Source of the DNA: Luteibacter sp.
GTDB lineage: Bacteria; Pseudomonadota; Gammaproteobacteria; Xanthomonadales; Rhodanobacteraceae
NCBI RefSeq assembly: GCF_009912395.1
Contig: NZ_WNDO01000003.1
Location: 186,001-250,000 of the forward strand
Direction: 5' to 3'
DNA: 64,000 nt
The notes beneath the pieces are model-generated. The model searched no databases and was not told the origin of the DNA. It was given only the letters and a program-made list of their open reading frames with translations. A program made the position numbers and the translations under genes. Of this stretch, positions 1 through 64,000 are shown one piece after another; the stretch's first letter is position 1; each line of letters opens with the position of its first letter.

Positions 1-9
1 GGTGCTCAT
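1..9 (-). CDS. acpP: Acyl carrier protein, first three codons only
   Basis: The complement of the first nine bases reads ATG AGC ACC (Met-Ser-Thr), the usual beginning of AcpP. It is preceded at the expected distance by a purine-rich ribosome site (GGGAGG, about 20-25). It lies directly downstream of fabG on the same strand, where acpP sits in nearly all gammaproteobacteria. AcpP carries growing fatty acyl chains on a phosphopantetheine arm. Only the start is in the window, so the call rests on context, ribosome site and three codons. Confidence 0.6.
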
Positions 10-179
10 GTTGCCTTAACCTCCCGAGGGGAAAATCCGGCGGCATTGTAGTGGCTGAGGCATCGGCCCGCCAACACGCCGCCGTGACGTGGATAACGCC
101 CGGAACGACTGCACCGGGCGCGAAATGACGATTGTCTCTCAAAAATGGGCCGGTGGCGACTCCCCCGACCCTTCTGCCA

Positions 180-923
180 TCACGGCATGTACATGCCGCC
201 GTTGACGTGCAGCGTCTCACCAGTGATGTACTTGGCCGCGGGCGAGGCCAGGAAGGCCACCGCCTCGGCGATGTCCTCGCTCTGGCCCAGGTGGCCCAGG
301 GCAATGCCCGACAGCAGAGCCTGACGCTGCTCTTCGGGCAGCGCACGGGTCATGTCGGTGTCGATGAAGCCCGGTGCCACCACGTTCACGGTGATGCCAC
401 GCGAACCGATCTCACGGGCCAGCGATTTCGAGAAGGCGATGATGCCGGCCTTCGCCGCGGCGTAGTTGGCCTGACCCGGGTTACCGGTAACGCCCACCAC
501 CGACGCGATGCTGATGATGCGACCCTTGCGGGCCTTCATCATGCCGCGCATGACGGCCTTCGACGCACGGAATACCGAGGTCAGGTTGGTATCCATAATG
601 GCGCTCCAGTCCTCGTCTTTCATGCGCATGAGGAGCTGGTCGCGGGTAATGCCCGCGTTGTTCACAAGGATCGAAACGGCACCGGATTCCTTGCCGATCG
701 CGTCGATGAGGGCATCGATGGATTCACCGTCGGTGACGTTCAGCACACGGCCGTGACCACCGTGGGGAGCGAGACGCTCGCCGATGGCGGCGGCGCCGCT
801 TTCGCTCGTGGCGGTGCCATACACGGTGGCGCCGAGGGAGGCGAGGCGATCGGCGATGGCTGCACCGATGCCACGGCTCGCGCCGGTGACGAGGGCGACT
901 TCACCCTTGAGGGAATGGGTCAT
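180..923 (-). CDS. fabG: 3-oxoacyl-[acyl-carrier-protein] reductase FabG
   Basis: NADPH-dependent reduction of 3-oxoacyl-ACP, the first reductive step of each fatty-acid elongation cycle, in the cytoplasm. The 247-residue protein is a classical short-chain dehydrogenase: TGASRGIG cofactor loop at residues 13-20, NNAG near 90, and the Ser...Tyr-x3-Lys catalytic set in the stretch ending NYAAAKAG near 150-160, followed by a VVAPGFIDTDM loop. Length matches the family. It is 28 bp downstream of fabD and 170 bp upstream of acpP, in the normal fab order. Confidence 0.98.
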   Translation of the reverse strand: MTHSLKGEVALVTGASRGIGAAIADRLASLGATVYGTATSESGAAAIGERLAPHGGHGRVLNVTDGESIDALIDAIGKESGAVSILVNNAGITRDQLLMRMKDEDWSAIMDTNLTSVFRASKAVMRGMMKARKGRIISIASVVGVTGNPGQANYAAAKAGIIAFSKSLAREIGSRGITVNVVAPGFIDTDMTRALPEEQRQALLSGIALGHLGQSEDIAEAVAFLASPAAKYITGETLHVNGGMYMP

Positions 924-951
924 GGGGAGGTTCCTTACGGATGAATGGGGT

Positions 952-1893
952 TCAGGCGGCCACGGCGGCGTCGAGCTCGGCGGGCGTGCCGATCGCCTTG
1001 GCCTCGACCGACTTGTCGATGCGCTTGATCAGACCGGCCAGCACCTTGCCCGGGCCGCATTCGAAGGCCTGGGTGATGCCATGGGCGGCAAGCGCCTGCA
1101 CGCATTCGGTCCAGCGCACGGGCAGGTAGAGCTGGCGCTGGAGCGCGGCACGGATGTCCTCCAGGGAGGTGTGCACGGTGGCATCGGCGTTCTGCACGAC
1201 CGGAATCGAAGGCGTCTGCCAGGCGATGGCGGCCATCTTCTCGCCCAGACGGTCGGCGGCTTCGCGCATGAGCATGCTGTGCGACGGCACGGATACGGCA
1301 AGCTTCACGGCCTTCTTCACGCCGAGCTCGGCGAGACGGGCCAGGGCGCGATCTACCGCCTCGGCATGACCCGCGATGACAAGCTGGCCGGGGGAGTTGA
1401 AGTTGGCGGGGGCGACGATCTGGCCCTGGGCAACTTCCTCGCAGACCTGGGCGATCTGGGCGTCGTCGCCGCCGAGGATGGCGGCCATCGCACCGACACC
1501 CGCCGGCACCGCCGCCTGCATGAGGCGACCGCGCTCGGCCACCAGGCCGGCGGCGTCCTTCAGGGAGAGCGCGCCGGCGGCCACCAGGGCGCTGTACTCA
1601 CCCAGACTATGGCCGGACAGGTAAGCGGGCAGCTTGCCACCCTGCTTCAGGTAGACGCGCCACACCGCCACGCTGGCGGCCAGCAAGGCCGGCTGCGTGT
1701 TCTCGGTGCTGTTGAGCTTTTCCTCGGGACCGTTCTGGCTGATCTCCCAGAGGTCGACGCCCGCCCCTTCCGACGCCTCGTCGAAGGTGGCCTTGACCTC
1801 AGGATGGGCGGCGGCGAGTTCGGCAAGCATGCCGACGGACTGCGAGCCCTGGCCGGGGAAGACGATGGCGAGCGAGGCGCTGGTTTGGGACAT
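952..1893 (-). CDS. fabD: Malonyl-CoA:ACP transacylase FabD
   Basis: Transfers malonyl from CoA to ACP to supply fatty-acid elongation. The start at 1893 (MSQTSASLAIVFPGQGSQ) gives 313 residues, the usual length; the frame stays open 21 codons upstream but that extension does not resemble the family. Visible motifs are FPGQGSQ at residues 12-18, the nucleophile GHSLGE with Ser96, and the catalytic His in SVPSHS. Unusually, the gene follows rpmF with no plsX or fabH between them. Confidence 0.97.
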   Translation of the reverse strand: MSQTSASLAIVFPGQGSQSVGMLAELAAAHPEVKATFDEASEGAGVDLWEISQNGPEEKLNSTENTQPALLAASVAVWRVYLKQGGKLPAYLSGHSLGEYSALVAAGALSLKDAAGLVAERGRLMQAAVPAGVGAMAAILGGDDAQIAQVCEEVAQGQIVAPANFNSPGQLVIAGHAEAVDRALARLAELGVKKAVKLAVSVPSHSMLMREAADRLGEKMAAIAWQTPSIPVVQNADATVHTSLEDIRAALQRQLYLPVRWTECVQALAAHGITQAFECGPGKVLAGLIKRIDKSVEAKAIGTPAELDAAVAA

Positions 1894-1984
1894 GCGTGAC
1901 GGTTCCGGGACTTCAAACCGCGCATGGTGCCAGCAACCCATGGGCGAATGCACCATTCGCGAGGGTTTGGAGACAGGGCCTCAC

Positions 1985-2050
1985 CGGATCGCGCGCAAGC
2001 GCGCTCCTACACAACGCAGCCGGGCAGGACCGCGCTTGCGCGCGATCCGG
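1985..2050. repeat. REP palindrome pair (GTAG type)
   Basis: An inverted repeat whose arms, starting ccggatcgcgcgcaagcgcg, are separated by a short unrelated loop. It belongs to the same family as the copies near 10222, 16359, 20593, 44055 and 52871, whose core is TGTAGGAGCGCGCTTGCGCG. It lies in the gap between rpmF and fabD. Such elements are usually mobilised by RAYT transposases; none is encoded here. Confidence 0.85.
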
Positions 2051-2062
2051 GTGTGCCGGAAA

Positions 2063-2092
2063 CGCAAAACGGCGCGTTGCCGCGCCGTTTTG
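2063..2092 (-). terminator. Hairpin terminator after rpmF
   Basis: A perfect stem of 13 bp, GCAAAACGGCGCG, with a TTGC loop. It is A-rich on one side and T-rich on the other, so it could work on either strand. It lies 24 bp after the rpmF stop and should separate yceD-rpmF from fabD-fabG. Confidence 0.8.
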
Positions 2093-2115
2093 CAGGATCG
2101 TTCCTTGCGGAAGGA

Positions 2116-2310
2116 TCAGTCTTCGACTTCAACCGCACCGCGGGTGTCGATGACCTTCTTGCCACGGTAGTAGCCATCCTTGGTCACGTGGTGACGCAGG
2201 TAGACTTCACCGCTGGTCGGGTCGGTCGACAGCTGAACGGTCTTCAGCGCGTCGTGCGAACGGCGCATGCCGCGGGTGGACGGGGTCTTGCGGCTCTTGG
2301 CAACGGCCAT
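2116..2310 (-). CDS. rpmF: 50S ribosomal protein L32
   Basis: Structural protein of the large ribosomal subunit. The 64-residue basic protein begins [20 protein letters not shown], the conserved L32 start, and carries the [14 protein letters not shown] segment. No zinc-binding Cys residues are present, as in other proteobacterial L32 proteins. It is 18 bp after yceD, the classic pair, and is followed by a strong hairpin terminator. Confidence 0.99.
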
Positions 2311-2328
2311 GGCGAATCTCCAGCGAAA

Positions 2329-2847
2329 TTATTTCTTCATGAGTTCGCGGAGCGCCGCGAACGGGTTTTCGGTCGTTTCCGGCGGGGAGATTTCTTCCTC
2401 GTCGGCTCCAGCTATCTCTTCGGGCAACTCGTAGTCCGGATTGACCGGAACCAGGGGCAGCGCCAAAAGCAGTTCGTCTTCGATCGTGGCCAGCGGATCC
2501 AGCTTGCCGTCCTGCTCCAGCAGGAGCGGTTCGTAGCCGGGCGGAAGCGATGCCTCCTCGCGCTCTTCGACGATCAGTCCGAGACGGCCATCCAACACCA
2601 CCGGTAGCGCGAACGGCTCCAGCGAACGTTGACAGACCAGCATGAGCGTCACCCGGGCACGGACCGCCACGTAGGCGACACCGAGTTCGTCCCGGCCGAA
2701 ATCGAGCTCATAGGTTACGTCACCCTCGGAGGACGCAACCAACTCGCCCAGGCGCTTGAACGCCGACACGGGGAGCTGACCCTGGAACGAACGCCGCGCA
2801 CGAACTTCGCGCCAAGCGTCCACGGACGATGGCAAAGTCACGGACAT
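2329..2847 (-). CDS. yceD: YceD family (DUF177) 23S rRNA accumulation protein
   Basis: A 172-residue acidic protein of the DUF177/YceD family, members of which are required for normal 23S rRNA levels. Support is the position directly upstream of rpmF, the typical length, the central VCQRSLEPFALPV segment, and the acidic stretch ending in NPFAALRELMKK, the conserved YceD tail. The Cys in VCQRSLEP is the one retained from the motif seen in other members. It is transcribed away from the maf-containing pair. Confidence 0.9.
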   Translation of the reverse strand: MSVTLPSSVDAWREVRARRSFQGQLPVSAFKRLGELVASSEGDVTYELDFGRDELGVAYVAVRARVTLMLVCQRSLEPFALPVVLDGRLGLIVEEREEASLPPGYEPLLLEQDGKLDPLATIEDELLLALPLVPVNPDYELPEEIAGADEEEISPPETTENPFAALRELMKK

Positions 2848-2993
2848 AATCGGGAAATGGTAGGCACCAACACCCTTGAAGTCAACCGGTTAGATGCCTT
2901 CCGGGGACTTTTGCGCCTCCCGACGCCTTTCGGGCAGACTCTCAGCCCGGGCCGAAGTGTGCCGCAACACGCCCGCGAGGGGGAAGTAGTCGC

Positions 2994-3440
2994 GTGTTTT
3001 CCTTTGTGTATTACGCACTTGCGGCGACGATCCTCGTCGCCTCGGGGTTCTGTGCCTGGGCCTTCCGGCACCAGCGCCATCGGCGTCGACGGGGCGCCCT
3101 GCAGGATCTCCACGACCATGCCGACCGATTGGAAGCCGATCTCAAGGACTGCCGCGACCGCCTCCAGCGAGCCCACGCCGTGATGTCCACGCATCCGGAG
3201 CTACCGGCCACCGGCGAGGTCGAGGCAAAGCAGGCGGTGGATTCGGGCCTGCGCGCCCTGCTCAGCCAGCGCCTCTGGATCCGCGACCGCGCCCCGCTGG
3301 CCAGCCAGCGCGAACTGGACCAGGCCGTGGATGCGCTCGTACGAGCCCGGGAACGTCTCGAACCCCGCCTTCGCGCCCTCGACGATGCCCAGGCGGCGCT
3401 CGATACTGCCGTCCGCGAACACATCCATAGGGATTTCTGA
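2994..3440 (+). CDS. Hypothetical membrane-anchored helical protein
   Basis: I do not recognise a family. The 148-residue product begins with one hydrophobic segment (about residues 5-25, SFVYYALAATILVASGFCAWAF), followed by a strongly basic patch (RHQRHRRRRG). This suggests an N-in single-pass anchor with the rest of the chain in the cytoplasm. The remainder is Ala/Arg/Leu/Asp-rich, predicted largely helical and possibly coiled coil. The stop is 2 bp before the maf start, so the two are very likely co-transcribed. The coding call is supported by that spacing and codon pattern. Confidence 0.75.
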   Translation: MFSFVYYALAATILVASGFCAWAFRHQRHRRRRGALQDLHDHADRLEADLKDCRDRLQRAHAVMSTHPELPATGEVEAKQAVDSGLRALLSQRLWIRDRAPLASQRELDQAVDALVRARERLEPRLRALDDAQAALDTAVREHIHRDF

Positions 3441-3442
3441 TC

Positions 3443-4027
3443 TTGTCCACGCCGCCCATCGTCATCCTCGCCTCCACCTCGCACTATCGCGCGGGCCTGC
3501 TTCGCCGCCTCATCGAACGGTTCGAGCAGGCATCACCGGGCACCGAGGAAGACCACCGCGAGGGCGAAGCCCCGGCCACACGCGCCGCGCGGCTGGCCGA
3601 GGCAAAAGCCCGGGCGGTCGCGGCACAACGTCCCGGCACCGTGGTGATCGGCTCGGACCAGGTCGCCGACCTCGACGGCACGGTGCTCGACAAGCCGGGC
3701 ACCGTGCACGCGGCGCATCGCCAGCTTGCCGCGAGTTCCGGTCACGATGTCGTCTTCCATACCGCCGTGTGCGTGATCGACGTACAGGGCGACGCGCTTG
3801 TCCACGTCGACGAAACACGGGTCACCTTCCGGCCCCTCTCGCTCGCGGACATCGAGCGTTACGTCGAACGCGAGCGCCCTCTCGACTGCGCGGGCAGCTT
3901 CAAGTGCGAAGGCCTGGGCATCGCGCTGTTCGATCGGATCGTCAACGAAGACCCCACCGCCCTCGTCGGCTTGCCGCTCATCGCTACCTCGCGCCTGTTG
4001 CGCAAGGCCGGCATCGAACTGCCCTGA
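3443..4027 (+). CDS. yceF: Maf/YceF-type nucleoside triphosphate pyrophosphatase
   Basis: Maf proteins hydrolyse non-canonical nucleotides to monophosphate plus pyrophosphate; the YceF branch prefers 7-methyl-GTP. The 194-residue protein has the N-terminal phosphate loop LASTSHYRAGLLRRL (residues 9-23), GSDQVADLDG, the CAGSFKCEGLGIALFDRI segment and a LVGLPLIATSRLL tail, all closer to E. coli YceF than to YhdE. The start is TTG at 3443. The location beside divergent yceD-rpmF is also the YceF arrangement of E. coli. Confidence 0.93.
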   Translation: MSTPPIVILASTSHYRAGLLRRLIERFEQASPGTEEDHREGEAPATRAARLAEAKARAVAAQRPGTVVIGSDQVADLDGTVLDKPGTVHAAHRQLAASSGHDVVFHTAVCVIDVQGDALVHVDETRVTFRPLSLADIERYVERERPLDCAGSFKCEGLGIALFDRIVNEDPTALVGLPLIATSRLLRKAGIELP

Positions 4028-4033
4028 CCGGAC

Positions 4034-5620
4034 TCAGCGCGTGGACGCCCGCCACGCGGTTGTCCATACGATGCAGTCGTCGGGGTTGCCCATCGGGGCG
4101 ACCGTCGCTCGCGCCTTCGCCTCGTAGAGCGCCACGCGCCGTCGACCGTCGAAAAGGTCGACGCGCGCCAGGGGCCGCACGATATCCACACGAGAACACA
4201 GCGAGCCCAACCAGTCGCGTGTCTCGCGTTCGCGCAGCGCGGTCTCGTCCACGGCAAGCAGTAGCCGTGTTCCCGGTCGCTCGTGCAAGGCCGACTCATC
4301 GAGCCGCCAGGTCGCCAACTGTGGCGCACGGCCATGCTTCGTGTTCAACGGGCTGTCCAGGGCGTAGACGGCACGCGGGCCGCCGAGGGCAAAACGCAGC
4401 TCCGCGGCGAGCATGAAATTGTCGGCCACGACCAGCGCACCGCTGTCGTGGAGCAATTCGCTACGGACCATGGCCGCGCTTTCGCGCCAACCGGTGAAGT
4501 TCGATGGAAAGGCCTTCATCCGCGCCAGCATCGTGGCCCCATCGGCGGAGGCCGCCAGCCCCAGGTAGACGAAACCACCGCAAAGACCCACGAAGGCGAT
4601 CGCGAATCCCGTCGACGCGACGCGACGCCACGTACGCGCCGATTCGGCCAGTTGCGCCGGTAGTACGGCGCAAAGCAGCAGATAGCCGGGCAACGGCCAG
4701 TGCGCACGGAAGCGCAGGTCGTCGGCGAAAAGCCCCAGCAGGAAGTAACCGAGCAGGAAGGTTCCTGCGACAGCGGCCACCAGATCGTACGGTGGCTTGT
4801 CTCGGGACACCCACGCACGCCACAGCGACCAGGCCAGCACGATCCACGCAAGCGGCGTACAGGCCACGGCCTGCTCCAGGGGCTGCACGAACGCGTCGGC
4901 ATGGAAACGCCAGGGATTGCGCTCGACCACCTGGAACGCGACGCCCGCCCCATGCGATTGCAGGTTGTAGACGAGGATAGGTATCAGCCCCAGCGACGCC
5001 ACGCCGAGCGCGAGCCACAACCCGCCCTGTCGCCAGCAGGTACGCCCCCGGCGCATGACCAGCAGGAAGACCAGGCCCGCGAGCATGGCCATGGCCGCGC
5101 GATAGTGCGTCGCCCACGCGAGCGCCAGGCCCACGCCCATCACAATCCAGTCGAGCCACGCATCGCGATCGAGCGCTCTCGCGAAACCTTGCGTCGCCAG
5201 GAGGATCGCGAACGTCAGCGGCACGTCGGGCAAGGCCATCACGCCGAGGCTTCCGACAAGCGGCAGGCACATCGCCAGTACGCCCGCCTGCCACCCCGCG
5301 AGTTCGCCGCCGTGACCACGCGCGATCGCCCGGACCTGAAAGGGAATCAACGCGCCGATGAGCAGGAACGGCAGGCGCAGGGCGAGAAGCCCATGCCCAA
5401 AGACGATGCCGGACGCCCCGATCAGCCAGGCGGTCAACGGCGGCAGGTCGCTGTAGCCCCATGCGGGCGAGAGGCTTTCCTGCCAATAGAAGGCCTCGTC
5501 ACCAAACGGCGACAGGGTGCATGCGATCACCGAACGGGCGACGAAGGTCACGACGAACAGGATGAGGAATACGCCTCGCCAGGCGCGTTCACGCGCCGCT
5601 AAACTCGACCGATCACCCAT
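4034..5620 (-). CDS. GT39-family polytopic glycosyltransferase
   Basis: A 528-residue inner-membrane protein of the dolichyl-phosphate-mannose-mannosyltransferase/ArnT type. The first periplasmic loop contains FGDEAFYWQESLSPAWGYSDLPP, with the Asp-Glu pair and the W-G-Y-x-D-x-P-P motif typical of these lipid-linked-sugar transferases. It is followed by about ten hydrophobic helices and a C-terminal periplasmic domain from about residue 370. The acceptor (lipid A, a glycan or a protein) cannot be told from sequence. It ends convergently 6 bp from maf and starts 35 bp from the divergent moxR-like gene. Confidence 0.85.
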   Translation of the reverse strand: MGDRSSLAARERAWRGVFLILFVVTFVARSVIACTLSPFGDEAFYWQESLSPAWGYSDLPPLTAWLIGASGIVFGHGLLALRLPFLLIGALIPFQVRAIARGHGGELAGWQAGVLAMCLPLVGSLGVMALPDVPLTFAILLATQGFARALDRDAWLDWIVMGVGLALAWATHYRAAMAMLAGLVFLLVMRRGRTCWRQGGLWLALGVASLGLIPILVYNLQSHGAGVAFQVVERNPWRFHADAFVQPLEQAVACTPLAWIVLAWSLWRAWVSRDKPPYDLVAAVAGTFLLGYFLLGLFADDLRFRAHWPLPGYLLLCAVLPAQLAESARTWRRVASTGFAIAFVGLCGGFVYLGLAASADGATMLARMKAFPSNFTGWRESAAMVRSELLHDSGALVVADNFMLAAELRFALGGPRAVYALDSPLNTKHGRAPQLATWRLDESALHERPGTRLLLAVDETALRERETRDWLGSLCSRVDIVRPLARVDLFDGRRRVALYEAKARATVAPMGNPDDCIVWTTAWRASTR

Positions 5621-5655
5621 CGACAGGACCCGCCTCCCGGGCGCACGTTCCGATC

Positions 5656-6597
5656 ATGTCAGTTACGACTCCGCTCAACGATGAAATGCTTCGGCACCGC
5701 CTCGATGCCGCGCTCGCGCAGGTCAACGGCGTGCTGCTCGGCAAGCCCAGGCAGGTCAAGCTTGCCTTCGCCTGCCTGCTCGCCGGCGGCCACCTGCTGC
5801 TGGAAGACGTACCCGGCGTCGGCAAGACCACGCTGGCGCATGCGCTGGCGGTCACCTTCGGCCTCGATTTCCAGCGTATCCAGTTCACCAGCGACCTGCT
5901 TCCTTCCGACATTATCGGGGTGAGCGTGTACGAACGGGAGACCGGCGAGTTCCGCTTCCATCCCGGCCCCATCTTCACCAGCCTCCTGCTGGCAGACGAG
6001 ATCAACCGCGCCACGCCGAAGTCGCAGAGCGCGCTGCTCGAGGCCATGGCCGAAGACCAGGTCACCGTCGACGGCACCACGCACGCGTTGCCGAAACCGT
6101 TCTTCGTCGTCGCCACGCAGAACCCCCTCGACCTGGCTGGCACCTTTCCCCTGCCCGATTCGCAGCTGGACCGTTTCATGCTCCGTCTCAGCCTCGACTA
6201 CCCCGACCCGCAGGCCGAACGCGCCCTGCTCATCGGCGAGGATCGACGCGACATGATGGGCCACCTCACGCCGCGCCTCGACACCGCATCCATCGCCGCC
6301 CTGCACGCCGCCGTGCCCGGGATCACCGCCAGCGGCCGCCTGCTCGATTATTTGCAGGCCCTGCTCGGCGCCAGCCGCAAGCACAACGACGTTCGCGTGG
6401 GGCTGTCGCCTCGTGCCGGCCTGGCACTGCTGGCCGCGGCCCGAAGCTGGGCCCTGCTCAGCGGCCGCGACTACGTTATTCCCGAAGACGTGCAGGCCGT
6501 GTTCGTACCGGCGGCGGCCCATCGCCTTGTGTCTGCGCGAGGCGGCCATCGCGATGCCATCGCCCGCGCGATCCTCGCCGACACGCCGGTACCCTGA
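5656..6597 (+). CDS. MoxR-family AAA+ ATPase
   Basis: A 313-residue AAA+ chaperone-like ATPase. Walker A is DVPGVGKTTLA near residues 50-60, Walker B is LLLADEINRATPK near 110-120, sensor 1 is VATQNPLDLAGTFPLPDSQLDRF, and a lid domain follows. MoxR proteins are thought to help mature partner proteins, often through a DUF58/VWA-like protein. Here it overlaps such a gene by one base (TGATG), followed by a transglutaminase gene, forming the widespread MoxR-DUF58-TgpA operon. Confidence 0.96.
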   Translation: MSVTTPLNDEMLRHRLDAALAQVNGVLLGKPRQVKLAFACLLAGGHLLLEDVPGVGKTTLAHALAVTFGLDFQRIQFTSDLLPSDIIGVSVYERETGEFRFHPGPIFTSLLLADEINRATPKSQSALLEAMAEDQVTVDGTTHALPKPFFVVATQNPLDLAGTFPLPDSQLDRFMLRLSLDYPDPQAERALLIGEDRRDMMGHLTPRLDTASIAALHAAVPGITASGRLLDYLQALLGASRKHNDVRVGLSPRAGLALLAAARSWALLSGRDYVIPEDVQAVFVPAAAHRLVSARGGHRDAIARAILADTPVP

Positions 6598-7553
6598 TGA
6601 CCCCGCGTGGTCCGGGCCTGCTCGCCTGGGCGGAGCGTCGCCTGCCGTCGCTCACCCGGCTCCGCCCTCGGGAACCCCTGCCCATCCATTTGCATCGCCG
6701 ACGCATCTATATCGTGCCGACGGGATTCGGGCTGGGCTTTTCGCTCCTGCTGGCCGTGATGCTCCTGGGCGCGCTCAACTACACGAACAACGCAGCGCTG
6801 GGCCTCACCTGCCTGCTGGGCTCCGCCGTCGTGGGCAGCATGCTCGTGGCCTTCCGCACCCTCAACGGTCTGGTGGTGGGTGGCATGCGAACGGACAGCG
6901 TCCGCGCGGGCAGCCCGGCTCGCGTATCGCTCGATGTATCGGCCCCGCAGCGCATACGGACGGCCATACGTCTCGATGTCGAGGGTGTGCAGCAGGTTTT
7001 CACGGTTCGCCCCGGCCAGCCGGCCCTCGTCGAGTTTCCCCTCGAAACCTCGTTCCGTGGGTGGCTCCCACTACCTCGCCTGCGCATCCACACGCGCTGG
7101 CCCATGGGACTGTTCCGCGCATGGAGCTGGCTCCACCCCGACCAGGCCATCCTCGTCTACCCTCGCGCCGAAGCACTTGGCCCCGCCCCGATGGTGCCCA
7201 GCGGCGATGCCGACCGGGGCCGCCCCCGGGCAGGCGACGAACTGGCGTCGCTGCGTGAGTATCGGGCGGGCGATCCTCGTCGCCAGATTGCCTGGAAGCT
7301 CAGTGCCCGCCACCACAGCCTGCTGGTGAAGGACCTGGAACAACCGGCGCCGCAGGATGACTGGCGGCTGGACTGGGATGCCATGCACGGACTGGACGAC
7401 GAGTCGCGCATCGCCCGCCTCGCTCGCTGGGTGGACGAAGCTCGCGACAGTGGACGCCGCTGGAGCCTTCGCCTGCCCGACGCCTATTTCGATATCGCCC
7501 AGGGCGACGAGCACTACCACCGCTGCATGACTGCCCTCGCCTTACGCCCATGA
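6597..7553 (+). CDS. DUF58 domain-containing membrane protein
   Basis: A 318-residue protein with two adjacent hydrophobic helices near residues 38-80 and a soluble C-terminal half. It contains the DUF58 signature ELASLREYRAGDPRRQIAWKLSARH. DUF58 proteins are the usual partners of MoxR ATPases. The gene overlaps moxR by one base and the transglutaminase gene by four (ATGA), so translation of the three is coupled. The biochemical role is not established from sequence. Confidence 0.94.
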   Translation: MTPRGPGLLAWAERRLPSLTRLRPREPLPIHLHRRRIYIVPTGFGLGFSLLLAVMLLGALNYTNNAALGLTCLLGSAVVGSMLVAFRTLNGLVVGGMRTDSVRAGSPARVSLDVSAPQRIRTAIRLDVEGVQQVFTVRPGQPALVEFPLETSFRGWLPLPRLRIHTRWPMGLFRAWSWLHPDQAILVYPRAEALGPAPMVPSGDADRGRPRAGDELASLREYRAGDPRRQIAWKLSARHHSLLVKDLEQPAPQDDWRLDWDAMHGLDDESRIARLARWVDEARDSGRRWSLRLPDAYFDIAQGDEHYHRCMTALALRP

Positions 7554-9538
7554 CCGGCTTTCGTCGCTCGCTACGACGTCCTCCTGTCGATCCGACGACG
7601 ATCGGCCGACGCGCGTTCGACCTGCTCTGTATCACCATGGGCTTCCTGCTGCTGGTGCATGCAACGCACCTGCCGTCCTGGCTGACGGGCGCGCTCGCCA
7701 CCGTGCTTGCGCTGCGCTGGCGCCATCGCCGACGTGGCGGTAAGAAGGTGCCGACGCTCATCAAGCTCCCCATGCTGGCGCTGCTCCTGGCAGCCATCGT
7801 CCTGCATTACGGAACGTTGTTCGGACGGGACCCCGGAAGTGCGTTCGCTGTCGGCTTGCTCGTGCTGAAGCTGCTGGAAAGCGAGCGTGTGCGGGATGCC
7901 CGCGTCGGCGTGGCATTCGCCTGCTTCGGACTCATGAGCGCCCTGCTGTTCGGGCAAGGCCTGGTCGCCAGCGGCATCGTGAGCCTGGGCCTGTTTCCCG
8001 CGCTCGCGACACTGCGCGCCCTCGAAAATCCGGATGCGGACATCGCCGGCTGGTCGATCCAGTGGAAGCCCGTCTTACTCTCCCTACTGGCATCGATCCC
8101 CCTGTCGATTTTCGCTTTCCTTTTCATCCCGAGGCTGGGCAGTCCGCTCTGGGGTGCGCCCGACAGCGGGCAGGCGGCTACCGGTCTCTCCGATCGGCTG
8201 GCGCCGGGACGCATGCTCGACCTGATGACCGACGATACGCCCGCGATGCATATCACGTTCGACGGCCCTCCTCCGCCCAACGCGCAGCGTTATTTCCGCG
8301 CCTATGTCATGCAGTGGTTCGACGGCAATGAATGGACGCCGGGATCGCACGCCACGCGCCGCCCGCCCGCGCAGGCAGAGTACGGACGTCGTATCGCGTA
8401 TCACGCGGCCGTGGAGCCGTCCCACGATCGCGTGCTGCCGCTGCTCGACATGCCCACCCTGGCGCCCCCCGATACGGTGCTCGGCCCTGACCGCACGGTG
8501 CGATCGAACCGCCGCATCGACGACGTGGTGAACGTTTCTGCGCTAGCTGCCCTCGATTATCGACTCGAGCCCACGCTGGACGATAGCGTCCGGCACGACA
8601 ACCTGGCACTCCCCGTCGGTGCTGGCCCCCGTGCCCGCGCACTCGCAAGTTCCTGGTCGCAGCGATTCGGTAGCAACTCTACGGCGATCGTGCAGGCGGC
8701 CCTCGCGATGTTCCACGACGGCTTCTCGTACACACTGGCCCCCGAACCCCTCGGCGGCGATCGCATCGATGACTTCCTGTTCCAGACGAAACAGGGCTAC
8801 TGCGAGCACTTCGCCTCAAGCTTCACCTTCCTGATGCGCGCCGCCGGCATACCGGCACGCGTCGTCACCGGCTACCAGGGCGGTTACTGGAACGACCGCG
8901 CCCACTACCTGCTCGTGCGCCGATCCGATGCCCACGCCTGGTCCGAGGTGTGGCTCGACGGACGCGGGTGGGTTCGTATCGATCCCACCGCGGCGGTGCG
9001 CCCCGAGCGCGTGCAACTCGGGGCCGCCGCCGCGGCGATCGGGCAGCGCGACGGCTGGCTCGACACCCCCTGGATACGCGAGATGCGCGATCGCTGGGAT
9101 GTCGTCAACCAATGGTGGAACCGGGGCGTTATCGGTTTCGACAGCTTGCGTCAGCAAGGCATGCTCCAACCCTTCGGAGTCGACCATGCGGACGTGACCG
9201 ACCTGGCCGTGGTCCTGGCCATCGGTTGCTCGCTGCTGGTGACCATCGCCTTGGGCTGGGCGATCTTCCAGCGACGTGAAGGCGATGCGCTGGATGCGTG
9301 GATGCGACGTCTTGAGCGCAAGCTCGCACGGGCCGGCGTCGCTCGTCGAACCAGCGAAGGCCCGAAGCATTTCCTCACCCGCGCGGCACGTGCCCTGCCG
9401 GCCCAGCGAAATGCCTTGGAAAGGTTGTGCGAGCTTTACTTGCGGTCGCGCTACGCCCACGACGAACCGCCGCCTGAATCGATCAGAGCATTCGGACACG
9501 CGGTAAGGGAATTAAAGGCGCGCCGCGTGGTCAAATAA
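7550..9538 (+). CDS. tgpA: TgpA-like membrane transglutaminase
   Basis: A 662-residue inner-membrane protein: several N-terminal helices (DUF3488 region, residues about 20-195), a periplasmic transglutaminase-like domain, then a late helix (about 548-572) and a C-terminal cytoplasmic DUF4129-like segment. The catalytic triad is visible: Cys418 in KQGYCEHFASSF, His462 in SDAHAWSEV and Asp478 in RIDPTAAV. Pseudomonas TgpA has the same architecture and is essential there, probably acting on envelope substrates. It is the last gene of the MoxR operon. Confidence 0.93.
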   Translation: MTGFRRSLRRPPVDPTTIGRRAFDLLCITMGFLLLVHATHLPSWLTGALATVLALRWRHRRRGGKKVPTLIKLPMLALLLAAIVLHYGTLFGRDPGSAFAVGLLVLKLLESERVRDARVGVAFACFGLMSALLFGQGLVASGIVSLGLFPALATLRALENPDADIAGWSIQWKPVLLSLLASIPLSIFAFLFIPRLGSPLWGAPDSGQAATGLSDRLAPGRMLDLMTDDTPAMHITFDGPPPPNAQRYFRAYVMQWFDGNEWTPGSHATRRPPAQAEYGRRIAYHAAVEPSHDRVLPLLDMPTLAPPDTVLGPDRTVRSNRRIDDVVNVSALAALDYRLEPTLDDSVRHDNLALPVGAGPRARALASSWSQRFGSNSTAIVQAALAMFHDGFSYTLAPEPLGGDRIDDFLFQTKQGYCEHFASSFTFLMRAAGIPARVVTGYQGGYWNDRAHYLLVRRSDAHAWSEVWLDGRGWVRIDPTAAVRPERVQLGAAAAAIGQRDGWLDTPWIREMRDRWDVVNQWWNRGVIGFDSLRQQGMLQPFGVDHADVTDLAVVLAIGCSLLVTIALGWAIFQRREGDALDAWMRRLERKLARAGVARRTSEGPKHFLTRAARALPAQRNALERLCELYLRSRYAHDEPPPESIRAFGHAVRELKARRVVK

Positions 9539-9580
9539 GGGTATGGCGTCGGCCGTGCCCGGTGCCCTGGGAGATGTGAC

Positions 9581-10171
9581 ATGTCCATGTACAAACCGCT
9601 GGCCGTCGTCGCCGCGACCCTGGCCCTTGGCGCCTGCGCCACGGTGCCGCAGCCGCTGCAAGGCCAGTTCAACGATGTAACCACCAGCAACGCCCAGCAA
9701 GGCGGCGCGCCGGGCGCGAAGGTCCGCTGGGGTGGTGAAATCATCAAGACGGAGCCGGGTCCGCAGCAGACCTGCTTCTTCGTGCTTTCCGAGCCGCTCG
9801 ACAGCGAAGCCCGCCCGACCTCCAACAAGCAGGAGACCCAGGGTCGCTTCGTGGCCTGCCGCGACGGCTTCTACGATCCGGAAGTCTTCGTCCGCGGTCG
9901 CGAGATCACGGTGACCGGCACGTTGCGTGGCGCTGTCACGCAGAAGGTCGGCGACTTCGATTACGCCTATCCGCGCGTCGAGGCCGACGTGGTCTACCTG
10001 TGGCCGAAACGCGTTCCGGTGAACCGCTACCCGCCAGGCTTCTACGACCCGTTCTGGGGTCCGGGCTTCGGTCCGGGCTGGGGTCCGTACTATGGACCGT
10101 GGGGCGACCCGTTCTGGTACCGCCCGCGCACGATCATCGTGCGTCCACCTCCGCCGCCTCGCGCGCGCTGA
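9581..10171 (+). CDS. Slp-family outer-membrane lipoprotein
   Basis: A 196-residue lipoprotein. The signal peptide ends in the lipobox LGAC (Cys near residue 19), followed by TVPQPLQGQFNDVTTSNAQQGG. Pattern and context match the Slp (starvation-inducible) family: GARVRWGGEIIKTEPG-like and RGREITVTGTLRGAV-like segments. The C-terminal 50 residues are an unusual Gly/Pro/Tyr/Trp-rich tail (PFWGPGFGPGWGPYYG) ending in a proline run. A strong terminator follows. It probably sits in the inner leaflet of the outer membrane; the role is unknown. Confidence 0.85.
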   Translation: MSMYKPLAVVAATLALGACATVPQPLQGQFNDVTTSNAQQGGAPGAKVRWGGEIIKTEPGPQQTCFFVLSEPLDSEARPTSNKQETQGRFVACRDGFYDPEVFVRGREITVTGTLRGAVTQKVGDFDYAYPRVEADVVYLWPKRVPVNRYPPGFYDPFWGPGFGPGWGPYYGPWGDPFWYRPRTIIVRPPPPPRAR

Positions 10172-10181
10172 TGGTGGCAAA

Positions 10182-10212
10182 GAAAAAGCCGGCGATGAGC
10201 CGGCTTTTTCTT
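10182..10212 (+). terminator. Rho-independent terminator after the Slp lipoprotein gene
   Basis: AAAAAGCCGGC, a GATGA loop and GCCGGCTTTTTCTT form a GC-rich stem followed by a T tract, 10 bp after the lipoprotein stop. The A-rich 5' side means it could also act on the opposite strand, for hinT. Confidence 0.9.
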
Positions 10213-10221
10213 GCGTCTTTT

Positions 10222-10286
10222 GTAGGAGCGCGCTTGCGCGCGATGGGGGTTGCCGCAAGAACCCATCGCGCGCAAGCGCGCTCCTA
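10222..10286. repeat. REP palindrome pair (GTAG type)
   Basis: Inverted arms GTAGGAGCGCGCTTGCGCGCGATGGG and CCCATCGCGCGCAAGCGCGCTCCTA surround a short loop. It lies between the lipoprotein terminator and the hinT stop codon and is of the same family as the other five copies in the window. Confidence 0.92.
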
Positions 10287-10291
10287 GAGGC

Positions 10292-10636
10292 TTAGCCCGG
10301 CGGCCAGGTCATCTGGCGACCGGCCAACAGGTGCACATGGATGTGGAATACCGTCTGTCCACCGTGCGTGTTGGTGTTGATCACCGTGCGATAGCCGTCC
10401 TTCGCGAAACCCTGCGACCGCGCGTACTCGGCTGCGGCCAGTAGCAGCTTGCCGAGCAGTTCGGCATCCGCCGGCTGCGCGTCGTCCAGCGTCGCGATGG
10501 CGCGCTTGGGAATGAAGAGCACATGCACGGGCGCCTGCGGATTGAGGTCGCGAAAGCCGAGCACGTCGTCGCTCTCGAAGACGATGTCGGCAGGGATCTC
10601 GCGGCGGACGATCTTGGCGAAGATGGTGTCGGTCAT
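10292..10636 (-). CDS. hinT: HIT-family purine nucleoside phosphoramidase (HinT-like)
   Basis: A 114-residue histidine-triad protein that hydrolyses AMP-NH2-type and AMP-lysine substrates. It begins MTDTIFAKIVRREIPADIVFE, the conserved HinT start, and has the catalytic triad HIHVHLL near residue 99. It is followed by GGRQMTWPPG-like residues rather than the longer C-terminus of E. coli HinT. The next gene upstream is recR, 18 bp away on the same strand. Confidence 0.96.
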   Translation of the reverse strand: MTDTIFAKIVRREIPADIVFESDDVLGFRDLNPQAPVHVLFIPKRAIATLDDAQPADAELLGKLLLAAAEYARSQGFAKDGYRTVINTNTHGGQTVFHIHVHLLAGRQMTWPPG

Positions 10637-10654
10637 GCGGATTTCCTTGCGGTT

Positions 10655-11257
10655 TCAACCAAGCGACTGGCGGCTGCCGAACGCGTGCGCGAGCGTGCCC
10701 CGGTCGACGAATTCCAGTTCGCCACCCAGCGGCACGCCATGGGCGAGACGCGTGGCGCGGATGCCCGCGGCCTTGGCGAGCTGCCCAAGGTAATGCGCGG
10801 TGGCCTCGCCTTCCACGGTGGGATTGGTGGCGATGATCATCTCCTCCACGTCGCCCTCGCCAAGACGCTCGACGAGCAACGGCAGGCCCAGTTCGTCGGG
10901 ACCCAGTCCATCCAACGGCGACAGGCGTCCCAACAGCACGAAGTAGTGGCCACGGTACCCGGTAGCCTGTTCAATGGCGGCCAGGTCCGATGGCGACTCC
11001 ACGATGCAGAGCACCTGCTTGTCGCGACTGCTGCTGGCGCACAGCGAGCACACAGGTGTCTCGCTGAAGTTGCGGCAGCGAGTGCAGTTGCCCACGTCGC
11101 GCATCGCCGACTCCAGCGCGGAAGCCAGGCGCATGCCACCCTGCCGCTCGCGTTCGAGCAGGTGGAAAGCCATGCGCTGGGCACTCTTCGCGCCGACGCC
11201 CGGCAGGCAGCGCAAGGCGTCGATCAGTTCGCCGAGAAGGCGGGAACCGTTGCTCAT
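10655..11257 (-). CDS. recR: Recombination mediator protein RecR
   Basis: RecR works with RecO (and RecF) to load RecA on single-stranded gaps. The 200-residue protein shows the N-terminal helix-hairpin-helix region ([17 protein letters not shown]), a four-Cys zinc motif ([16 protein letters not shown], about residues 57-72), and a Toprim domain starting at [14 protein letters not shown]. Length is typical. The dnaX-ebfC-recR order is conserved across bacteria. Confidence 0.98.
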
Positions 11258-11267
11258 CGGGGTGTCG

Positions 11268-11591
11268 TCAGAACGGCATCTTGAAGCCGGGCGGCAGGTT
11301 CAGCCCGGACGTGACGCCACCCAGCCGGCTACGGCTGAGTTCGGCGATCTTGTTGACGGCGTCGTTGACGGCCGCGGCGACGAGATCCTCGGCCATTTCC
11401 GGATCATCGGCGAAGGCCTGGCGATCGATGTGCACCGAACGGACCTCGTGGCCGCCGGTCATCGTGACCGTGACCAGGCCACCGCCGGCACTGCCGGTGA
11501 TTTCCGCCTTCGCCAGTTCTTCCTGCGCACGCTTCATTTCGTCCTGCATGCGCTGGGCCTGCTGCATCAGCTGACCGATTTGACCTTTCAT
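11268..11591 (-). CDS. ebfC: YbaB/EbfC nucleoid-associated protein
   Basis: A 107-residue DNA-binding nucleoid-associated protein. It begins [28 protein letters not shown], a long amphipathic helix, then the [22 protein letters not shown] beta segment and a LPPGFKMPF tail, all standard for the family. It overlaps the end of dnaX by four bases and precedes recR by 10 bp, so the three are a single unit. Confidence 0.97.
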
Positions 11592-13282
11592 GTTCCTGGC
11601 TCCACGGGTTTGATCGATTGCGGGATGACGCGCGCGTCAAATTCGCGCTTGAGCGTCTGTACGAGCGGGTCGGTCTCCATGGAGGCCTCCGCGTTGGCCT
11701 GCGCGTCGCTGGCCGCCTGCGCGCGCCGTTCTGCCGGCGTACCGAGGCTGCCGCCGGTGTTGCCGGCAGTCTCGGCGACGAAGCGGAAGCGTACGCGGCG
11801 CCCGAGCGCCTGCGAGACCTTTTCTTCCATCTGGCTGGTGAGCGGCTCGACCGCCAGGTGCATGTGCGAGGGTTGCAGTGCCAGCATCATCGCATCGCCC
11901 TCCATGCCACGCAGCGAACAGTTCTGCGCGAGCTGGCCGATCGGGCCACGCAGGTTCGCGCGCTCCACGACGTCGTGCCAGTCGGGTAGGCCGTTCGCGC
12001 CGGTGGCCAACGGACGCGGGGCGGCCGGCGGCGGTGGCGCCGGTGCCTGCACCGGCGCAGGCACGGGGGCCGGTGCCGGAGGCGCCTGGCGCTGAACGGG
12101 TGCGGCTGCAGGCATCGGCGACGGTGCGGGCGCGCTACGCGAAGGAGGCGCGGCCACCGCCGGCACGGCACGCGGTGCCGGCGCAGCCGAGGCCTGGCCG
12201 GGCTCCGACGGGCGGAACGCGAACATGCGCAGCAGCACCATCTCGAAGCCGATGCGGGCGTCGGGCGCCATGGGCAGCTCGCGGCGACCCGACGTGGCGA
12301 TCTGGTAGTAGAGCTGGACGTCCTCGGGGGCCATGCGTTCGGCGACGGCCGCCAGTGCGGCATCGCTTTCCTCGCCACGATATCCCGGCACCAACTGGAG
12401 CAACTGCACGCGATGGAGCACGGTGGCGAGATCGTCGAGCACGCCACCGAAGTCCGGCGAGAACGAGGCAATGCGATCCGACTCGGCCATCAGGGCCGCG
12501 CCGTCGCCCGAAGCGAGCGCATCGAGCACGCCGAGCACCTGGCCGCGCTCGACGCTGCCGAGCATGGCCCGCACGTCACCCGCGCGCAGCGAGCCGCCGC
12601 CATAGGCGATGGCCTGGTCCAGCAGGGAGAGACCGTCACGCAGCGAGCCGTCGGCCGCATGGGCCAGCTCGACGATGGCGTCGTCCTCGTACTCAATGGC
12701 CTCGGCGCCGAGGATATGGCGCATCTGGCCGGAGATCTGGTCCGGCAGCAGGCGCTTGAGGTTGAACTTGAGGCAGCGCGACAGCACCGTGACCGGCAAT
12801 TTCTGCGGATCGGTGGTCGCGAGCAGGAACTTGACGTGCGGCGGTGGCTCTTCCAGCGTTTTCAGCAGCGCGTTGAACGCCGGCTTGGAGAGCATGTGCA
12901 CCTCGTCGACGAGGTAGACCTTGAAGCGCCCGCGCGAGGGCGCGTACTGGGCGTTCTCGATCACTTCGCGGACATCGTCCACGCCGGTGTTGCTGGCCGC
13001 GTCGATCTCGAGCAGATCGACGAAGCGGCCGGCATCGACCGCCGTGCAGACGGCGCACTCACCACAGGGATCCGCCGATTCGCCACGCTCGCAGTTGAGC
13101 GACTTGGCGAAGATGCGGGCGATCGTGGTCTTGCCGACACCGCGCGTACCCGTGAACAGGTAGGCGTGATGCATGCGGCCGGATTCGAGCGCGTTGGTGA
13201 GCGCACGGACCACGTGCTCCTGCCCGACCAGTTCGGCGAACTTGCGCGGGCGCCACTTGCGTGCGAGGACCTGATAGGACAT
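11588..13282 (-). CDS. dnaX: DNA polymerase III subunit tau/gamma
   Basis: Clamp-loader ATPase of the replisome. The start at 13282 (MSYQVLARKWRPRKFAELVGQEH) has AAGG 8 bp before it and gives 564 residues; the frame runs 30 codons further upstream, but this overlaps no conserved sequence. Motifs are Walker A GTRGVGKTTIA near residue 45, zinc-finger Cys residues (CGECAVC), Walker B VYLVDEVHML and SRC near 170. A Pro/Ala-rich linker (about 365-450) joins the tau C-terminal domain. The SRP RNA gene lies immediately upstream. Confidence 0.97.
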   Translation of the reverse strand: MSYQVLARKWRPRKFAELVGQEHVVRALTNALESGRMHHAYLFTGTRGVGKTTIARIFAKSLNCERGESADPCGECAVCTAVDAGRFVDLLEIDAASNTGVDDVREVIENAQYAPSRGRFKVYLVDEVHMLSKPAFNALLKTLEEPPPHVKFLLATTDPQKLPVTVLSRCLKFNLKRLLPDQISGQMRHILGAEAIEYEDDAIVELAHAADGSLRDGLSLLDQAIAYGGGSLRAGDVRAMLGSVERGQVLGVLDALASGDGAALMAESDRIASFSPDFGGVLDDLATVLHRVQLLQLVPGYRGEESDAALAAVAERMAPEDVQLYYQIATSGRRELPMAPDARIGFEMVLLRMFAFRPSEPGQASAAPAPRAVPAVAAPPSRSAPAPSPMPAAAPVQRQAPPAPAPVPAPVQAPAPPPPAAPRPLATGANGLPDWHDVVERANLRGPIGQLAQNCSLRGMEGDAMMLALQPSHMHLAVEPLTSQMEEKVSQALGRRVRFRFVAETAGNTGGSLGTPAERRAQAASDAQANAEASMETDPLVQTLKREFDARVIPQSIKPVEPGT

Positions 13283-13352
13283 GCGGGCTACCTTGGGACG
13301 ACTGTCGATTGTGCCAAGGACCGGAGGCGGGCGAAAGCTTGCGCCTGAAAAG

Positions 13353-13464
13353 GCGATGACCCTGCCAGCCACACCCCGGCACCCGAATCATCCGCTACCG
13401 TTGCTTCCTTCCGGACCTGGCGGGATTTACAGACTATCGTCGCGGGGGGACCGACAGGGTCACC
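13353..13464 (-). ncRNA. ffs: Signal recognition particle RNA (4.5S, small type)
   Basis: Read on the minus strand, the segment contains the near-invariant SRP domain IV loop CAGGTCCGGAAGGAAGCA (about 13400-13424) and the distal GTGCCGGGGTGTGGCTGG. The ends pair: GGTGACCCTG at the 5' side with CAGGGTCATC at the 3' side, leaving about 112 nt, followed by CGCCTTTT. It binds Ffh to target membrane proteins. A position next to dnaX is common in gammaproteobacteria. Ends are approximate to a few bases. Confidence 0.95.
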
Positions 13465-13563
13465 ATAAAGACGTTGGTTCCGATGGCTCGCCCGCGGGTT
13501 CGAATCCCGCCCGGCGAATCGTTCATCGGGGCGGCAACCTTTCGGCTGCCTGGTTGTTGCAAG

Positions 13564-13654
13564 TGGCGGAGAGGGCGGGATTCGAACCCGCGATACGCTA
13601 TTAACGTATACACACTTTCCAGGCGTGCTCCTTAAACCACTCGGACACCTCTCC
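13564..13654 (-). tRNA. tRNA-Ser (anticodon GGA)
   Basis: A 91-nt gene on the minus strand beginning GGAGAGGTGTCCGAGTGG and ending CCTCTCCGCCA with an encoded CCA. The anticodon loop CTGGAAA gives GGA, read as serine (UCC/UCU codons). The long variable arm of class II tRNAs (about GTATACGTTAATAGCGTAT) and a T arm GGGTTCGAATCCC are present. Confidence 0.98.
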
Positions 13655-13765
13655 GCACTGGTACAACTTCTTCCTTGCCGGGATCCTGCCCGACAAAGAA
13701 GCGGAAGGATAACGGGAGCGTGGCGGCGACACAAGCACCACGACACGCCCCATCGACAGGAGGCC

Positions 13766-14524
13766 TTAGCCCGCCGTCGGGCGCGTCGGATGTGGCTCGG
13801 GTAGCACCAGGCGCTCATCCGGATGCGCGATGCGATAGCCGCGCGCCTGCAGCGTCTCACCCTCGCCGACACTGCCGTAGTGGTAAAGCGCCATGCGCGC
13901 GCGCAGCGCCTCGGGATACTCGCGCTCCAGGTCGTCCACGCCGGTATGCGACGGATTGCCCACCACGCCGCAGTCATGGGCCACCAGTTCGCCATGGGCG
14001 CCATGGATCGCCAGGGCCTCGGGCACGGGCCGGGTATCGCCCGTGAAGACGAAACTGCCGCGCAGGGCCACGCCGTACGAAGTGCCCTGCACGTGATGCC
14101 GCGTGGGGAAGACGTCGAACCAGTGGCCTTCGTGCCAGAAACCGCGGGTGCAAGGGACCAGGTGGAAGGCCTCCCAGTAATTCACGCCGCCTTCCGCGAG
14201 GGCGCCAGGATAGTCCGCCACCCTGCCCTGCAACCACGGCAGCAACCCGGCATGCAGGAAGACCTTCGTGCGTCCGCGTAGGGCCTCGTCGAACCACAGG
14301 CGGAAGAACAGGCGTTCCATACCCGCCACGTGGTCCATATGCGTATGCGTGATGTAGAGCGCGCGCGGCGGCGCGCCATAGGCGGCCACGTAGCGGTCGA
14401 GCGTGTCGGGACCGCAATCGACGAGCAGCAGCGGGTCGCCATCGCGTTCGAGCACCACGGCCGAGGAACCCAGTTCCACCGCATGGGCGGCGCCCGTACC
14501 CAGGAAATGCAGATGCCAGTTCAC
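13766..14524 (-). CDS. MBL-fold metallohydrolase
   Basis: A 252-residue metallo-beta-lactamase-fold hydrolase. The GTG start at 14524 overlaps the kdkA stop (GTGA) and gives VNWHLHFLGTGAAHAVELGSS. The metal motif THTHMDH is near residue 57, later ligands are in FTGDTRP and VAHDCG, and a final His is in LYHYGSVG. The N-terminus resembles the RNase Z/phosphodiesterase branch, but substrate cannot be assigned. A long open frame continues upstream to 15163 but overlaps kdkA in another frame and is not coding. Confidence 0.85.
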   Translation of the reverse strand: MNWHLHFLGTGAAHAVELGSSAVVLERDGDPLLLVDCGPDTLDRYVAAYGAPPRALYITHTHMDHVAGMERLFFRLWFDEALRGRTKVFLHAGLLPWLQGRVADYPGALAEGGVNYWEAFHLVPCTRGFWHEGHWFDVFPTRHHVQGTSYGVALRGSFVFTGDTRPVPEALAIHGAHGELVAHDCGVVGNPSHTGVDDLEREYPEALRARMALYHYGSVGEGETLQARGYRIAHPDERLVLPEPHPTRPTAG

Positions 14525-15243
14525 CGGAAACTCCGTTCGTACGCGGCCACGAGCGCCGGCCAAAGGACCGCCTCGAAGGTGTCGCCCCCCTCGGCGGCCC
14601 CCACCTTCACCAACGAACGGCGCAGGCGGGCGAGGTTGCTTCGCCGCCATCCTTCCGCAGGCGTGCGCAAGCGCCCTTTGTCGAAATCGATCAGGTGCAG
14701 GCCCGCGCCGTTGACCAGGATGTTGTGGGCATTGAGGTCGGCATGCCAGGCCCCTTCCTTGTGGAAGCGCGCCACCAGTTCGCCGACCCGGGCGGCCAGG
14801 GCTTCGTTGAAGCCGCCGTCGGCCACCTTTTCGGCCAGGGTGCTCGCGTCGGGAATGCGCAGGGTGAGCAGATCGGCCGAGTAGCGCAGGCCGTGGCGCT
14901 GGTAGCGTGCCGCCAGGGGCGGCGATACCGGCAATCCGCGCCGCTCCAGCTCCACGAGCAGGCGAAACTCCCGCTCGCTGCGGGTACGCTGGCGTCCGGT
15001 GAAGAGGTAGCGATCCCCCAGCAGGGTGGCCACCATGCCGCCTCGCCGATAATGCCGCAGAACCGCCTCGCCGGCGGGCGAATCGATGATGGCCACGCCG
15101 CCACGACCGCCCGACTGCGTACGCAGCAGGCCCTGTTCCCGCCAGTGCTCCGGCGAGAACCAATCGGGGTCGACTTGAGCTGTACGGGCCGCGTCGAACA
15201 AAATCGTTCCTTCCGCAGCCTCCGTTACGCGATGGTCTGTCAT
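14521..15243 (-). CDS. kdkA: 3-deoxy-D-manno-octulosonic acid (Kdo) kinase
   Basis: Phosphorylates Kdo of lipid A-Kdo in LPS at the 4-OH, giving the single phosphorylated Kdo of Haemophilus, Vibrio and Xanthomonas cores. The start at 15243 has AAGGGTGG 8 bp upstream and gives 240 residues. The protein-kinase-like fold is seen in HADLNAHNILVNGAGLHLIDFDKGR (catalytic HxDLNxHN and metal-binding D of DFDKG). It is divergent from a family 9 glycosyltransferase gene, which fits LPS core assembly. Confidence 0.93.
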   Translation of the reverse strand: MTDHRVTEAAEGTILFDAARTAQVDPDWFSPEHWREQGLLRTQSGGRGGVAIIDSPAGEAVLRHYRRGGMVATLLGDRYLFTGRQRTRSEREFRLLVELERRGLPVSPPLAARYQRHGLRYSADLLTLRIPDASTLAEKVADGGFNEALAARVGELVARFHKEGAWHADLNAHNILVNGAGLHLIDFDKGRLRTPAEGWRRSNLARLRRSLVKVGAAEGGDTFEAVLWPALVAAYERSFR

Positions 15244-15259
15244 TGTCGGGCCACCCTTC

Positions 15260-16363
15260 GTGGCGGCCTCCCGTTCCGGTAATCCAATCGTGCCCAGTCT
15301 AACAAGCCGTCCACTCCCGTCGGGAGATTCCAGTCTCTGCATCCTGCGCACGTCCGCCATCGGCGACGTCACGCACGTCGTGCCGCTCGTGCGGACCCTG
15401 CAGGCGACGTCCCCGTCCACCCGCCTGACCTGGCTGGTGGGCAAGCTCGAACGCAAGCTGGTGGGCGACCTGCCCGGCGTGGAGTTCGTGACGTTCGACA
15501 AGGGCAAGGGCCGTGAAGCCCTCCGCGACGTACGCCAGGCCCTGGCGGGCCGGCGCTTCGACGCGCTGCTGCATATGCAGGTGGCCTTGCGCTCCAACCT
15601 GCTCAGCCTCTCGGTCAAGGCCGATCGCCGGATCGGCTATGACAAGGCCCGTTCCAAAGACCTCCACGGCCTCTTCGTCAACGAACGCATCGCCGCTCGC
15701 AGTGGCGAACACGTGCTCGATGCGATGGCCAGCTTCATCGAACCTCTCGGCCTGAAGCAGACCGAGGTGCGCTGGGATATCCCAGTCTCCGCGGACGACC
15801 AGGCCTGGGCGGCCGCGCAGCTCCCTGGCGACGCGCCGACCCTGCTCGTGAGCCCGATGTCGAGCCACACCGTGCGGAACTGGCGCGTGGAGCGCTACGC
15901 TGCCTTGATCGACCATGCCATGGCGCGAGGGATGCGCGTGGCCATGGTGGGTGGACCGTCAGAACCCGAACGCGCCCTCGCCGACGCGATCCTCGCGCAG
16001 GTGAAGGGCGCACCGCTCGACCTCACGGGCAAGGACACCCTGAAACGCTTCATGGCGCTGCTCGCCCGCACAGCGATGATCCTCACGCCCGACTCGGGCC
16101 CGATGCACATGGCCAATGCCGCAGGCGTGAAAGTGCTTGGCCTGCACGCGGCCAGCAATCCGCATCGGTCGGGACCGTATTTGGATCGGCGCTGGTGCGT
16201 CGACAAGTACGACGCGGCGTCGCGGAAATTCCTCGGCAAGCCCGCGTCGGAAATCCCCTGGGGGACGAAGATCGAGAAACCCGGCGTGATGGATCTCGTC
16301 GAGGTGGACGAGATGGTGGATCGGTTCGAGGCCTGCGCCGAGTTCCTGCATTTACCCCTGTAG
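15260..16363 (+). CDS. Family 9 glycosyltransferase (LPS heptosyltransferase type)
   Basis: GT9 enzymes add heptose to the LPS inner core, at the cytoplasmic face. From 15260 (GTG) the product is 367 residues; a second GTG at 15290 gives 357 and may be the true start, as homology begins at LCILRTSAIGDVTHVVPLVRTL. The C-terminal donor site contains LTPDSGPMHMANAAGVKVLGLHAASNP. Which heptosyltransferase it is cannot be told. The stop codon TAG lies within a REP palindrome. Neighbouring kdkA supports an LPS role. Confidence 0.88.
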   Translation: MAASRSGNPIVPSLTSRPLPSGDSSLCILRTSAIGDVTHVVPLVRTLQATSPSTRLTWLVGKLERKLVGDLPGVEFVTFDKGKGREALRDVRQALAGRRFDALLHMQVALRSNLLSLSVKADRRIGYDKARSKDLHGLFVNERIAARSGEHVLDAMASFIEPLGLKQTEVRWDIPVSADDQAWAAAQLPGDAPTLLVSPMSSHTVRNWRVERYAALIDHAMARGMRVAMVGGPSEPERALADAILAQVKGAPLDLTGKDTLKRFMALLARTAMILTPDSGPMHMANAAGVKVLGLHAASNPHRSGPYLDRRWCVDKYDAASRKFLGKPASEIPWGTKIEKPGVMDLVEVDEMVDRFEACAEFLHLPL

Positions 16364-16403
16364 GAGCGCGCTTGCACGCGATCGCGCGCAAGCGCGCTCC
16401 TAC
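16359..16403. repeat. REP palindrome supplying both neighbouring stop codons
   Basis: A tight 45-bp near-perfect palindrome, TGTAGGAGCGCGCTTG on the left and its complement on the right, with one mismatch. The TAG of the plus-strand glycosyltransferase (16361-16363) and the TAG of the minus-strand DUF6165 gene (16400-16402) are both inside its outer arms, so the convergent pair share it as their 3' end and presumably as a hairpin at the ends of both messages. Confidence 0.95.
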
Positions 16404-16798
16404 AGGGCGCGGTAATCCTGGTAGGACTTCTCTTCGACCAGCGTCGAGCCGAGCTTGAGGTTGATCTCGCGCTTGATGGCCGCGCGCTCGTCGTTCTGGA
16501 AGTAGACCGAGCGGGCCAGTTCGACGAAGGAGGCGTCAAAGGCCTGCGCACGCTCCTTCAGGCGAATGTTGTCCTCGATATCCCAAAGGCGCTTGTTCAC
16601 GGCGAGCAGGCGTGCCGTCTCGTCGGCGATGTCGATCTTCGATGCGGCATCGTTCGTCCAGGTGGCTTCGAGCAGTTCGAGCTCGTTGCGGACGTTGGCC
16701 AGCTTCGCCTCGTCGCGGATCTCCTGAAGCTTGATCTGCAGGATGGTCATCTTGTCGATCAGCTCGCCGTAGGACACCGGGGTCTGGATCAGGCTCAT
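16400..16798 (-). CDS. DUF6165 family protein
   Basis: A 132-residue, probably helical cytoplasmic protein. The start at 16798 (MSLIQTPVSYGELIDKMTILQIK) has GGAG 8-9 bp upstream; the open frame extends 15 codons further without support. The sequence (ELIDKMTILQIKLQEI ... NKRLWDIEDNIRLKE) matches a conserved small family that occurs near LPS/glycosyltransferase genes in several proteobacteria. No catalytic motif is visible. It is convergent with the GT9 gene. Confidence 0.8.
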   Translation of the reverse strand: MSLIQTPVSYGELIDKMTILQIKLQEIRDEAKLANVRNELELLEATWTNDAASKIDIADETARLLAVNKRLWDIEDNIRLKERAQAFDASFVELARSVYFQNDERAAIKREINLKLGSTLVEEKSYQDYRAL

Positions 16799-16839
16799 GG
16801 GTCGATCTCCACACGTTCGGACGCGGAGGGTAACAGCTT

Positions 16840-17730
16840 TCATTCCTTCGGATAGACGGCCAGCGACTCCGCCAGATGATCGAATACGGCGCGGATGCGA
16901 TGGCTGGCGCGCAAGTCTTCGTGGGTCACGACCCAGGCGTCGAGCGGTATCTCGACGATACGGGGAAACAGGCGCTCCATGCCGTAACGGCGCCCCAACG
17001 GGGCCTGACAGATGCCGATGCCATAGCCGGCACGCATCGCTGCGAGCGCCGCGAGGTCGTTGTCGGTGCGCAGGCTGAAATCCTCCCGCGCATAAGGCAG
17101 GCCCGCCGGACGCATGGCCCGGATGTGGGGCCGCTCCTCGTCGTAGCCGATCAGCGTGTGCTCGCGCAGGTCTTCCAGCCGACGCGGACGACCCGCCAGG
17201 TCGAGGTAATCCGGATGGGCGAAGAATCCCAACGGTATGCGGCAGGCATGACGGGCCACCAGCGCGTCCTGCGACGGCGGCGTATTGCGCACCGCGATGT
17301 CGGCATCGCGTCGCAGCAGGTTTTCCATGCGATCGGTGGTGGACAGCTCGATGACGATGCCCGGATGCGTACGCCGGAACGCTGCGAGGATGCGCGGCAG
17401 GACCTCGGCCCCCATCACTTCGCTGGCGGTGATGCGCACTACGCCACGCAGTTCGTCCTTCGCACCCGATGCCGCCCGCAACACCGACGCCGCGGCGGCG
17501 GCCATGGATTCGGCATGTGGCAACAGTTCACGTGCGGCATCCGTGGGCGCCAGTCCTTGCGGCCCCCGAGCGAACAGCGGCACGCCCAGCGAGACCTCCA
17601 GTTCGCGCACATGGCGCCCCAGGCTGGGCTGGGTCATGCCGAGCGCCCTCGCCGCGGCGGATAGGCTGCCCTCCCGCATGACCGCGAGAAAGGAACGAAG
17701 CAAATCCCAGGAAAGGCTCTCGCTATTCAT
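16840..17730 (-). CDS. LysR-family transcriptional regulator
   Basis: A 296-residue regulator. The N-terminal winged HTH is LSWDLLRSFLAVMREGSLSAAARALGMTQPSLGRHVRELEVSLG, followed by an effector-binding domain. The start at 17730 (MNSESLSWDLL) has no clear Shine-Dalgarno site, only an A run; an upstream start 45 bp away is open but non-conserved. It is divergent from the epimerase gene over 89 bp containing the palindrome TTATGGCAACCATAA, so it probably controls that gene and itself. Confidence 0.93.
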   Translation of the reverse strand: MNSESLSWDLLRSFLAVMREGSLSAAARALGMTQPSLGRHVRELEVSLGVPLFARGPQGLAPTDAARELLPHAESMAAAAASVLRAASGAKDELRGVVRITASEVMGAEVLPRILAAFRRTHPGIVIELSTTDRMENLLRRDADIAVRNTPPSQDALVARHACRIPLGFFAHPDYLDLAGRPRRLEDLREHTLIGYDEERPHIRAMRPAGLPYAREDFSLRTDNDLAALAAMRAGYGIGICQAPLGRRYGMERLFPRIVEIPLDAWVVTHEDLRASHRIRAVFDHLAESLAVYPKE

Positions 17731-17734
17731 TTTT

Positions 17735-17749
17735 TTATGGCAACCATAA
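17735..17749. promoter_or_regulatory. Candidate LysR operator
   Basis: TTATGG-CAA-CCATAA, a perfect 6-bp inverted repeat with 3-bp centre, lies immediately before the lysR start and 71 bp before the divergent epimerase start. Its size and position suit a LysR-type binding site, though the exact T-N11-A form is not met. Confidence 0.45.
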
Positions 17750-17819
17750 GTATTTCGCCAATTCCCGTATATCACGGAAGGATCCAGACTGGCCGCACTT
17801 TTTTCAAGGAATACCGTCC

Positions 17820-18770
17820 ATGACCCGCAAGACCGCGCTCGTCCTTGGTGCCACCGGTGGCGTGGGTGGCGAAACCGCCCGCGCCCTGCTTGCCGCCGGC
17901 TGGGAAGTGACTGCTCTCACCCGCCGCGCGTCGCCCGTGTCGTCGGACATCCGCTGGGTGCAGGGCGATGCGATGAACGTCGAAGACGTGCGTTCCGCTG
18001 CCAAGGGCGCCTCCGTGATCGTCCATGCGGTGAACCCGCCGGGCTATCGCGACTGGGAGCGGCAGGTGCTGCCGATGATCGACAACACGCTCGTCGCGGC
18101 ACGTCACCACGGCGCACGCGTGGTGCTGCCCGGCACGATCTACAACTACGGTCACGACGCGTTCCCGCTGCTGCGCGAAGACTCGCCGCAGCATCCGGTG
18201 ACCCGCAAGGGCGAAATCCGCGTGGAGCTGGAAAAGCGCATGGAGAAGGCGGCGCGCGAGGGCGTGCGTTCGCTGATCCTGCGCTGCGGCGATTTCTTCG
18301 GACCGCACACCGGCAACAACTGGTTCTCCGGCGGACTGGTGAAGCCCGGCAAACCCCTTTCCGTGTTGCCGTATCCCGGCGCCCCCGACCTGCCGCATGC
18401 ATGGGCCTACCTGCCCGATGTCGGCGCGACGATGGCCGCGCTGCTCGCCCAGGAGGAAACGCTCGCTCCCTTCGCACGGTTTCATTTCCACGGATACCAG
18501 ATCACCGGCAACGAACTGCTTGCCGCGTTGCATCGCGTCACGGGCAATCCCTCGCTGCGCCTGGGCATGTTTCCATGGCCGCTGCTGACGCTCGCGTCGC
18601 CCTTCGTGGAAACGGTACGCGAGTTACGCAAGATGCGTTACCTGTGGAAGGCACCCGTGGAACTGGACGGCACGCGACTGACGGAGCGACTGGGCGACGT
18701 GCCGCACACACCGCTCGACACCGCGCTGGCACGCACGCTCGACGCATTGCACGTGCGCGCTGCGCGTTGA
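17820..18770 (+). CDS. NAD(P)-dependent epimerase/dehydratase-like protein
   Basis: An atypical short-chain dehydrogenase of 316 residues. The Rossmann loop LVLGATGGVGGETARALLAAG is at residues 7-27. The middle region VLPGTIYNYGHDAF holds a Tyr where the catalytic Tyr is expected, but a following Lys at +4 is not clear, so catalysis is uncertain. Substrate unknown. It is divergent from a LysR gene that probably regulates it, and 54 bp before the flavin monooxygenase gene. Confidence 0.85.
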   Translation: MTRKTALVLGATGGVGGETARALLAAGWEVTALTRRASPVSSDIRWVQGDAMNVEDVRSAAKGASVIVHAVNPPGYRDWERQVLPMIDNTLVAARHHGARVVLPGTIYNYGHDAFPLLREDSPQHPVTRKGEIRVELEKRMEKAAREGVRSLILRCGDFFGPHTGNNWFSGGLVKPGKPLSVLPYPGAPDLPHAWAYLPDVGATMAALLAQEETLAPFARFHFHGYQITGNELLAALHRVTGNPSLRLGMFPWPLLTLASPFVETVRELRKMRYLWKAPVELDGTRLTERLGDVPHTPLDTALARTLDALHVRAAR

Positions 18771-18824
18771 CACCACGCACACGCGGGAAGATGCTCCATG
18801 GGACACCGATAGGGAGATGGAGCC

Positions 18825-19937
18825 ATGTCGATGAGCCAACCTTCCGTGCTGATCGTCGGTGCAGGTCCTACGGGCCTCGCCGCTGCACTTTTCCTCGCTC
18901 GCCAGGGCGTGCAGCCACGCATCGTCGACATGGCCCCCGCGCCCGCACCGCATTCGCGCGCACTGGCGGTGAATCCGCGAACGCTGGAACTGCTCGAGCC
19001 CACCGGCGTCAGCGAACGCATGGTGGCCGAAGGACGCCCCACCCTCGGCGTATGCTTCCATGAAGGCGGCAAGGTACTGGCGCGCGTGGACGCCGAACGC
19101 GTCCATCCGCGCTACGGGCTCACCGTGTTGTCGCAGGCACGCAGCGAAGCCTTGCTGGCCGAAGCGCTGGAGGCTCAAGGCATTGTCGTGGAACGGGGGC
19201 GCAAGGCGAGGCTGCTATGCCAGGACGAGACGTCGGCGCGGGTCTGCCTCGACGACGATTGCGTGGGCGTCGGCAACTTCGACATGGTGTTCGCCGCGGA
19301 CGGTGCGCACAGCCGCTTCCGCGAAAAGCTGGGCATCGACTTCCCCGGCGACACCTATCCCGAAGCGTGGCCGCTGTTCGACGTGCCGCTGGAGACACCA
19401 CTGGATCGCCGGTACGCCCACGTGCTGTTCTTCCCGGACGGCATGATCTTCCTTCTCGCGCTCGACGATACCGTGTGGCGGGTGATCTCCAGCGTGTCCG
19501 ATCCCCTGTCCCGCCTTCCCGCCGGCAGCACGGCCGGGACACCGCTATGGAGTTCCACCTTTCACATCGCCCATCGCGTCACCGCGCGTTGCGCCCTGGG
19601 CCGGGTGGCGCTGGGCGGCGATGCGGCGCACATCCATTCGCCCGTCGGCGCGCGCGGCATGAACCTCGGCATCGAAGACGCCGCCGCGCTCGCCCGTTGC
19701 GTGGCCGCGCAACCGGACAACCCCGTGGAAGCCCTGTCGCGTTATCACAGCCAACGCCACGGAGTGCACGAGGCCGTGGTGGAACGCATCCATGCCATCA
19801 CCTCGATGGCACGAGGTGGCAATGCCCTGCTCCGCGGCCTGCGGCACACCGTGCTGCCCGCCGCCGCGCGCGTTCCGCTGTTCCGCCGCTTCGCGTTGCG
19901 CACCGTCATGGGACTGGACCACCCCGCTCCTGGTTAG
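18825..19937 (+). CDS. FAD-dependent aromatic-hydroxylase-type monooxygenase
   Basis: A 370-residue class A flavoprotein monooxygenase. The FAD Rossmann motif is VLIVGAGPTGLAAALFLARQG (residues 6-26), the DG motif is FAADGAHSRFREKLGI (about 155-170), and the GD motif is ALGGDAAHIHSPVGARGMNLGIEDA (about 264-288). It is shorter than PheA/TfdB hydroxylases, lacking their C-terminal thioredoxin-like domain. The substrate cannot be assigned. It lies 9 bp before the response-regulator gene. Confidence 0.9.
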   Translation: MSMSQPSVLIVGAGPTGLAAALFLARQGVQPRIVDMAPAPAPHSRALAVNPRTLELLEPTGVSERMVAEGRPTLGVCFHEGGKVLARVDAERVHPRYGLTVLSQARSEALLAEALEAQGIVVERGRKARLLCQDETSARVCLDDDCVGVGNFDMVFAADGAHSRFREKLGIDFPGDTYPEAWPLFDVPLETPLDRRYAHVLFFPDGMIFLLALDDTVWRVISSVSDPLSRLPAGSTAGTPLWSSTFHIAHRVTARCALGRVALGGDAAHIHSPVGARGMNLGIEDAAALARCVAAQPDNPVEALSRYHSQRHGVHEAVVERIHAITSMARGGNALLRGLRHTVLPAAARVPLFRRFALRTVMGLDHPAPG

Positions 19938-19946
19938 AATTGGCCC

Positions 19947-20597
19947 ATGGCCCTTACCCTGCTCATTGCCGACGACCACCCCATGTTCCGCGGCGCGCTG
20001 TTGCACGCCCTAGCCGACCTGCTGTGCGACGGTCGCGCCCTGGAGGCAGGCAGCCACAGCGCGATGGAAGCCGTGCTGGCCTCGGGCGAGGCCGTCGATC
20101 TCGTGCTGCTGGACCTGACGATGCCGGGGGCCATGGGCTTTTCGTCCCTGCTCTGGTTGCGCGGAGAGCATCCCGATATTCCCGTGCTGGTGGTCTCCTC
20201 GAACGATCATCCGCGCAATGTCCGTCGTGCGCAGCAGTTCGGCGCCGCCGGTTTCGTTTCCAAGTCCGCGCCTGCCGAGGTGCTGCGCGACGCCGTGGTT
20301 GCGGTGATGCGTGGCGACACGGCCTTCGTCGGGACGCGCGCGGAGCGCAGCGACGAGGACGCGCGCTTGGCCGTGCGGCTGTCCAGCCTTACGCCCCAGC
20401 AATTCCGCGTGCTTATGCTTTTGGCCGAAGGCATGCTCAACAAGCAGATCGCGGCGGAGCTGGGCTTAGCCGAAAACACGGTGAAGATCCACGTCACCGC
20501 CGTCTTGCAGAAACTCGAATGCCGTTCGAGAACGCAAGCCGCTGTGTTGGTGAAGTCGCTGGATATCGACGAAGGCGTCGAAGGGTCGCATTTGTAG
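19947..20597 (+). CDS. NarL/LuxR-type response regulator
   Basis: A 216-residue two-component regulator. The receiver has acidic residues IADDHPMF near 8-12, phospho-acceptor in VLLDLTMPG (about residue 55), Ser in VVSSND and Lys in FVSKSAP. The DNA-binding domain is LTPQQFRVLMLLAEGMLNKQIAAELGLAENTVKIHVTAVLQKL. The final Leu codon and TAG come from the REP palindrome. The convergent kinase gene is the likely partner. Confidence 0.93.
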   Translation: MALTLLIADDHPMFRGALLHALADLLCDGRALEAGSHSAMEAVLASGEAVDLVLLDLTMPGAMGFSSLLWLRGEHPDIPVLVVSSNDHPRNVRRAQQFGAAGFVSKSAPAEVLRDAVVAVMRGDTAFVGTRAERSDEDARLAVRLSSLTPQQFRVLMLLAEGMLNKQIAAELGLAENTVKIHVTAVLQKLECRSRTQAAVLVKSLDIDEGVEGSHL

Positions 20598-20638
20598 GAG
20601 CGCGCTTGCGCGCGATCGCGCGCAAGCGCGCTCCTACA
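20593..20638. repeat. REP palindrome supplying both neighbouring stop codons
   Basis: A perfect 46-bp palindrome (TGTAGGAGCGCGCTTGCGCGCGA and its complement). As at 16359-16403, TAG in the left arm (20595-20597) stops the plus-strand response regulator and the TAG in the right arm (20634-20636) stops the minus-strand kinase; both proteins end in a Leu whose codon straddles the repeat edge. Confidence 0.97.
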
Positions 20639-23276
20639 AATATTCCATCAGCAGGCGGCTCAGCACCGCGCGCAGGCGAGCTGGTGCCAAAGGCTTGGTG
20701 AGATAGCGCAACCCATCTTCCGCCGCATGCAGGATATCGGCCTGCGAAGGCCGCGCCGCGATCAGCACCGTGGGTGGCGTCACACCCCACCGCGCCGACA
20801 AGGCTACACGCAGGCCATCGCCGGACGCGCCCTGTAACGGATGCTCCAACAACAGCGCATCAGGCGCATCATCGATCTCGGCCTGGCGCATCGCCGCCTC
20901 CGCGCTGCCGACCGCCGCCACCTCGCAGCCCCATCCCACGAGCAGTGCCGCCGTGGCCGCACGCGTGGCATCGTCGGCATCCACCAGCAACACGCGTCGT
21001 CCCGCCAGCGGCGAATCGTCTTCGATGCGATGCGCCGAAGGGGCCGTGTCGCCGGGTGCGACGACCATCGGCACCGCGATGGAGAACACGCTGCCCCGCC
21101 CAGGCCACGAACGTACCGCCACCGGCGCACCCAGCAGGCGACCGACGCGATCGACGATGGACAGGCCCAGTCCGGCGCTGCGCCGGTCGCGATCCACGCC
21201 ACTATCCAGGCGTAGGAACTCATCGAAGATGGCGCGGGTCTTTGCCTCGGGAATGCCCAGGCCGGTATCCCATACCTCGATTCGGGCGAGCCCGGCCACA
21301 CGTCGAACGCCGATCAGCACACGGCCGCGTGGCGTGTAGTGGATCGCGTTGGAAAGGAAGTTCTGCAGCACGCGACGTAGCAGCAATCCATCGGTCCGCG
21401 CGTGCAGACCGGTCCGCACCGCGTGCAACGACAGGCCTCGCGCCGCGGCGAGCACACCGAACTGCCGGGCCAGGTCGGCCAGCATCGGGCCGAGGGCAAC
21501 GGTGGCCAGGCGTGGTTCCACGGCCCCACCCTCCAGCCGCGACACATCGAGCAGGCTCGCCAGCAATTCGTCCTGTGTCTGCAAGGCCTGGCGCACACGC
21601 TCGATCAGCTCGCGATCCTCCGTGCTCGTCGACCGGTCAGCCAGCGCGCCCACGAACATGCGCGCCGCATTCAGCGGTTGCAGCAGGTCGTGCACGGCCG
21701 CCGCGATGAACCGTGTCTTCGACCGGCTGATCCGCTCCGCCTCGGCTTTCGCCTCGTTGAGGTCGCGCGTGCGCTCTTCCACCCGCAGTTCCAGCGAGCT
21801 GGCCAGCGTGCGCAGTTCGCGCGCCGCCGCCTTGTAGGCGGTGATGTCCGCATAACTGGTGACAAAGCCGCCATCGGGCAGTGGCGTCCCGTGAATCTCG
21901 AAGGTGGTGCCATCGGGACGCTCGCGCTCGTACATGTGCGGACTACCCTGGCGCAGGTAGGCAAGGCGACGCTCGATGGCTTCGTCCATGTCCCCTGGCC
22001 CGAGCAGGCCACGCCGGGAATTGAAGCGGAACATGTCCTCGATCGGCCGCCCCACCCGCATGTACTCGTCGGGAAAGCCGAAGATCTGCTGGTAGCGCGA
22101 ATTCCAAGCGACCAGCCGCAGGTCGGCGTCGACCACGCTCACGCCCTGCGGCAAGTGTTCGAGACTGCGCTGGCCGGTCTGCGTGGCCTCGTGCGCGGCG
22201 GCCACCACGCTGTCCTGCGCCGTACGCAACGCCGACGCGTGGTGCGCCACCATCTGCTCCAGCTCTTCGCGACTGCGTTGGCGAAGCCGCGCCAGGCGCC
22301 AGCGTTGCTGGAGGAACAGGCCGAACAGGATCACCGGCAGCCACGCCAGGAACACCGCCAGCGCCGCGCCACGGCCCGCGACGATCGCAGGATGCGCGTC
22401 GGCGAGCAGATGCAAGGTCCAGGCTTGCTGCGGCATCGGCAAGGCGCGCCAGACCACCTCGTGCCGCGACGCGGGCGAGATCGCCTTCACGCGTTCGGCA
22501 CCCTCGCCGACCGCACCGCGAACATCGCGCCGCACCTCGGGCAACGCGCGCCCCCCGTACTGCCGCGTGGCGTCGATGCCAGCCTTTTCGTCGACGGAGA
22601 GCGGACGCAGCGTCCGGTAGCTCCATGCGCCGTCGCGATTGTCGAGGAAGACCACTCCGTGCGCATCGGCGAGCAGCACGATGTCGTCGCCCTTGCGCCA
22701 GTCCTGCGGGAGTTCGTCGAGGGTGATCTTGAGCACCACCACGCCCAGGCGCTCGCCGTGGTCGTCGTCGATCGCCTGGGCGATGAAGTAGCCCGCCACG
22801 TTCGTGGAAACGCCCATCGCGTAGAACGTGGCATGCCCGTCGCGCATCGCGTCCTGGAAATAGGGGCGGAAGCGGTAGTCGATGCCGACGTTGCTTTCCG
22901 GGGTGTCCCAGTTGTTCGCGGCGACGGCGCGGCCGTACCTATCAAGCAAGGTCAGCGTGGAGGCGTGGGCGGCTTCGTTGGCCCGCTTCATCCAGTCGTC
23001 GAGGGCTCGCACCTGCGCGGCGGACGGCGGCTCCGCCAGCGCGGCACGCAGGTGCGGATCCAGCGCCAGCACCGTCGGCAGCACCCGGTAACGGTCGATC
23101 AGGCGCTGCACCGCCAGCGCATGCAATCCAAGCCGGTCGGCCGCCTGCGCGGCGATCGTGTCGAGGCTCCGCCGCCAGGCCAGCCAGCCGCCCAGCGACG
23201 CGCTTCCCACCATGGCGAGCAGGAGCAGGAAAAACCAGAGCCAGCGGAGACGGCGGCGGATCGACATCGGCGGCAT
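20634..23276 (-). CDS. Hybrid sensor histidine kinase with Cache, PAS and degenerate receiver
   Basis: An 880-residue membrane kinase. Domains in order: TM helix (about 12-35), extracellular double-Cache-like sensor (about 40-300), second TM, PAS, coiled coil, HisKA with His529 in AAAVHDLLQPLNAARMF, HATPase (NFLSNAIHYTPRG, WDTGLGIPEAK, SAGLGLSIVDRV) and C-terminal receiver. The receiver has LLVDADD and LTKPL, but at the phospho-acceptor site it reads DALLLEHP with Glu811 in place of Asp. The start is uncertain (23297 GTG, 23276 or 23267). It is divergent from dctA and convergent with a response regulator. Confidence 0.92.
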   Translation of the reverse strand: MPPMSIRRRLRWLWFFLLLLAMVGSASLGGWLAWRRSLDTIAAQAADRLGLHALAVQRLIDRYRVLPTVLALDPHLRAALAEPPSAAQVRALDDWMKRANEAAHASTLTLLDRYGRAVAANNWDTPESNVGIDYRFRPYFQDAMRDGHATFYAMGVSTNVAGYFIAQAIDDDHGERLGVVVLKITLDELPQDWRKGDDIVLLADAHGVVFLDNRDGAWSYRTLRPLSVDEKAGIDATRQYGGRALPEVRRDVRGAVGEGAERVKAISPASRHEVVWRALPMPQQAWTLHLLADAHPAIVAGRGAALAVFLAWLPVILFGLFLQQRWRLARLRQRSREELEQMVAHHASALRTAQDSVVAAAHEATQTGQRSLEHLPQGVSVVDADLRLVAWNSRYQQIFGFPDEYMRVGRPIEDMFRFNSRRGLLGPGDMDEAIERRLAYLRQGSPHMYERERPDGTTFEIHGTPLPDGGFVTSYADITAYKAAARELRTLASSLELRVEERTRDLNEAKAEAERISRSKTRFIAAAVHDLLQPLNAARMFVGALADRSTSTEDRELIERVRQALQTQDELLASLLDVSRLEGGAVEPRLATVALGPMLADLARQFGVLAAARGLSLHAVRTGLHARTDGLLLRRVLQNFLSNAIHYTPRGRVLIGVRRVAGLARIEVWDTGLGIPEAKTRAIFDEFLRLDSGVDRDRRSAGLGLSIVDRVGRLLGAPVAVRSWPGRGSVFSIAVPMVVAPGDTAPSAHRIEDDSPLAGRRVLLVDADDATRAATAALLVGWGCEVAAVGSAEAAMRQAEIDDAPDALLLEHPLQGASGDGLRVALSARWGVTPPTVLIAARPSQADILHAAEDGLRYLTKPLAPARLRAVLSRLLMEYL

Positions 23277-23369
23277 CGTCGCACACCCGGCGGGCACCTA
23301 ACCGGAATGTGTTATGGGTGAATCGGCCGGAAAGGGCTACAAAACGGCATCCCATGCCCGGCCCCCGCC

Positions 23370-24704
23370 ATGTCTCCCTCCAGCCACGCCCTTCCCGCCA
23401 CGCCCCAGCCGTTCTGGCGCCAGACCTACGTCCAGGTCCTCGTCGCCATCGCCCTCGGTGCCCTCGTCGGCCATTACTGGCCCGAGACCGGCGCCGCGCT
23501 GAAGCCGCTGGGCGACGCCTTTATCAAGCTGGTGAAGATGGTGATTGCCCCCGTGATCTTCCTCACCGTGGTCACCGGTATCGCCGGCATGCCTCATATG
23601 AAGGCGGTCGGCCGCGTGGTGCTCAAGGCCCTCGCCTATTTCCTCGTCTTCTCGACCCTGGCGCTGATCGTGGGACTGGTGGTGGCCAACGTGGTGCAGC
23701 CGGGCGCGGGCCTGAACATGCACATCCCGACGCAGACCTCCGCCGAGGTGACGGTTTATGCGGCCAAGGCACACGACATCTCGCTCGTGGGCTTCCTGCT
23801 GGACATCATCCCCGACACGATGCTCGGCGCGTTCACCTCCGGCAACATCCTGCAAGTGCTGCTGATCGCCGTGCTGTTCGGCCTTTCGCTGACGCTCGCC
23901 GGGGAGCGCGCGCGTCCGGTGGTGGATTTCCTCGACGCCCTCACGGCACCGGTGTTCCGCCTCGTGCACCTGCTGATGAAGGCGGCACCCTTCGGCGCGT
24001 TCGGCGCCATCGCCTTCACCATTGGCTGCTACGGCGTCGGCACGCTGTCGAACCTGCTCCTGCTGGTCGCCACCTTCTACGGCACGTCGTTGCTTTTCGT
24101 GGTGGTGATACTCGGCAGCGTCGCGCGTCTCACGGGCTTCTCGATCTTCCGGCTGCTGCGCTATCTCAAGTCCGAGCTGCTGCTCGTGCTGGGCACCTCG
24201 TCGTCGGAAGCCGCGCTGCCCTCGCTGATGGAAAAGATGGAACGCGCCGGCTGCGACAAGTCGGTCGTGGGCCTCGTGGTACCCACCGGCTACTCCTTCA
24301 ATCTCGACGGCACCAACATCTACATGACACTCGCCGCGCTGTTCATCGCGCAGGCGACGAATACGCCGCTCACGCTCGGCGAGCAGATCGCCTTGCTGCT
24401 GGTGGCGATGGTCAGTTCCAAGGGAGCCGCCGGCGTCACCGGTGCCGGCTTCATCACCCTCGCCGCCACGCTGTCAGTGGTGCCGTCGCTACCCGTGGCG
24501 GGCATGGCGCTGATCCTCGGCGTGGATCGCTTCATGAGCGAATGTCGCTCACTCACCAACTTCATCGGCAACGCCGTCGCCACCGTCGTCGTCGCGCGCT
24601 GGGAAGGCGCGCTCGACCGCAAGGCCCTCGACGAGGCCCTCGCCAACCCGCCTGTCCCCCGGGACGGGCAACCGCTTCACGTTACCCAGGGGAAAACACC
24701 ATGA
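23370..24704 (+). CDS. dctA: C4-dicarboxylate/proton symporter DctA
   Basis: Inner-membrane uptake of succinate, fumarate and malate, of the glutamate/aspartate:cation symporter (DAACS) family. The 444-residue protein has the family signatures [18 protein letters not shown] (re-entrant loop HP1) and [23 protein letters not shown] with the substrate-binding region and [13 protein letters not shown] (HP2). It overlaps the downstream hydrolase gene (ATGA). It is divergent from the Cache-type kinase gene, suggesting regulation by that system. Confidence 0.97.
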
Positions 24705-25726
24705 CCTTTTTCCGTGTCGCGATCTTCGCCGCGACCGTCGCCCTCGCCTGTGCGGGCAACGCTCTCGCCCAGGATGCGCCAGGCAAACCGTCGACAATCG
24801 ACCTGTGGCCGGGCAAGGCTCCGGGCGGCAGTGGCCCCTCGGGTCCCGAGCGCATCGGCCAGAGCGGTACCGGCGTCGGCGCGGTGTCGAACGTCAGCCG
24901 GCCACGCATCGAGATCTACAAGCCCGCCAACCCGAACGGCGCCGCCGTGATCCTGCTGGGCGGCGGCGGTTACTTCCGCATCGGCATCGGCCACGAAGTG
25001 ATGCCCACCGCGAAGTGGCTCGCCGCGCTCGGCGTGACGCCGGTGGTGCTCTATTACCGCCTGCCCGCCGATCACTGGCCCGCCGTCGCCCCGTTCCAGG
25101 ACGCGCAGCGCGCCATCCGCATCGTCCGCGCCCGCGCGCAGGAACTCGGCATCGATCCCAAGCGCATCGGCATCCTCGGCTTCTCGGCGGGCGGTAACCT
25201 CGCCGGCATCGCGGAGACGCGTTTCGCGGATGCGTTCTACGCGCCGATCGATGCCACGGATCAGGTCTCGGCCCGTCCGGACTTCGCTGGCCTGATCTAT
25301 CCGGTCGTATCGTTGCGGGCGCCGTACGACACCACCCGTTCCAGTCGCGAACTGGCGACACAGAAGGACTCGGTGCAGGCCTACTCGGCCGAGTTGCATG
25401 TCTCCCATGACACGCCGCCGACCTTCCTCGCCCAGGCCGCGGACGACCCGATCGCGAACATCGGCAACAGCCTGGTGATGTTCGACGCGCTGAAGAAGAA
25501 CGACGTGGATGCCGAACTGCACGTGTTCGACAAGGGTGGCCATGGCTGGGGCCTGGGCGATCCGGGTTCCGCGGTCGCCGCGTGGCCTCGCTTGTTCGCC
25601 GCATGGGCGCGCCGTAACGGCTTTTTCTCGGCCGTGGATACCTCGCCCTTCGCGCGTGCCGCGAGCGACACGCCTGCCAGCAAGACCAACGCCGCGAACG
25701 ACGACAGCGGTCCGGACGAAAACTGA
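24701..25726 (+). CDS. Secreted alpha/beta-hydrolase (acetyl-esterase type)
   Basis: A 341-residue exported hydrolase. The ATG at 24701 overlaps the dctA stop and gives a signal peptide with an AxA-type site (GNALAQ, about residue 24). The open frame to 23309 further upstream is inside dctA in another frame. Motifs are the oxyanion-hole LLGGGGYFR, nucleophile [10 protein letters not shown], and late Asp/His regions ([23 protein letters not shown]). It resembles COG0657 acetyl-xylan/endo-xylanase esterases. Position between dctA and a porin suggests joint use of a plant-derived acetylated substrate, by inference only. Confidence 0.88.
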
Positions 25727-25760
25727 GCGCCTGCCGGCGCTCCAGGGGAGACAACCCATC

Positions 25761-27242
25761 ATGCGTAATCACACTCGCCTTTGCACGGCGATCGCCGCCG
25801 TATTGCTCGCCGGCCCAACCATGGCTGCCGACACCGTCAGCAACGCCGAACTGCTCAAGCTCATCAAGGCGCAATCCGCCGAGATCGAAGCGCTCAAGCG
25901 CCGCCTCGCCACCGTCGAGCACGAACGCCACCCCGCGACCGCCGATACCCCAACGACCGCCGTCGCCTCGACGGGCGACCCGGGTGCCCGACGCGATGCG
26001 CAAGTGCAAGCCGCCATCGCCGATACCCGCGAGAGCGAGATGGCCGTAGCCTTCGCGCGCGGTGGCGGCAACGGCGGATCCGGTGGCGGCAGCACGCGCT
26101 GGGGACGCGGCAACGAAGCCGGCCCCATGTTCCGCAGCGACGATGGCTTCTTCACTTTCAAACCCGACGGCCGCCTGCTCGTCGATTTCACCCGGACCAA
26201 GGGTTCCAGCTACGCGACGCGCAATATCAGCGGCGCGCAGATCACCAGCGCACGCCTCGGCGGCGAGGGCACGGTGGGAGCCCTCGGCTACCACGTCGAA
26301 GCCGACTTCGCCGACAACAAGGTCGCCCTGCGCCAGACCTACCTCACCTACGCCACGCGCCTGTTCGGCAACACCACCAAGTTCTACCTCGGCAACTTCC
26401 TGAAGGATCTCGGCACCGAAGGCTCGTCCGAATCCGCGCGCGTGCCGTTCATGCTGCGCAACGCGGCCACGGCCGTGGGCCAGCCGGTGGTGAGCTACTT
26501 CGGCATGGGCGCCCAGATGCGCATGTACGGCGACAACTGGCACTACAGCCTGTCGATCAACGGCAACGCGCCCAGCAGTTCCACCTCGGGCACCAGCACC
26601 GATTCCACCACCTACCTCACCCGTGCGCACTGGAACCCGCTGAAGAACGAGAACGGCTTCCTGCATGTCGGCGCCTGGTACTACTACGAGAAGATCAGCG
26701 ACGGCGTCACCAGCATCAACAACACCCCGTCCATCGCGCTCGACTACAACGACAACCTCGCCGTCTCCGCCAGTTCCATCGCCAATCCGACGCAGGACCG
26801 CGGCAAGGGCTTCGAGCTGGGTGGCGTGCTCCGTAACTTCTGGATGATGAACGAATACGGCAAAAGGACGATCGATTCGCGAACCGCGGGCTCGCTCAGC
26901 CGCCATGGATCGTCGTTCGCCGCCGGCTGGATGATCACGGGCGAAGCACCGGGGTTCTCGTCGCGCTCGGGTAGCTGGAAGGGGGTGAAGGTCAACCATC
27001 CGGTCACGTCCGGCGGCTGGGGCGCGTTCGAACTGGCGGCCCGCGTCGACCACTACGACTTCGCCGACGCGCCACGCGGCGGCAAGGGCAAGAGCTATAC
27101 GCTGGGCCTCAACTGGTACCTCAACGACTGGTCGCGGCTCATGCTCAACTACATCCACTGGAACACCGCCAACAAGGTCGGCAGCTTCCAGGGCCCCGAT
27201 GCCGGCAACTCCATCGGCATGCGCGCCCAGGTCGTCTTCTGA
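25761..27242 (+). CDS. OprO/OprP-type outer-membrane porin
   Basis: A 493-residue porin: signal peptide (GPTMAADT cleavage near residue 24), short N-terminal coiled coil (LLKLIKAQSAEIEALKRRL), a Gly-rich linker, then a beta-barrel from about residue 120 to the terminal Phe (MRAQVVF), the BAM recognition signal. It resembles phosphate-selective porins O/P, although many members carry other anions. The start at 25761 has GGGGAGA upstream. It is 34 bp after the esterase gene and likely in the same operon. Confidence 0.88.
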   Translation: MRNHTRLCTAIAAVLLAGPTMAADTVSNAELLKLIKAQSAEIEALKRRLATVEHERHPATADTPTTAVASTGDPGARRDAQVQAAIADTRESEMAVAFARGGGNGGSGGGSTRWGRGNEAGPMFRSDDGFFTFKPDGRLLVDFTRTKGSSYATRNISGAQITSARLGGEGTVGALGYHVEADFADNKVALRQTYLTYATRLFGNTTKFYLGNFLKDLGTEGSSESARVPFMLRNAATAVGQPVVSYFGMGAQMRMYGDNWHYSLSINGNAPSSSTSGTSTDSTTYLTRAHWNPLKNENGFLHVGAWYYYEKISDGVTSINNTPSIALDYNDNLAVSASSIANPTQDRGKGFELGGVLRNFWMMNEYGKRTIDSRTAGSLSRHGSSFAAGWMITGEAPGFSSRSGSWKGVKVNHPVTSGGWGAFELAARVDHYDFADAPRGGKGKSYTLGLNWYLNDWSRLMLNYIHWNTANKVGSFQGPDAGNSIGMRAQVVF

Positions 27243-27351
27243 CCATCGAGGGCCCGGATCGGCAGGGATGCCGGCCGGGTCTTCACGCTTGCGGGCTAAA
27301 GGCCGGAGGGGACTCGCCGATTATTCAGGTGACTTCATCGATGCTGCGTCC

Positions 27352-27594
27352 ATGCCCGTCCAGAACGCCCGCCACGTAAACCTCCGCGCTATCCTGGCCC
27401 AACTGGAGGCGGACGGCGTCGCCGGCTACGCCGAACAGGCCCAGTACCTGGGCAACATCACCGAAGGTCGCCTCTCTGCCATGGACCGTGGCGGCGCCAT
27501 CGACGTGATGTTCGCCGAACATGTGGAGTGGGTACTCCATCGCCGCCGGGGTTGGATGGACGAGCTGCATTCGGACGACCCTCTCGAGGCCTGA
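27352..27594 (+). CDS. Small hypothetical protein with possible HTH fold
   Basis: An 80-residue product beginning MPVQNARHVNLRAILAQLEADGVAGYAEQAQ. The pattern (ILAQLEADG...AEQAQYLGNITEGRLSAMDRGGAIDVMFAEHVEWVLHRRRGWMDEL) resembles a single-domain HTH similar to phage repressor domains, with the characteristic RGWMDEL ending, but no family assignment is certain. The start at 27352 was chosen where the helix begins; the same frame opens 51 codons earlier without a family-like sequence. It lies alone between the porin and DUF535 genes. Confidence 0.6.
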   Translation: MPVQNARHVNLRAILAQLEADGVAGYAEQAQYLGNITEGRLSAMDRGGAIDVMFAEHVEWVLHRRRGWMDELHSDDPLEA

Positions 27595-27675
27595 GGCCCC
27601 CTTCCGGTGGCCTGAAAGGGACTCGAAAGTTATTGCGACTAGGCTGGCGCTCACGTCCCCACGTGAAATCCCGCC

Positions 27676-28602
27676 ATGCCCGCCCTGAACAGGATGCTTC
27701 AGAGCTTCCGTGACCGTGACGACTGGTCCCGCCGCCGGTCCTACCAGGCTTCGGCCCTGCGCTACGCACTGCGTTGCCTCGGCGCCCCCTTGTTGCACCT
27801 GCGCTGGCTGACCCTGCTGGATAGCCACCCGGGTCTGCGCGCCGCTGTGCGCCGCGACGGTCGCCTCATCGAACGCTGGCAGCACCGGTTCCTGCGTCGC
27901 GGGCTTGGCCCGCGCCGTACGCTGCGCACCCTGCTCGATCACTTCGATTTCGTCTCCACCCGGCTGCCTGCCGGCATGCTGGAGCAACTCTACGTGGATG
28001 GCCGCGTCGAGCTGACGGAAGCGGCAATGAAGAGCGGCGAACCCCTCCGAGTGCTGCTCATGCCACCGGTCCGCAAGGGCTGCGAAGGCGAACTCAACCT
28101 CGCCCTGGCTACGGCCGACGATACCTTGTTGTTCTCGGCCACCATCACCCTCGTACCGTCCCGCCGCGAATTGCTGGTCGGTTGTCTCCAGGGTCCGTCT
28201 ACCGAGGATGGCCAGGACCGCGTGCGCACCGTCACCCGACAGTGCCACGGACTGCGCCCGAAGAACCTGCTGCTGTCACTGCTCTACGCGCTCGCCGCCG
28301 AACATGGCATCCGTCGCATTCGTGGCATCGGCAACGCACGCCATGCCCTGGCTCGCTCGGGCAAGGTCAAGGCCTCGTACGATGCGTTCTGGCTGGAGTC
28401 CGGCGGCGTGCTCGCCCGCGATGGTCTTTTCGACCTGCCGCCCTCGGAGCCTGTTCGCGACGAACAGGAGGTCGCCAGCAAGCACCGGTCGGCATTCCGT
28501 CAGCGCGAGGCGCTGCGACATGAACTGGCCCGCCGGATGATCGCGGCGTTGTCGACGGATGGCGCCCGCCAGGATGCCGACGCAGGACGTGCCGCCGCCT
28601 GA
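27676..28602 (+). CDS. DUF535 (VirK/YbjX-type) protein
   Basis: A 308-residue protein of the VirK/YbjX family. The central LPAGMLEQLYVDGRVELTEA, EGELNLAL, LLVGCLQGP and the C-terminal KNLLLSLLYALAAEHGIRRIRGIGNARHAL, KVKASYDAFWLESGG segments are characteristic. Family members are implicated in envelope remodelling and stress resistance in enteric bacteria; the biochemical function is unknown. The start at 27676 is supported by local length; it is not linked by spacing to the oxyR-like gene downstream. Confidence 0.85.
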   Translation: MPALNRMLQSFRDRDDWSRRRSYQASALRYALRCLGAPLLHLRWLTLLDSHPGLRAAVRRDGRLIERWQHRFLRRGLGPRRTLRTLLDHFDFVSTRLPAGMLEQLYVDGRVELTEAAMKSGEPLRVLLMPPVRKGCEGELNLALATADDTLLFSATITLVPSRRELLVGCLQGPSTEDGQDRVRTVTRQCHGLRPKNLLLSLLYALAAEHGIRRIRGIGNARHALARSGKVKASYDAFWLESGGVLARDGLFDLPPSEPVRDEQEVASKHRSAFRQREALRHELARRMIAALSTDGARQDADAGRAAA

Positions 28603-28714
28603 GTCATCGGCCCACGCTCGATAGCGGATGCCTATCGGGATGATCGGAAGGTTCGATTTCCAGCGCCCTCGCCCCACCGACTAAGCTCACGGGCCTGTCA
28701 GGCGAGGGAACGGA

Positions 28715-29620
28715 ATGGACGATATCGCGACCTCGCCAAAACCCAACTTCACGGGATTGTCCTTCCGCGACCTCGAATACGTAGTCGCGGTATCCGACCT
28801 GGGCAGCTTCGTGGCGGCCGCACGCCATTGCCACGTCGCCCAACCCTCGCTTTCCGTGCAGGTGCGCCGTATCGAGGAGCGCCTGCATACGCCCATTTTC
28901 GAACGCACGGCGCGTGGCGTGGTCACGACATCCGCCGGCCGGGCCATCGTTGAACAGATGCGGCGGGCGCTGGCGGAAGGACGCGCCCTGCTCGCCCTCG
29001 CCCGGCGACCGGACAGGGCGTTCAATGGCACGTTGCGTCTGTCCGCCATTCCGACGCTGGCCCCCTATTACTTTCCGCGACTGCTCGAACCCGTTCGCGA
29101 CACCTTCCCCGACCTGGAGCTCCAGCTTGGAGAGGGCGGCGGCGACGATCTCTGCGCGAAACTCATGGCCGGCGACATCGATGCCGTCATCATGTCGGCC
29201 CCCGTCATCCACCGCGCGCTCGATCACTGCCCGCTGGGAGGCGAGAGCCTGCTCATGGCGTGCCCCGCGACCCATCCGGCAGCTCGCGCCAACGGGCCCG
29301 ACTGGCATGAGCTGGACGACGCCTCCCGCCTGCTGCTCGCGGAACCGGACTGCCTGCGCAACCAGGCCATCCACGCAGCGGGCGCTCCCGGCTCGGCGAA
29401 AGCGTCGCCGACGCTCGACGCGCTGCTCTACCGCGTTGCATCAGGCGAAGGCTGCGCGTTGGTCCCCGCCTTCGCCGAACGCCTCGTTCCCGGCGTGGTC
29501 TATCGACGGTCTATGCGCGTGGAGCGCCAGCGCGAACTCGTCATCGCCTGGCGCACGAACACGGCGCATCGCGCCGACATGCATCGCCTCGCGGAACGGA
29601 TCGCGACGATCCGACCATAG
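28715..29620 (+). CDS. OxyR-like LysR-family regulator
   Basis: A 301-residue LysR-type regulator. The N-terminal HTH LSFRDLEYVVAVSDLGSFVAAARHCHVAQPSLSVQVRRIE is close to OxyR. In the effector domain the peroxide-sensing Cys is present as DCLRNQA (Cys213, aligning with OxyR Cys199 in GHCLRDQA), but the second Cys nine residues on is Ala. The neighbouring catalase and ankyrin genes are typical OxyR targets. It may be an OxyR paralogue or a variant with a one-Cys sensor. The start has GGGAACGGA upstream. Confidence 0.88.
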   Translation: MDDIATSPKPNFTGLSFRDLEYVVAVSDLGSFVAAARHCHVAQPSLSVQVRRIEERLHTPIFERTARGVVTTSAGRAIVEQMRRALAEGRALLALARRPDRAFNGTLRLSAIPTLAPYYFPRLLEPVRDTFPDLELQLGEGGGDDLCAKLMAGDIDAVIMSAPVIHRALDHCPLGGESLLMACPATHPAARANGPDWHELDDASRLLLAEPDCLRNQAIHAAGAPGSAKASPTLDALLYRVASGEGCALVPAFAERLVPGVVYRRSMRVERQRELVIAWRTNTAHRADMHRLAERIATIRP

Positions 29621-29708
29621 GCGATTCGCAATGCGGCGCCGTGTCACTTAGCGAAAAACTATGCGATACCACGAAACAATGCGGCGCGCGTCACACTCGC
29701 GACCATGC

Positions 29709-29745
29709 ATTCATTGCCGCTATGGCGACCATAGCAACGAACGAT
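29709..29745. promoter_or_regulatory. Candidate OxyR binding site upstream of the catalase
   Basis: The four quarter-sites read ATTC-N7-CTAT-N7-ATAG-N7-CGAT; the OxyR consensus is ATAG-N7-CTAT-N7-ATAG-N7-CTAT. That is 13 of 16 positions, with the two inner elements perfect (CTATGGCGACCATAG). The site ends 69 bp before the catalase start, a suitable distance for activation. Confidence 0.55.
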
Positions 29746-29814
29746 TGGAAGGCCGAACGCGCCGTTCGCACCATGCCTGCCAGCACCAGAGGGGTGTATG
29801 GAAGGAATGAGACA

Positions 29815-31344
29815 TTGAACAAGGTAACGATGGGACGGCTCGCCTTCGCGCTGGCCGCGATCCTCGGCGGCACCGCCGTCGCTCAAGACAAGCATCTGAC
29901 CACCGACGGCGGTGCCCCGGTGGGAGACAACCAGAACTCGCAGACCGCCGGGCCGGCCGGTCCCGTGCTGTTGCAGGATTCGCACCTCGTCGAAAAGCTC
30001 CAGCGGTTCGACCGCGAGCGTATTCCCGAGCGCGTGGTGCACGCACGCGGCACCGGCGCCTTCGGCAGCTTCACGCCGAGCGGCGATGTCTCCGACCTCA
30101 CCCGCGCCAAGGTCTTCACGCCGGGCACGAGCACCCCCGTCTTCGTGCGTTTCTCCACCGTGATGGGCTATCGCGGCTCGCCCGAGCAGGCGCGCGATCC
30201 GCGCGGCTTCGCCGTGAAGTTCTACACGCAGGACGGCAACTGGGACATGGTCGGCATCAACTGGCCGATCTTCTTCATCCGCGATGCGATCAAGTTCCCG
30301 GACTTCGTGCACGCCAACAAGCCCAGTGCCGTCACCGGCGTGCAGGACGCGGACCTGGCCTTCGACTTCTTCGCGCATACGCCCGAGGCCACCCACATGC
30401 TCACCCGCCTGTACACGGTGGAAGGCATGCCGGACTCCTACCGCCACATGGACGGTTTCGCGGTGCACGCCTTCAAGTTCGTCAACGCGAAGGGTGAAGT
30501 GCATTACGTGAAGTTCCACTGGAAGAGCCTGCAAGGCATCCACGGCCTGCGTCCGAACGAGATCGGTCCGTCGATCGGCAAGGACTGGAACCTCAGCACC
30601 AACGATCTCTACGGCGCGATCCGCAAGGGCAACGATCCGAAGTGGGATCTGTACGTGCAGGTACTCACGCCGGAGGAACTGACGAAGTTCGACTTCGATC
30701 CGCTCGACGACACCAAGGTCTGGACCGGCGTGCCCGAGCGCAAGATCGGCACCATGACGCTCAACCGCGTGCCCGACAACTACTTCGAGAGCACCGAGGA
30801 ATCGGCCTTCGCCCCGTCGCGACTCGTGCCGGGCATCGAGCCGTCGGAAGACCGCATGCTCCAGGGTCGCCTATTCGCCTATGCCGACACGCAGATGTAC
30901 CGCCTGGGTGCCAACTACAACAGCCTGCCGATCAACCGTCCCGCCGTCGCCGTGAGCAACGAGAACCAGGATGGCGCCATGAATTCGGACGGCCGCAAGG
31001 GCGAGACGAACTACGAGCCCTCCGGCATCAACGAGGTGTCCGAGGATCCGTCGGCAAAGAGCGTGCGCACGGCCCTCCAGGGCACGACGCAGCAGCAGGC
31101 GACGAGCAAGCCGCGCAACTTCTTCCAGGCCGGCGAGTACTACCGTTCGCTGTCCGCCCAGGACAAAAGCGACCTCGTGACCGCACTCAGTGGCGACCTC
31201 TCGCATGTGCGAACGCAGGACAACCTGTACCGCATGCTGTCGTACTTCTATCGTGCGGACCACGACTACGGCGAGCGCCTGACCAAGGCCGTGCATGCGG
31301 ACCTGGCGAAGGTGAAGAGCCTGTCCGATACGTTGCAGGACTAA
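29815..31344 (+). CDS. Periplasmic monofunctional haem catalase (KatB type)
   Basis: Decomposes hydrogen peroxide, exported by a signal peptide (LAFALAAILGGTAVAQ). The TTG at 29815 has GGAAGGA about 8 bp upstream; ATG at 29830 is an alternative. 509 residues from TTG. Retained: distal His76 in RVVHARGTGAFG and proximal Tyr356 in RLFAYADTQ. The conserved catalytic Asn is Ile here (GINWPIFFIRD, Ile148), so activity may be altered. Downstream is an ankyrin gene, the same arrangement as Pseudomonas katB-ankB. Confidence 0.93.
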   Translation: MNKVTMGRLAFALAAILGGTAVAQDKHLTTDGGAPVGDNQNSQTAGPAGPVLLQDSHLVEKLQRFDRERIPERVVHARGTGAFGSFTPSGDVSDLTRAKVFTPGTSTPVFVRFSTVMGYRGSPEQARDPRGFAVKFYTQDGNWDMVGINWPIFFIRDAIKFPDFVHANKPSAVTGVQDADLAFDFFAHTPEATHMLTRLYTVEGMPDSYRHMDGFAVHAFKFVNAKGEVHYVKFHWKSLQGIHGLRPNEIGPSIGKDWNLSTNDLYGAIRKGNDPKWDLYVQVLTPEELTKFDFDPLDDTKVWTGVPERKIGTMTLNRVPDNYFESTEESAFAPSRLVPGIEPSEDRMLQGRLFAYADTQMYRLGANYNSLPINRPAVAVSNENQDGAMNSDGRKGETNYEPSGINEVSEDPSAKSVRTALQGTTQQQATSKPRNFFQAGEYYRSLSAQDKSDLVTALSGDLSHVRTQDNLYRMLSYFYRADHDYGERLTKAVHADLAKVKSLSDTLQD

Positions 31345-31351
31345 GGGAGAC

Positions 31352-31379
31352 AGGGCCTCCGGGACATCCCCGGAGGCCT
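31352..31379. other. Hairpin between catalase and ankyrin genes
   Basis: AGGGCCTCCGGG, an ACAT loop and CCCCGGAGGCCT form a strong 10-11 bp stem 8 bp after the catalase stop, with no T tract. It probably stabilises or separates the two coding messages rather than terminating. Confidence 0.55.
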
Positions 31380-31385
31380 GACCGC

Positions 31386-32021
31386 ATGAAGACGCCTTCC
31401 CTGCTCCGCCGCCCTTCCCTCTGGCTGCCCCTTTTGGGCGTGCTCGTTCTCGCCGGTACGTGGCTCATGTCGCCGTCGCTGCGCCTCGCCGTCCATGGCA
31501 TCGATGCGGACAGCATCGGCAAGGCGCACTACGTGGACGCCCACACCTATGACGACGCATGGTTCGACGCCGCCCGCGTCGGACGTGTCGATATCCTCGG
31601 TGCCCTGCTCGACGCGGGGTATCCCATCGACGCGACGACGAAGTCCGGTTATACGGCGACCATCCTGGCGGCCTACGACGAGCAACCCGCCGCGCTCGAC
31701 TACCTGCTCGGTCGAGGCGCCAATGCGTGCGCGGGCGACCGCAACGGCAATACCGCGCTCATGGGCGCGTTGTACAAGGGCGAACTCGATATAGCGCGAC
31801 GGCTATTGAAGACGAGCTGCCTCATCGACCAGGCCAACAACGCGGGCGAAACCGCATTGTCGTTCGCCGCGATGTTCGGCCGCGTCGGGATCATGCGCGA
31901 ACTGGTCGATCGCGGCGCCGATCCCGGCCACCGAGATGCACAGGGAAGCACGCCTTATCAGGTCGCCGAAAAACAAGGGAACCAGGAAGCCATGCGAGTG
32001 CTTCTGCGCATGGCACCCTGA
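31386..32021 (+). CDS. Ankyrin-repeat protein (AnkB-like)
   Basis: A 211-residue protein with an N-terminal TM/signal segment (LWLPLLGVLVLAGTWL, residues 10-27) and about four ankyrin repeats from residue 57 on (RVDILGALLDAGYPIDATTKSGYTATILAAY; ANACAGDRNGNTALMGALYKGELDIARRLL; NNAGETALSFAAMFGRVGIMRELVDRGADPGHRDAQGSTPYQVAEKQG). In Pseudomonas the periplasmic ankyrin AnkB supports KatB activity, and the gene order is the same. Start 31386 (GCATGAAG) is 41 bp after the catalase stop. Confidence 0.85.
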   Translation: MKTPSLLRRPSLWLPLLGVLVLAGTWLMSPSLRLAVHGIDADSIGKAHYVDAHTYDDAWFDAARVGRVDILGALLDAGYPIDATTKSGYTATILAAYDEQPAALDYLLGRGANACAGDRNGNTALMGALYKGELDIARRLLKTSCLIDQANNAGETALSFAAMFGRVGIMRELVDRGADPGHRDAQGSTPYQVAEKQGNQEAMRVLLRMAP

Positions 32022-32026
32022 GCGGG

Positions 32027-32326
32027 TCAAGCCGTTTCGACCGGCACCGGCTCGCTGTCCGGACCGCCCGGCGAAGGTTCCGCGTCCACGGCGGCTGTCA
32101 TACGGATTCGGATTAGGATTCCCCGCTGGGCATCGACTATCACGCTGATATTCTCTTTTTTGAAGCGGCCGGGGATGAAGAGATCGATATCTCCACTAGA
32201 CGAAGAGGCGACCAGGCGGCCCTCCGTATCCCGGTAGACATTAAGTCCCGGCCATGCGATCTGCGGCCCACCTGCCGCCACATCGCCGCTTGCATCGACG
32301 GTATAGATATCGCCCTGGTCTGTCAT
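32027..32326 (-). CDS. Hypothetical protein
   Basis: I recognise no family. The 99-residue protein starts MTDQGDIYTVDASGDVAAGG and contains GDIDLFIPGRFKKENISVIVDAQRGILIRIRM, compatible with a small beta-rich domain, and an acidic/Pro C-terminus. It is convergent with the ankyrin gene (5 bp between stops). Codon pattern and a plausible start support coding, with modest confidence. The 205 bp upstream to dgt holds no further open reading frame I can support. Confidence 0.6.
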   Translation of the reverse strand: MTDQGDIYTVDASGDVAAGGPQIAWPGLNVYRDTEGRLVASSSSGDIDLFIPGRFKKENISVIVDAQRGILIRIRMTAAVDAEPSPGGPDSEPVPVETA

Positions 32327-32531
32327 GGTGTCGCCCTCATCGGTGGAGTAACGGGACAGAAAGCTTGAAAGGGTCCCTGGACCCGCCGCAACGCCCGATT
32401 CCGGGGGGACGTCATTCGCAAATCCTCCATCAGGAGGCAGGTCGTTCTCTTCCCAGAGTCAACCTACATGCCCGTGACGGCGGACGCTCTACACTGTGAG
32501 CTCCTCTCCCGTCAGGAACGAAGGCTCCGTC

Positions 32532-33893
32532 ATGATGCAATGGGACACGCTGCTCAACGCGAACCGGCTGGGCAACCGGCCGTCCAAGGAAGAAGAAGGC
32601 CGCTCCCCCTTCCACTCGGATCACGACAAGGTGATCTTCTCGGGCTCCTTCCGGCGCCTGGCCCGCAAGACCCAGGTCCATCCGCTGGCCACCAATGACC
32701 ACGTCCACAACCGCCTGACGCATAGCCTGGAAGTCGCCTGCGTGGGTCGCTCGCTGGGCATGCGCGTGGGCCAGCGACTGCTGGACAAGCACCATATCCC
32801 CGATCACCTGACGGCGACCGACCTGGGCGATATCGTGCAGACCGCCTGCCTCGCCCACGACATCGGCAATCCACCCTTCGGCCATACGGGCGAGGAAGCC
32901 ATCCGGCACTGGTTTGCCGAAGATGCGGGCAAGGAACTCATCCGTGATCTCGCGGACGAGGAGGCGTCCGACCTGCGCCTGTTCGAAGGCAACGCGCAGG
33001 GTTTCCGCGTGCTCACCACGACCGAGTACCACCCCTACGACGGTGGGCTGCGCCTCACCTACGCCTCGCTCGGCGCCTTCGTCAAATACCCTTGGCTATC
33101 GGCCGACGCGGTGGGCGGTCAACGCCCCAAGCGCAACAAGTACGGTGTCTATCGCTCGGAAACCGCCCTGTTCGAAGAGGTGGCCCGTGCCACCGGCCTC
33201 ATCGCCAAGGGACCGCACTGGTATGCGCGCCATCCGCTCGTGCACCTCATGGAGATGGCGGACGACTTCTGCTACGCCATCCTCGACCTGGAGGACGGCA
33301 TCGAGATGGGTATCCTGCAATGGGAGGAAGTCTTCGACCTGCTGCGCCCCATGCTGGACGAGCGTCGCATCGACGAATTACAGCGCGACCTGCGCGGCCT
33401 TCGTCCCGGACGCAAGCCGCCCCTCATACGTGGCAAGATAATTTCCGGCTTCGTCGATGCAGGCACCGAGGCCTTCATGGCCAACGAGGAGGCCATCCTC
33501 CGTGGCGAGGTCAGCGAGCTGCTGCCCTTGTGCGAAACACGCGTGCGCCAGTGCGTGCAGGCCGCGAAAGACTTGGCACGCAACCGCGTCTACCAGCACC
33601 CGCGCAAGGTGGAACTGGAGATTGGTGCCTACAACACCATCGCCACCGTGCTACGGGTCGTCTGCGGCGTGGCCGTCGAACATGCGGAAGGCCGGGGCAA
33701 GGACAATTACCGCTCCAAGCGCGTGATCGACCTGATCGGCGAGAACTCGTTCCACCCCGAGTTGCACGAGCCCGGTGAAAAGTCGCCGAAGTACCACGCA
33801 CTGATGCGTGCCCTCGACTACGTCAGCGGCATGACCGACAACTACGTGACCCACCTGGCAAGACAGTTCAACGGCTCGGGGGATTACCGTTGA
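32532..33893 (+). CDS. dgt: dGTPase (deoxyguanosine triphosphate triphosphohydrolase)
   Basis: Hydrolyses dGTP to deoxyguanosine and tripolyphosphate; HD-domain family. The start at 32532 (MMQWDTLLNANRLG) has AAGG about 9 bp upstream; the frame opens 36 bp earlier with GTG. 453 residues. HD metal residues are in NRLTHSLEVA and CLAHDIGNPPFGHTGEEAIRHWF, and the C-terminal region ends NYVTHLARQFNGSG. A 13-bp hairpin follows the stop, before the convergent peptidase gene. Confidence 0.95.
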   Translation: MMQWDTLLNANRLGNRPSKEEEGRSPFHSDHDKVIFSGSFRRLARKTQVHPLATNDHVHNRLTHSLEVACVGRSLGMRVGQRLLDKHHIPDHLTATDLGDIVQTACLAHDIGNPPFGHTGEEAIRHWFAEDAGKELIRDLADEEASDLRLFEGNAQGFRVLTTTEYHPYDGGLRLTYASLGAFVKYPWLSADAVGGQRPKRNKYGVYRSETALFEEVARATGLIAKGPHWYARHPLVHLMEMADDFCYAILDLEDGIEMGILQWEEVFDLLRPMLDERRIDELQRDLRGLRPGRKPPLIRGKIISGFVDAGTEAFMANEEAILRGEVSELLPLCETRVRQCVQAAKDLARNRVYQHPRKVELEIGAYNTIATVLRVVCGVAVEHAEGRGKDNYRSKRVIDLIGENSFHPELHEPGEKSPKYHALMRALDYVSGMTDNYVTHLARQFNGSGDYR

Positions 33894-33927
33894 AGGCCAG
33901 CCTTCGCCATGACGCGAAGGCTGGCCC
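33894..33927. terminator. Hairpin between dgt and the convergent peptidase gene
   Basis: GGCCAGCCTTCGC, a CATGA loop and GCGAAGGCTGGCC form a perfect 13-bp stem immediately after the dgt stop. No T tract follows, so Rho-independent termination is not assured; it would mark the ends of both converging messages. Confidence 0.55.
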
Positions 33928-33943
33928 TCGATCACGGCATCCG

Positions 33944-35998
33944 TCAGCGGCTGGCCGCCTTCCTTACGGACACGCCCTTTCGCTTCAAGGCTTCCTGCAA
34001 GGTCGCCAGGGCTTGGTCGGCCTGGATGAAACCATGCCCGGACTTGTAGTCGACGCCGGGATCGTCCATGTCCAGCGCTGAGTCCTTCAGTGCGCCGTAA
34101 AGGTCGTCGGTCTTCGCCGTAGGAGCTGCCTGCCATAGCAACGCCGCTACCGCGGCTGCATGCGGCGCGGCGGCCGAGGTACCGTAGAAATTGTAGGACA
34201 GGTAACCCGGGATCTGGCTGCAATCGGCGACCGCGGCACGGGTACCGGCCCGGTTACGACTGTCGCTGCCGAAGAACGTCGTCGTTGTGCCATCGGGCGC
34301 GACGAATTCCGGCTTGGCCGGTGTGCGTGCCGCCGCGAGAGGCGTGCCATCGGAATTGAACAGGAATGGCGTACCGCCGTAGGACGAAAAATCCTCCAAC
34401 AGGGCGGTGCGCAAGGTCGGTTGGCAGTATGGCGTACTGAAATAGTCCGCTGCACCGACGGCTGCCGCATGGTCGGCCAAAGGATGCCCGTAGATGGTCC
34501 CCGAATCGGTACCGAAGCGGCTAAAGGTTGCGAAGCCATTCTGGATGATCAGATGCACACGCCCTGGTGCGGTCCCTTGCACCAGCCCCAGGCGCAAGGT
34601 GATGCCCAGGTTCTGGTTGCCCGTGTAGCTCACGCCGACGCGTGCCTGGGCAGGCTGGCCCACGCCCGATGGACCGGAGCAATACGGTGCGGTCGGATTC
34701 AGGGTCTTGCCGTTCTGGTCACCAATGCACAGGTTCAGCGACGACGCCGAGCCCGGGCCTGTCGCTGGCTGATCCCAGTACGCCGACACCGTAAAGGAGT
34801 TGACGCCACCGGGATTCACCCCTTGCAAGTTCACCGGAATATTCACGGTGGTCGAGTTGCCAGATACATCGAAGTTCAGCAGTCGCTCGCCGACGTTAAG
34901 CGGCTGGGTTCCGCTGCGAACCCTTGCGACGGCCGTCGGCGAGAACGCCGGCCTGCTGTTGTCATAGGCACCCCGACCACCCTTGGCACCATTGCCGGCC
35001 GCCGAAAAATAGGCCGCGCCGTCCTGCGTGACGGTTTCATTGATGGCGTCGCCGATGATGCCTTCCTGGAACAGGGGCTCATCGAAAAAACCCAGGTCAT
35101 CGACAATGATCTGCGCACCCGCGCCGTCGCGCCCGAAGCTGTCCTTCTGCCCTACCGGCAGCGCCAGCGTACGGATGCCCTGGGCGAAATCCGTCTGCGT
35201 CGACGGTGCATAGAACGCAATCTTCGCACCGGGCGCCACGTCGTGGATGATCTGCGCCATGGCCCGGCCTTCGTCGGTACCGCTATTGATGCAGTCACCT
35301 TCTTCCTTCACGATCTGCGGGGAAGCCGGAAGATCGTCGCTTTTGATGTCGTCTTCCATGCTGCGCTCGTGCGACCAGGAAACGTTGTTCTTGTTGGCCG
35401 TGTTGCGCTGACCCGAGCAGTTGAAACTGTCGGAAATGACACCTACGGTCAGGCCCTTGCCGTCCACCTTCGGCACATAGGTGTCGCGCAACAGCTTGCT
35501 GTGCTGCGACGAATCACCCTGGGATCGCACATCGCCCGCATTGGTGTGTACTTCGGGGGCACTGATGCGAAGCACGCCATCGAGCGCGGCGGCCTGGTCG
35601 ATTTTCGATACGGGAAGGCGTCCCCCGATATTGTTGCGGAATACGGCCTCAGTCTTGAAACCAAGCGCTTCCAACTGTTTCCTCAGCGCACCCGGATCCC
35701 CTTTGCTCACGACGTCCACATTCACGAAGTCCTGAGTGGCGACCGGTGTACTGGCGCTGCTTCGGGATTGCGCGGTGGAAGACGGCGATGGCGCGGAAAA
35801 CGACGACGCCGGCGACACCTCCTGCTTCAACCGAAGCAGCTTGCTATCCAGCTTGGCGTTTGTGCCGCTGGCGCGTTCCGACGTCGATACTGCCGGCCCC
35901 ACATGCGTGGGTGAAAGATCCTGCTGCGCATTTGCCGCCGTGACCACACCCAGGGCGGACCACAAGGCAAGTACGAGACGGCTATTTACATGAGACAT
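33944..35998 (-). CDS. Exported subtilase/sedolisin-like serine peptidase
   Basis: A 684-residue secreted protein with a signal peptide (LALWSALGVVTAANAQ). The preferred start is 35998, since GAGG lies 9 bp upstream and touches the first ATG at 36007. The peptidase domain has Asp190 in VGVISDSF and Ser608 in YGTSAAAPHAAA. The subtilisin His motif HGTxVAG is absent; in its place is GTDEGRAMAQIIHDVAPGA with Glu243, as in sedolisin-like (Glu/Asp/Ser) enzymes. A region of about 100 residues before the catalytic domain resembles a propeptide. Confidence 0.82.
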   Translation of the reverse strand: MSHVNSRLVLALWSALGVVTAANAQQDLSPTHVGPAVSTSERASGTNAKLDSKLLRLKQEVSPASSFSAPSPSSTAQSRSSASTPVATQDFVNVDVVSKGDPGALRKQLEALGFKTEAVFRNNIGGRLPVSKIDQAAALDGVLRISAPEVHTNAGDVRSQGDSSQHSKLLRDTYVPKVDGKGLTVGVISDSFNCSGQRNTANKNNVSWSHERSMEDDIKSDDLPASPQIVKEEGDCINSGTDEGRAMAQIIHDVAPGAKIAFYAPSTQTDFAQGIRTLALPVGQKDSFGRDGAGAQIIVDDLGFFDEPLFQEGIIGDAINETVTQDGAAYFSAAGNGAKGGRGAYDNSRPAFSPTAVARVRSGTQPLNVGERLLNFDVSGNSTTVNIPVNLQGVNPGGVNSFTVSAYWDQPATGPGSASSLNLCIGDQNGKTLNPTAPYCSGPSGVGQPAQARVGVSYTGNQNLGITLRLGLVQGTAPGRVHLIIQNGFATFSRFGTDSGTIYGHPLADHAAAVGAADYFSTPYCQPTLRTALLEDFSSYGGTPFLFNSDGTPLAAARTPAKPEFVAPDGTTTTFFGSDSRNRAGTRAAVADCSQIPGYLSYNFYGTSAAAPHAAAVAALLWQAAPTAKTDDLYGALKDSALDMDDPGVDYKSGHGFIQADQALATLQEALKRKGVSVRKAASR

Positions 35999-36195
35999 CA
36001 ATGACATCCTCAGTCGGGCTCACCGGCACCATGCCGATGCATGCCACATTGAGAACGCATCCTTCAACGCATCACCCTACTTTCCCCCATGAATCATGGC
36101 ATCAAATGAAAATAGCCATCCAAAGGTAAACGCAGTCAAAACGATTCACCCCACCTTCGATGCATGAACACCGTGATCACGCGCGGCAGGCGCAC

Positions 36196-37005
36196 TCAAA
36201 CCACCGCCATCATCACGAGCACCAGGACCAACAGAAACAGGTAGACGCGAGCGTGGACAGAATCGGGGATACGACCGATGAAAGGCGACGTGGCACGGAT
36301 GCCGATCCACGACCCTGCGGCGAGCACGAGGAAGGCGCGCAGGTCCACGTAACCCGCATAGCCTGCGCCCAGCATGGCACCCTGCCGCCAGGCGAACGCC
36401 ACGTAGGCCAGCGATCCCGCCACCGCCATCGGCAGCGACAGCGGATTGGCCATGGCCGTGGCCTGGGTCATGCTCGCTCCCTGGCGACGCATGAGCGGCA
36501 CGGTCATCACACTGCCCCCCACGCCGAGGAATGCGGCGATCGCGCCGATGACCAGCCCCGCGAGCGCGGTGGCCCTACGCGACATCGTGCGCATCGATGT
36601 CGCGGCAGGCGCCATGAAGCCGGGGCGCACCAGGCAATCCAGGATGGTGACGCCCAGGTACGCGACAAACGCCCAGCGCACCCAGTCGCCCCGCAAGGCC
36701 GTCGCCATCCAGGCGCCGCCGATGGCCCCCAGGGCGATGTAGCCGGCGAACGCACGGACACGCCCCCAATCCACCGTGCCGGCGCGATGGTGGCGCCAGG
36801 AGGCCATCCCTGCACCGAACACCATCACCGCCGTGGACGTCGCCACGGCCACCTGCATCGCCACGGCACCGATCGCGCTATCTGCCCCGTGGGAAAGGGT
36901 CAGCACCGCGTACAACAAAGGCACCACGACAAAGCCACCGCCAAAGCCGAACAACACGGTGGTGACGCCGGCCAGGGCACCGCAGAACAGGAGGAGGAGA
37001 TACAC
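36196..37005 (-). CDS. TauE/SafE-family sulfite exporter-like membrane protein
   Basis: A 269-residue membrane protein with about eight hydrophobic helices and the family pattern CGALAGVTTVLFGFGGGFVVVPLL near the N-terminus and GAIAAFLGVGGSVMTVPLM in the second half, a duplicated half-transporter. Members export sulfite, taurine-derived anions or other organic anions. The start at 37005 (GTG) is the first one that begins at the membrane domain; the open frame continues upstream 144 codons but overlaps the AraC gene. It is divergent from the AraC-type regulator. Confidence 0.88.
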   Translation of the reverse strand: MYLLLLFCGALAGVTTVLFGFGGGFVVVPLLYAVLTLSHGADSAIGAVAMQVAVATSTAVMVFGAGMASWRHHRAGTVDWGRVRAFAGYIALGAIGGAWMATALRGDWVRWAFVAYLGVTILDCLVRPGFMAPAATSMRTMSRRATALAGLVIGAIAAFLGVGGSVMTVPLMRRQGASMTQATAMANPLSLPMAVAGSLAYVAFAWRQGAMLGAGYAGYVDLRAFLVLAAGSWIGIRATSPFIGRIPDSVHARVYLFLLVLVLVMMAVV

Positions 37006-37113
37006 GACTCGTACCGGAGGAAGGAAATCCAGCCTGCACCATAGCCCCCGTACGATTGGCCTACCTTCGAGGATCGGACGATAATCCTCGCAAATCGGCC
37101 AATCGGGACGCCC

Positions 37114-37899
37114 ATGCGCAATACGCCCCTCACCACCGTCGACCACACGCCCCGCGCCGTGATCGCGATCGGTACCGATTACCCACCCGGCACCCTGCTG
37201 GATACGCACAGCCATCGACGCGCGCAGTTCCTTTACGGGATGACCGGGTTGATGGAAGTCCGTACCGACGACGGTGCCTGGGTGGTCCCTCCCTACAGCG
37301 GTGTGTGGATTCCGGCCGGCAAGCCGCATGCCGTACGGATGCAGGGCGTGACCACCCGCAGCCTCTATATCGGTCCCGACGCCGATCCACGCGAACAATC
37401 GCATTGTGACGTGCTCGCCGTGTCGCCGCTGCTGCACGAACTACTGCTGGCCTCGGCCGACCTGGATGCGCTCTACGATGTGTCCGGCCGCGACGGTGCG
37501 CTCGTCACCCTGATCCTGCACGAACTGCGCGTCGCCCCGCCCCTTCCCTTTTTTGCGCCCATCCCTGGCGATCCCGCGCTGGCCGCCCTGTGCATCGCGT
37601 TCCTGCGGCATCCGGACGCGCGCCAGACCGTCGACACCTGGGCCGCGCGGCTCAACACAAGCGTACGGACTTTCCACCGCCATTTCGGCCAACAGACCGG
37701 CATGCCTTTCAGCACGTGGCGCCAACGCGCCTGCTTGCTCGCGGCGCTGCCACGCCTGATCGCGGGGGGCACGGTGACCGCCATTGCCCTCGACCTCGGC
37801 TACGACAGCCCCAGCGCTTTCTCCACCATGTTCCGCAAGGTGCTGGGCCGTACGCCCTCGCAGTTCGCCGAGACTTCGCGAAAGGGCACCCCTTCATGA
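37114..37899 (+). CDS. AraC-family transcriptional regulator
   Basis: A 261-residue regulator with an N-terminal cupin (HSHRRAQFLYGMTG, WVVPPYSGVWIPAGKPHAV) and a C-terminal double HTH (LNTSVRTFHRHFGQQTGMPFSTWRQRACLLAALP; TVTAIALDLGYDSPSAFSTMFRKVLGRTPSQF). It belongs to the XylS/AraC cupin subgroup; the effector is unknown. The divergent TauE-like gene, 108 bp away, is the likely target. Confidence 0.93.
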   Translation: MRNTPLTTVDHTPRAVIAIGTDYPPGTLLDTHSHRRAQFLYGMTGLMEVRTDDGAWVVPPYSGVWIPAGKPHAVRMQGVTTRSLYIGPDADPREQSHCDVLAVSPLLHELLLASADLDALYDVSGRDGALVTLILHELRVAPPLPFFAPIPGDPALAALCIAFLRHPDARQTVDTWAARLNTSVRTFHRHFGQQTGMPFSTWRQRACLLAALPRLIAGGTVTAIALDLGYDSPSAFSTMFRKVLGRTPSQFAETSRKGTPS

Positions 37900-37992
37900 G
37901 GCCCATGGACCGGCGGTGACTTCCGGCACCTTGCGCCCCTTCCTTCCACCTCGCACCCTGATCCGTACAACATAACAATCGGAGGGGTATCC

Positions 37993-40023
37993 ATGCGTCA
38001 CGTACTGCTGACCGCCGCCCTGGCGGCCACCTGGTTCTCCGCGCCGGCGCTCGCCGTCGAGGCCGGGAAGGCCACGCCACTCATCGAACGTACCGCCCTT
38101 TTCGGCAATCCGAGCCGGGTCGCCGCCAAGCTGAGCCCCGACGGCAAATGGCTGGCCTGGATCGCGCCGAACAAGGGCGTGCTCAACCTGTGGGTCGCGC
38201 CGATCGACCATCCCACCCAGGGGCAGCCCCTCACCGAGGAGACGAAGCGACCCATCCGCCAGTACCTCTGGTCGCCGGATTCCTCCGCGTTGCTGTTCAT
38301 CAACGACAAGGGTGGCGACGAAAATTTCCTGCTCTACAAGGTGGGCATAAAGGATCACAAGCAGCAGTCACTCACCCCGTTCGAGAAGACCCGCGTGGAG
38401 ATCGTGGGGACGAGCGAACACATCAAGGACCGCATCCTCGTCGGCCTCAACAACCGCGACGCTCGCTGGCACGACGTGTATAGCCTCGACCTGGCCAGCG
38501 GTAAGCTGACCAAGGTGCTGGAGAACCACGGTGACTACGCGGGCTTCCTCGCCGACGACAACCTCGCGCTGCGCATCGCCATTCGTTCGCGCCCCGATGG
38601 CGGCAACGACTTCTTCCATGTGCAGGGCGACAAGGTCGACGACAAGCCGTTCAGCAGCGTCGGCCTGGACGACTCGCAGACCACCCAGCCCAGTGGCTTC
38701 ACCTATGACGGCAAGACGCTCTACTGGCTCGATTCGCGCGACCGCGATACCGCTGCACTGACAAAACAGGACGTCGGCAGCGGCAAGACGACCATAGTCG
38801 CGCAAAACCCCAAGGCCGACATCGGTGGCGTGATGGCCAACCCGAAAACCGGCGAAGTGCAGGCCTACGCGGTCGACTACCTCAAGAACGAATGGACCGC
38901 GCTGGACCCCTCCATCGCGGGAGACCTCGACTTCCTCAAGACCCAGCTGAAGGGCCAGTACGACGTCACCTCGCGCACCGACGCCGACGACCTGTGGACG
39001 GTGGACGTCGACCCGGTGAACGCGCCCGGTACGACGTACCTCTACCAGCGCGCGAACAAGAAGCTGACGAAGCTCTTCGTCAGCCGGCCCGAACTGGAAA
39101 AGGCCACCCTCGCACCGATGTATCCGCGCGAGATCGCGTCACGTGATGGTTTGACCCTGGTCTCCTACCTCACCCTGCTCGCCGGCAGCGACAGCAAGCA
39201 TCCGGGCGTGCCGGACCATCCACTGCCGATGGTGCTGTTCGTGCACGGTGGCCCGTGGGCTCGCGACAACTACGGCTATAACCGCTATCACCAGTGGCTC
39301 GCCAATCGCGGTTACGCCGTGCTGTCCGTGAACTATCGCGGCTCCACCGGTTTCGGCAAGCGCTTCATCTCCGCCGGCGACCTGCAGTGGGGCAAGAAGA
39401 TGCACGACGACCTGCTCGACGCCGTGAAGTGGGCCGTCGACCAGAAGGTGACCTCACCCGAGCAGGTCGCCATCATGGGTGGCTCCTACGGCGGCTACGC
39501 CACGCTCGCGGGCCTTACCTTCACGCCGGATACCTTCGCCTGCGGCGTGGATATCGTGGGACCGTCGAACCTGCAAACCCTGCTGAAGACGATTCCGGCG
39601 TACTGGGAAGCCGGCAAGGTGCAGTTCTACAAGCGTATGGGCGATCCGACCACGGAAGCCGGCCGCCAGTTGCTCCAGGAGCGCTCGCCGCTGACCAAGG
39701 CCGATGCGATCAAGAAGCCCTTGCTCATCGGCCAGGGCGCCAACGATCCGCGCGTCAACCAGGCGGAGTCGGACCAGATCGTGAAGGCCATGGACGCGAA
39801 GCACATCCCGGTGACCTATGTGCTGTTCCCCAACGAAGGCCATGGCTTCGCACGCCCGGAAAACAACATCGCGTTCAATGCCGTGGCCGAGCAGTTCCTG
39901 GGCAAATGCCTTGGCGGTCGCAGCGAGCCGATCGGCAACGCGTTGAAGGCATCCACCGCGAAGGTGCCGCATGGCGCGGCCTTCGTGCCGGGCCTGGAGC
40001 AGGCGTTAGGTAGCGGCAAGTAA
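37993..40023 (+). CDS. Secreted S9-family prolyl-oligopeptidase-like peptidase
   Basis: A 676-residue exported peptidase: signal peptide (LTAALAATWFSAPALAVEAG), a beta-propeller with TolB-like repeats to about residue 385, and an alpha/beta-hydrolase domain with Ser498 in GGSYGGYATLAG, Asp in GANDPRVNQAE and His in NEGHGFARPEN. S9 enzymes cut short peptides after Pro or release N-terminal dipeptides (DPP). It could act on a ribosomal peptide made nearby, but there is no direct link. A convergent terminator follows. Confidence 0.9.
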   Translation: MRHVLLTAALAATWFSAPALAVEAGKATPLIERTALFGNPSRVAAKLSPDGKWLAWIAPNKGVLNLWVAPIDHPTQGQPLTEETKRPIRQYLWSPDSSALLFINDKGGDENFLLYKVGIKDHKQQSLTPFEKTRVEIVGTSEHIKDRILVGLNNRDARWHDVYSLDLASGKLTKVLENHGDYAGFLADDNLALRIAIRSRPDGGNDFFHVQGDKVDDKPFSSVGLDDSQTTQPSGFTYDGKTLYWLDSRDRDTAALTKQDVGSGKTTIVAQNPKADIGGVMANPKTGEVQAYAVDYLKNEWTALDPSIAGDLDFLKTQLKGQYDVTSRTDADDLWTVDVDPVNAPGTTYLYQRANKKLTKLFVSRPELEKATLAPMYPREIASRDGLTLVSYLTLLAGSDSKHPGVPDHPLPMVLFVHGGPWARDNYGYNRYHQWLANRGYAVLSVNYRGSTGFGKRFISAGDLQWGKKMHDDLLDAVKWAVDQKVTSPEQVAIMGGSYGGYATLAGLTFTPDTFACGVDIVGPSNLQTLLKTIPAYWEAGKVQFYKRMGDPTTEAGRQLLQERSPLTKADAIKKPLLIGQGANDPRVNQAESDQIVKAMDAKHIPVTYVLFPNEGHGFARPENNIAFNAVAEQFLGKCLGGRSEPIGNALKASTAKVPHGAAFVPGLEQALGSGK

Positions 40024-40027
40024 TCAG

Positions 40028-40059
40028 CAAAGGTCCCCGGCGCCTGCCGGGGACCTTTG
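40028..40059. terminator. Bidirectional terminator
   Basis: AAAGGTCCCCGGC, a GCCT loop and GCCGGGGACCTTT form a perfect 13-bp stem, A-rich on one side and T-rich on the other, between the convergent S9-peptidase and racemase genes. Confidence 0.8.
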
Positions 40060-40060
40060 C

Positions 40061-40747
40061 TCAGAGCGCGGCGTCCAGTGCCGCCTCGCAATGGATCAAG
40101 GTGGTATCGAACACCGGCACGGCGACATTGCCCTGGTTCAACAGCATGCCTACCTCCGTGCAACCGAGGATCAGGCAGTCCGCACCGCGTTCGCGCAAGC
40201 GCTCCGCGATGGCGACGTAGCGGTTGCGACTGTCCTTATCCACGATGTTCCTGCATAGCTGCTCGTAGATGATCCGGTGAGTTTGTGCCCGGTCGTTGGC
40301 CTCGGGCACGATCGGCGCCAGGCCGGCGGCGGCCAGTCGATCCAGATAGAACGACTGTTCCATGGTGAAGGCCGTGGCCATCAGCCCCGGTCGACGAAGA
40401 CCGGCACGAACGATGCGCGACGCCGTGGCGTCTGCGATATGCAGCAACGGGATACTCACCTGGCGCATCATCGGCTCGGCCAGCTTGTGCATCGTGTTTG
40501 TCGCCAGCACCAGCACCTCCGCGCCGCCACGCTCCAACGCCAGGGCCTCCCGATTCAGCACCTCACCCGCTTCGTCCCACCGACCCGCGACCTGCAAGGC
40601 TTCGATATCGGCGAAATCCAGCGAGCGGATCAGCAGCTGCGGGGAATGCAGCCCACCTAGGCGTTCGCCCGTGATCCGGCATAGCTCACGGTAATACGTC
40701 TGCGTGGAGGCGGCGGACATGCCGCCGAGGATGCCGATGGTCTTCAA
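40061..40747 (-). CDS. Aspartate/glutamate racemase-family protein (YgeA-like)
   Basis: A 228-residue PLP-independent racemase-fold protein starting MKTIGILGGMSAASTQTYYRELCRI. Active-site regions are ATNTMHK near residue 85 and LILGCTEVGMLL near 195. The first catalytic position is Thr (TNTMH) rather than Cys, as in YgeA, a broad-specificity racemase; the second Cys (GCTEV) is retained. It probably interconverts amino-acid enantiomers, but substrate is unknown. It is 33 bp downstream of nudK. Confidence 0.87.
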   Translation of the reverse strand: MKTIGILGGMSAASTQTYYRELCRITGERLGGLHSPQLLIRSLDFADIEALQVAGRWDEAGEVLNREALALERGGAEVLVLATNTMHKLAEPMMRQVSIPLLHIADATASRIVRAGLRRPGLMATAFTMEQSFYLDRLAAAGLAPIVPEANDRAQTHRIIYEQLCRNIVDKDSRNRYVAIAERLRERGADCLILGCTEVGMLLNQGNVAVPVFDTTLIHCEAALDAAL

Positions 40748-40780
40748 GCGTGTCGCTCCGCCCAGGGGTACCCGAGCCTA

Positions 40781-41365
40781 TCAGGTCGGCTGCCGGTTCA
40801 GCGCCATGTGCTGCAAAAGCATGATCGTCTTCGCGTCCACGATCGTGCTGCCGATCGCGGCTAGCGCCGCCGACAACGGCATCTCCAGTACCTCGACGTC
40901 CTCGCCTTCGCTCGCCAACCCACCGCCATCGCCGACGCGCATGTCCGCATCGTACTCGCCGACGAAAAAATACAGTTTCTCCGTGACCGAACCGGGGCTC
41001 ATGAAGGCCTCGAACACCTTGCGTACGTCGCGCACGCGATAGCCGGTCTCCTCCTCCGCCTCCAGGCGGATGCGATCCTCCGGCGTAGCGTCGTCGAGCA
41101 AGCCGGCCGCCACCTCGACCAGCATGCCGTCATGACCGTTGACGAAGGCCGGCATGCGGAACTGGCGCGTGAGCAGCACGGTATCCGTGGCCGGGTTGTG
41201 CAGGAGGATGGCGGCGCCGTTGCCCCTGTCATAGGCCTCGCGACTCTGTCGCTGCCAGGTGCCGTCACGGCGAAGGAAATCGAAGGTGATCTTCCTCAGT
41301 ACGTACCAGTTGTCCGAGAGCACGGTGGTGTCGACGTGCCTGACGCGGTCTTTCGTGGTGTCCAT
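40781..41365 (-). CDS. nudK: GDP-mannose pyrophosphatase NudK
   Basis: A Nudix hydrolase that splits GDP-mannose and related nucleotide sugars. The 194-residue protein tracks E. coli NudK: VLSDNWYVLRKITFDF, REAYDRGNGAAILLHN, RQFRMPAFVNGHDG, and the Nudix box AGLLDDATPEDRIRLEAEEETGYRVRD with the key EAEEETG acids. A variant residue in the box (Leu for the usual Arg/Lys before EAEEE) is not disabling. It is divergent from the ribosomal peptide locus. Confidence 0.92.
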   Translation of the reverse strand: MDTTKDRVRHVDTTVLSDNWYVLRKITFDFLRRDGTWQRQSREAYDRGNGAAILLHNPATDTVLLTRQFRMPAFVNGHDGMLVEVAAGLLDDATPEDRIRLEAEEETGYRVRDVRKVFEAFMSPGSVTEKLYFFVGEYDADMRVGDGGGLASEGEDVEVLEMPLSAALAAIGSTIVDAKTIMLLQHMALNRQPT

Positions 41366-41650
41366 GTCCTCTCCGATGTAAATCCGCCAGTGAGTGCAGG
41401 CCGGCGCGCCATCCTATCGCAAGCGTGAAATCCTACGAACATGAACGAATCGGACGGAATGCTTTGACGTCGAAATAAAACCCATCGTCGCATCGGGGAT
41501 GAAGATCGAACCTGGAAAATCCATCACACTTTGATCGAACACCCGGATGCGCCGACGTGACTACCATGGACACGGGATTGTCATATCGACGATCTCGCAT
41601 ACGTTCAAGGCAACACCTGTTCCCAATCACACGAGAGGAAGATGCTACTC

Positions 41651-41731
41651 ATGAAGATGCTTTTTTCCCTGAAGAACAAGCTCACCCCGAAGAAGAGCCT
41701 GAAGGCCTACGCCTGGTACCTCTGGTACTGA
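41651..41731 (+). CDS. Candidate RiPP precursor peptide, atropopeptide type (AWYLWY core)
   Basis: A 26-residue peptide not recoverable by usual minimum-length gene calling. It starts at 41651 (MKMLFSLKN), with GAGAGGA 11-12 bp upstream; 41642 and 41657 are alternative starts. A basic leader with KKSLK precedes the C-terminal YAWYLWY and the stop. AWYLWY differs only by Leu for Ile from AWYIWY, the core of tryptorubin A, an actinobacterial atropopeptide cross-linked by one P450. The P450 gene lies 118 bp downstream on the same strand. Production and modification are inferred. Confidence 0.8.
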   Translation: MKMLFSLKNKLTPKKSLKAYAWYLWY

Positions 41732-41849
41732 ACCATCGCGACGGCACGCCCTTGAACTGAAGGGACACAACCGTCGATCCACGCCGCGCCAGGCGAGGCG
41801 ATCCATCGGCTTGCAGGGCGCGGCTTCACCGCACGGGGACACGGACATC

Positions 41850-42881
41850 ATGCATCCAGCCGCACAGGCCAGGACTACCGTATTCGCACCGAGACTCCAG
41901 GACCTGCTACGCGAACACCGCGGCAAGGACATGTTCCGCATCGACGACGACACCATCGGTGTCGCCGGCCCCGAGCTCACCCACTGCATCCTCGCCACCC
42001 GCTACGCCACGGAATTTGAACGCCCTACGTTCAAGCCACTCCACGGCCGATCCATCCAGCGCGCCGACGCGACGAAATGGATGCAATCCATCGGCCGGGA
42101 CGTCCGCGCGGCACTGAAGAAACCGCTTCCCGCATCCACCGATCTGTCGGGCGAATGGCCCGGCGTCGGACATAACTACCTGCGCGACCTGCTGCTGCCC
42201 AACGATCCGCATCGCCTGCGCGTGCTGATGAGCCGCGTGCTGGAACTGACGCCCAAGCTCACCTGGGCCGTGATCGCCGTCGGCGCCTTGCGCGGTTTCG
42301 ACCTGCGCGACGACGCGTCGGTGGTGGCGGGGCTTCCCGCTGGCGCAACGAGCTACCACGACCGGCGCTACGCGATGGGGCTGTACCGTCGCACGGTCGC
42401 CCCTGTCTGCTTCACCATCTCCACCCTTGTCGCCAATGCGCTGTGGCTCGGCTCGCCCTTTGACGACAACACCCCGAACGACCACATCCTCTACGAAGCC
42501 ATGCGCTTGCTCCCGCCCTCGTGGAACATGCTGCGCAACGCGTCGCCCGAGTATGCCGAGATCGATCCGCGTATCGGCCCCAAGGACGACATCCTGATCC
42601 TGCCATTGCTCAGCCAGCGCGACCCCGCCCTATGGGAAGCGCCCGACGAGTTTCGTCCGGAACGCTGGGCCGGCATCGACCCCGACGACCATCCAGGCTA
42701 CCTGCCCTTCGGTCATCGCTCGGAACGTTGCTGGGGACGGCACATGGTCATGCCGCTGGCGGGCATGCTGCTCGATATCCTGCGCAACGAGGGCATGGCC
42801 GTCAGTCCGGCGCAAACGACCGTGGACGTGCCCCTCGCCGGATTGCTGAGCGTGTCGGAAGTGAAAGTGACCCGCCAGTAG
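41850..42881 (+). CDS. Cytochrome P450, probable RiPP cross-linking enzyme
   Basis: A short P450 of 343 residues (most are about 400) from ATG 41850, with GGGGA 10 bp upstream; an upstream TTG at 41811 is open. The haem motif is LPFGHRSERCWGRHM with Cys294, the K-helix ExxR is YEAMR (Glu216, Arg219), and RPERW follows. The oxygen-activating I-helix motif (A/G-G-x-E/D-T) is not evident: the segment is APVCFTISTLVANALW. This suits an oxidase that couples aromatic side chains of the adjacent peptide by radical chemistry. Confidence 0.9.
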   Translation: MHPAAQARTTVFAPRLQDLLREHRGKDMFRIDDDTIGVAGPELTHCILATRYATEFERPTFKPLHGRSIQRADATKWMQSIGRDVRAALKKPLPASTDLSGEWPGVGHNYLRDLLLPNDPHRLRVLMSRVLELTPKLTWAVIAVGALRGFDLRDDASVVAGLPAGATSYHDRRYAMGLYRRTVAPVCFTISTLVANALWLGSPFDDNTPNDHILYEAMRLLPPSWNMLRNASPEYAEIDPRIGPKDDILILPLLSQRDPALWEAPDEFRPERWAGIDPDDHPGYLPFGHRSERCWGRHMVMPLAGMLLDILRNEGMAVSPAQTTVDVPLAGLLSVSEVKVTRQ

Positions 42882-42926
42882 CGACCACTCATGGTGCGGG
42901 AAGGCACGCCTGATTAAGATCGCGGC

Positions 42927-43649
42927 ATGTCCCGCTCCGAACGACTTCTCGACCTGCTGCAACGCCTGCGTCGCCGCAGGCGCCCCGTGAGTGCCCAGGT
43001 CCTGGCCGACGAGCTGGGCATCAGCCTGCGGACGCTCTATCGGGATATCGCCAGCCTCCAGGCCCAGGGGGCGCCCATCGAAGGCGAGGCCGGCATCGGC
43101 TACGTCCTCCGTCCCGGCTTCATGCTGCCCCCGCTGATGTTCGGCTCCGCCGAGCTCGATGCGCTGGTGCTGGGTATGCGCCTTGTCCTGGAACGGGGCG
43201 ATCGCGACCTGGCACAGGGCGCGGCGAACACGCTGGCGAAGATCGCAGCGGTGCTGCCACCGGATTTGCGGCGGGAACTGGAAGACTCGGCCTTGCTGAT
43301 CGGCAGCGGGCCCCGACCACCCGGCAACACGATCGACGCTCGTCTCCTCCGCGACGCGCTACGCCTCGAACAGAAGCTCGACATCGTCTACCTGGATCCG
43401 CACGGCAGGCGTACGAGGCGCACGGTCTGGCCCTTCGCCATCGCCCACTTCGAGCAATCGCACATCCTGATGTGCTGGTGCGAATGGCGGGGGGATTTCC
43501 GGAACTTCCGCACCGATCGCATCCAATCGGTGACGCTGCTGCCGAACCGCTATCCGACACGCAAACGAGCCTTGCTCAAGCAGTGGCGGCAGACGGAGGA
43601 CGTGATCGGCAAAACGATCCTGTCAGAAACTGACATCGACTGGACCTAG
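42927..43649 (+). CDS. WYL-domain transcriptional regulator (YafY type)
   Basis: A 240-residue regulator: N-terminal HTH (SRSERLLDLLQRLRRRRRPVSAQVLADELGISLRTLYRDIASLQAQGAPI), a C-terminal WYL-type ligand domain (LDIVYLDPHGRRTRRTVWPFAIAHF) and an EDVIGKTILSETD tail. YafY-like proteins respond to nucleotides or stress signals. The same pair with a VOC gene is common and is likely independent of the peptide locus. Start 42927 follows the P450 stop by 45 bp. Confidence 0.88.
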   Translation: MSRSERLLDLLQRLRRRRRPVSAQVLADELGISLRTLYRDIASLQAQGAPIEGEAGIGYVLRPGFMLPPLMFGSAELDALVLGMRLVLERGDRDLAQGAANTLAKIAAVLPPDLRRELEDSALLIGSGPRPPGNTIDARLLRDALRLEQKLDIVYLDPHGRRTRRTVWPFAIAHFEQSHILMCWCEWRGDFRNFRTDRIQSVTLLPNRYPTRKRALLKQWRQTEDVIGKTILSETDIDWT

Positions 43650-43681
43650 GGTAAGGGCTCCCTCCCCTCCGGGTTGTCCCC

Positions 43682-44050
43682 ATGAAGTTCGCCTCCATCC
43701 GTCTCGCCACCCGCCAATTCGAAGACCTCGTCCGGTTCTACCAGGCCCTGTCGACCATCGAACCCACCCGCCTCGCCGAAGGTTTCGCCGAAATCCGATT
43801 CGACGGCGCGACGCTGGCGATCAGCGACGAGTACCTGATCCGACTTCACAACAACGGACTGGCCGTCGCGGCCAGCAATCGCTCGGCCATCCTGGAATTC
43901 GAGGTGGACGACGTCGCGGCGGTGCTGTCCCGTATCGATGGTTCGGCCGTCGCGATGCCTGTCACGGTCATGCCCTGGGGGAACACATCGCTGATCTTGC
44001 GTGATCCCGACGGGAATCTGGTCAACGTCTTTTCAAAACCGTCGCGATGA
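43682..44050 (+). CDS. VOC-family (glyoxalase-like) protein
   Basis: A 122-residue single vicinal-oxygen-chelate domain: MKFASIRLATRQFEDLVRFYQALSTIEPTRLAEGFAEIRFDGATLAI at the start, AILEFEVDDVAAVLSRI, and MPWGNTSLILRDPDGNLVNVF at the end. It may act as a dioxygenase, lyase or binding protein; no substrate can be assigned. It is 32 bp after the WYL gene, a common pair. A REP element follows 4 bp after its stop. Confidence 0.85.
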   Translation: MKFASIRLATRQFEDLVRFYQALSTIEPTRLAEGFAEIRFDGATLAISDEYLIRLHNNGLAVAASNRSAILEFEVDDVAAVLSRIDGSAVAMPVTVMPWGNTSLILRDPDGNLVNVFSKPSR

Positions 44051-44054
44051 CACC

Positions 44055-44100
44055 TGTAGGAGCGCGCTTGCGCGCGATCGCGCGCAAGCGCGCTCCTACA
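44055..44100. repeat. REP palindrome (GTAG type)
   Basis: A 46-bp perfect palindrome TGTAGGAGCGCGCTTGCGCGCGA and complement. Unlike the copies at 16359 and 20593, it lies just outside the two converging genes: 4 bp after the VOC stop and 3 bp before the lipoprotein stop. Confidence 0.97.
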
Positions 44101-44103
44101 ACA

Positions 44104-45144
44104 TCAACGATGCAGGGGACGGGCCACCGATGACGGCATGCTGCGCACGGTCTCGCCACCCGGAAGCTTCACGATGTCCACGTGATCACCCTTGTTCATC
44201 AAGGCAAATCCGCCGGTATCCGACAAGAGCGGATCGCCCGAACCATCACGCACCTTACTCACCTTGCCACTGACGGTATCGACACGCAGCCACGCCAGGT
44301 GATCGGAATCGATCACCGCGGCGATGAAGATCGTCTTGCCGTCCTCGCTCAATGCGAATGCGTTGTCGACGGAGCTGGGCAGGTCGTAATGCGTGCCCTG
44401 CTCGTCGATGTGCGACAGGTAAATCTTGCGCAGGTTTCCGCTGGGCACGTCCACGGCCGCCAGGGACGTGGTGCCGGTGAGGAAATCGTCCACCACGTCC
44501 ATCACCGTGTAGAGCGTCTTCCCGTCCGGTGACAGTTGCGCGCAGCACTGCCAATCCGACGCCTTGAGGTTACCGATCTGCCCGGTCGGCGTCATGGCGA
44601 CGACCTCGGGCTTCTGTTCCCCAAGATGGATCACGTAGATGCGCTCGTCGGTCCGGGCGATGAAACGATCCGCCTGCGCGGCGTAATTCACGTAGGGCAG
44701 CTTGTCGCCCGCATCGGGCAAGGCGATCTCCGTCACCGCCGCCCCATCACCGAGCACGCCAAGGTGCCCCGGACCGAGCACGACCAGGCAACGCCCGTGA
44801 CTGTCGATCGCCGGCTGCGGCACGCCCGAGGGCTGCTTCGCCTTGGCCGTGATACTGCCCGACCGCAGGTCGTAGAGCAGGTAGTTTTCGTCGTAATCCG
44901 CCCCACACAACCGCGCGCTTTCCCGGCTAACGTCAAAGCGACCGAGATTCGGCAGCCCCGGAAGATCGCGCCCTGCGCTGCCATCGAATGTCTCCAGGCG
45001 CGCCGGCTTGTCGAATTCCAGGCGGACGTACTGGTCGGTGGCGAGGGGTTGGGTGTCGTTACAGGCGGCGATCCCAGCGATCAGCACGGATACGCCGAGC
45101 AGGTAGCCCAGGCGGCGAAGAGGGGTATGACGCAGACTGATCAT
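44104..45144 (-). CDS. Lipoprotein, beta-propeller-like repeats
   Basis: A 346-residue lipoprotein. The start at 45144 has GGAAGGA 8 bp upstream (alternative starts further up are weaker). The signal peptide ends VLIAGIAAC, with a lipobox Cys. The remaining sequence contains repeats like LRSGSITAKAKQ, HLGVLGDGAAVTEIAL, IYVIHLGEQKPEVVAM, TLYTVMDVV and TIFIAAVI, typical of a WD/PQQ-like beta-propeller. The role is unknown. A REP element marks its 3' end. Confidence 0.8.
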   Translation of the reverse strand: MISLRHTPLRRLGYLLGVSVLIAGIAACNDTQPLATDQYVRLEFDKPARLETFDGSAGRDLPGLPNLGRFDVSRESARLCGADYDENYLLYDLRSGSITAKAKQPSGVPQPAIDSHGRCLVVLGPGHLGVLGDGAAVTEIALPDAGDKLPYVNYAAQADRFIARTDERIYVIHLGEQKPEVVAMTPTGQIGNLKASDWQCCAQLSPDGKTLYTVMDVVDDFLTGTTSLAAVDVPSGNLRKIYLSHIDEQGTHYDLPSSVDNAFALSEDGKTIFIAAVIDSDHLAWLRVDTVSGKVSKVRDGSGDPLLSDTGGFALMNKGDHVDIVKLPGGETVRSMPSSVARPLHR

Positions 45145-45270
45145 GATTCCTTCCATCGAAGAGAGGCCGCACGACGCGTCGGATACGAACGTCATCATCC
45201 CTGGGGTTGAATAACCACCACCAGCACGTTCGATCGACGTTGGGCGTGTGGCTGAATAACAGGAAAGGCG

Positions 45271-45304
45271 AAAAAAACGAAGCCCCGCACATGGCGGGGC
45301 TTCG
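45271..45304 (-). terminator. Rho-independent terminator after tRNA-Ser(CGA)
   Basis: On the minus strand: CGAAGCCCCGC, CATGT loop, GCGGGGCTTCG, then TTTTTTT. It lies 15 bp beyond the tRNA 3' end. Confidence 0.92.
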
Positions 45305-45319
45305 CGAACATCTGAATAA

Positions 45320-45409
<90 letters not shown>

Positions 45410-45553
45410 GCAGGGTCGACGGCGGGCTGTGGGGCCTGCCGAGTTGGCAATCATAGTGGGTCTTTCGCGCCGTGACAACAGGCTTTTGTTGCGGCATCCT
45501 GCCCAGGCATTCCCGGGTGTTTTCCGCCCGACTACCCGCATCGCAAGGCCCAC

Positions 45554-46258
45554 ATGATCGAGTTCGGACACGGCACGCACACGGGGCTTCGTCGCCTGCG
45601 CAACGAGGACACCTACTACGCGGACGCCTCCCTGGGGCTGTTCCTGGTGGTGGATGGCATGGGCGGACACCGGCATGGCGAGGTGGCCTCGGCCACGGCG
45701 CGCGATGGCGTGGTGGCCCAGGTCAGCGCAGGACAGTCGCTGGTGGATGCGATCCAGCGGGTCAACGAGGCCCTGATCGCCCGCTCCAGCGGGCTGGCCG
45801 AGTCGCGCCCCATGGGCACGACCATCGCGGCCGTCCGCGTCGTCGGCCGAAGCTACGAGGCGGCCTGGGTGGGCGACAGCCGGATCTATCGGTGGGACGC
45901 CGGACTCGAACGCCTGTCGCACGACCACTCCATCGTCGAGGCGCTGGTCGAGGCCGGCGAGCTGACCGAGGCGCAGGCGCGGGTTCATCCGCAGCGCAGC
46001 GTGCTCACCCAGGCACTGGGTATCACCCTGCCCGACCAGCTGCATATCGGGCTGGCCCGTGGCGAGCTGCAACCGGGTACGCGACTGCTGCTGTGCACCG
46101 ACGGCCTGACCGACGAGGTCACCGATGAACGGCTCGGAGAGATCGTGTCGCGTGGTGACATCGCCGCGCAGGAGTGCGTGGATCAGTTGCTGTTGCAGGC
46201 GCTGTCGGGAAGTGCGCGGGATAACGTCACAGCGATTTTGTTGCGCGCGGCTGTCTGA
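45554..46258 (+). CDS. PP2C-family serine/threonine phosphatase
   Basis: A 234-residue metal-dependent phosphatase. Motifs in order: RNEDTYYAD (residues 17-25), VVDGMGGHRHGEVAS (about 33-47), PMGTTIAAVRV, AWVGDSRIY, LSHDHSIVEALVEAGELTEAQARVHPQRSVLTQALG, CTDGLTDEVTD and SGSARDNVTAILL. In Gram-negative bacteria such enzymes usually partner a Ser/Thr kinase or a type VI system, none of which is visible here. It lies between a tRNA and a DnaA-box repeat array. Confidence 0.93.
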   Translation: MIEFGHGTHTGLRRLRNEDTYYADASLGLFLVVDGMGGHRHGEVASATARDGVVAQVSAGQSLVDAIQRVNEALIARSSGLAESRPMGTTIAAVRVVGRSYEAAWVGDSRIYRWDAGLERLSHDHSIVEALVEAGELTEAQARVHPQRSVLTQALGITLPDQLHIGLARGELQPGTRLLLCTDGLTDEVTDERLGEIVSRGDIAAQECVDQLLLQALSGSARDNVTAILLRAAV

Positions 46259-46277
46259 TGACATCGCTGGTCATGTG

Positions 46278-46692
46278 TTGACCAGCGCAAGGCAACACGT
46301 TGACGCATAAGTGTGGATTGGGGTTATCCACATGGTTATGCAGGGGGTTTCCACATTCTGTGTGGATAACGCGCTTCGATGTTGCGGGGATCGCGAGCTC
46401 GCTCCTACAGAGGCGGTGACGACCTGGTCAGGGAGTGAGCAGCGCAATGCAACGTGTTGATGGGGAAGCGTGCTTTCAGGTTATCCACATGCTTATGCAG
46501 GGGGTATCCACATTTCGTGTGGATAACGCTTCGGTGTGGCGGGGGTCGCGAGCAAGCTCGCTCCTACAGCGGTAGCGGCATGTGGTCAGGGATTGAGCAG
46601 CGCAACGCAAGGTGTTGATGGGGAAGCGCGCTTTGCGGTTATCCACATGCTTATGCAGTGCGTATCCACATTCCGTGTGGATAAACGCGTGC
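46278..46692. repeat. Tandem repeat array, about 2.6 units of 157-158 bp
   Basis: Three direct units begin near 46278 (GACCAGCGCAAGGCAACACG), 46434 (GAGTGAGCAGCGCAATGCAA) and 46593 (GATTGAGCAGCGCAACGCAA), each with two inverted TTATCCACA sites 37 bp apart, TTATGCAG, and in the first two a GCGAG..CTCGCTCCTACAG half-REP. Units share most positions over their length, and the third is cut short at the dnaQ stop. No coding sequence is supported. Confidence 0.9.
46324..46684. promoter_or_regulatory. Six perfect DnaA boxes in three inverted pairs
   Basis: TTATCCACA occurs on the plus strand at 46324, 46481 and 46639 and on the minus strand at 46361-46369, 46518-46526 and 46676-46684. Each plus box is followed by its inverted partner with starts 37 bp apart. 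Two extra near-perfect GTATCCACA boxes (46504, 46662) form short hairpins with the minus boxes. This is the R1-type DnaA consensus. It does not look like oriC: there is no AT-rich tract and no dnaA or dnaN here. Confidence 0.8.
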
Positions 46693-47415
46693 TCAGTGGA
46701 CGGTGTCGGATTCGAGCTTGCGCCAGATGCTCTGGCCGCCGGCGGCCTTGTCGAGCGCGTCGAGGCGTCGCGTGTGCAGCGATTCTTCTTCGTCGGTCGC
46801 ACGCAGCACGATGGGGCGTCGCGTAATCACGATGTCGTCGAACGCGGCTTTCGATCCATTCTCCGCATTGGCGTCGAAGACGAAATCGAGACCGACCTGG
46901 CCCGAGGTCATCGCGACGTAGACGTCGGCCAGCAACTGGGCGTCGAGCAGACCGCCGTGGAGGTCGCGGTGCGTGTTGTCGACGCCGAGGCGCTTGCAGA
47001 GCGCGTCGAGGCTGTTGCGCTGGCCGGGGTACATCGTGCGCGCCATCGCCAGGGTGTCGAGCACCGTGGCGTGGTCGGCGATCTGTCCGTATTGCGAGCC
47101 CGCGCGACGCAGTTCGGCGTTGAGGAAGCCCACGTCGAACGCCGCGTTGTGGATGATCAGCTCCGCGCCGCGAATGAAGTTGAGGAATTCTTCGACCTTC
47201 TCTCGAAACAGCGGCTTGTCGACGAGGTCTTCGTCCTTGATGCCGGTAACCTTGCTGGCCTCTTCGTCGATCGCGCGCTCGGGGTTGAGGTAGGTATGGA
47301 AGTTGTTGCCCGTCGGACGACGGCCGACCATCTCCACCGCGCCGATTTCGACGAGGCGATGACCTAGCTGCACTTCCAGGCCCGTGGTTTCGGTATCGAG
47401 TACGACCTGCCTCAT
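46693..47415 (-). CDS. dnaQ: DNA polymerase III subunit epsilon (3'-5' proofreading exonuclease)
   Basis: Proofreading subunit of the replicase. The start at 47415 ([20 protein letters not shown]) overlaps the rnhA stop (ATGA), giving 240 residues. ExoI VLDTETTG with Asp7 and Glu9, Exo[13 protein letters not shown], and Exo[22 protein letters not shown] with catalytic His and Asp are seen. The open frame runs upstream 89 codons, overlapping rnhA, and is not coding. It ends exactly at the DnaA-box repeat array. Confidence 0.97.
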
Positions 47416-47867
47416 GCCACCTTGCCCTTCGTCTTGTAGATGATCGCCTGGTCGCGTGCCGCGACGTCCACGCGCTCGTTCTCCACGTGGCCGTTGTGGC
47501 CCTTCACCCATTCCCAGGTCACCGAATGGACGTTGGCCGCCGTGTCGAGGCGGATCCAGAGGTCCTGGTTCTTCACCGGCTTCTTGTCGGCGGTCTTCCA
47601 GCCGTTGCGGCGCCACTTGGGCACCCATTCCTGCACGCCCTGCATGACGTACTTGGAGTCGGTCATGAGGTGGACCTTGCATGGGCGGGTCAGGGCCTCG
47701 AGGGCCGAGATCGCGCCCATCATCTCCATGCGGTTGTTCGTGGTGTCGGCTTCGCCGCCGGAAAGCATCTTTTCGATGCCCTTGGCCCGCAGCAGGGCGG
47801 CCCAGCCACCCGGGCCGGGATTGCCGAGGCAGGCGCCGTCGGTGAAGACTTCAACGGTATCGGTCAT
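47412..47867 (-). CDS. rnhA: Ribonuclease HI
   Basis: Cleaves the RNA strand in RNA-DNA hybrids. The start at 47867 ([22 protein letters not shown]) gives 151 residues. The DEDD catalytic residues are visible: Asp10 in FTDGAC, Glu in NRMEMMGAI, Asp in [12 protein letters not shown], and Asp in [12 protein letters not shown]. It overlaps dnaQ by four bases and follows the methyltransferase gene by 4 bp. The methyltransferase-rnhA-dnaQ order is the same as around yafS in E. coli. Confidence 0.97.
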
Positions 47868-47871
47868 GTGG

Positions 47872-48567
47872 TCAACTGAGGTTCTGTCGGGCATTGCGGC
47901 GGGCGCCGGAGGCGAAGGTACCGGACATCGGTGCCGGCACCGCCACCGGACGGGGGCGCAAGGGTAACGCCGTCGGCCTTTTTTTGCGCGCCAGCAGTAG
48001 ATAGCCGCCGCCCAGCACCGTCTCGGCGAACGGCGAGCCGCTCGCGCGGGGCCAGGGACTGCCCAGGCGCCGAGGCATGCTCAGCTCGAAATCGTCGCGG
48101 ACCAGGCGCTGACTCCACCACCACGGCCAGGTCAGGCGCGGCCGGGGGCCGCGGCTGCTGTGCCGGGCGACCCAGGGCGACCACAGGCCGACGGGGTGAA
48201 TGCCGGTGATGGCCAGCATGCCGCCGGGGGCCAGGATCCGGATGGCCTCGTCCAGGAGGTTGTCCTGGCGGGAGGTGGTTTCCAGGGCATGGCGCAGCAG
48301 CACTACCCCGAAGGCGTCGTCCACGAACGGCAGGCGCTCCAGGCCGCTGGCCTTCACGTCCCCACCCAGGGCCGCACCGGCCACCCGGACCGTGGCCCAG
48401 TGGCCCAGCAGGGGGATGGCCGGCGCCGGGGCCTGGAGGGCCGCCGTGAGGTGCAGGCCATGCTCGCCGGTGCAGCGGGTCAGCAGGGGGCCGAGCACGC
48501 GAGCCTCATCGGCCAGCAGCTTGCCGATCTGGGGCGAATCGTAGATGTCGGAGGCTGGATGCGGCAT
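47872..48567 (-). CDS. Class I SAM-dependent methyltransferase (YafS-like)
   Basis: A 231-residue protein with a methyltransferase-11-like fold: [58 protein letters not shown]. The glycine-rich SAM loop is weak here, as in E. coli YafS. It is the first gene of the methyltransferase-rnhA-dnaQ run and is divergent from gloB. Substrate unknown. A stretch of 154 bp to gloB holds no further gene and is presumably the divergent promoter region. Confidence 0.8.
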
Positions 48568-48721
48568 GAGACCTGAGTGTAGTGAGGTTGAACGGCTCCC
48601 GCACCGTTAACGCACAACTAACGAGTACGGTATACCGCGCTGATATAGTCCGGCTCCCCCGCCCCTCCAGGCGGCCATTTCTTGGGTGTTCGCGCCCTAT
48701 CGACGTAACGGAGCCGGCCCG

Positions 48722-49489
48722 ATGCATTGGGTACCCGTCGCGGCCTTGAGCGACAACTACATCTGGCTGGTCGCCGACGACGCAGGCAATGCCTTCGTCG
48801 TGGATCCCGGTGAAGCCGCCCCCGTGGAAGCCGCGCTCGCCGAGCGTGGCTGGGAGCTGCGTGCGATCCTGCTCACGCACCACCACAACGACCATGTCGG
48901 TGGCGTCTCCGATCTCGTGGCTCGCCACGACGTCGAGGTCTACGCCACCGCCGATCCGCGCATCCAGCCGAAGAACCACTTCGTCGAAGACGGTGACACC
49001 ATCACCCTCGCGTCGCCGAAGGCCACTTTCAAGGTCATCGCCGTCCCCGGGCACACAAGTTCGCATGTGGCCTACTTCGGCGAGGGCTTCCTGTTCTGCG
49101 GCGACACCTTGTTCAGCGTCGGCTGCGGCCGCCTCTTCGAGGGCACGCCGGAGCAGATGCTCGCCTCCCTTGATCGCTTCGCCGACCTGCCTCCCGAGAC
49201 GCTGGTCTGCTGCGCCCACGAGTACACCGCGGCCAACATCCGATTCGCGCTCAGCGTGGACCCGGACAACGGCCCCTTGCGCCTCCGTCGTGACGAGGTG
49301 GCGCGCTTGCGCGAGGAGGGCCGCCCCAGCGTGCCCAGCCAACTCGCCAACGAGTACGCCACCAACCCCTTCCTCCGTGTCGACAGCGAGGCCATCGCCC
49401 GCTGGGTCGAAACGCAAGGCAAGGAAAACGCCACGCGGGTGGAGCGCTTCGCCGCGCTCCGCCAGGCCAAGGACACCTTCAAAGCATGA
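48722..49489 (+). CDS. gloB: Hydroxyacylglutathione hydrolase (glyoxalase II)
   Basis: Hydrolyses S-D-lactoylglutathione in methylglyoxal detoxification. The start at 48722 (MHWVPVAALSDNYIWLVAD) gives 255 residues; the frame is open 36 bp further up. The binuclear metal site is THHHNDHVGG near residues 52-61, with later ligands in GHTSSHVAYF, LFCGDTLF and CAHEYT. C-terminal residues match GloB (about 255). It overlaps mltD by four bases (ATGA). Confidence 0.96.
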   Translation: MHWVPVAALSDNYIWLVADDAGNAFVVDPGEAAPVEAALAERGWELRAILLTHHHNDHVGGVSDLVARHDVEVYATADPRIQPKNHFVEDGDTITLASPKATFKVIAVPGHTSSHVAYFGEGFLFCGDTLFSVGCGRLFEGTPEQMLASLDRFADLPPETLVCCAHEYTAANIRFALSVDPDNGPLRLRRDEVARLREEGRPSVPSQLANEYATNPFLRVDSEAIARWVETQGKENATRVERFAALRQAKDTFKA

Positions 49490-50757
49490 TCGCTCTCACC
49501 CGGCGGCTGTTACCCACCCTCATTCCGCTCGTGCTGACCGCCTGCGCGGCCACGCCGTCGCGCCCGGTCGCCCCGCCGCCCGCCCCTGCCCCCGTGCAGC
49601 CGGTGCAGGACGTGACCATCGTGCCGAAGATGATCCGCCCGCCCGCACCGGCTGATTTTTGGTCGAACATGCGCGACAGCTTTGGCATGCAGGGCTGCTC
49701 GGCCGATCCGCAGGTGACGGCCTGGGCGCGCACCTATACGCAGCGCCCCAATCGCTTCGAACAGCAGATCAACGAAGTGCTGCCGCTGATCATCTACGCA
49801 CACAAGTCGGCGATGCAGCATGGCGTGGCGGGTGAGTTCGCGCTACTGCCATGGGTGGAAAGCCAGTACCGCCATGTGCCCGGCAAGAAGAATCGCCCCG
49901 CCGGCATGTGGCAGATCATGCCCGAGACCGCGCGCACGCTCGGACTGCGCGTGGACAAGAATTACGACGAGCGCCTCGACATCACCAAGTCCACGGAGTC
50001 GGTGATGTCCATGATGCGTCGTTACTACGACGACCTCGGCGATTGGCGCCTGGTCGACGTGGCTTATAACGCGGGTGAGTTCGGCCTCAAGAAGACCATC
50101 GACAAGCACGGCGGCCCGTCGGACGACGACGGCTTGCCCGATGTGCCGATGAAGGCGAATACCAAGGAACACCTGGTCAAGCTGATGGCCATCGCGTGCA
50201 TCGTGCGCAATCCGGAACGCTTCAATGTCCGCTTGCCTCGCCAGGACGGCGACGAGGCGCTCCAGGTGGTGCAGGTGTCGAATCCGCAGTCGCTGGCCCA
50301 GGCGGCGAAGCAGTCCGGCCTGTCGATGGACGACTTCCGTGGTTTCAATCCGGCCTATCGCACGAACAAGGGCACGGTGTACTCCACCCTTCTGCTGCCG
50401 AAGACAGCCGCCGACCAGTACAAGCTCGGCCCGGTCGATCCGGTGGCCGATGTGGCGGATACCGCATCCCCCGCCGACGATGTGGAAGACGCACCGGCGA
50501 AGTCCACCAAGCATGGTAAGGCTGCGCGCTCGTCAAAGAACGCGAAAGCCGTGGCGAAGGTGACGAAGAAGCCCGCCGGCAAGGCAAGCAAGGCGGAAGC
50601 CCCGCAGCTGGCGATCCACAAGGTCAACAACGGCGAATCGCTGTGGTCGATCGCGCGCCAGCACCAGGTAAGCGTCGATGAGCTGGTGAAGTGGAACGAC
50701 CTGCCGTCGAAGGCTGTGAAGCCGGGCCAGGTGTTGAAGCTCACCGCTTCACGGTAA
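49486..50757 (+). CDS. mltD: Membrane-bound lytic murein transglycosylase D
   Basis: A lipoprotein that cleaves peptidoglycan, with SLT and LysM domains. The 423-residue chain has a signal peptide with lipobox LTAC (Cys near residue 20), an SLT domain with catalytic Glu125 in LPWVESQYRHVPGKKNRPAGMWQIMP, and a lysine/alanine-rich linker. It ends in one C-terminal LysM domain (IHKVNNGESLWSIARQHQVSVDELVKWNDL), with an earlier partial LysM-like stretch. The gloB-mltD pair is conserved. Confidence 0.94.
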   Translation: MIALTRRLLPTLIPLVLTACAATPSRPVAPPPAPAPVQPVQDVTIVPKMIRPPAPADFWSNMRDSFGMQGCSADPQVTAWARTYTQRPNRFEQQINEVLPLIIYAHKSAMQHGVAGEFALLPWVESQYRHVPGKKNRPAGMWQIMPETARTLGLRVDKNYDERLDITKSTESVMSMMRRYYDDLGDWRLVDVAYNAGEFGLKKTIDKHGGPSDDDGLPDVPMKANTKEHLVKLMAIACIVRNPERFNVRLPRQDGDEALQVVQVSNPQSLAQAAKQSGLSMDDFRGFNPAYRTNKGTVYSTLLLPKTAADQYKLGPVDPVADVADTASPADDVEDAPAKSTKHGKAARSSKNAKAVAKVTKKPAGKASKAEAPQLAIHKVNNGESLWSIARQHQVSVDELVKWNDLPSKAVKPGQVLKLTASR

Positions 50758-50789
50758 TGTCGTAGCCGACGTGTCGCGCTGTCGGTGAA

Positions 50790-51530
50790 CCGAACCCCGC
50801 CTACCGTCGTTCCAGCGAACGCTGGAACCCAGCGCGAGGCAATCGGTTGTCGCCTCGCAGCCTCCTACGTAAAGGCCGATGCAGCGCTCTCGCGGTACTG
50901 GCGAACTGGGGCGCTGGGTTCCTGTTTTCACAGGAACGACGTGAGGTGATGTGTCGTTCTAGCGAACGCTGGAACCCAGCGCGAGGCGAGCGGTTGTCGC
51001 ATCGAGGTCTCCTACGTAAAGCCGATGCAGCGCCCTCGCCGTGCTGGTGAACCGGGGCGCTAGGTTCCTGTTTTCACAGGAACGACGTGAGGTAATGCGT
51101 CGTTCCAGCGAACGCTGGAACCCAGCGCGGGGCGATCGGTTATCGCTACGCAGCTTCCTACGTAAAGCCGATGCAGCGCCCTCGCCGTGCTGGTGAACCG
51201 GGGCGCTAGGTTCCTGTTTTCACAGGAACGACGTGAGGTAATGCGTCGTTCCAGCGAACGCTGGAACCCAGCGCGAGGCGATCGGTTGTCGCGTCGCGGC
51301 TTCCTACGTAAAGCCGATGCAGCGCCCTCACCGTGCTGGCGAACCGGGGCGCTGGGTTCCTGTTTTCACAGGAACGACGTGAGGTGATGTGTCGTTCCAG
51401 CGAACGCTGGAACCCAGCGCGAGGCGATCGGTTATCGCGTCGCGGCCTCCTACGTAAAGGCCGATGCAGCACCCTCGCCGAGCTGGCGAACCGAGGCGCT
51501 GGGTTCCTGTTTTCACAGGAACGACGAGCT
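50790..51530. repeat. Five-unit tandem array, period about 146 bp, between mltD and fabV
   Basis: Copies of GCGAACGCTGG begin at about 50815, 50962, 51108, 51254 and 51400, steps of 147, 146, 146 and 146. Each unit has two inverted repeats: CCAGCGAACGCTGG and TTCCTGTTTTCACAGGAA. Units differ by a few bases (for example C/T at cgttC/Tcagc; cgaGG or GGC). Open frames across the array repeat the same peptide (FSQERREVM) and are not taken as genes. Confidence 0.93.
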
Positions 51531-51557
51531 GGGGGGCCAGCTCGTCGCGCTACTCCT

Positions 51558-52781
51558 TCAGAGCTGCACCACGTCCCACTGCACGTCGGCGCTCACGTCA
51601 GCGTTGTAATCCACGCCTTCCGCTTCGAAACCGAACAGCTTGATGAAGTCGTGCTTGTAGCCGGCGTAGTCGGTGTCGTCCCACAGGTTCGCCGTGGTGA
51701 CGGTGGGCCACAGTGCCTTGCACTCGCCCTGCACGTCGTCGCGAAGCTCCCAGTCGTCCAGGCGCACGCGACCTTCGGCGTCCGTCTCTGCCGGCGCGCC
51801 GTCGATGCGATACAGGCGATCGTGGAACAGACGGTTGATCTGTTCGATCGTGCCTTCGTGGATGCCCTTGGCCTTCATGATCTTGAAGACCATCGACACG
51901 TAGAGCGGAATCACGGGGATGGCCGAGCTGGCTTGGGTCACGACCGACTTCATCACGCCCACATAGGAACGCAGGCCACGCGCGGCATGGCGCTCACGCA
52001 GTTCGTTCGCCGTGCGGTCGACATGCTGCTTGGCCTGGCCCAGCGTGCCGTGCCAGTAGATCGGCCAGGTGATGGACGTGCCGACGTAGCTATAGGCGAT
52101 GGTGGTGGCGTTGTCGGCGAGCACGCCGGCTTCGGCCAGCGCATCGATCCACAATGCCCAGTCCTCGCCACCCATGACGGTGACGGTGTCCTTCACTTCC
52201 TGCTCGTTGGCCGGCTCGACGGTGGCCTGCACCACTTCGTTCTTGTTGGTGTCGACGGACGACGCGGTGAAGGTGTCGCCCATCGTCTTCAGCGCCGAAC
52301 GCACCACCGTGCCCGGCTCGCCAAGCTTCGTGCCTTCGGGCAGCTTGCGGACGGGCGAAGCCAGCGAATAAACGACGAGATCGACCTTGCCGCCCATCTC
52401 GTTCTTGATGATCTCGATCGCCTTCGCGCGCGTTTCATTGGCGAACGCATCGCCGTTGATCGACTTGGCGAACAACCCCGCCTCGTGGGCCAGCTTGTCG
52501 AAGGCGTAGGAGTTGTACCAACCCGCCGTGCCGGTCTTGGTCTCGCTCGACGGCTTCTCGAAGAATACGCCCAGGGTGGCGGCCCCGTGGCCGAACGCGG
52601 CGGTGATGCGGGAAGCCAGGCCGTAGCCGGTGGAAGCGCCGATAACGAGCACGTTCTTCGGGCCGGCGGCGAACGTGCCGCTGGCCTTGGTGATGGCGAT
52701 CTGCTCTTCGACATTCTTCGCACAGCCGACCGGATGGGCGGTGGTGCAGATGAAGCCGCGGACCTTGGGTTGGATGATCAC
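51558..52781 (-). CDS. fabV: Trans-2-enoyl-CoA/ACP reductase FabV
   Basis: Catalyses the last step of fatty-acid elongation in many Xanthomonadales, replacing FabI, and confers triclosan resistance. 407 residues starting [23 protein letters not shown]-type cofactor loop is [15 protein letters not shown]; the catalytic Y-x8-K signature is [10 protein letters not shown] in [14 protein letters not shown]. Length and start match family. Lies between the 146-bp array and a REP element. Confidence 0.96.
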
Positions 52782-52870
52782 GGATGATTCCTTTGACGCG
52801 ATTTAGGCGGCCATTGTACTGGCGGGACGGGACATTCGCTTCCGCATGGTGGGACTTGGGATTTTGCTCT

Positions 52871-52938
52871 TGTAGGAGCGCGCTTGCGCGCGATTCAGGG
52901 TTGCCGCGAACGTCCATCGCGCGCAAGCGCGCTCCTAC
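52871..52938. repeat. REP palindrome pair (GTAG type)
   Basis: TGTAGGAGCGCGCTTGCGCGCGAT and ATCGCGCGCAAGCGCGCTCCTAC flank a short loop. It lies upstream of fabV and next to the ppiD terminator, outside any coding region. Confidence 0.93.
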
Positions 52939-52948
52939 GAGGGAGCCA

Positions 52949-52979
52949 CAAAAAAGCCCCTCCGGGGAGGGGCTTTTTT
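52949..52979 (-). terminator. Rho-independent terminator after ppiD
   Basis: On the minus strand AAAAAAGCCCCTCC, a CGG loop and GGAGGGGCTTTTTT form a perfect stem with a T tract, 20 bp after the ppiD stop. The sequence is symmetrical and could also act on plus-strand transcription. Confidence 0.92.
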
Positions 52980-52999
52980 GTTTGCCTTGGCGGCTCGGC

Positions 53000-54910
53000 T
53001 TACATGCGGTCCTGGGCGACCTTGATCTCAGCCTTGGCCTTCAGCGCCTGGATGTAGTCCATGGTGACTGCCTGGGCCATGGCGTCCGTCATCTGACCGC
53101 GCAGGCCGTCACGCTGGGCCTTCTCGACCTTGGACGGATCGCCGTCCGTGACCTTGTCGACGGCCACGAGCGCGTAGGCGGCGTTGTCCGTGCGGATGAC
53201 CGACCAGACGGGCTTGCCGTCGACCGGACGCGGCAGGGCGAACGCTTTGATGAGGATGTCCTGCGGCACGTCCTTGGTGGTGGCGAGCTTGTCGCGTTCC
53301 AGATCGGCCAGGGTATGCACGGGCGCCTTGGCCAGTGCGGCAGCGTCGCCACCCTTGGCGAGCTCCGCCGCCACATCGTCGGCCTGCTTCTTCGCGAGAG
53401 CATCGATGCGGTCGTCGAGGATGCGCTGGCGGACGGCGTCCTTCACCTCGGCGAGAGCCTTCGGCGCCGCGGCATTGTGCTTGTTGAGATGCATGACGAT
53501 CGCGTCGCCCTTACCGATCTGCACCAGCGAGGAGTTGTTGCCCTGGTTGAGCACGTCGTCCGCGAAGGCGGCCTGCACGAACTTCGGATCGGTCGGGATG
53601 CCCTGACCGCCCTGGCGACCGAACAGCGGGGAGGTCTGGATCGGCTGGCCCAGCTCCTTCGCCACCGATTCGAGCGAGCCCGGGTTGCGCTCCGCAAGGT
53701 CGGCCATCTGGCCCGCACGCTCGTTGTAGAGGCGCTCGCCTTCGTTCTTCGCCCAGTCTTCGGCCAGCTGGCCACGGACTTCCGCGAACGGCTTGGCATC
53801 GCCAGCACGCGCGTCGCGCAGCCAGATGATGTGATAACCCTCTTCCGGCGACAGCACCGGCTCACGGGTGATGTCACCCTTCTTCATGCCGAACAGGGCG
53901 GTATCGAACGCGGCATTGGCCACGCCCTTCTCGAGCCAGCCAAGGTCGCCACCGGTGCGCTTGGAGCCGGCATCGTCCGAATTCTCGGCGGCGAGCTTGG
54001 CGAAATTCTCCGGCGTGGCTTCGGCGGCGATCTTCTTCGCCTTCTCGAGCGCGGCCTTCTGCTGGTCCGGCGTGGCGTTCTTGGGCACGTCGATGAGGAT
54101 GTGCGACGCCTCGCGCTGCTCAGGCTGCGCGTAGCGCTGCTTGAACTTGTCGTAGTACTCGTGCAGCTGCTCGTCCGTGGGCGTACCGATCTTCAGGTCG
54201 GCCTGCTTCACTTCGAGGTAGTCGACCGAGACCTGCTCGGGCACGGTGTAATCGGCGATGTGCTGCTTGTAGAACGCGTCGATGTCGGCATCAGACACCG
54301 TGGTGTCGGTGAGCGACGGGCGCGGCAGCTCGACGAAACGCAGGTCGCGCTTCTGCATGCGCAGACGGAAGAAATTGTCGACATCCGCATCGCTGACGAG
54401 CGTGGTAGCGGAAATCGCCTGCGGGATCAGCTGCGTGGAGAGCGAGGAACGAATCTTCGCCTCGTACATCGCCGGCGTCATGCCCTGCATGTTGAGGATG
54501 GCGCGATAGGCTTCGGGGCTGAACTGGCCGTTGACCTGGAAGCCCGGATCGGTGCCGATCGTGCTGCGCACATCGGCGTCGGACACGGTCAGCTTGAGGT
54601 TGGTGTTCGCCTGCTGCAGCAGCGCCTGGCTGATCATGCCGTCGAGCACGCGCTGCTTGAACTCGGGCTTCTCGAGATCGGCGGCGGTGTACGGCGAGTT
54701 CGGCGTCTGCGAGATCTGCTGGCGCAGCTCGTTCAGGCGATTCTGCCAATCCTGCTGCGAAATCTCCTGGTCGCCCACCTTCGCGACATAGGTATCGACA
54801 TGCGAGACGAAGTACGACTCGATGCCGAAGAACGCGACAGCGAAAACGCAGACGCCGAGGACGATGGCCGCCGGCCAACCATGGATCTTGTTACGCAGGG
54901 CTTGCAACAT
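53000..54910 (-). CDS. ppiD: Periplasmic folding chaperone PpiD
   Basis: An inner-membrane-anchored chaperone with a parvulin-type domain, associated with the Sec translocon. 636 residues: cytoplasmic start MLQALRNKIHGWPAAIVLGVCVFAVAFFGIESYF with a TM helix (12-34), a SurA-like N-terminal domain to about 240, a parvulin domain with ASHILIDVPKNATPDQ and GGDLGWLEKG, and a C-terminal domain. In PpiD the parvulin domain often has weak or no isomerase activity. Closes the tig-clp-lon-hupB-ppiD cluster. Confidence 0.95.
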   Translation of the reverse strand: MLQALRNKIHGWPAAIVLGVCVFAVAFFGIESYFVSHVDTYVAKVGDQEISQQDWQNRLNELRQQISQTPNSPYTAADLEKPEFKQRVLDGMISQALLQQANTNLKLTVSDADVRSTIGTDPGFQVNGQFSPEAYRAILNMQGMTPAMYEAKIRSSLSTQLIPQAISATTLVSDADVDNFFRLRMQKRDLRFVELPRPSLTDTTVSDADIDAFYKQHIADYTVPEQVSVDYLEVKQADLKIGTPTDEQLHEYYDKFKQRYAQPEQREASHILIDVPKNATPDQQKAALEKAKKIAAEATPENFAKLAAENSDDAGSKRTGGDLGWLEKGVANAAFDTALFGMKKGDITREPVLSPEEGYHIIWLRDARAGDAKPFAEVRGQLAEDWAKNEGERLYNERAGQMADLAERNPGSLESVAKELGQPIQTSPLFGRQGGQGIPTDPKFVQAAFADDVLNQGNNSSLVQIGKGDAIVMHLNKHNAAAPKALAEVKDAVRQRILDDRIDALAKKQADDVAAELAKGGDAAALAKAPVHTLADLERDKLATTKDVPQDILIKAFALPRPVDGKPVWSVIRTDNAAYALVAVDKVTDGDPSKVEKAQRDGLRGQMTDAMAQAVTMDYIQALKAKAEIKVAQDRM

Positions 54911-54956
54911 GATGCGACTCGCAACGGTTGCGCCGGCAAATCCTTACCGACGGTAG

Positions 54957-54988
54957 ATAAAGCAAAGGCGCCACACGGGCGCCTTTGC
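54957..54988 (-). terminator. Hairpin terminator after tRNA-Asp
   Basis: On the minus strand CAAAGGCGCC, CGTGT loop, GGCGCCTTTG then CTTTATC, forming a 10-bp stem with a T-rich tail between the tRNA genes and ppiD. Confidence 0.8.
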
Positions 54989-54995
54989 GGACCAA

Positions 54996-55072
54996 TGGCG
55001 GAGTGGACGGGACTCGAACCCGCGACCTCCGGCGTGACAGGCCAGCATTCTAACCAACTGAACTACCACTCC
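54996..55072 (-). tRNA. tRNA-Asp (anticodon GTC)
   Basis: A 77-nt gene on the minus strand: GGAGTGGTAGTTCAGTTGG, anticodon loop CTGTCAC (GTC, Asp), T arm GGGTTCGAGTCCC and an encoded CCA. It is 10 bp downstream of tRNA-Val and likely in the same transcript with hupB. Confidence 0.98.
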
Positions 55073-55082
55073 ACTTTCCGTT

Positions 55083-55157
55083 TGGTGGGTGCTGAGGGGA
55101 TCGAACCCCCGACCAGCGCCGTGTAAAGGCGACGCTCTACCGCTGAGCTAAGCACCC
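55083..55157 (-). tRNA. tRNA-Val (anticodon TAC)
   Basis: A 75-nt gene on the minus strand: GGGTGCTTAGCTCAGCGG, anticodon loop TTTACAC (TAC, Val), T arm GGGGTTCGATCCCC, ending GCACCCACCA. It lies 16 bp after the hupB stop. Confidence 0.97.
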
Positions 55158-55173
55158 CCGACGGTAAGACCAA

Positions 55174-55446
55174 TTAGTTTACGTGATCCTTGAGCGCCTT
55201 GCCAGCCGTGAAGGCCGGAACCTTCGACGCCGGGATCTTGATCTCTTCGTTCGTACGCGGGTTGCGGCCGGTACGGGCGGCGCGGCTGCGCACCTTGAAC
55301 GTGCCGAAGCCGACGATCGCCACGTCGCCACCGCTCTTGAGGCCTTCCTTCACGGCATCGATGAAGGCTTCAAGCGCGCGACCGGCGTCGGCCTTCGACA
55401 GCTCGGACTTTTCGGCAATGGCGGCGATCAGTTCGGATTTATTCAT
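55174..55446 (-). CDS. hupB: DNA-binding protein HU-beta
   Basis: A 90-residue nucleoid protein that bends DNA. It begins [28 protein letters not shown] and has the [42 protein letters not shown] arm region, both standard for HU. Ribosome site TTAGGAG is 10-11 bp before the start. The lon-hupB-ppiD order is conserved. The 320 bp upstream, between hupB and lon, holds the hupB promoter region and the lon terminator, with no gene supported. Confidence 0.98.
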
Positions 55447-55717
55447 TACGTGACTCCTAAAGGTGATTCGAATCGCCGGACAGCGATCCTGAACGAAGAA
55501 GGCAATAGGTCGTAAGGGCCTTTCGGGCTGGAATGCGACCCCGTGATCGATGGAGCCGTTGCGGCTCGGATGATCGCGGTGTCGCCTTTATACCAGTGCC
55601 CTACCCCCGCCGCAATACAAGCAATACCAAGGCTTTCAGCGCATATGCATGCTAAATGCAGGGTTGCGCCGACAACGAAAAACGATTATTGCGGGTGCAC
55701 AATGACAGGACGACGAA

Positions 55718-55750
55718 AACGAAAAGAGCGCACGACAGTGCGCTCTTGTT
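55718..55750 (-). terminator. Rho-independent terminator after lon
   Basis: On the minus strand AAGAGCGCAC, TGTC loop, GTGCGCTCTTTTCGTTTTC forms a 9-10 bp stem with a T-rich tail, 16 bp after the lon stop codon. Confidence 0.9.
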
Positions 55751-55765
55751 CGTTACACGAAACGA

Positions 55766-58264
55766 TCAATGGGTGACGGACGGCGCATCCTTCGCCTTGC
55801 CCTTGCCCTTCGATCGCGGCACTTCGACGCTCTCGCCAGCCTTCTTCGGGCCAAGCGGACGCTCAAGCGCAAGGTCGAGCACCTCATCGATCCACTTCAC
55901 CGGATGGATCTCCAACGAAGACGTGATGTTCTCCGGCAAATCCGCAAGATTCTTGCGATTTTCCTCGGGAATGATCACCGTGGTGATGCCACCTCGATGC
56001 GCCGCGAGCAGCTTTTCCTTGAGGCCACCGATGGGCAGCACGCGGCCGCGCAGGGTGATCTCGCCGGTCATCGCCACCTCGGAGCGCACAGGCACCTTGG
56101 TAAGCGCCGAGACGAGCGCCGTGCACATGGCGATACCCGCACTCGGGCCGTCCTTCGGCGTGGCGCCCTCCGGCACGTGGATGTGGATATCGAGCTTCTC
56201 GTGGAAATCGGCGGCGATGCCCAGGCCCTCGGCGCGCGCACGAACCACACTGAGCGCGGCCTGGATGGATTCCTTCATCACGTCGCCCAACTGACCGGTG
56301 TGGACCAGACGGCCCTTGCCCGGCACCACCGAGGCTTCGATGCTCAGGAGATCGCCACCGACCTGCGTCCAGGCCAGGCCCGTGACGAGACCGACCTCGT
56401 TCTGCTGCTCGGCGCGACCGAAGTCGAAGCGACGGACGCCGAGATAATGATCGAGGTTCGACGCGTCGACGCGAACGAGGTCCGGCGCAAGCGCCTTGCC
56501 CTTCGCCGCCTTCGCCGCCGGCTTCTTGACCTTGGCCTTCGCGCTGGCCGGCACCGTGCCCAGCGCCAACTCCTTCACCACCTTGCGGCAGATCTTGGAG
56601 ATTTCGCGCTCGAGGTTGCGCACGCCGGATTCGCGCGTGTAGTAGCGCACGATGTCACGCAACGCATCTTCGGCGACACCCAGTTCCTCGACCTTCAGGC
56701 CATTGGCCTTGAGCTGTTTCGGCAGCAAGTACTTCTGCGTGATGTTGAGCTTCTCGTCCTCGGTGTAACCCGGGATACGGATCACTTCCATGCGGTCGAG
56801 CAGCGGGCCCGGGATGTTGAGCGAATTCGCCGTGGCGATCCACATCACCTCGGAAAGGTCGAGATCGACTTCGAGGTAGTGATCGTTGAAGGCGTTGTTC
56901 TGCTCGGGGTCGAGCACCTCCAGCAGCGCCGACGACGGATCGCCACGGAAGTCCATGGACATCTTGTCGATTTCGTCGAGCACGAACAGCGGGTTCTTCG
57001 AGCCGACCTTGTTGAGGTTCTGCACGATGCGACCTGGCATCGAACCGATGTAGGTACGGCGGTGACCGCGAATCTCGGCCTCGTCACGCACACCACCCAG
57101 GCTCATGCGGACGAACTTGCGATTCGTCGCCTTGGCGATGGACTGGCCGAGCGAGGTCTTGCCCACGCCGGGCGGACCGACGAGGCAGAGGATCGGGCCC
57201 TTCATGCGATCGACGCGCTGCTGCACGGCGAGGTATTCGAGGATGCGCTCCTTGACCTTCTCGAGGCCGAAGTGGTCGGCGTCGAGGGTCTCCTGGGCCA
57301 GCGCGAGGTCCTTGCGGACCTTACTGCGCTTCTTCCACGGCACGCCCACCACCCAGTCGAGGTAGTTGCGCACGACCGTGGCTTCGGCCGACATCGGCGA
57401 CATCTGCTTGAGCTTGTTGAATTCCTGCTTGGCCTTGGCAAGCACGGCCTTGGGCATGCCGGCGGCTTCGATTTTCTTCTGGAGTTCCTCCAGTTCGTTC
57501 GCGCCCTCCTCGCCCTCACCCAGCTCCTTCTGGATGGCCTTCATCTGTTCGTTGAGGTAGTACTCGCGCTGGCTCTTCTCCATCTGCGACTTCACGCGGC
57601 CGCGGATGCGCTTCTCGACCTGCTGGAGATCCATCTCGCCATCGACGAGACCGATGAGCAGCTCGAGGCGCTCACCGACATCAGAGGTTTCGAGCACCTT
57701 CTGCTTATCGGCCATGCGAACCGACAGATGCGCAGCGATGGAGTCGGCAAGGCGCGACGGATCCTCGATGCCCGAGAGCGTGGCGAGGATTTCAGGCGGC
57801 AGCTTGCGGCTCTGCTTGACCAACTGTTCGAACAGGGAAACGAGCGAGCGCGACACGACGTCCAGCTCACGCTCGTTGCTGCTGTAGATGGGTTCGATCA
57901 CACGGGCACGACCACTCATCATGCCGGCTTCGTCTTCGAACGAGTCGATCTGCACGCGCGACTGACCTTCGACCAGCACCTTCACGGTGCCGTCCGGCAG
58001 CTTCAGCAGCTGCAGGACGCCGGCCAGGGTGCCGATCTGGTGCAGGTCGCCGACCGCCGGGTCGTCGATGTCCGGGCTCTTCTGCGCGACGAGCAGGATC
58101 TGCCGCTCGCCTTCCATCGCCTGCTCCAGTGCACGCATGGACTTGTCGCGTCCCACGAACAGCGGAATGACCATGTGCGGGTAGACGACAACGTCACGCA
58201 GGGGCAGGACCGGCAACAGGTCCAGCGCGGCTCCGCTCGTGGTTTGGCTGCGATTCTTCGCCAT
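55766..58264 (-). CDS. lon: ATP-dependent protease Lon
   Basis: A cytoplasmic AAA+ protease of 832 residues that degrades misfolded and regulatory proteins. Domains: N-terminal substrate domain (to about 310), AAA+ with Walker [13 protein letters not shown] and Walker [12 protein letters not shown], and C-terminal protease with catalytic Ser in DGPSAGIAM and Lys near [14 protein letters not shown]. Between AAA lid and protease, about residues 570-592, there is a Lys/Ala-rich insert ([19 protein letters not shown]) not in the E. coli protein. The acidic/basic C-terminal tail (KGKGKAKD) is also extended. Confidence 0.97.
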
Positions 58265-58374
58265 GTGCTTGGGATTTCCCTCGGAGATTTTGGGGCTCGC
58301 CCCGACACTGCGCCGGAGCCACCATGAACGTCAAGTGGTGGCGCCGGGAAAGGCGATCAAGAGTCCGCGATGAA

Positions 58375-58413
58375 ACGAAAACGGCCCCGACGCCTTGCGA
58401 CGCCGGGGCCGTC
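58375..58413 (-). terminator. Rho-independent terminator after clpX
   Basis: On the minus strand ACGGCCCCGGCG, TCGCAAGG loop, CGTCGGGGCCGT then TTTCGTTTC: a strong 12-bp stem about 20 bp beyond the clpX stop, separating it from lon. Confidence 0.88.
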
Positions 58414-58432
58414 GGGAGGGAGGCACGGGCCC

Positions 58433-59728
58433 TTAGGCCGCGTCGCCGCCCTCGCCCGCGATCCGCTGCTGTTGCAGGTTGCCGCGGTAGATCAGGTAGG
58501 GCTCCGCCTGGCCTTCGATCACGGCGTCGTCCACCACCACCTTGCTCACGTGCTCAAGGGACGGTAGTTCGAACATCGTGTCGAGCAGGACCTGCTCCAG
58601 GATGGTGCGCAGGCCGCGTGCGCCGGTCTTGCGCTTGAGCGCGCGACGGGCGATAGCGGACAGGGCCTCCGGACGGAACTCCAGCTCGGCGCCTTCCATA
58701 TCGAAGAGCTTGCGGAACTGCTTGGTGACCGCGTTCTTCGGCTCGGTGAGGATCTGCACCAGGGCGGCCTCGTCGAGTTCGTCGAGCGTGGCCACGACCG
58801 GCAGGCGGCCGACGAATTCCGGGATCAGGCCGAAACGGACCAGGTCCGCCGGCTCGACTTCCGACAGCATCTTGCCGACGTTTTCGGTGCGGTTCTTGGA
58901 ACGCACCTCCGCGCCGAAGCCGATGCCGGTGGTCTCGGAACGCTGCTGGATCACCTTCTCCAGTCCGGCGAACGCACCGCCGCAGATGAAGAGGATGTTG
59001 CGCGTGTCGACCTGCAGGAACTCTTGCTGCGGGTGCTTGCGACCGCCCTGCGGCGGCACCGAGGCGAGCGTGCCTTCGATGAGCTTGAGCAGGGCCTGCT
59101 GGACGCCTTCGCCGGACACGTCGCGGGTGATCGACGGGTTCTCGCTCTTGCGCGAGATCTTGTCGATTTCATCGATGTAGACGATACCACTCTGCGCCTT
59201 CTCGACGTCGTAGTCGCACTTCTGCAGGAGCTTTTGAATGATGTTCTCGACATCTTCGCCGACGTAGCCCGCCTCGGTGAGGGTCGTGGCGTCGGCGATG
59301 GTGAACGGAACATTGAGCAGGCGAGCCAGGGTCTCGGCCAACAACGTCTTGCCCGAACCGGTGGGACCGATCAGGAGGATGTTGGACTTGCCAAGCTCGA
59401 CTTCGTCGTTCTTCTGGCGCGATTCCATGCGCTTGTAGTGGTTGTAGACGGCAACCGACAGCGCCTTCTTGGCGCGCGTCTGGCCGACCACGTACTGGTC
59501 GAGCGCTTCCATGATTTCGCGGGGCTTCGGAAGGTGGGTACGGCCGGAGGCCGCCTTTTCTTCCAGTTCCTCGCGAATGATGTCGTTGCACAGCTCAACG
59601 CATTCGTCGCAGATGAACACGCTGGGGCCGGCGATCAGCTTGCGCACTTCATGCTGGCTCTTGCCGCAGAAGGAGCAGTAAAGAATCTTGCCGCCGTCAT
59701 TGGAACGGCTCTGCCGCTCGTCGCTCAT
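58433..59728 (-). CDS. clpX: ClpXP protease ATPase subunit ClpX
   Basis: AAA+ unfoldase that delivers substrates to ClpP. The start at 59728 ([22 protein letters not shown]) gives 431 residues; the ORF is open 15 codons earlier. Four zinc-binding Cys (18, 21, 40, 43 in YCSFC and FICDEC), Walker [13 protein letters not shown], Walker [10 protein letters not shown] and the IGF loop region (TGIGFGAEV) that contacts ClpP are present. Part of the tig-clpP-clpX-lon cluster. Confidence 0.98.
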
Positions 59729-59775
59729 GCTTTGGGCCCTACTGAGAATCCAGGTGCGCTTTGAGAATAGCACAG

Positions 59776-59806
59776 CACTCCGCCCCTGAACGCAGGGGCG
59801 AAGTGC
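59776..59806. other. Imperfect hairpin between clpP and clpX
   Basis: CGCCCCTG and CAGGGGCG pair around an AACG loop, with adjacent partly paired GCACT and AGTGC giving a longer imperfect stem. It lies in the 103-bp gap between clpP and clpX with no T tract, so it more likely marks message processing than full termination. Confidence 0.45.
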
Positions 59807-59831
59807 CGGTTTTCACAAGCGAAAAGTTCAA

Positions 59832-60464
59832 TCAAGCCGAACGGACGGTTTCGTCCGTGCGCTTTTCGGCCACCGAGTCGATCAGGCCATAGGCCTGGGC
59901 CTCGGCGCCGCTCATGAAGCGGTCGCGCTCGGTGTCACGGGCGATCTCGTCCACCGTCTTGCCGCTGTGGTGGGCCAGGATGGCGTTCAGCCGCTCACGC
60001 ATCGTGAGAATTTCACGGGCGTGAATCTCGATATCCGTCGCCTGGCCGGAAATGCCACCCGCCCACGGCTGGTGGATCATGATCCGGGAGTGCGGCAGCG
60101 AGAAGCGCTTGCCGGCCGCACCCGCGGCCAGCAGCAGGGCGCCCATCGAGGCGGCCTGGCCGATGCACATGGTGCTGACGTCCGGCTTGATGAACTGCAT
60201 CGTGTCGTAGATCGCCATGCCCGCGGTGACGGAACCACCGGGGCTGTTGATGTACAGGTTGATGTCCTTGTCCGGGTTTTCGGACTCGAGGAACAGCATC
60301 TGGGCGACGATCACATTGGCCATGTAATCGTCGACCGGGCCGACCGCGAAGATGATGCGCTCCTTGAGGAGACGCGAATAAATGTCGTACGAACGCTCGC
60401 CGCGCGAGGTCTGCTCGACGACGATGGGCACCAGGTTGAGGTTCTGGATCGGAGCCATGGACAT
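59832..60464 (-). CDS. clpP: ClpXP protease proteolytic subunit ClpP
   Basis: Serine peptidase forming a double heptameric ring with ClpX/ClpA. The start at 60464 ([25 protein letters not shown]) has AAGGAGAG at the right distance; the frame continues 42 codons upstream without support. Catalytic Ser in [11 protein letters not shown], His in [11 protein letters not shown] and Asp in DTERDRFM are present. 210 residues, normal length. Follows tig by 50 bp. Confidence 0.98.
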
Positions 60465-60514
60465 GCGGTCTCTCCTTCGTATGGGGCCCGGGGTGGTAAC
60501 CAGAGGATCGGCGC

Positions 60515-61807
60515 TTACGCGCCGACCGGTCGCATCACCTCGTCGAAGCTCAGTTCCTGGTCGGTGGACTTGGCGTTGTCCGCCACCCACTCGGCCACCT
60601 GATCTTCCATCACGCGGTTCTGCAGTCCCTGCATCAGTTGGGGATCGCCGTTATACAGTTCAATGACCTTTTCCGGCTCTTCATAGGTAGAAGCAATCGC
60701 CGTGAGCATCTCGGCCATGCGCTTGCGGTCGAGACGGAGCTCGTTCTTGCGGGCGATCTCGCCCATCAGCAGGGCGGCGATGACACGCTGGCGGGCGAAC
60801 GGCAGGGCCTCGGCCACCATCTCCGGCGACGGCTGCTGGCCGCGCGGCAGGTTGCCGGCGGCGAGGCTCTGGGCCTCGGCGTTGGCCATCAGGTCGGGGA
60901 CGTCCAGCTCCGGGTAGGCGCCGGCCAGCTTCTCGGCCACTTCGGACTTGAGGCGGGCCATCAGGGTGGCCTTGAGCTCGCGCTCGAGGTTCGACCGGAC
61001 TTCCTTGCGGAAGGTCTCGATACCGCCTTCGACCACGCCGAAGAGCTTCACGAACTCATCGTCGACGGCCGGGAGGTTCGGCTCCTGGACCTTGACGATC
61101 TTCAGGGTGACCTTGGCGGTCTTGCCGGCGAGATCCGGGTTGCGGAAGTCTTCCGGGAAGGCGACGTCTTCGACCAGGTCGTCACCGGCGGTGCGGCCGG
61201 TGAGGGCCTCGTCGAGCGCCTTGAACAGGGTGCCCGAGCCGAGCACGCTGCCAGCACGCTCCAGGCCTTCGGCCGGGAAGCGGTAGTCGCCGGCTTCGGC
61301 GGCGTATTCGAACATGACGAAGTCGCCGTCCTTCGAGGCACGCGACACTTCGTCGAAGCTACGACGCTGGGTGCGCAGGGTCTCGATCATCTTGTCGATG
61401 TCGGAGTCCTTGACCTCGGCCTTCGGGCGGGCGATCTCGATGGCGGCGACGTCGATCGCCGGGAACTCCGGCATGATCTCGAAGGTGGCGGTGTAGGCGA
61501 TTTCGCCATCGACCGGGTTACCCGTGGTGTCGACCGACGGGTTGGCGATGGGCTGCAGCTTTTCCTGCGTGACGGCGTCGCGCAGCGTGGAGCCGATGAG
61601 CTCGGACAGCGCCTCGCCACGGACCTGCGCGCCGAAGCGCTGCTTGATCACGTTGGTGGGCACCTTGCCGGGACGGAAGCCCTTCAGGCGGACCGTGCGA
61701 CCCATTTCCGCGATGCGCTCGCTGACCTGCGCCTCAAGGCGCTCAGCCGGGAACTTCACCGTGAGCTTGCGCCCGAGCTTGCCGACATTCTCAACCGAAA
61801 CCTGCAT
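60515..61807 (-). CDS. tig: Trigger factor
   Basis: Ribosome-bound chaperone and peptidyl-prolyl isomerase. The start at 61807 ([22 protein letters not shown]) has AGGAGAGG upstream, giving 430 residues. The ribosome-binding signature is GFRPGKVP, the FKBP-type domain is about 160-240 ([22 protein letters not shown]), then the C-terminal chaperone arms. First gene of the cluster; the 168 bp upstream to soxR contains its promoter and no other gene. Confidence 0.98.
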
Positions 61808-61975
61808 GACCTCTCCTGAAACCACCACGGTACGTGGCGCGATGGCGACCATCCGTCGCCGAACCGAAACAAAGGGAATTAACACGGATGCCGGATCGAT
61901 CGCCTCCCCGGTGGCGAAAAACCCCGCAAATGACTGCCCATTCTACGTTTTGCCTTCCCGCCCCCGCAACATGCC

Positions 61976-62410
61976 CTATTCCCCCGCCCAGCGGCGAGGA
62001 CCGTCGCCCCCGGCAGCCAGCGCATCCCCCGGATTGGCGAGCGAACAGGCCTCCAGGGAGAGGCAGCCGCAACCGATGCAGCCGGTCAGCCGATCCTTGA
62101 GATTATGCAGTTGGGCGATACGCTGCTCGAGCTCGTCCCGCCACAGGGCGGACAGCGCCGCCCAGTCATCGCGGCTCGGCGGCCGACCGGAAGGCAGGTT
62201 GGCGAAGGCCTTGCCGACGGCCTCCAGGGGCATGCCTACCCGCTGGGCCACCCGGATCACGGCGATCCGGCGCAGCACATCGCTGCCGTAGCGACGTTGG
62301 TTACCCGCGGTGCGCAGGCTCTGGATCAGCCCCTTCCGCTCATAGAAGTGCAACGCCGAGACGGCCACCCCGGCCCGCCGGGACACCTCGCCGACACTGA
62401 GTTCGCGCAT
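61976..62410 (-). CDS. soxR: Redox-sensing MerR-family regulator SoxR
   Basis: A 144-residue regulator with a [2Fe-2S] sensor. Start at 62410 (MRELSVGEVSRRAGVAVSALHFYERKG). The N-terminal MerR HTH runs to about residue 75, and the C-X2-C-X-C-X5-C cluster motif is at Cys111, 114, 116 and 122 (GCIGCGCLSLEAC). In non-enteric bacteria SoxR directly controls efflux genes in response to redox-active compounds. It is divergent from an MFS exporter, with a perfect SoxR operator in the gap. Confidence 0.97.
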   Translation of the reverse strand: MRELSVGEVSRRAGVAVSALHFYERKGLIQSLRTAGNQRRYGSDVLRRIAVIRVAQRVGMPLEAVGKAFANLPSGRPPSRDDWAALSALWRDELEQRIAQLHNLKDRLTGCIGCGCLSLEACSLANPGDALAAGGDGPRRWAGE

Positions 62411-62414
62411 GGGG

Positions 62415-62445
62415 TTGACCTCAACTTTGGTTGAGGTTCTATGCT
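62415..62445 (+). promoter_or_regulatory. SoxR-controlled promoter with SoxR box in a 19-bp spacer
   Basis: The operator CCTCAACTTTGGTTGAGG (62419-62436) is a perfect 6+6 inverted repeat with the centre CTTTGG. The -35 element TTGACC (62415) and -10 element TATGCT (62440) are separated by 19 bp, longer than the optimum 17, as in MerR-type promoters where activator distorts the DNA. It would drive the MFS gene and lies 9 bp upstream of the soxR start on the other strand. Confidence 0.85.
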
Positions 62446-62504
62446 GCACGCCCCGGTCGCCGAGCGCAAGCGTGCGACACTGCCCCTACCCAGGATTCAT
62501 ACGG

Positions 62505-63890
62505 ATGAACGTGAGCACCCGCGACCCAGACCTCGCCGCGGCCAGGAAGGCTATCCCGCCCGAGGGCATCCTTTCCCCGACGTACCGCGCCGCCACCATC
62601 GGCATGGTGGCGCTGATTTCCCTGATCGCCTTCGAGGCGCTGGCCGTGACCACGGCCATGCCGACGGTGGCTCGCGAGTTGGACGGCCTGAAGCTGTATG
62701 CCCTGGCCTTCGGCGGCGTGCTCGCCACCAGCGTCGTCGGCATGACCCTGTCGGGTCGCTGGAGCGACCGCCGCGGCCCGGCGCCGGCGATCTGGACCGG
62801 GCTGGTGGCCTTCGTCGCCGGCCTGCTCATCGCCGGCTTCGCCATGAACATGCCGACCCTGCTCGCCGGCCGCCTGGTCCAGGGCTTCGGTGCCGGCTGC
62901 CTCTATCCTGCGCTGTACGTGATCGTGGGACGCCTGTACCCCGACAGCCTGCGGCCGAAAGTCTTCGCCTCGTTCTCGGCCGGATGGGTGGTGCCAGCCC
63001 TGATCGGCCCCGCCATCAGCGGCGCCGTCGTGGAGCACGTCGGCTGGCGCTGGGTATTCCTCGCCGTCCCCGTCCTCGCCGTACCGGCCGCCCTCGCCCT
63101 TCGCGGTGCGCTGGCCTCGCTAGCGCCCCCGACACATACGCCAGCGGAGCAACACGGCCGCATGCTCAACGCCGTCGGCGCATCGGTTGGCGCCTGCCTG
63201 CTCTTCGTCGCCGGCCAGGAGACCGGTTGGCTGACCGTGGCGATCCTCATCCCCGCCCTGGCCTTGCTGGTGGGCTGCGGCCGCCAGCTGTTGCCCAAGG
63301 GCACCCTGAGCGGCGCGCGCGGACTGCCTTCGGTGATCGCGCTACGCGGCATCATCGCTTCCGCCTTCTTCGGTACCGAGGCCTTCCTTCCCTTGATGCT
63401 GTCGCACGAACACGACATGTCGCCGACCCGGGCCGGCCTCGCGATCAGCTGCGGCGCGCTGGGCTGGTTCGCGGGCTCCTGGTATCAGGGCCACTACGCG
63501 AAGATCACCCGACAGGCGATCATCCATCGCGGCACGGTCGCGATGCTGGTCGGCGCCACGGCGGCCGGCCTGGGCACCTTCGCCTGGATGCCGGTGGCGG
63601 CGTCCATCGCGGGCTGGGCGCTTTGCGGCCTCGGCATGGGCATGACCTATGCCTCCGTTTCGGTGGCCACGCTGGCGATGTCGTCCACCGAAGAGCAAGG
63701 CTCGAACAGCTCGGCGCTCCAGCTCTGCGAATCGCTCACGGTTTCCACGACACTCGCCCTCGGCGGCTCCCTGTTCGCCGCCCTGCTGACCATTTCCTAC
63801 ACCGCTGCCTTCAGCGCGAACTTCATCATTACGGCGCTGCTTGCCCTGCTCGGCGTGCTGGCGGCCTACCGGACGAACGTGCCTAGCTGA
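62505..63890 (+). CDS. MFS-family drug/solute exporter
   Basis: A 461-residue transporter with about 12-14 hydrophobic helices. Motif A-like GRWSDRRGPAPA, ALAVTTAMPTVAREL and GFGAGCLYPALYVIVGRLYP are typical of MFS exporters (DHA-type). The start at 62505 (MNVSTRDPDLAAARKA) is the first ATG after the promoter; an in-frame extension of 32 codons upstream overlaps soxR regulatory DNA. The SoxR box upstream implies induction by redox-cycling compounds, probably to export them. Confidence 0.93.
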   Translation: MNVSTRDPDLAAARKAIPPEGILSPTYRAATIGMVALISLIAFEALAVTTAMPTVARELDGLKLYALAFGGVLATSVVGMTLSGRWSDRRGPAPAIWTGLVAFVAGLLIAGFAMNMPTLLAGRLVQGFGAGCLYPALYVIVGRLYPDSLRPKVFASFSAGWVVPALIGPAISGAVVEHVGWRWVFLAVPVLAVPAALALRGALASLAPPTHTPAEQHGRMLNAVGASVGACLLFVAGQETGWLTVAILIPALALLVGCGRQLLPKGTLSGARGLPSVIALRGIIASAFFGTEAFLPLMLSHEHDMSPTRAGLAISCGALGWFAGSWYQGHYAKITRQAIIHRGTVAMLVGATAAGLGTFAWMPVAASIAGWALCGLGMGMTYASVSVATLAMSSTEEQGSNSSALQLCESLTVSTTLALGGSLFAALLTISYTAAFSANFIITALLALLGVLAAYRTNVPS

Positions 63891-64000
63891 GGCCTCCAAA
63901 TGGATAGGCGTGGCCGTGATCCGGAAAGGCCATTGACAAGCAGATCACTCGGATCGTAATTTCATACGAGAAGCGGAACTGCCGTCGATGCCGACGCATT
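63891..64000. other. Intergenic end of window, no feature seen
   Basis: The last 110 bp after the MFS stop codon show no convincing open frame, RNA or clear terminator hairpin. It may be an upstream region of a gene outside the window. Confidence 0.5.

Follow-up and report, generated by a model that had tools for sequence, protein, structure and literature searches.

Precursor peptide gene and upstream region

The window, i.e. the whole 64,000 bp stretch analysed (Luteibacter sp., contig NZ_WNDO01000003.1, positions 186,001 to 250,000), carries two adjacent genes on the plus strand, a 26 aa precursor peptide gene (MKMLFSLKNKLTPKKSLKAYAWYLWY, 41651..41731) and, after a gap of 118 bp, a 343 aa cytochrome P450 gene (41850..42881). 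The precursor was annotated on the basis of its translation, the NCBIfam model NF038372 and counterparts in three congeners. A purine-rich, ribosome-site-like stretch (AGAGGAAG, 41634..41641, plus strand, read by eye) is located 9 nt 5′ of the precursor ATG. A sequence-only reading of this DNA had claimed a 26-residue basic peptide with a ribosome site and a same-strand P450 118 bp on, and its coordinates, spacing and site were all correct. By-eye reading also found a second in-frame ATG at 41642, right after AGAGGAAG, which, judged by its spacing, would be the less likely precursor start.

The peptide matched NF038372 (“tryptorubin family RiPP precursor”) over positions 1–26 of 26 with 55.9 bits, the cut-off being 33. 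Six-frame searches with the same model returned one match in the whole genome of the strain (E-value 3.0e-13) and 0 matches in 14 control genomes. The translation has a basic N-terminal leader with a KSLK motif at residues 15–18 (41693..41704, plus strand; residues 17–20 in the numbering of PMC11450843), and the predicted hexapeptide core AWYLWY comprises residues 21–26 (41711..41728, plus strand), with Trp at core positions 2 and 5 and with core borders set by comparison with the family described in PMC11450843.

In the three congeners that carry the P450, the precursor was present with few changes. Differences between the window and locus L002 amounted to 4.0 per 14.7 synonymous sites against 1.0 per 63.3 other sites; the respective values were 4.0 per 15.0 and 4.0 per 63.0 for L003, and 8.7 per 14.7 and 7.3 per 63.3 for L004. 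Although the numbers are small, this higher density per site at synonymous positions fits a translated peptide.

Alignment of the four Luteibacter loci (window, L002, L003, L004) revealed a shared upstream block, made up of ATCACACTT-like letters and then, at a distance that varies, GACTAnnATGGAAACGGG-like ones. In the window, the block lies 74–128 bases before the precursor (41523..41577, plus strand, ATCACACTT and TGACTACCATGGACACGGGA) and is a candidate regulatory region, possibly a promoter or operator. Inspection by eye of the upstream stretches printed for the other Pseudomonadota loci did not show it, and the idea of one promoter or box for all Pseudomonadota loci was rejected, the block being shared by the four Luteibacter loci only and with variable spacing. 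A scan for the sigma-70 consensus found no site.

Cytochrome P450

The P450 was assigned to the atropopeptide type on the basis of Pfam, an alignment of 28 sequences (A2) and a tree. The Pfam p450 match (40 bits) was limited to the haem region. Over its length, the protein was 57–76% identical to 27 P450s adjoining such precursors. Alignment A1 leaves out the order-level loci L011, L020 and L023 and the repeats L009, L013, L014 and L024. The ExxR motif (residues 216–219, with E216 and R219; 42495..42506, plus strand), PxRW (270–273) and ERCWG were invariant in all 28 rows; the last includes the predicted haem-ligand cysteine C294 (codon 42729..42731, plus strand). Residues Y179, R180, R181, P185, C187, F188 and T189, on a long helix (169–201), were likewise invariant. 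Most P450s keep an acid-alcohol pair, and the YRRT..P.CFT of atropopeptide P450s presumably occupies its place.

The best solved structure found by sequence gave 40.6 bits over about 110 residues. An AlphaFold2 model (mean pLDDT 83.7) searched with Foldseek had a best E-value of 3.0e-06, and all 50 matches listed were P450s by title; among these 50, the superpositions were loose (TM by query 0.37–0.53, rmsd about 8–13 Å), and comparing folds contributed little to the assignment.

Co-occurrence and distribution

A search with the P450 in 61 genomes from the genus, family and order produced eight matches. Four were full-length (100, 83, 76 and 72% identity), all in Luteibacter (the own genome, G015, G007 and G005), and four, all outside the genus, were partial (29–35% over 85–116 residues, in four family and order genomes). 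The precursor model identified the same four of 23 Luteibacter genomes and no other, the genome of G007 being 80% complete. The cassette was absent from 19 of the 23 and is therefore dispensable. In the order sample, the precursor was found in 15 of 398 genomes, own included, and in the phylum sample in one of 398, the own genome.

A scan of named genomes, seeded with patterns from Pseudomonadota P450s, located 124 related P450 loci, 80 of which were examined. Every one of the 80 had a precursor within 700 bases upstream, 79 by motif pattern and one (L062, with KNLK instead of KSLK) as seen in printed frames. The peptide was thus kept wherever the P450 was kept (4/4 Luteibacter with full-length P450, 80/80 named loci), as the sequence-only reading had expected of relatives.

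The cores of the four Luteibacter carriers were AWYLWY (own), AWYLWY (G015), AWYLWY (G007) and AWYIWY (G005). In 79 named loci, AWYIWY occurred 23 times, AWYLWY 18 times and AWYFWY 14 times, and the core of the window is therefore a common one. The 18 AWYLWY loci were divided into 15 of Actinomycetota and three of Pseudomonadota, and one of the latter (L025) is the same contig as that of congener G007. A literature search for AWYLWY or AWYIWY found no paper, which carries little weight, since cores are usually given in figures.

Two relatives, L023 (Xanthomonas-type) and L037 (Xanthomonas cucurbitae), had a broken P450 reading frame, by decay or assembly error. In L022/L024 (genome G268, same order), two tandem precursors with core regions SAWEGYISY and SYSWPHWY preceded one P450; the pair is reminiscent of a two-precursor clade (PMC11450843) and of the products WEGYIS and WPHWY (PMC12352619). 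Betaproteobacterial cassettes were observed in Collimonas humicola (L026, AWYIWY) and Burkholderia multivorans WS-FJ9 (L043, AWYLWY), both with P450s inside the Pseudomonadota group of the tree.

P450 tree

The tree comprised 92 rows (90 different, with two pairs of identical rows), each from a precursor-bearing locus. L025 (same contig as L003), L011, L020 and L023 were outside it, and L037 was represented by its first 99 residues only. The window P450 grouped with those of G015 and G007 (SH-aLRT 99), within a 24-row group consisting solely of Pseudomonadota (SH-aLRT 96), i.e. Luteibacter, Dyella, Xanthomonas with other genomes of the order, Collimonas and Burkholderia. The P450 of the fourth Luteibacter, G005, fell inside the same group, its position relative to the other three not being resolved. 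As a quick tree without bootstraps or outgroup, drawn from the midpoint, it gives no indication of the direction of transfer. In PMC12352619, a rooted tree puts the P450s belonging to the Pseudomonadota precursors tested there furthest from the root.

Since only atropopeptide-type P450s were included, the tree places the protein within the family and is no test against catabolic P450s. A grouping with unrelated catabolic families, the outcome that the earlier reading had set against itself, was not encountered in the identities, which were 57–76% to atropopeptide-type P450s and weak or partial to others.

Genomic context

Stretches homologous to 16.3–16.8 kb and 25.8–27.6 kb of the window had some match in 22 and 23 of 23 Luteibacter genomes, respectively. 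In G015, they stand ahead of the cassette with order and strand unchanged (3186435 and 3194017–3196710, cassette from 3202266), and on the 5906 bp contig of G007 they lie at 709–1147 and 1242–1484, with the precursor at 1795 and the P450 at 1940–2965. In three of the four carriers, the cassette therefore lies behind the same conserved genes, the distance being 14 kb (window), 5.6 kb (G015) or 0.3 kb (G007). In G005, about 145 kb separate them. This fits the tree, with one cassette lineage, placed in a variable region, in three species and a second lineage in G005. Wholly different places for the congener cassettes were rejected, as G015 and G007 share the preceding conserved genes, whereas G005 does not. 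Within the first of these stretches, about 52 bases (16355–16410) match themselves on both strands and are scattered over the genome. A search with 16250–16850 gave 67 matches in the own genome, 47–70 in five congeners and 1–3 in others, and the element looks like a dispersed palindromic (REP-like) repeat of some Luteibacter species.

The flanks of the cassette are shared with G017, which lacks it. In G017, the homologue of the S9 peptidase (up to 40063 of the window; L140 14384) directly adjoins that of the WYL regulator (42911 onwards; L140 14401), and 42911–44034 of the window, with the regulator and a glyoxalase-like gene, aligns to L140 14401–15526. These two genes being neighbours in the cassette-less genome, neither the peptidase nor the regulator belongs to the cassette. 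Accordingly, the WYL/YafY-type regulator (42927–43649), 45 bp downstream of the P450, was rejected as a cluster gene, as in G017 it stands next to the glyoxalase-like gene without a P450. The S9 peptidase (37993–40023) was rejected as the leader protease gene of the cluster, as its homologue was found in G017 and not in the 18 kb cassette stretches of G015 and G005. Proteases beside Xanthomonas clusters are reported in PMC11450843.

The region 40064–42910 of the window thus holds a racemase gene, a NUDIX gene and the cassette between genes whose homologues adjoin in G017, by rearrangement or insertion; the racemase and NUDIX homologues of G017 are found elsewhere in the same stretch. A subtilase-type (S8) peptidase gene (33944–36007, minus strand) and the prolyl-oligopeptidase-type (S9) gene (37993–40023, plus strand) lie close upstream, both with homologues in G017.

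When ORFs of at least 90 aa in 30–54 kb of the window were compared with the 18 kb cassette stretch of G015, only the P450 was matched, and comparison of the window with the 18 kb stretch of G005 by DNA matched only the cassette. The ORF caller used for the G015 and G005 neighbourhoods picks the longest frames and overlooked the G005 P450, and its absences are therefore rough.

Biosynthetic interpretation

On the basis of these findings, the locus is read as a minimal atropopeptide (tryptorubin-type) biosynthetic cassette, with a probability of roughly 0.93. In 2024, atropopeptides were redefined by a class P450, a KSLK leader motif or close variant, and Trp at core position 2 (PMC11450843). 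The window has KSLK at residues 15–18, a Trp at position 2 of its A-W-Y-L-W-Y C-terminus, the core border being set by comparison, and a P450 that its 57–76% identity to 27 P450s of precursor loci assigns to the class. AWYLWY with a KSLK leader also has the xWxxWx pattern by which bitryptides are defined, as cited in PMC11450843. Together with the NF038372 match and the co-occurrence of precursor and P450, these features support the atropopeptide-type RiPP locus that had been proposed from the DNA alone. The neighbourhood comparisons with G015 and G005 also fit the minimal pathway proposed with it and the two-gene minimum described for the family, and the attribution to a Luteibacter-like organism was correct.

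The alternative that survives best is a silent or decaying remnant, whose genes belong to the right family but have lost expression or activity in this strain. The patchy occurrence (4 of 23 Luteibacter), the missing consensus promoter in the sigma-70 scan and the broken P450 frames of L023 and L037 would agree with it, but both frames are intact in the window, the catalytic motifs of the P450 are kept and the precursor differences are denser per site at synonymous sites, so that we regard a remnant as unlikely. Much less probable still is another P450-modified peptide family, of biarylitide, cittilin or aminopyruvatide type, that merely resembles atropopeptides. The best NCBIfam match of the P450 was in fact ApyO of aminopyruvatide biosynthesis (56.3 bits, residues 211–327), yet this is far under the cut-off of 525 bits and covers the haem region only, while the precursor has KSLK, Trp at core position 2 and the tryptorubin-model match; biarylitide precursors, in turn, are five residues long (PMC13417212). 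A chance short frame next to an unrelated catabolic P450 has a negligible probability. Such frames are indeed frequent, with 182 ORFs of 25 aa or more overlapping 36–50 kb, but the precursor was the single match in the whole genome at an E-value of 3.0e-13 and the pair recurred in 4/4 and 80/80 loci.

In characterised atropopeptide systems, the P450 recognises the leader and KSLK and cross-links aromatic residues, and a protease from outside the cluster trims the leader (PMC11450843, PMC12352619); the products carry P450-made biaryl, C–N or aryl-ether cross-links (PMC11450843). By analogy, the Luteibacter precursor would be translated, its leader would bind the P450, with KSLK anchoring the core at the active site, and the P450 would oxidatively join aromatic side chains of the core. 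Following the tryptorubin pattern, the bonds would be one side-chain C–C, one side-chain C–N and one C–N to the backbone. The leader would then be cut off by a protease encoded outside the cassette, possibly a peptidase of the cell.

If all three bonds form, the predicted product of AWYLWY shares the formula of tryptorubin A, C49H50N8O9, as its leucine isomer, with [M+H]+ 895.377 calculated by hand, or 824.340 (by hand) without Ala. For comparison, the lau hexapeptide minus six hydrogens is given as 895.3760, C49H51N8O9+ (PMC11450843). The leucine isomer provides a testable mass for the Luteibacter locus. Tentatively, it is also possible that Luteibacter expresses the cassette and yields the first atropopeptide isolated from Pseudomonadota, be it this isomer or a relative with other bridges, and that this product serves the bacterium alongside plants and fungi in a way not revealed by members from Actinomycetota.

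The locus brings the classical AWYxWY core to a Gram-negative genus whose four carriers can be compared with 19 natural non-carriers among the 23 genomes. To our knowledge, what atropopeptides do in nature has yet to be established. The locus is useful for both reasons, and also because Pseudomonadota had, by August 2025, yielded no reported atropopeptide, according to PMC12352619.

Comparison with known systems

The tryptorubin A (trp/try) cluster of Streptomyces likewise consists of two genes, with KSLK, a hexapeptide core and one P450. It differs in host phylum and in one core residue, as the core of tryptorubin A reportedly is AWYIWY; the one-residue difference had been pointed out in the sequence-only reading, and translation confirmed AWYLWY. 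The window P450 shares 62% identity with its counterpart in Streptomyces sp. SPB074 (L086), which we take to be a tryptorubin-type strain. The cluster of Amycolatopsis xylanica (L101), the amyxirubin producer (PMC11450843), has a like architecture and a P450 60% identical to that of the window, but its core is AWYIWW instead of AWYLWY.

Whether proteobacterial members had been described was left in doubt by the earlier reading. Clusters of Xanthomonas and related Pseudomonadota were in fact placed in the family in 2024 (PMC11450843). They are known by genome mining, and seven of their precursors have been tested with the P450 ScaB (PMC12352619). A word search of the main text of PMC11450843 did not find Luteibacter, Dyella or Burkholderia, and a literature search found no paper with both atropopeptide and Luteibacter.

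The precursor showed no difference from the NF038372 family, with its whole-length match of 55.9 bits. The atropopeptide clusters of Xanthomonas and other Pseudomonadota (PMC11450843; XatA, XaaA and others, PMC12352619) share P450 group and leader type with the window, whereas several Xanthomonas are singled out in PMC11450843 for xWxxYx cores and the window has xWxxWx. The family, its public model and its presence in Pseudomonadota are thus already known; the Luteibacter locus is a well-supported further example, and the remaining novelty would be a product.
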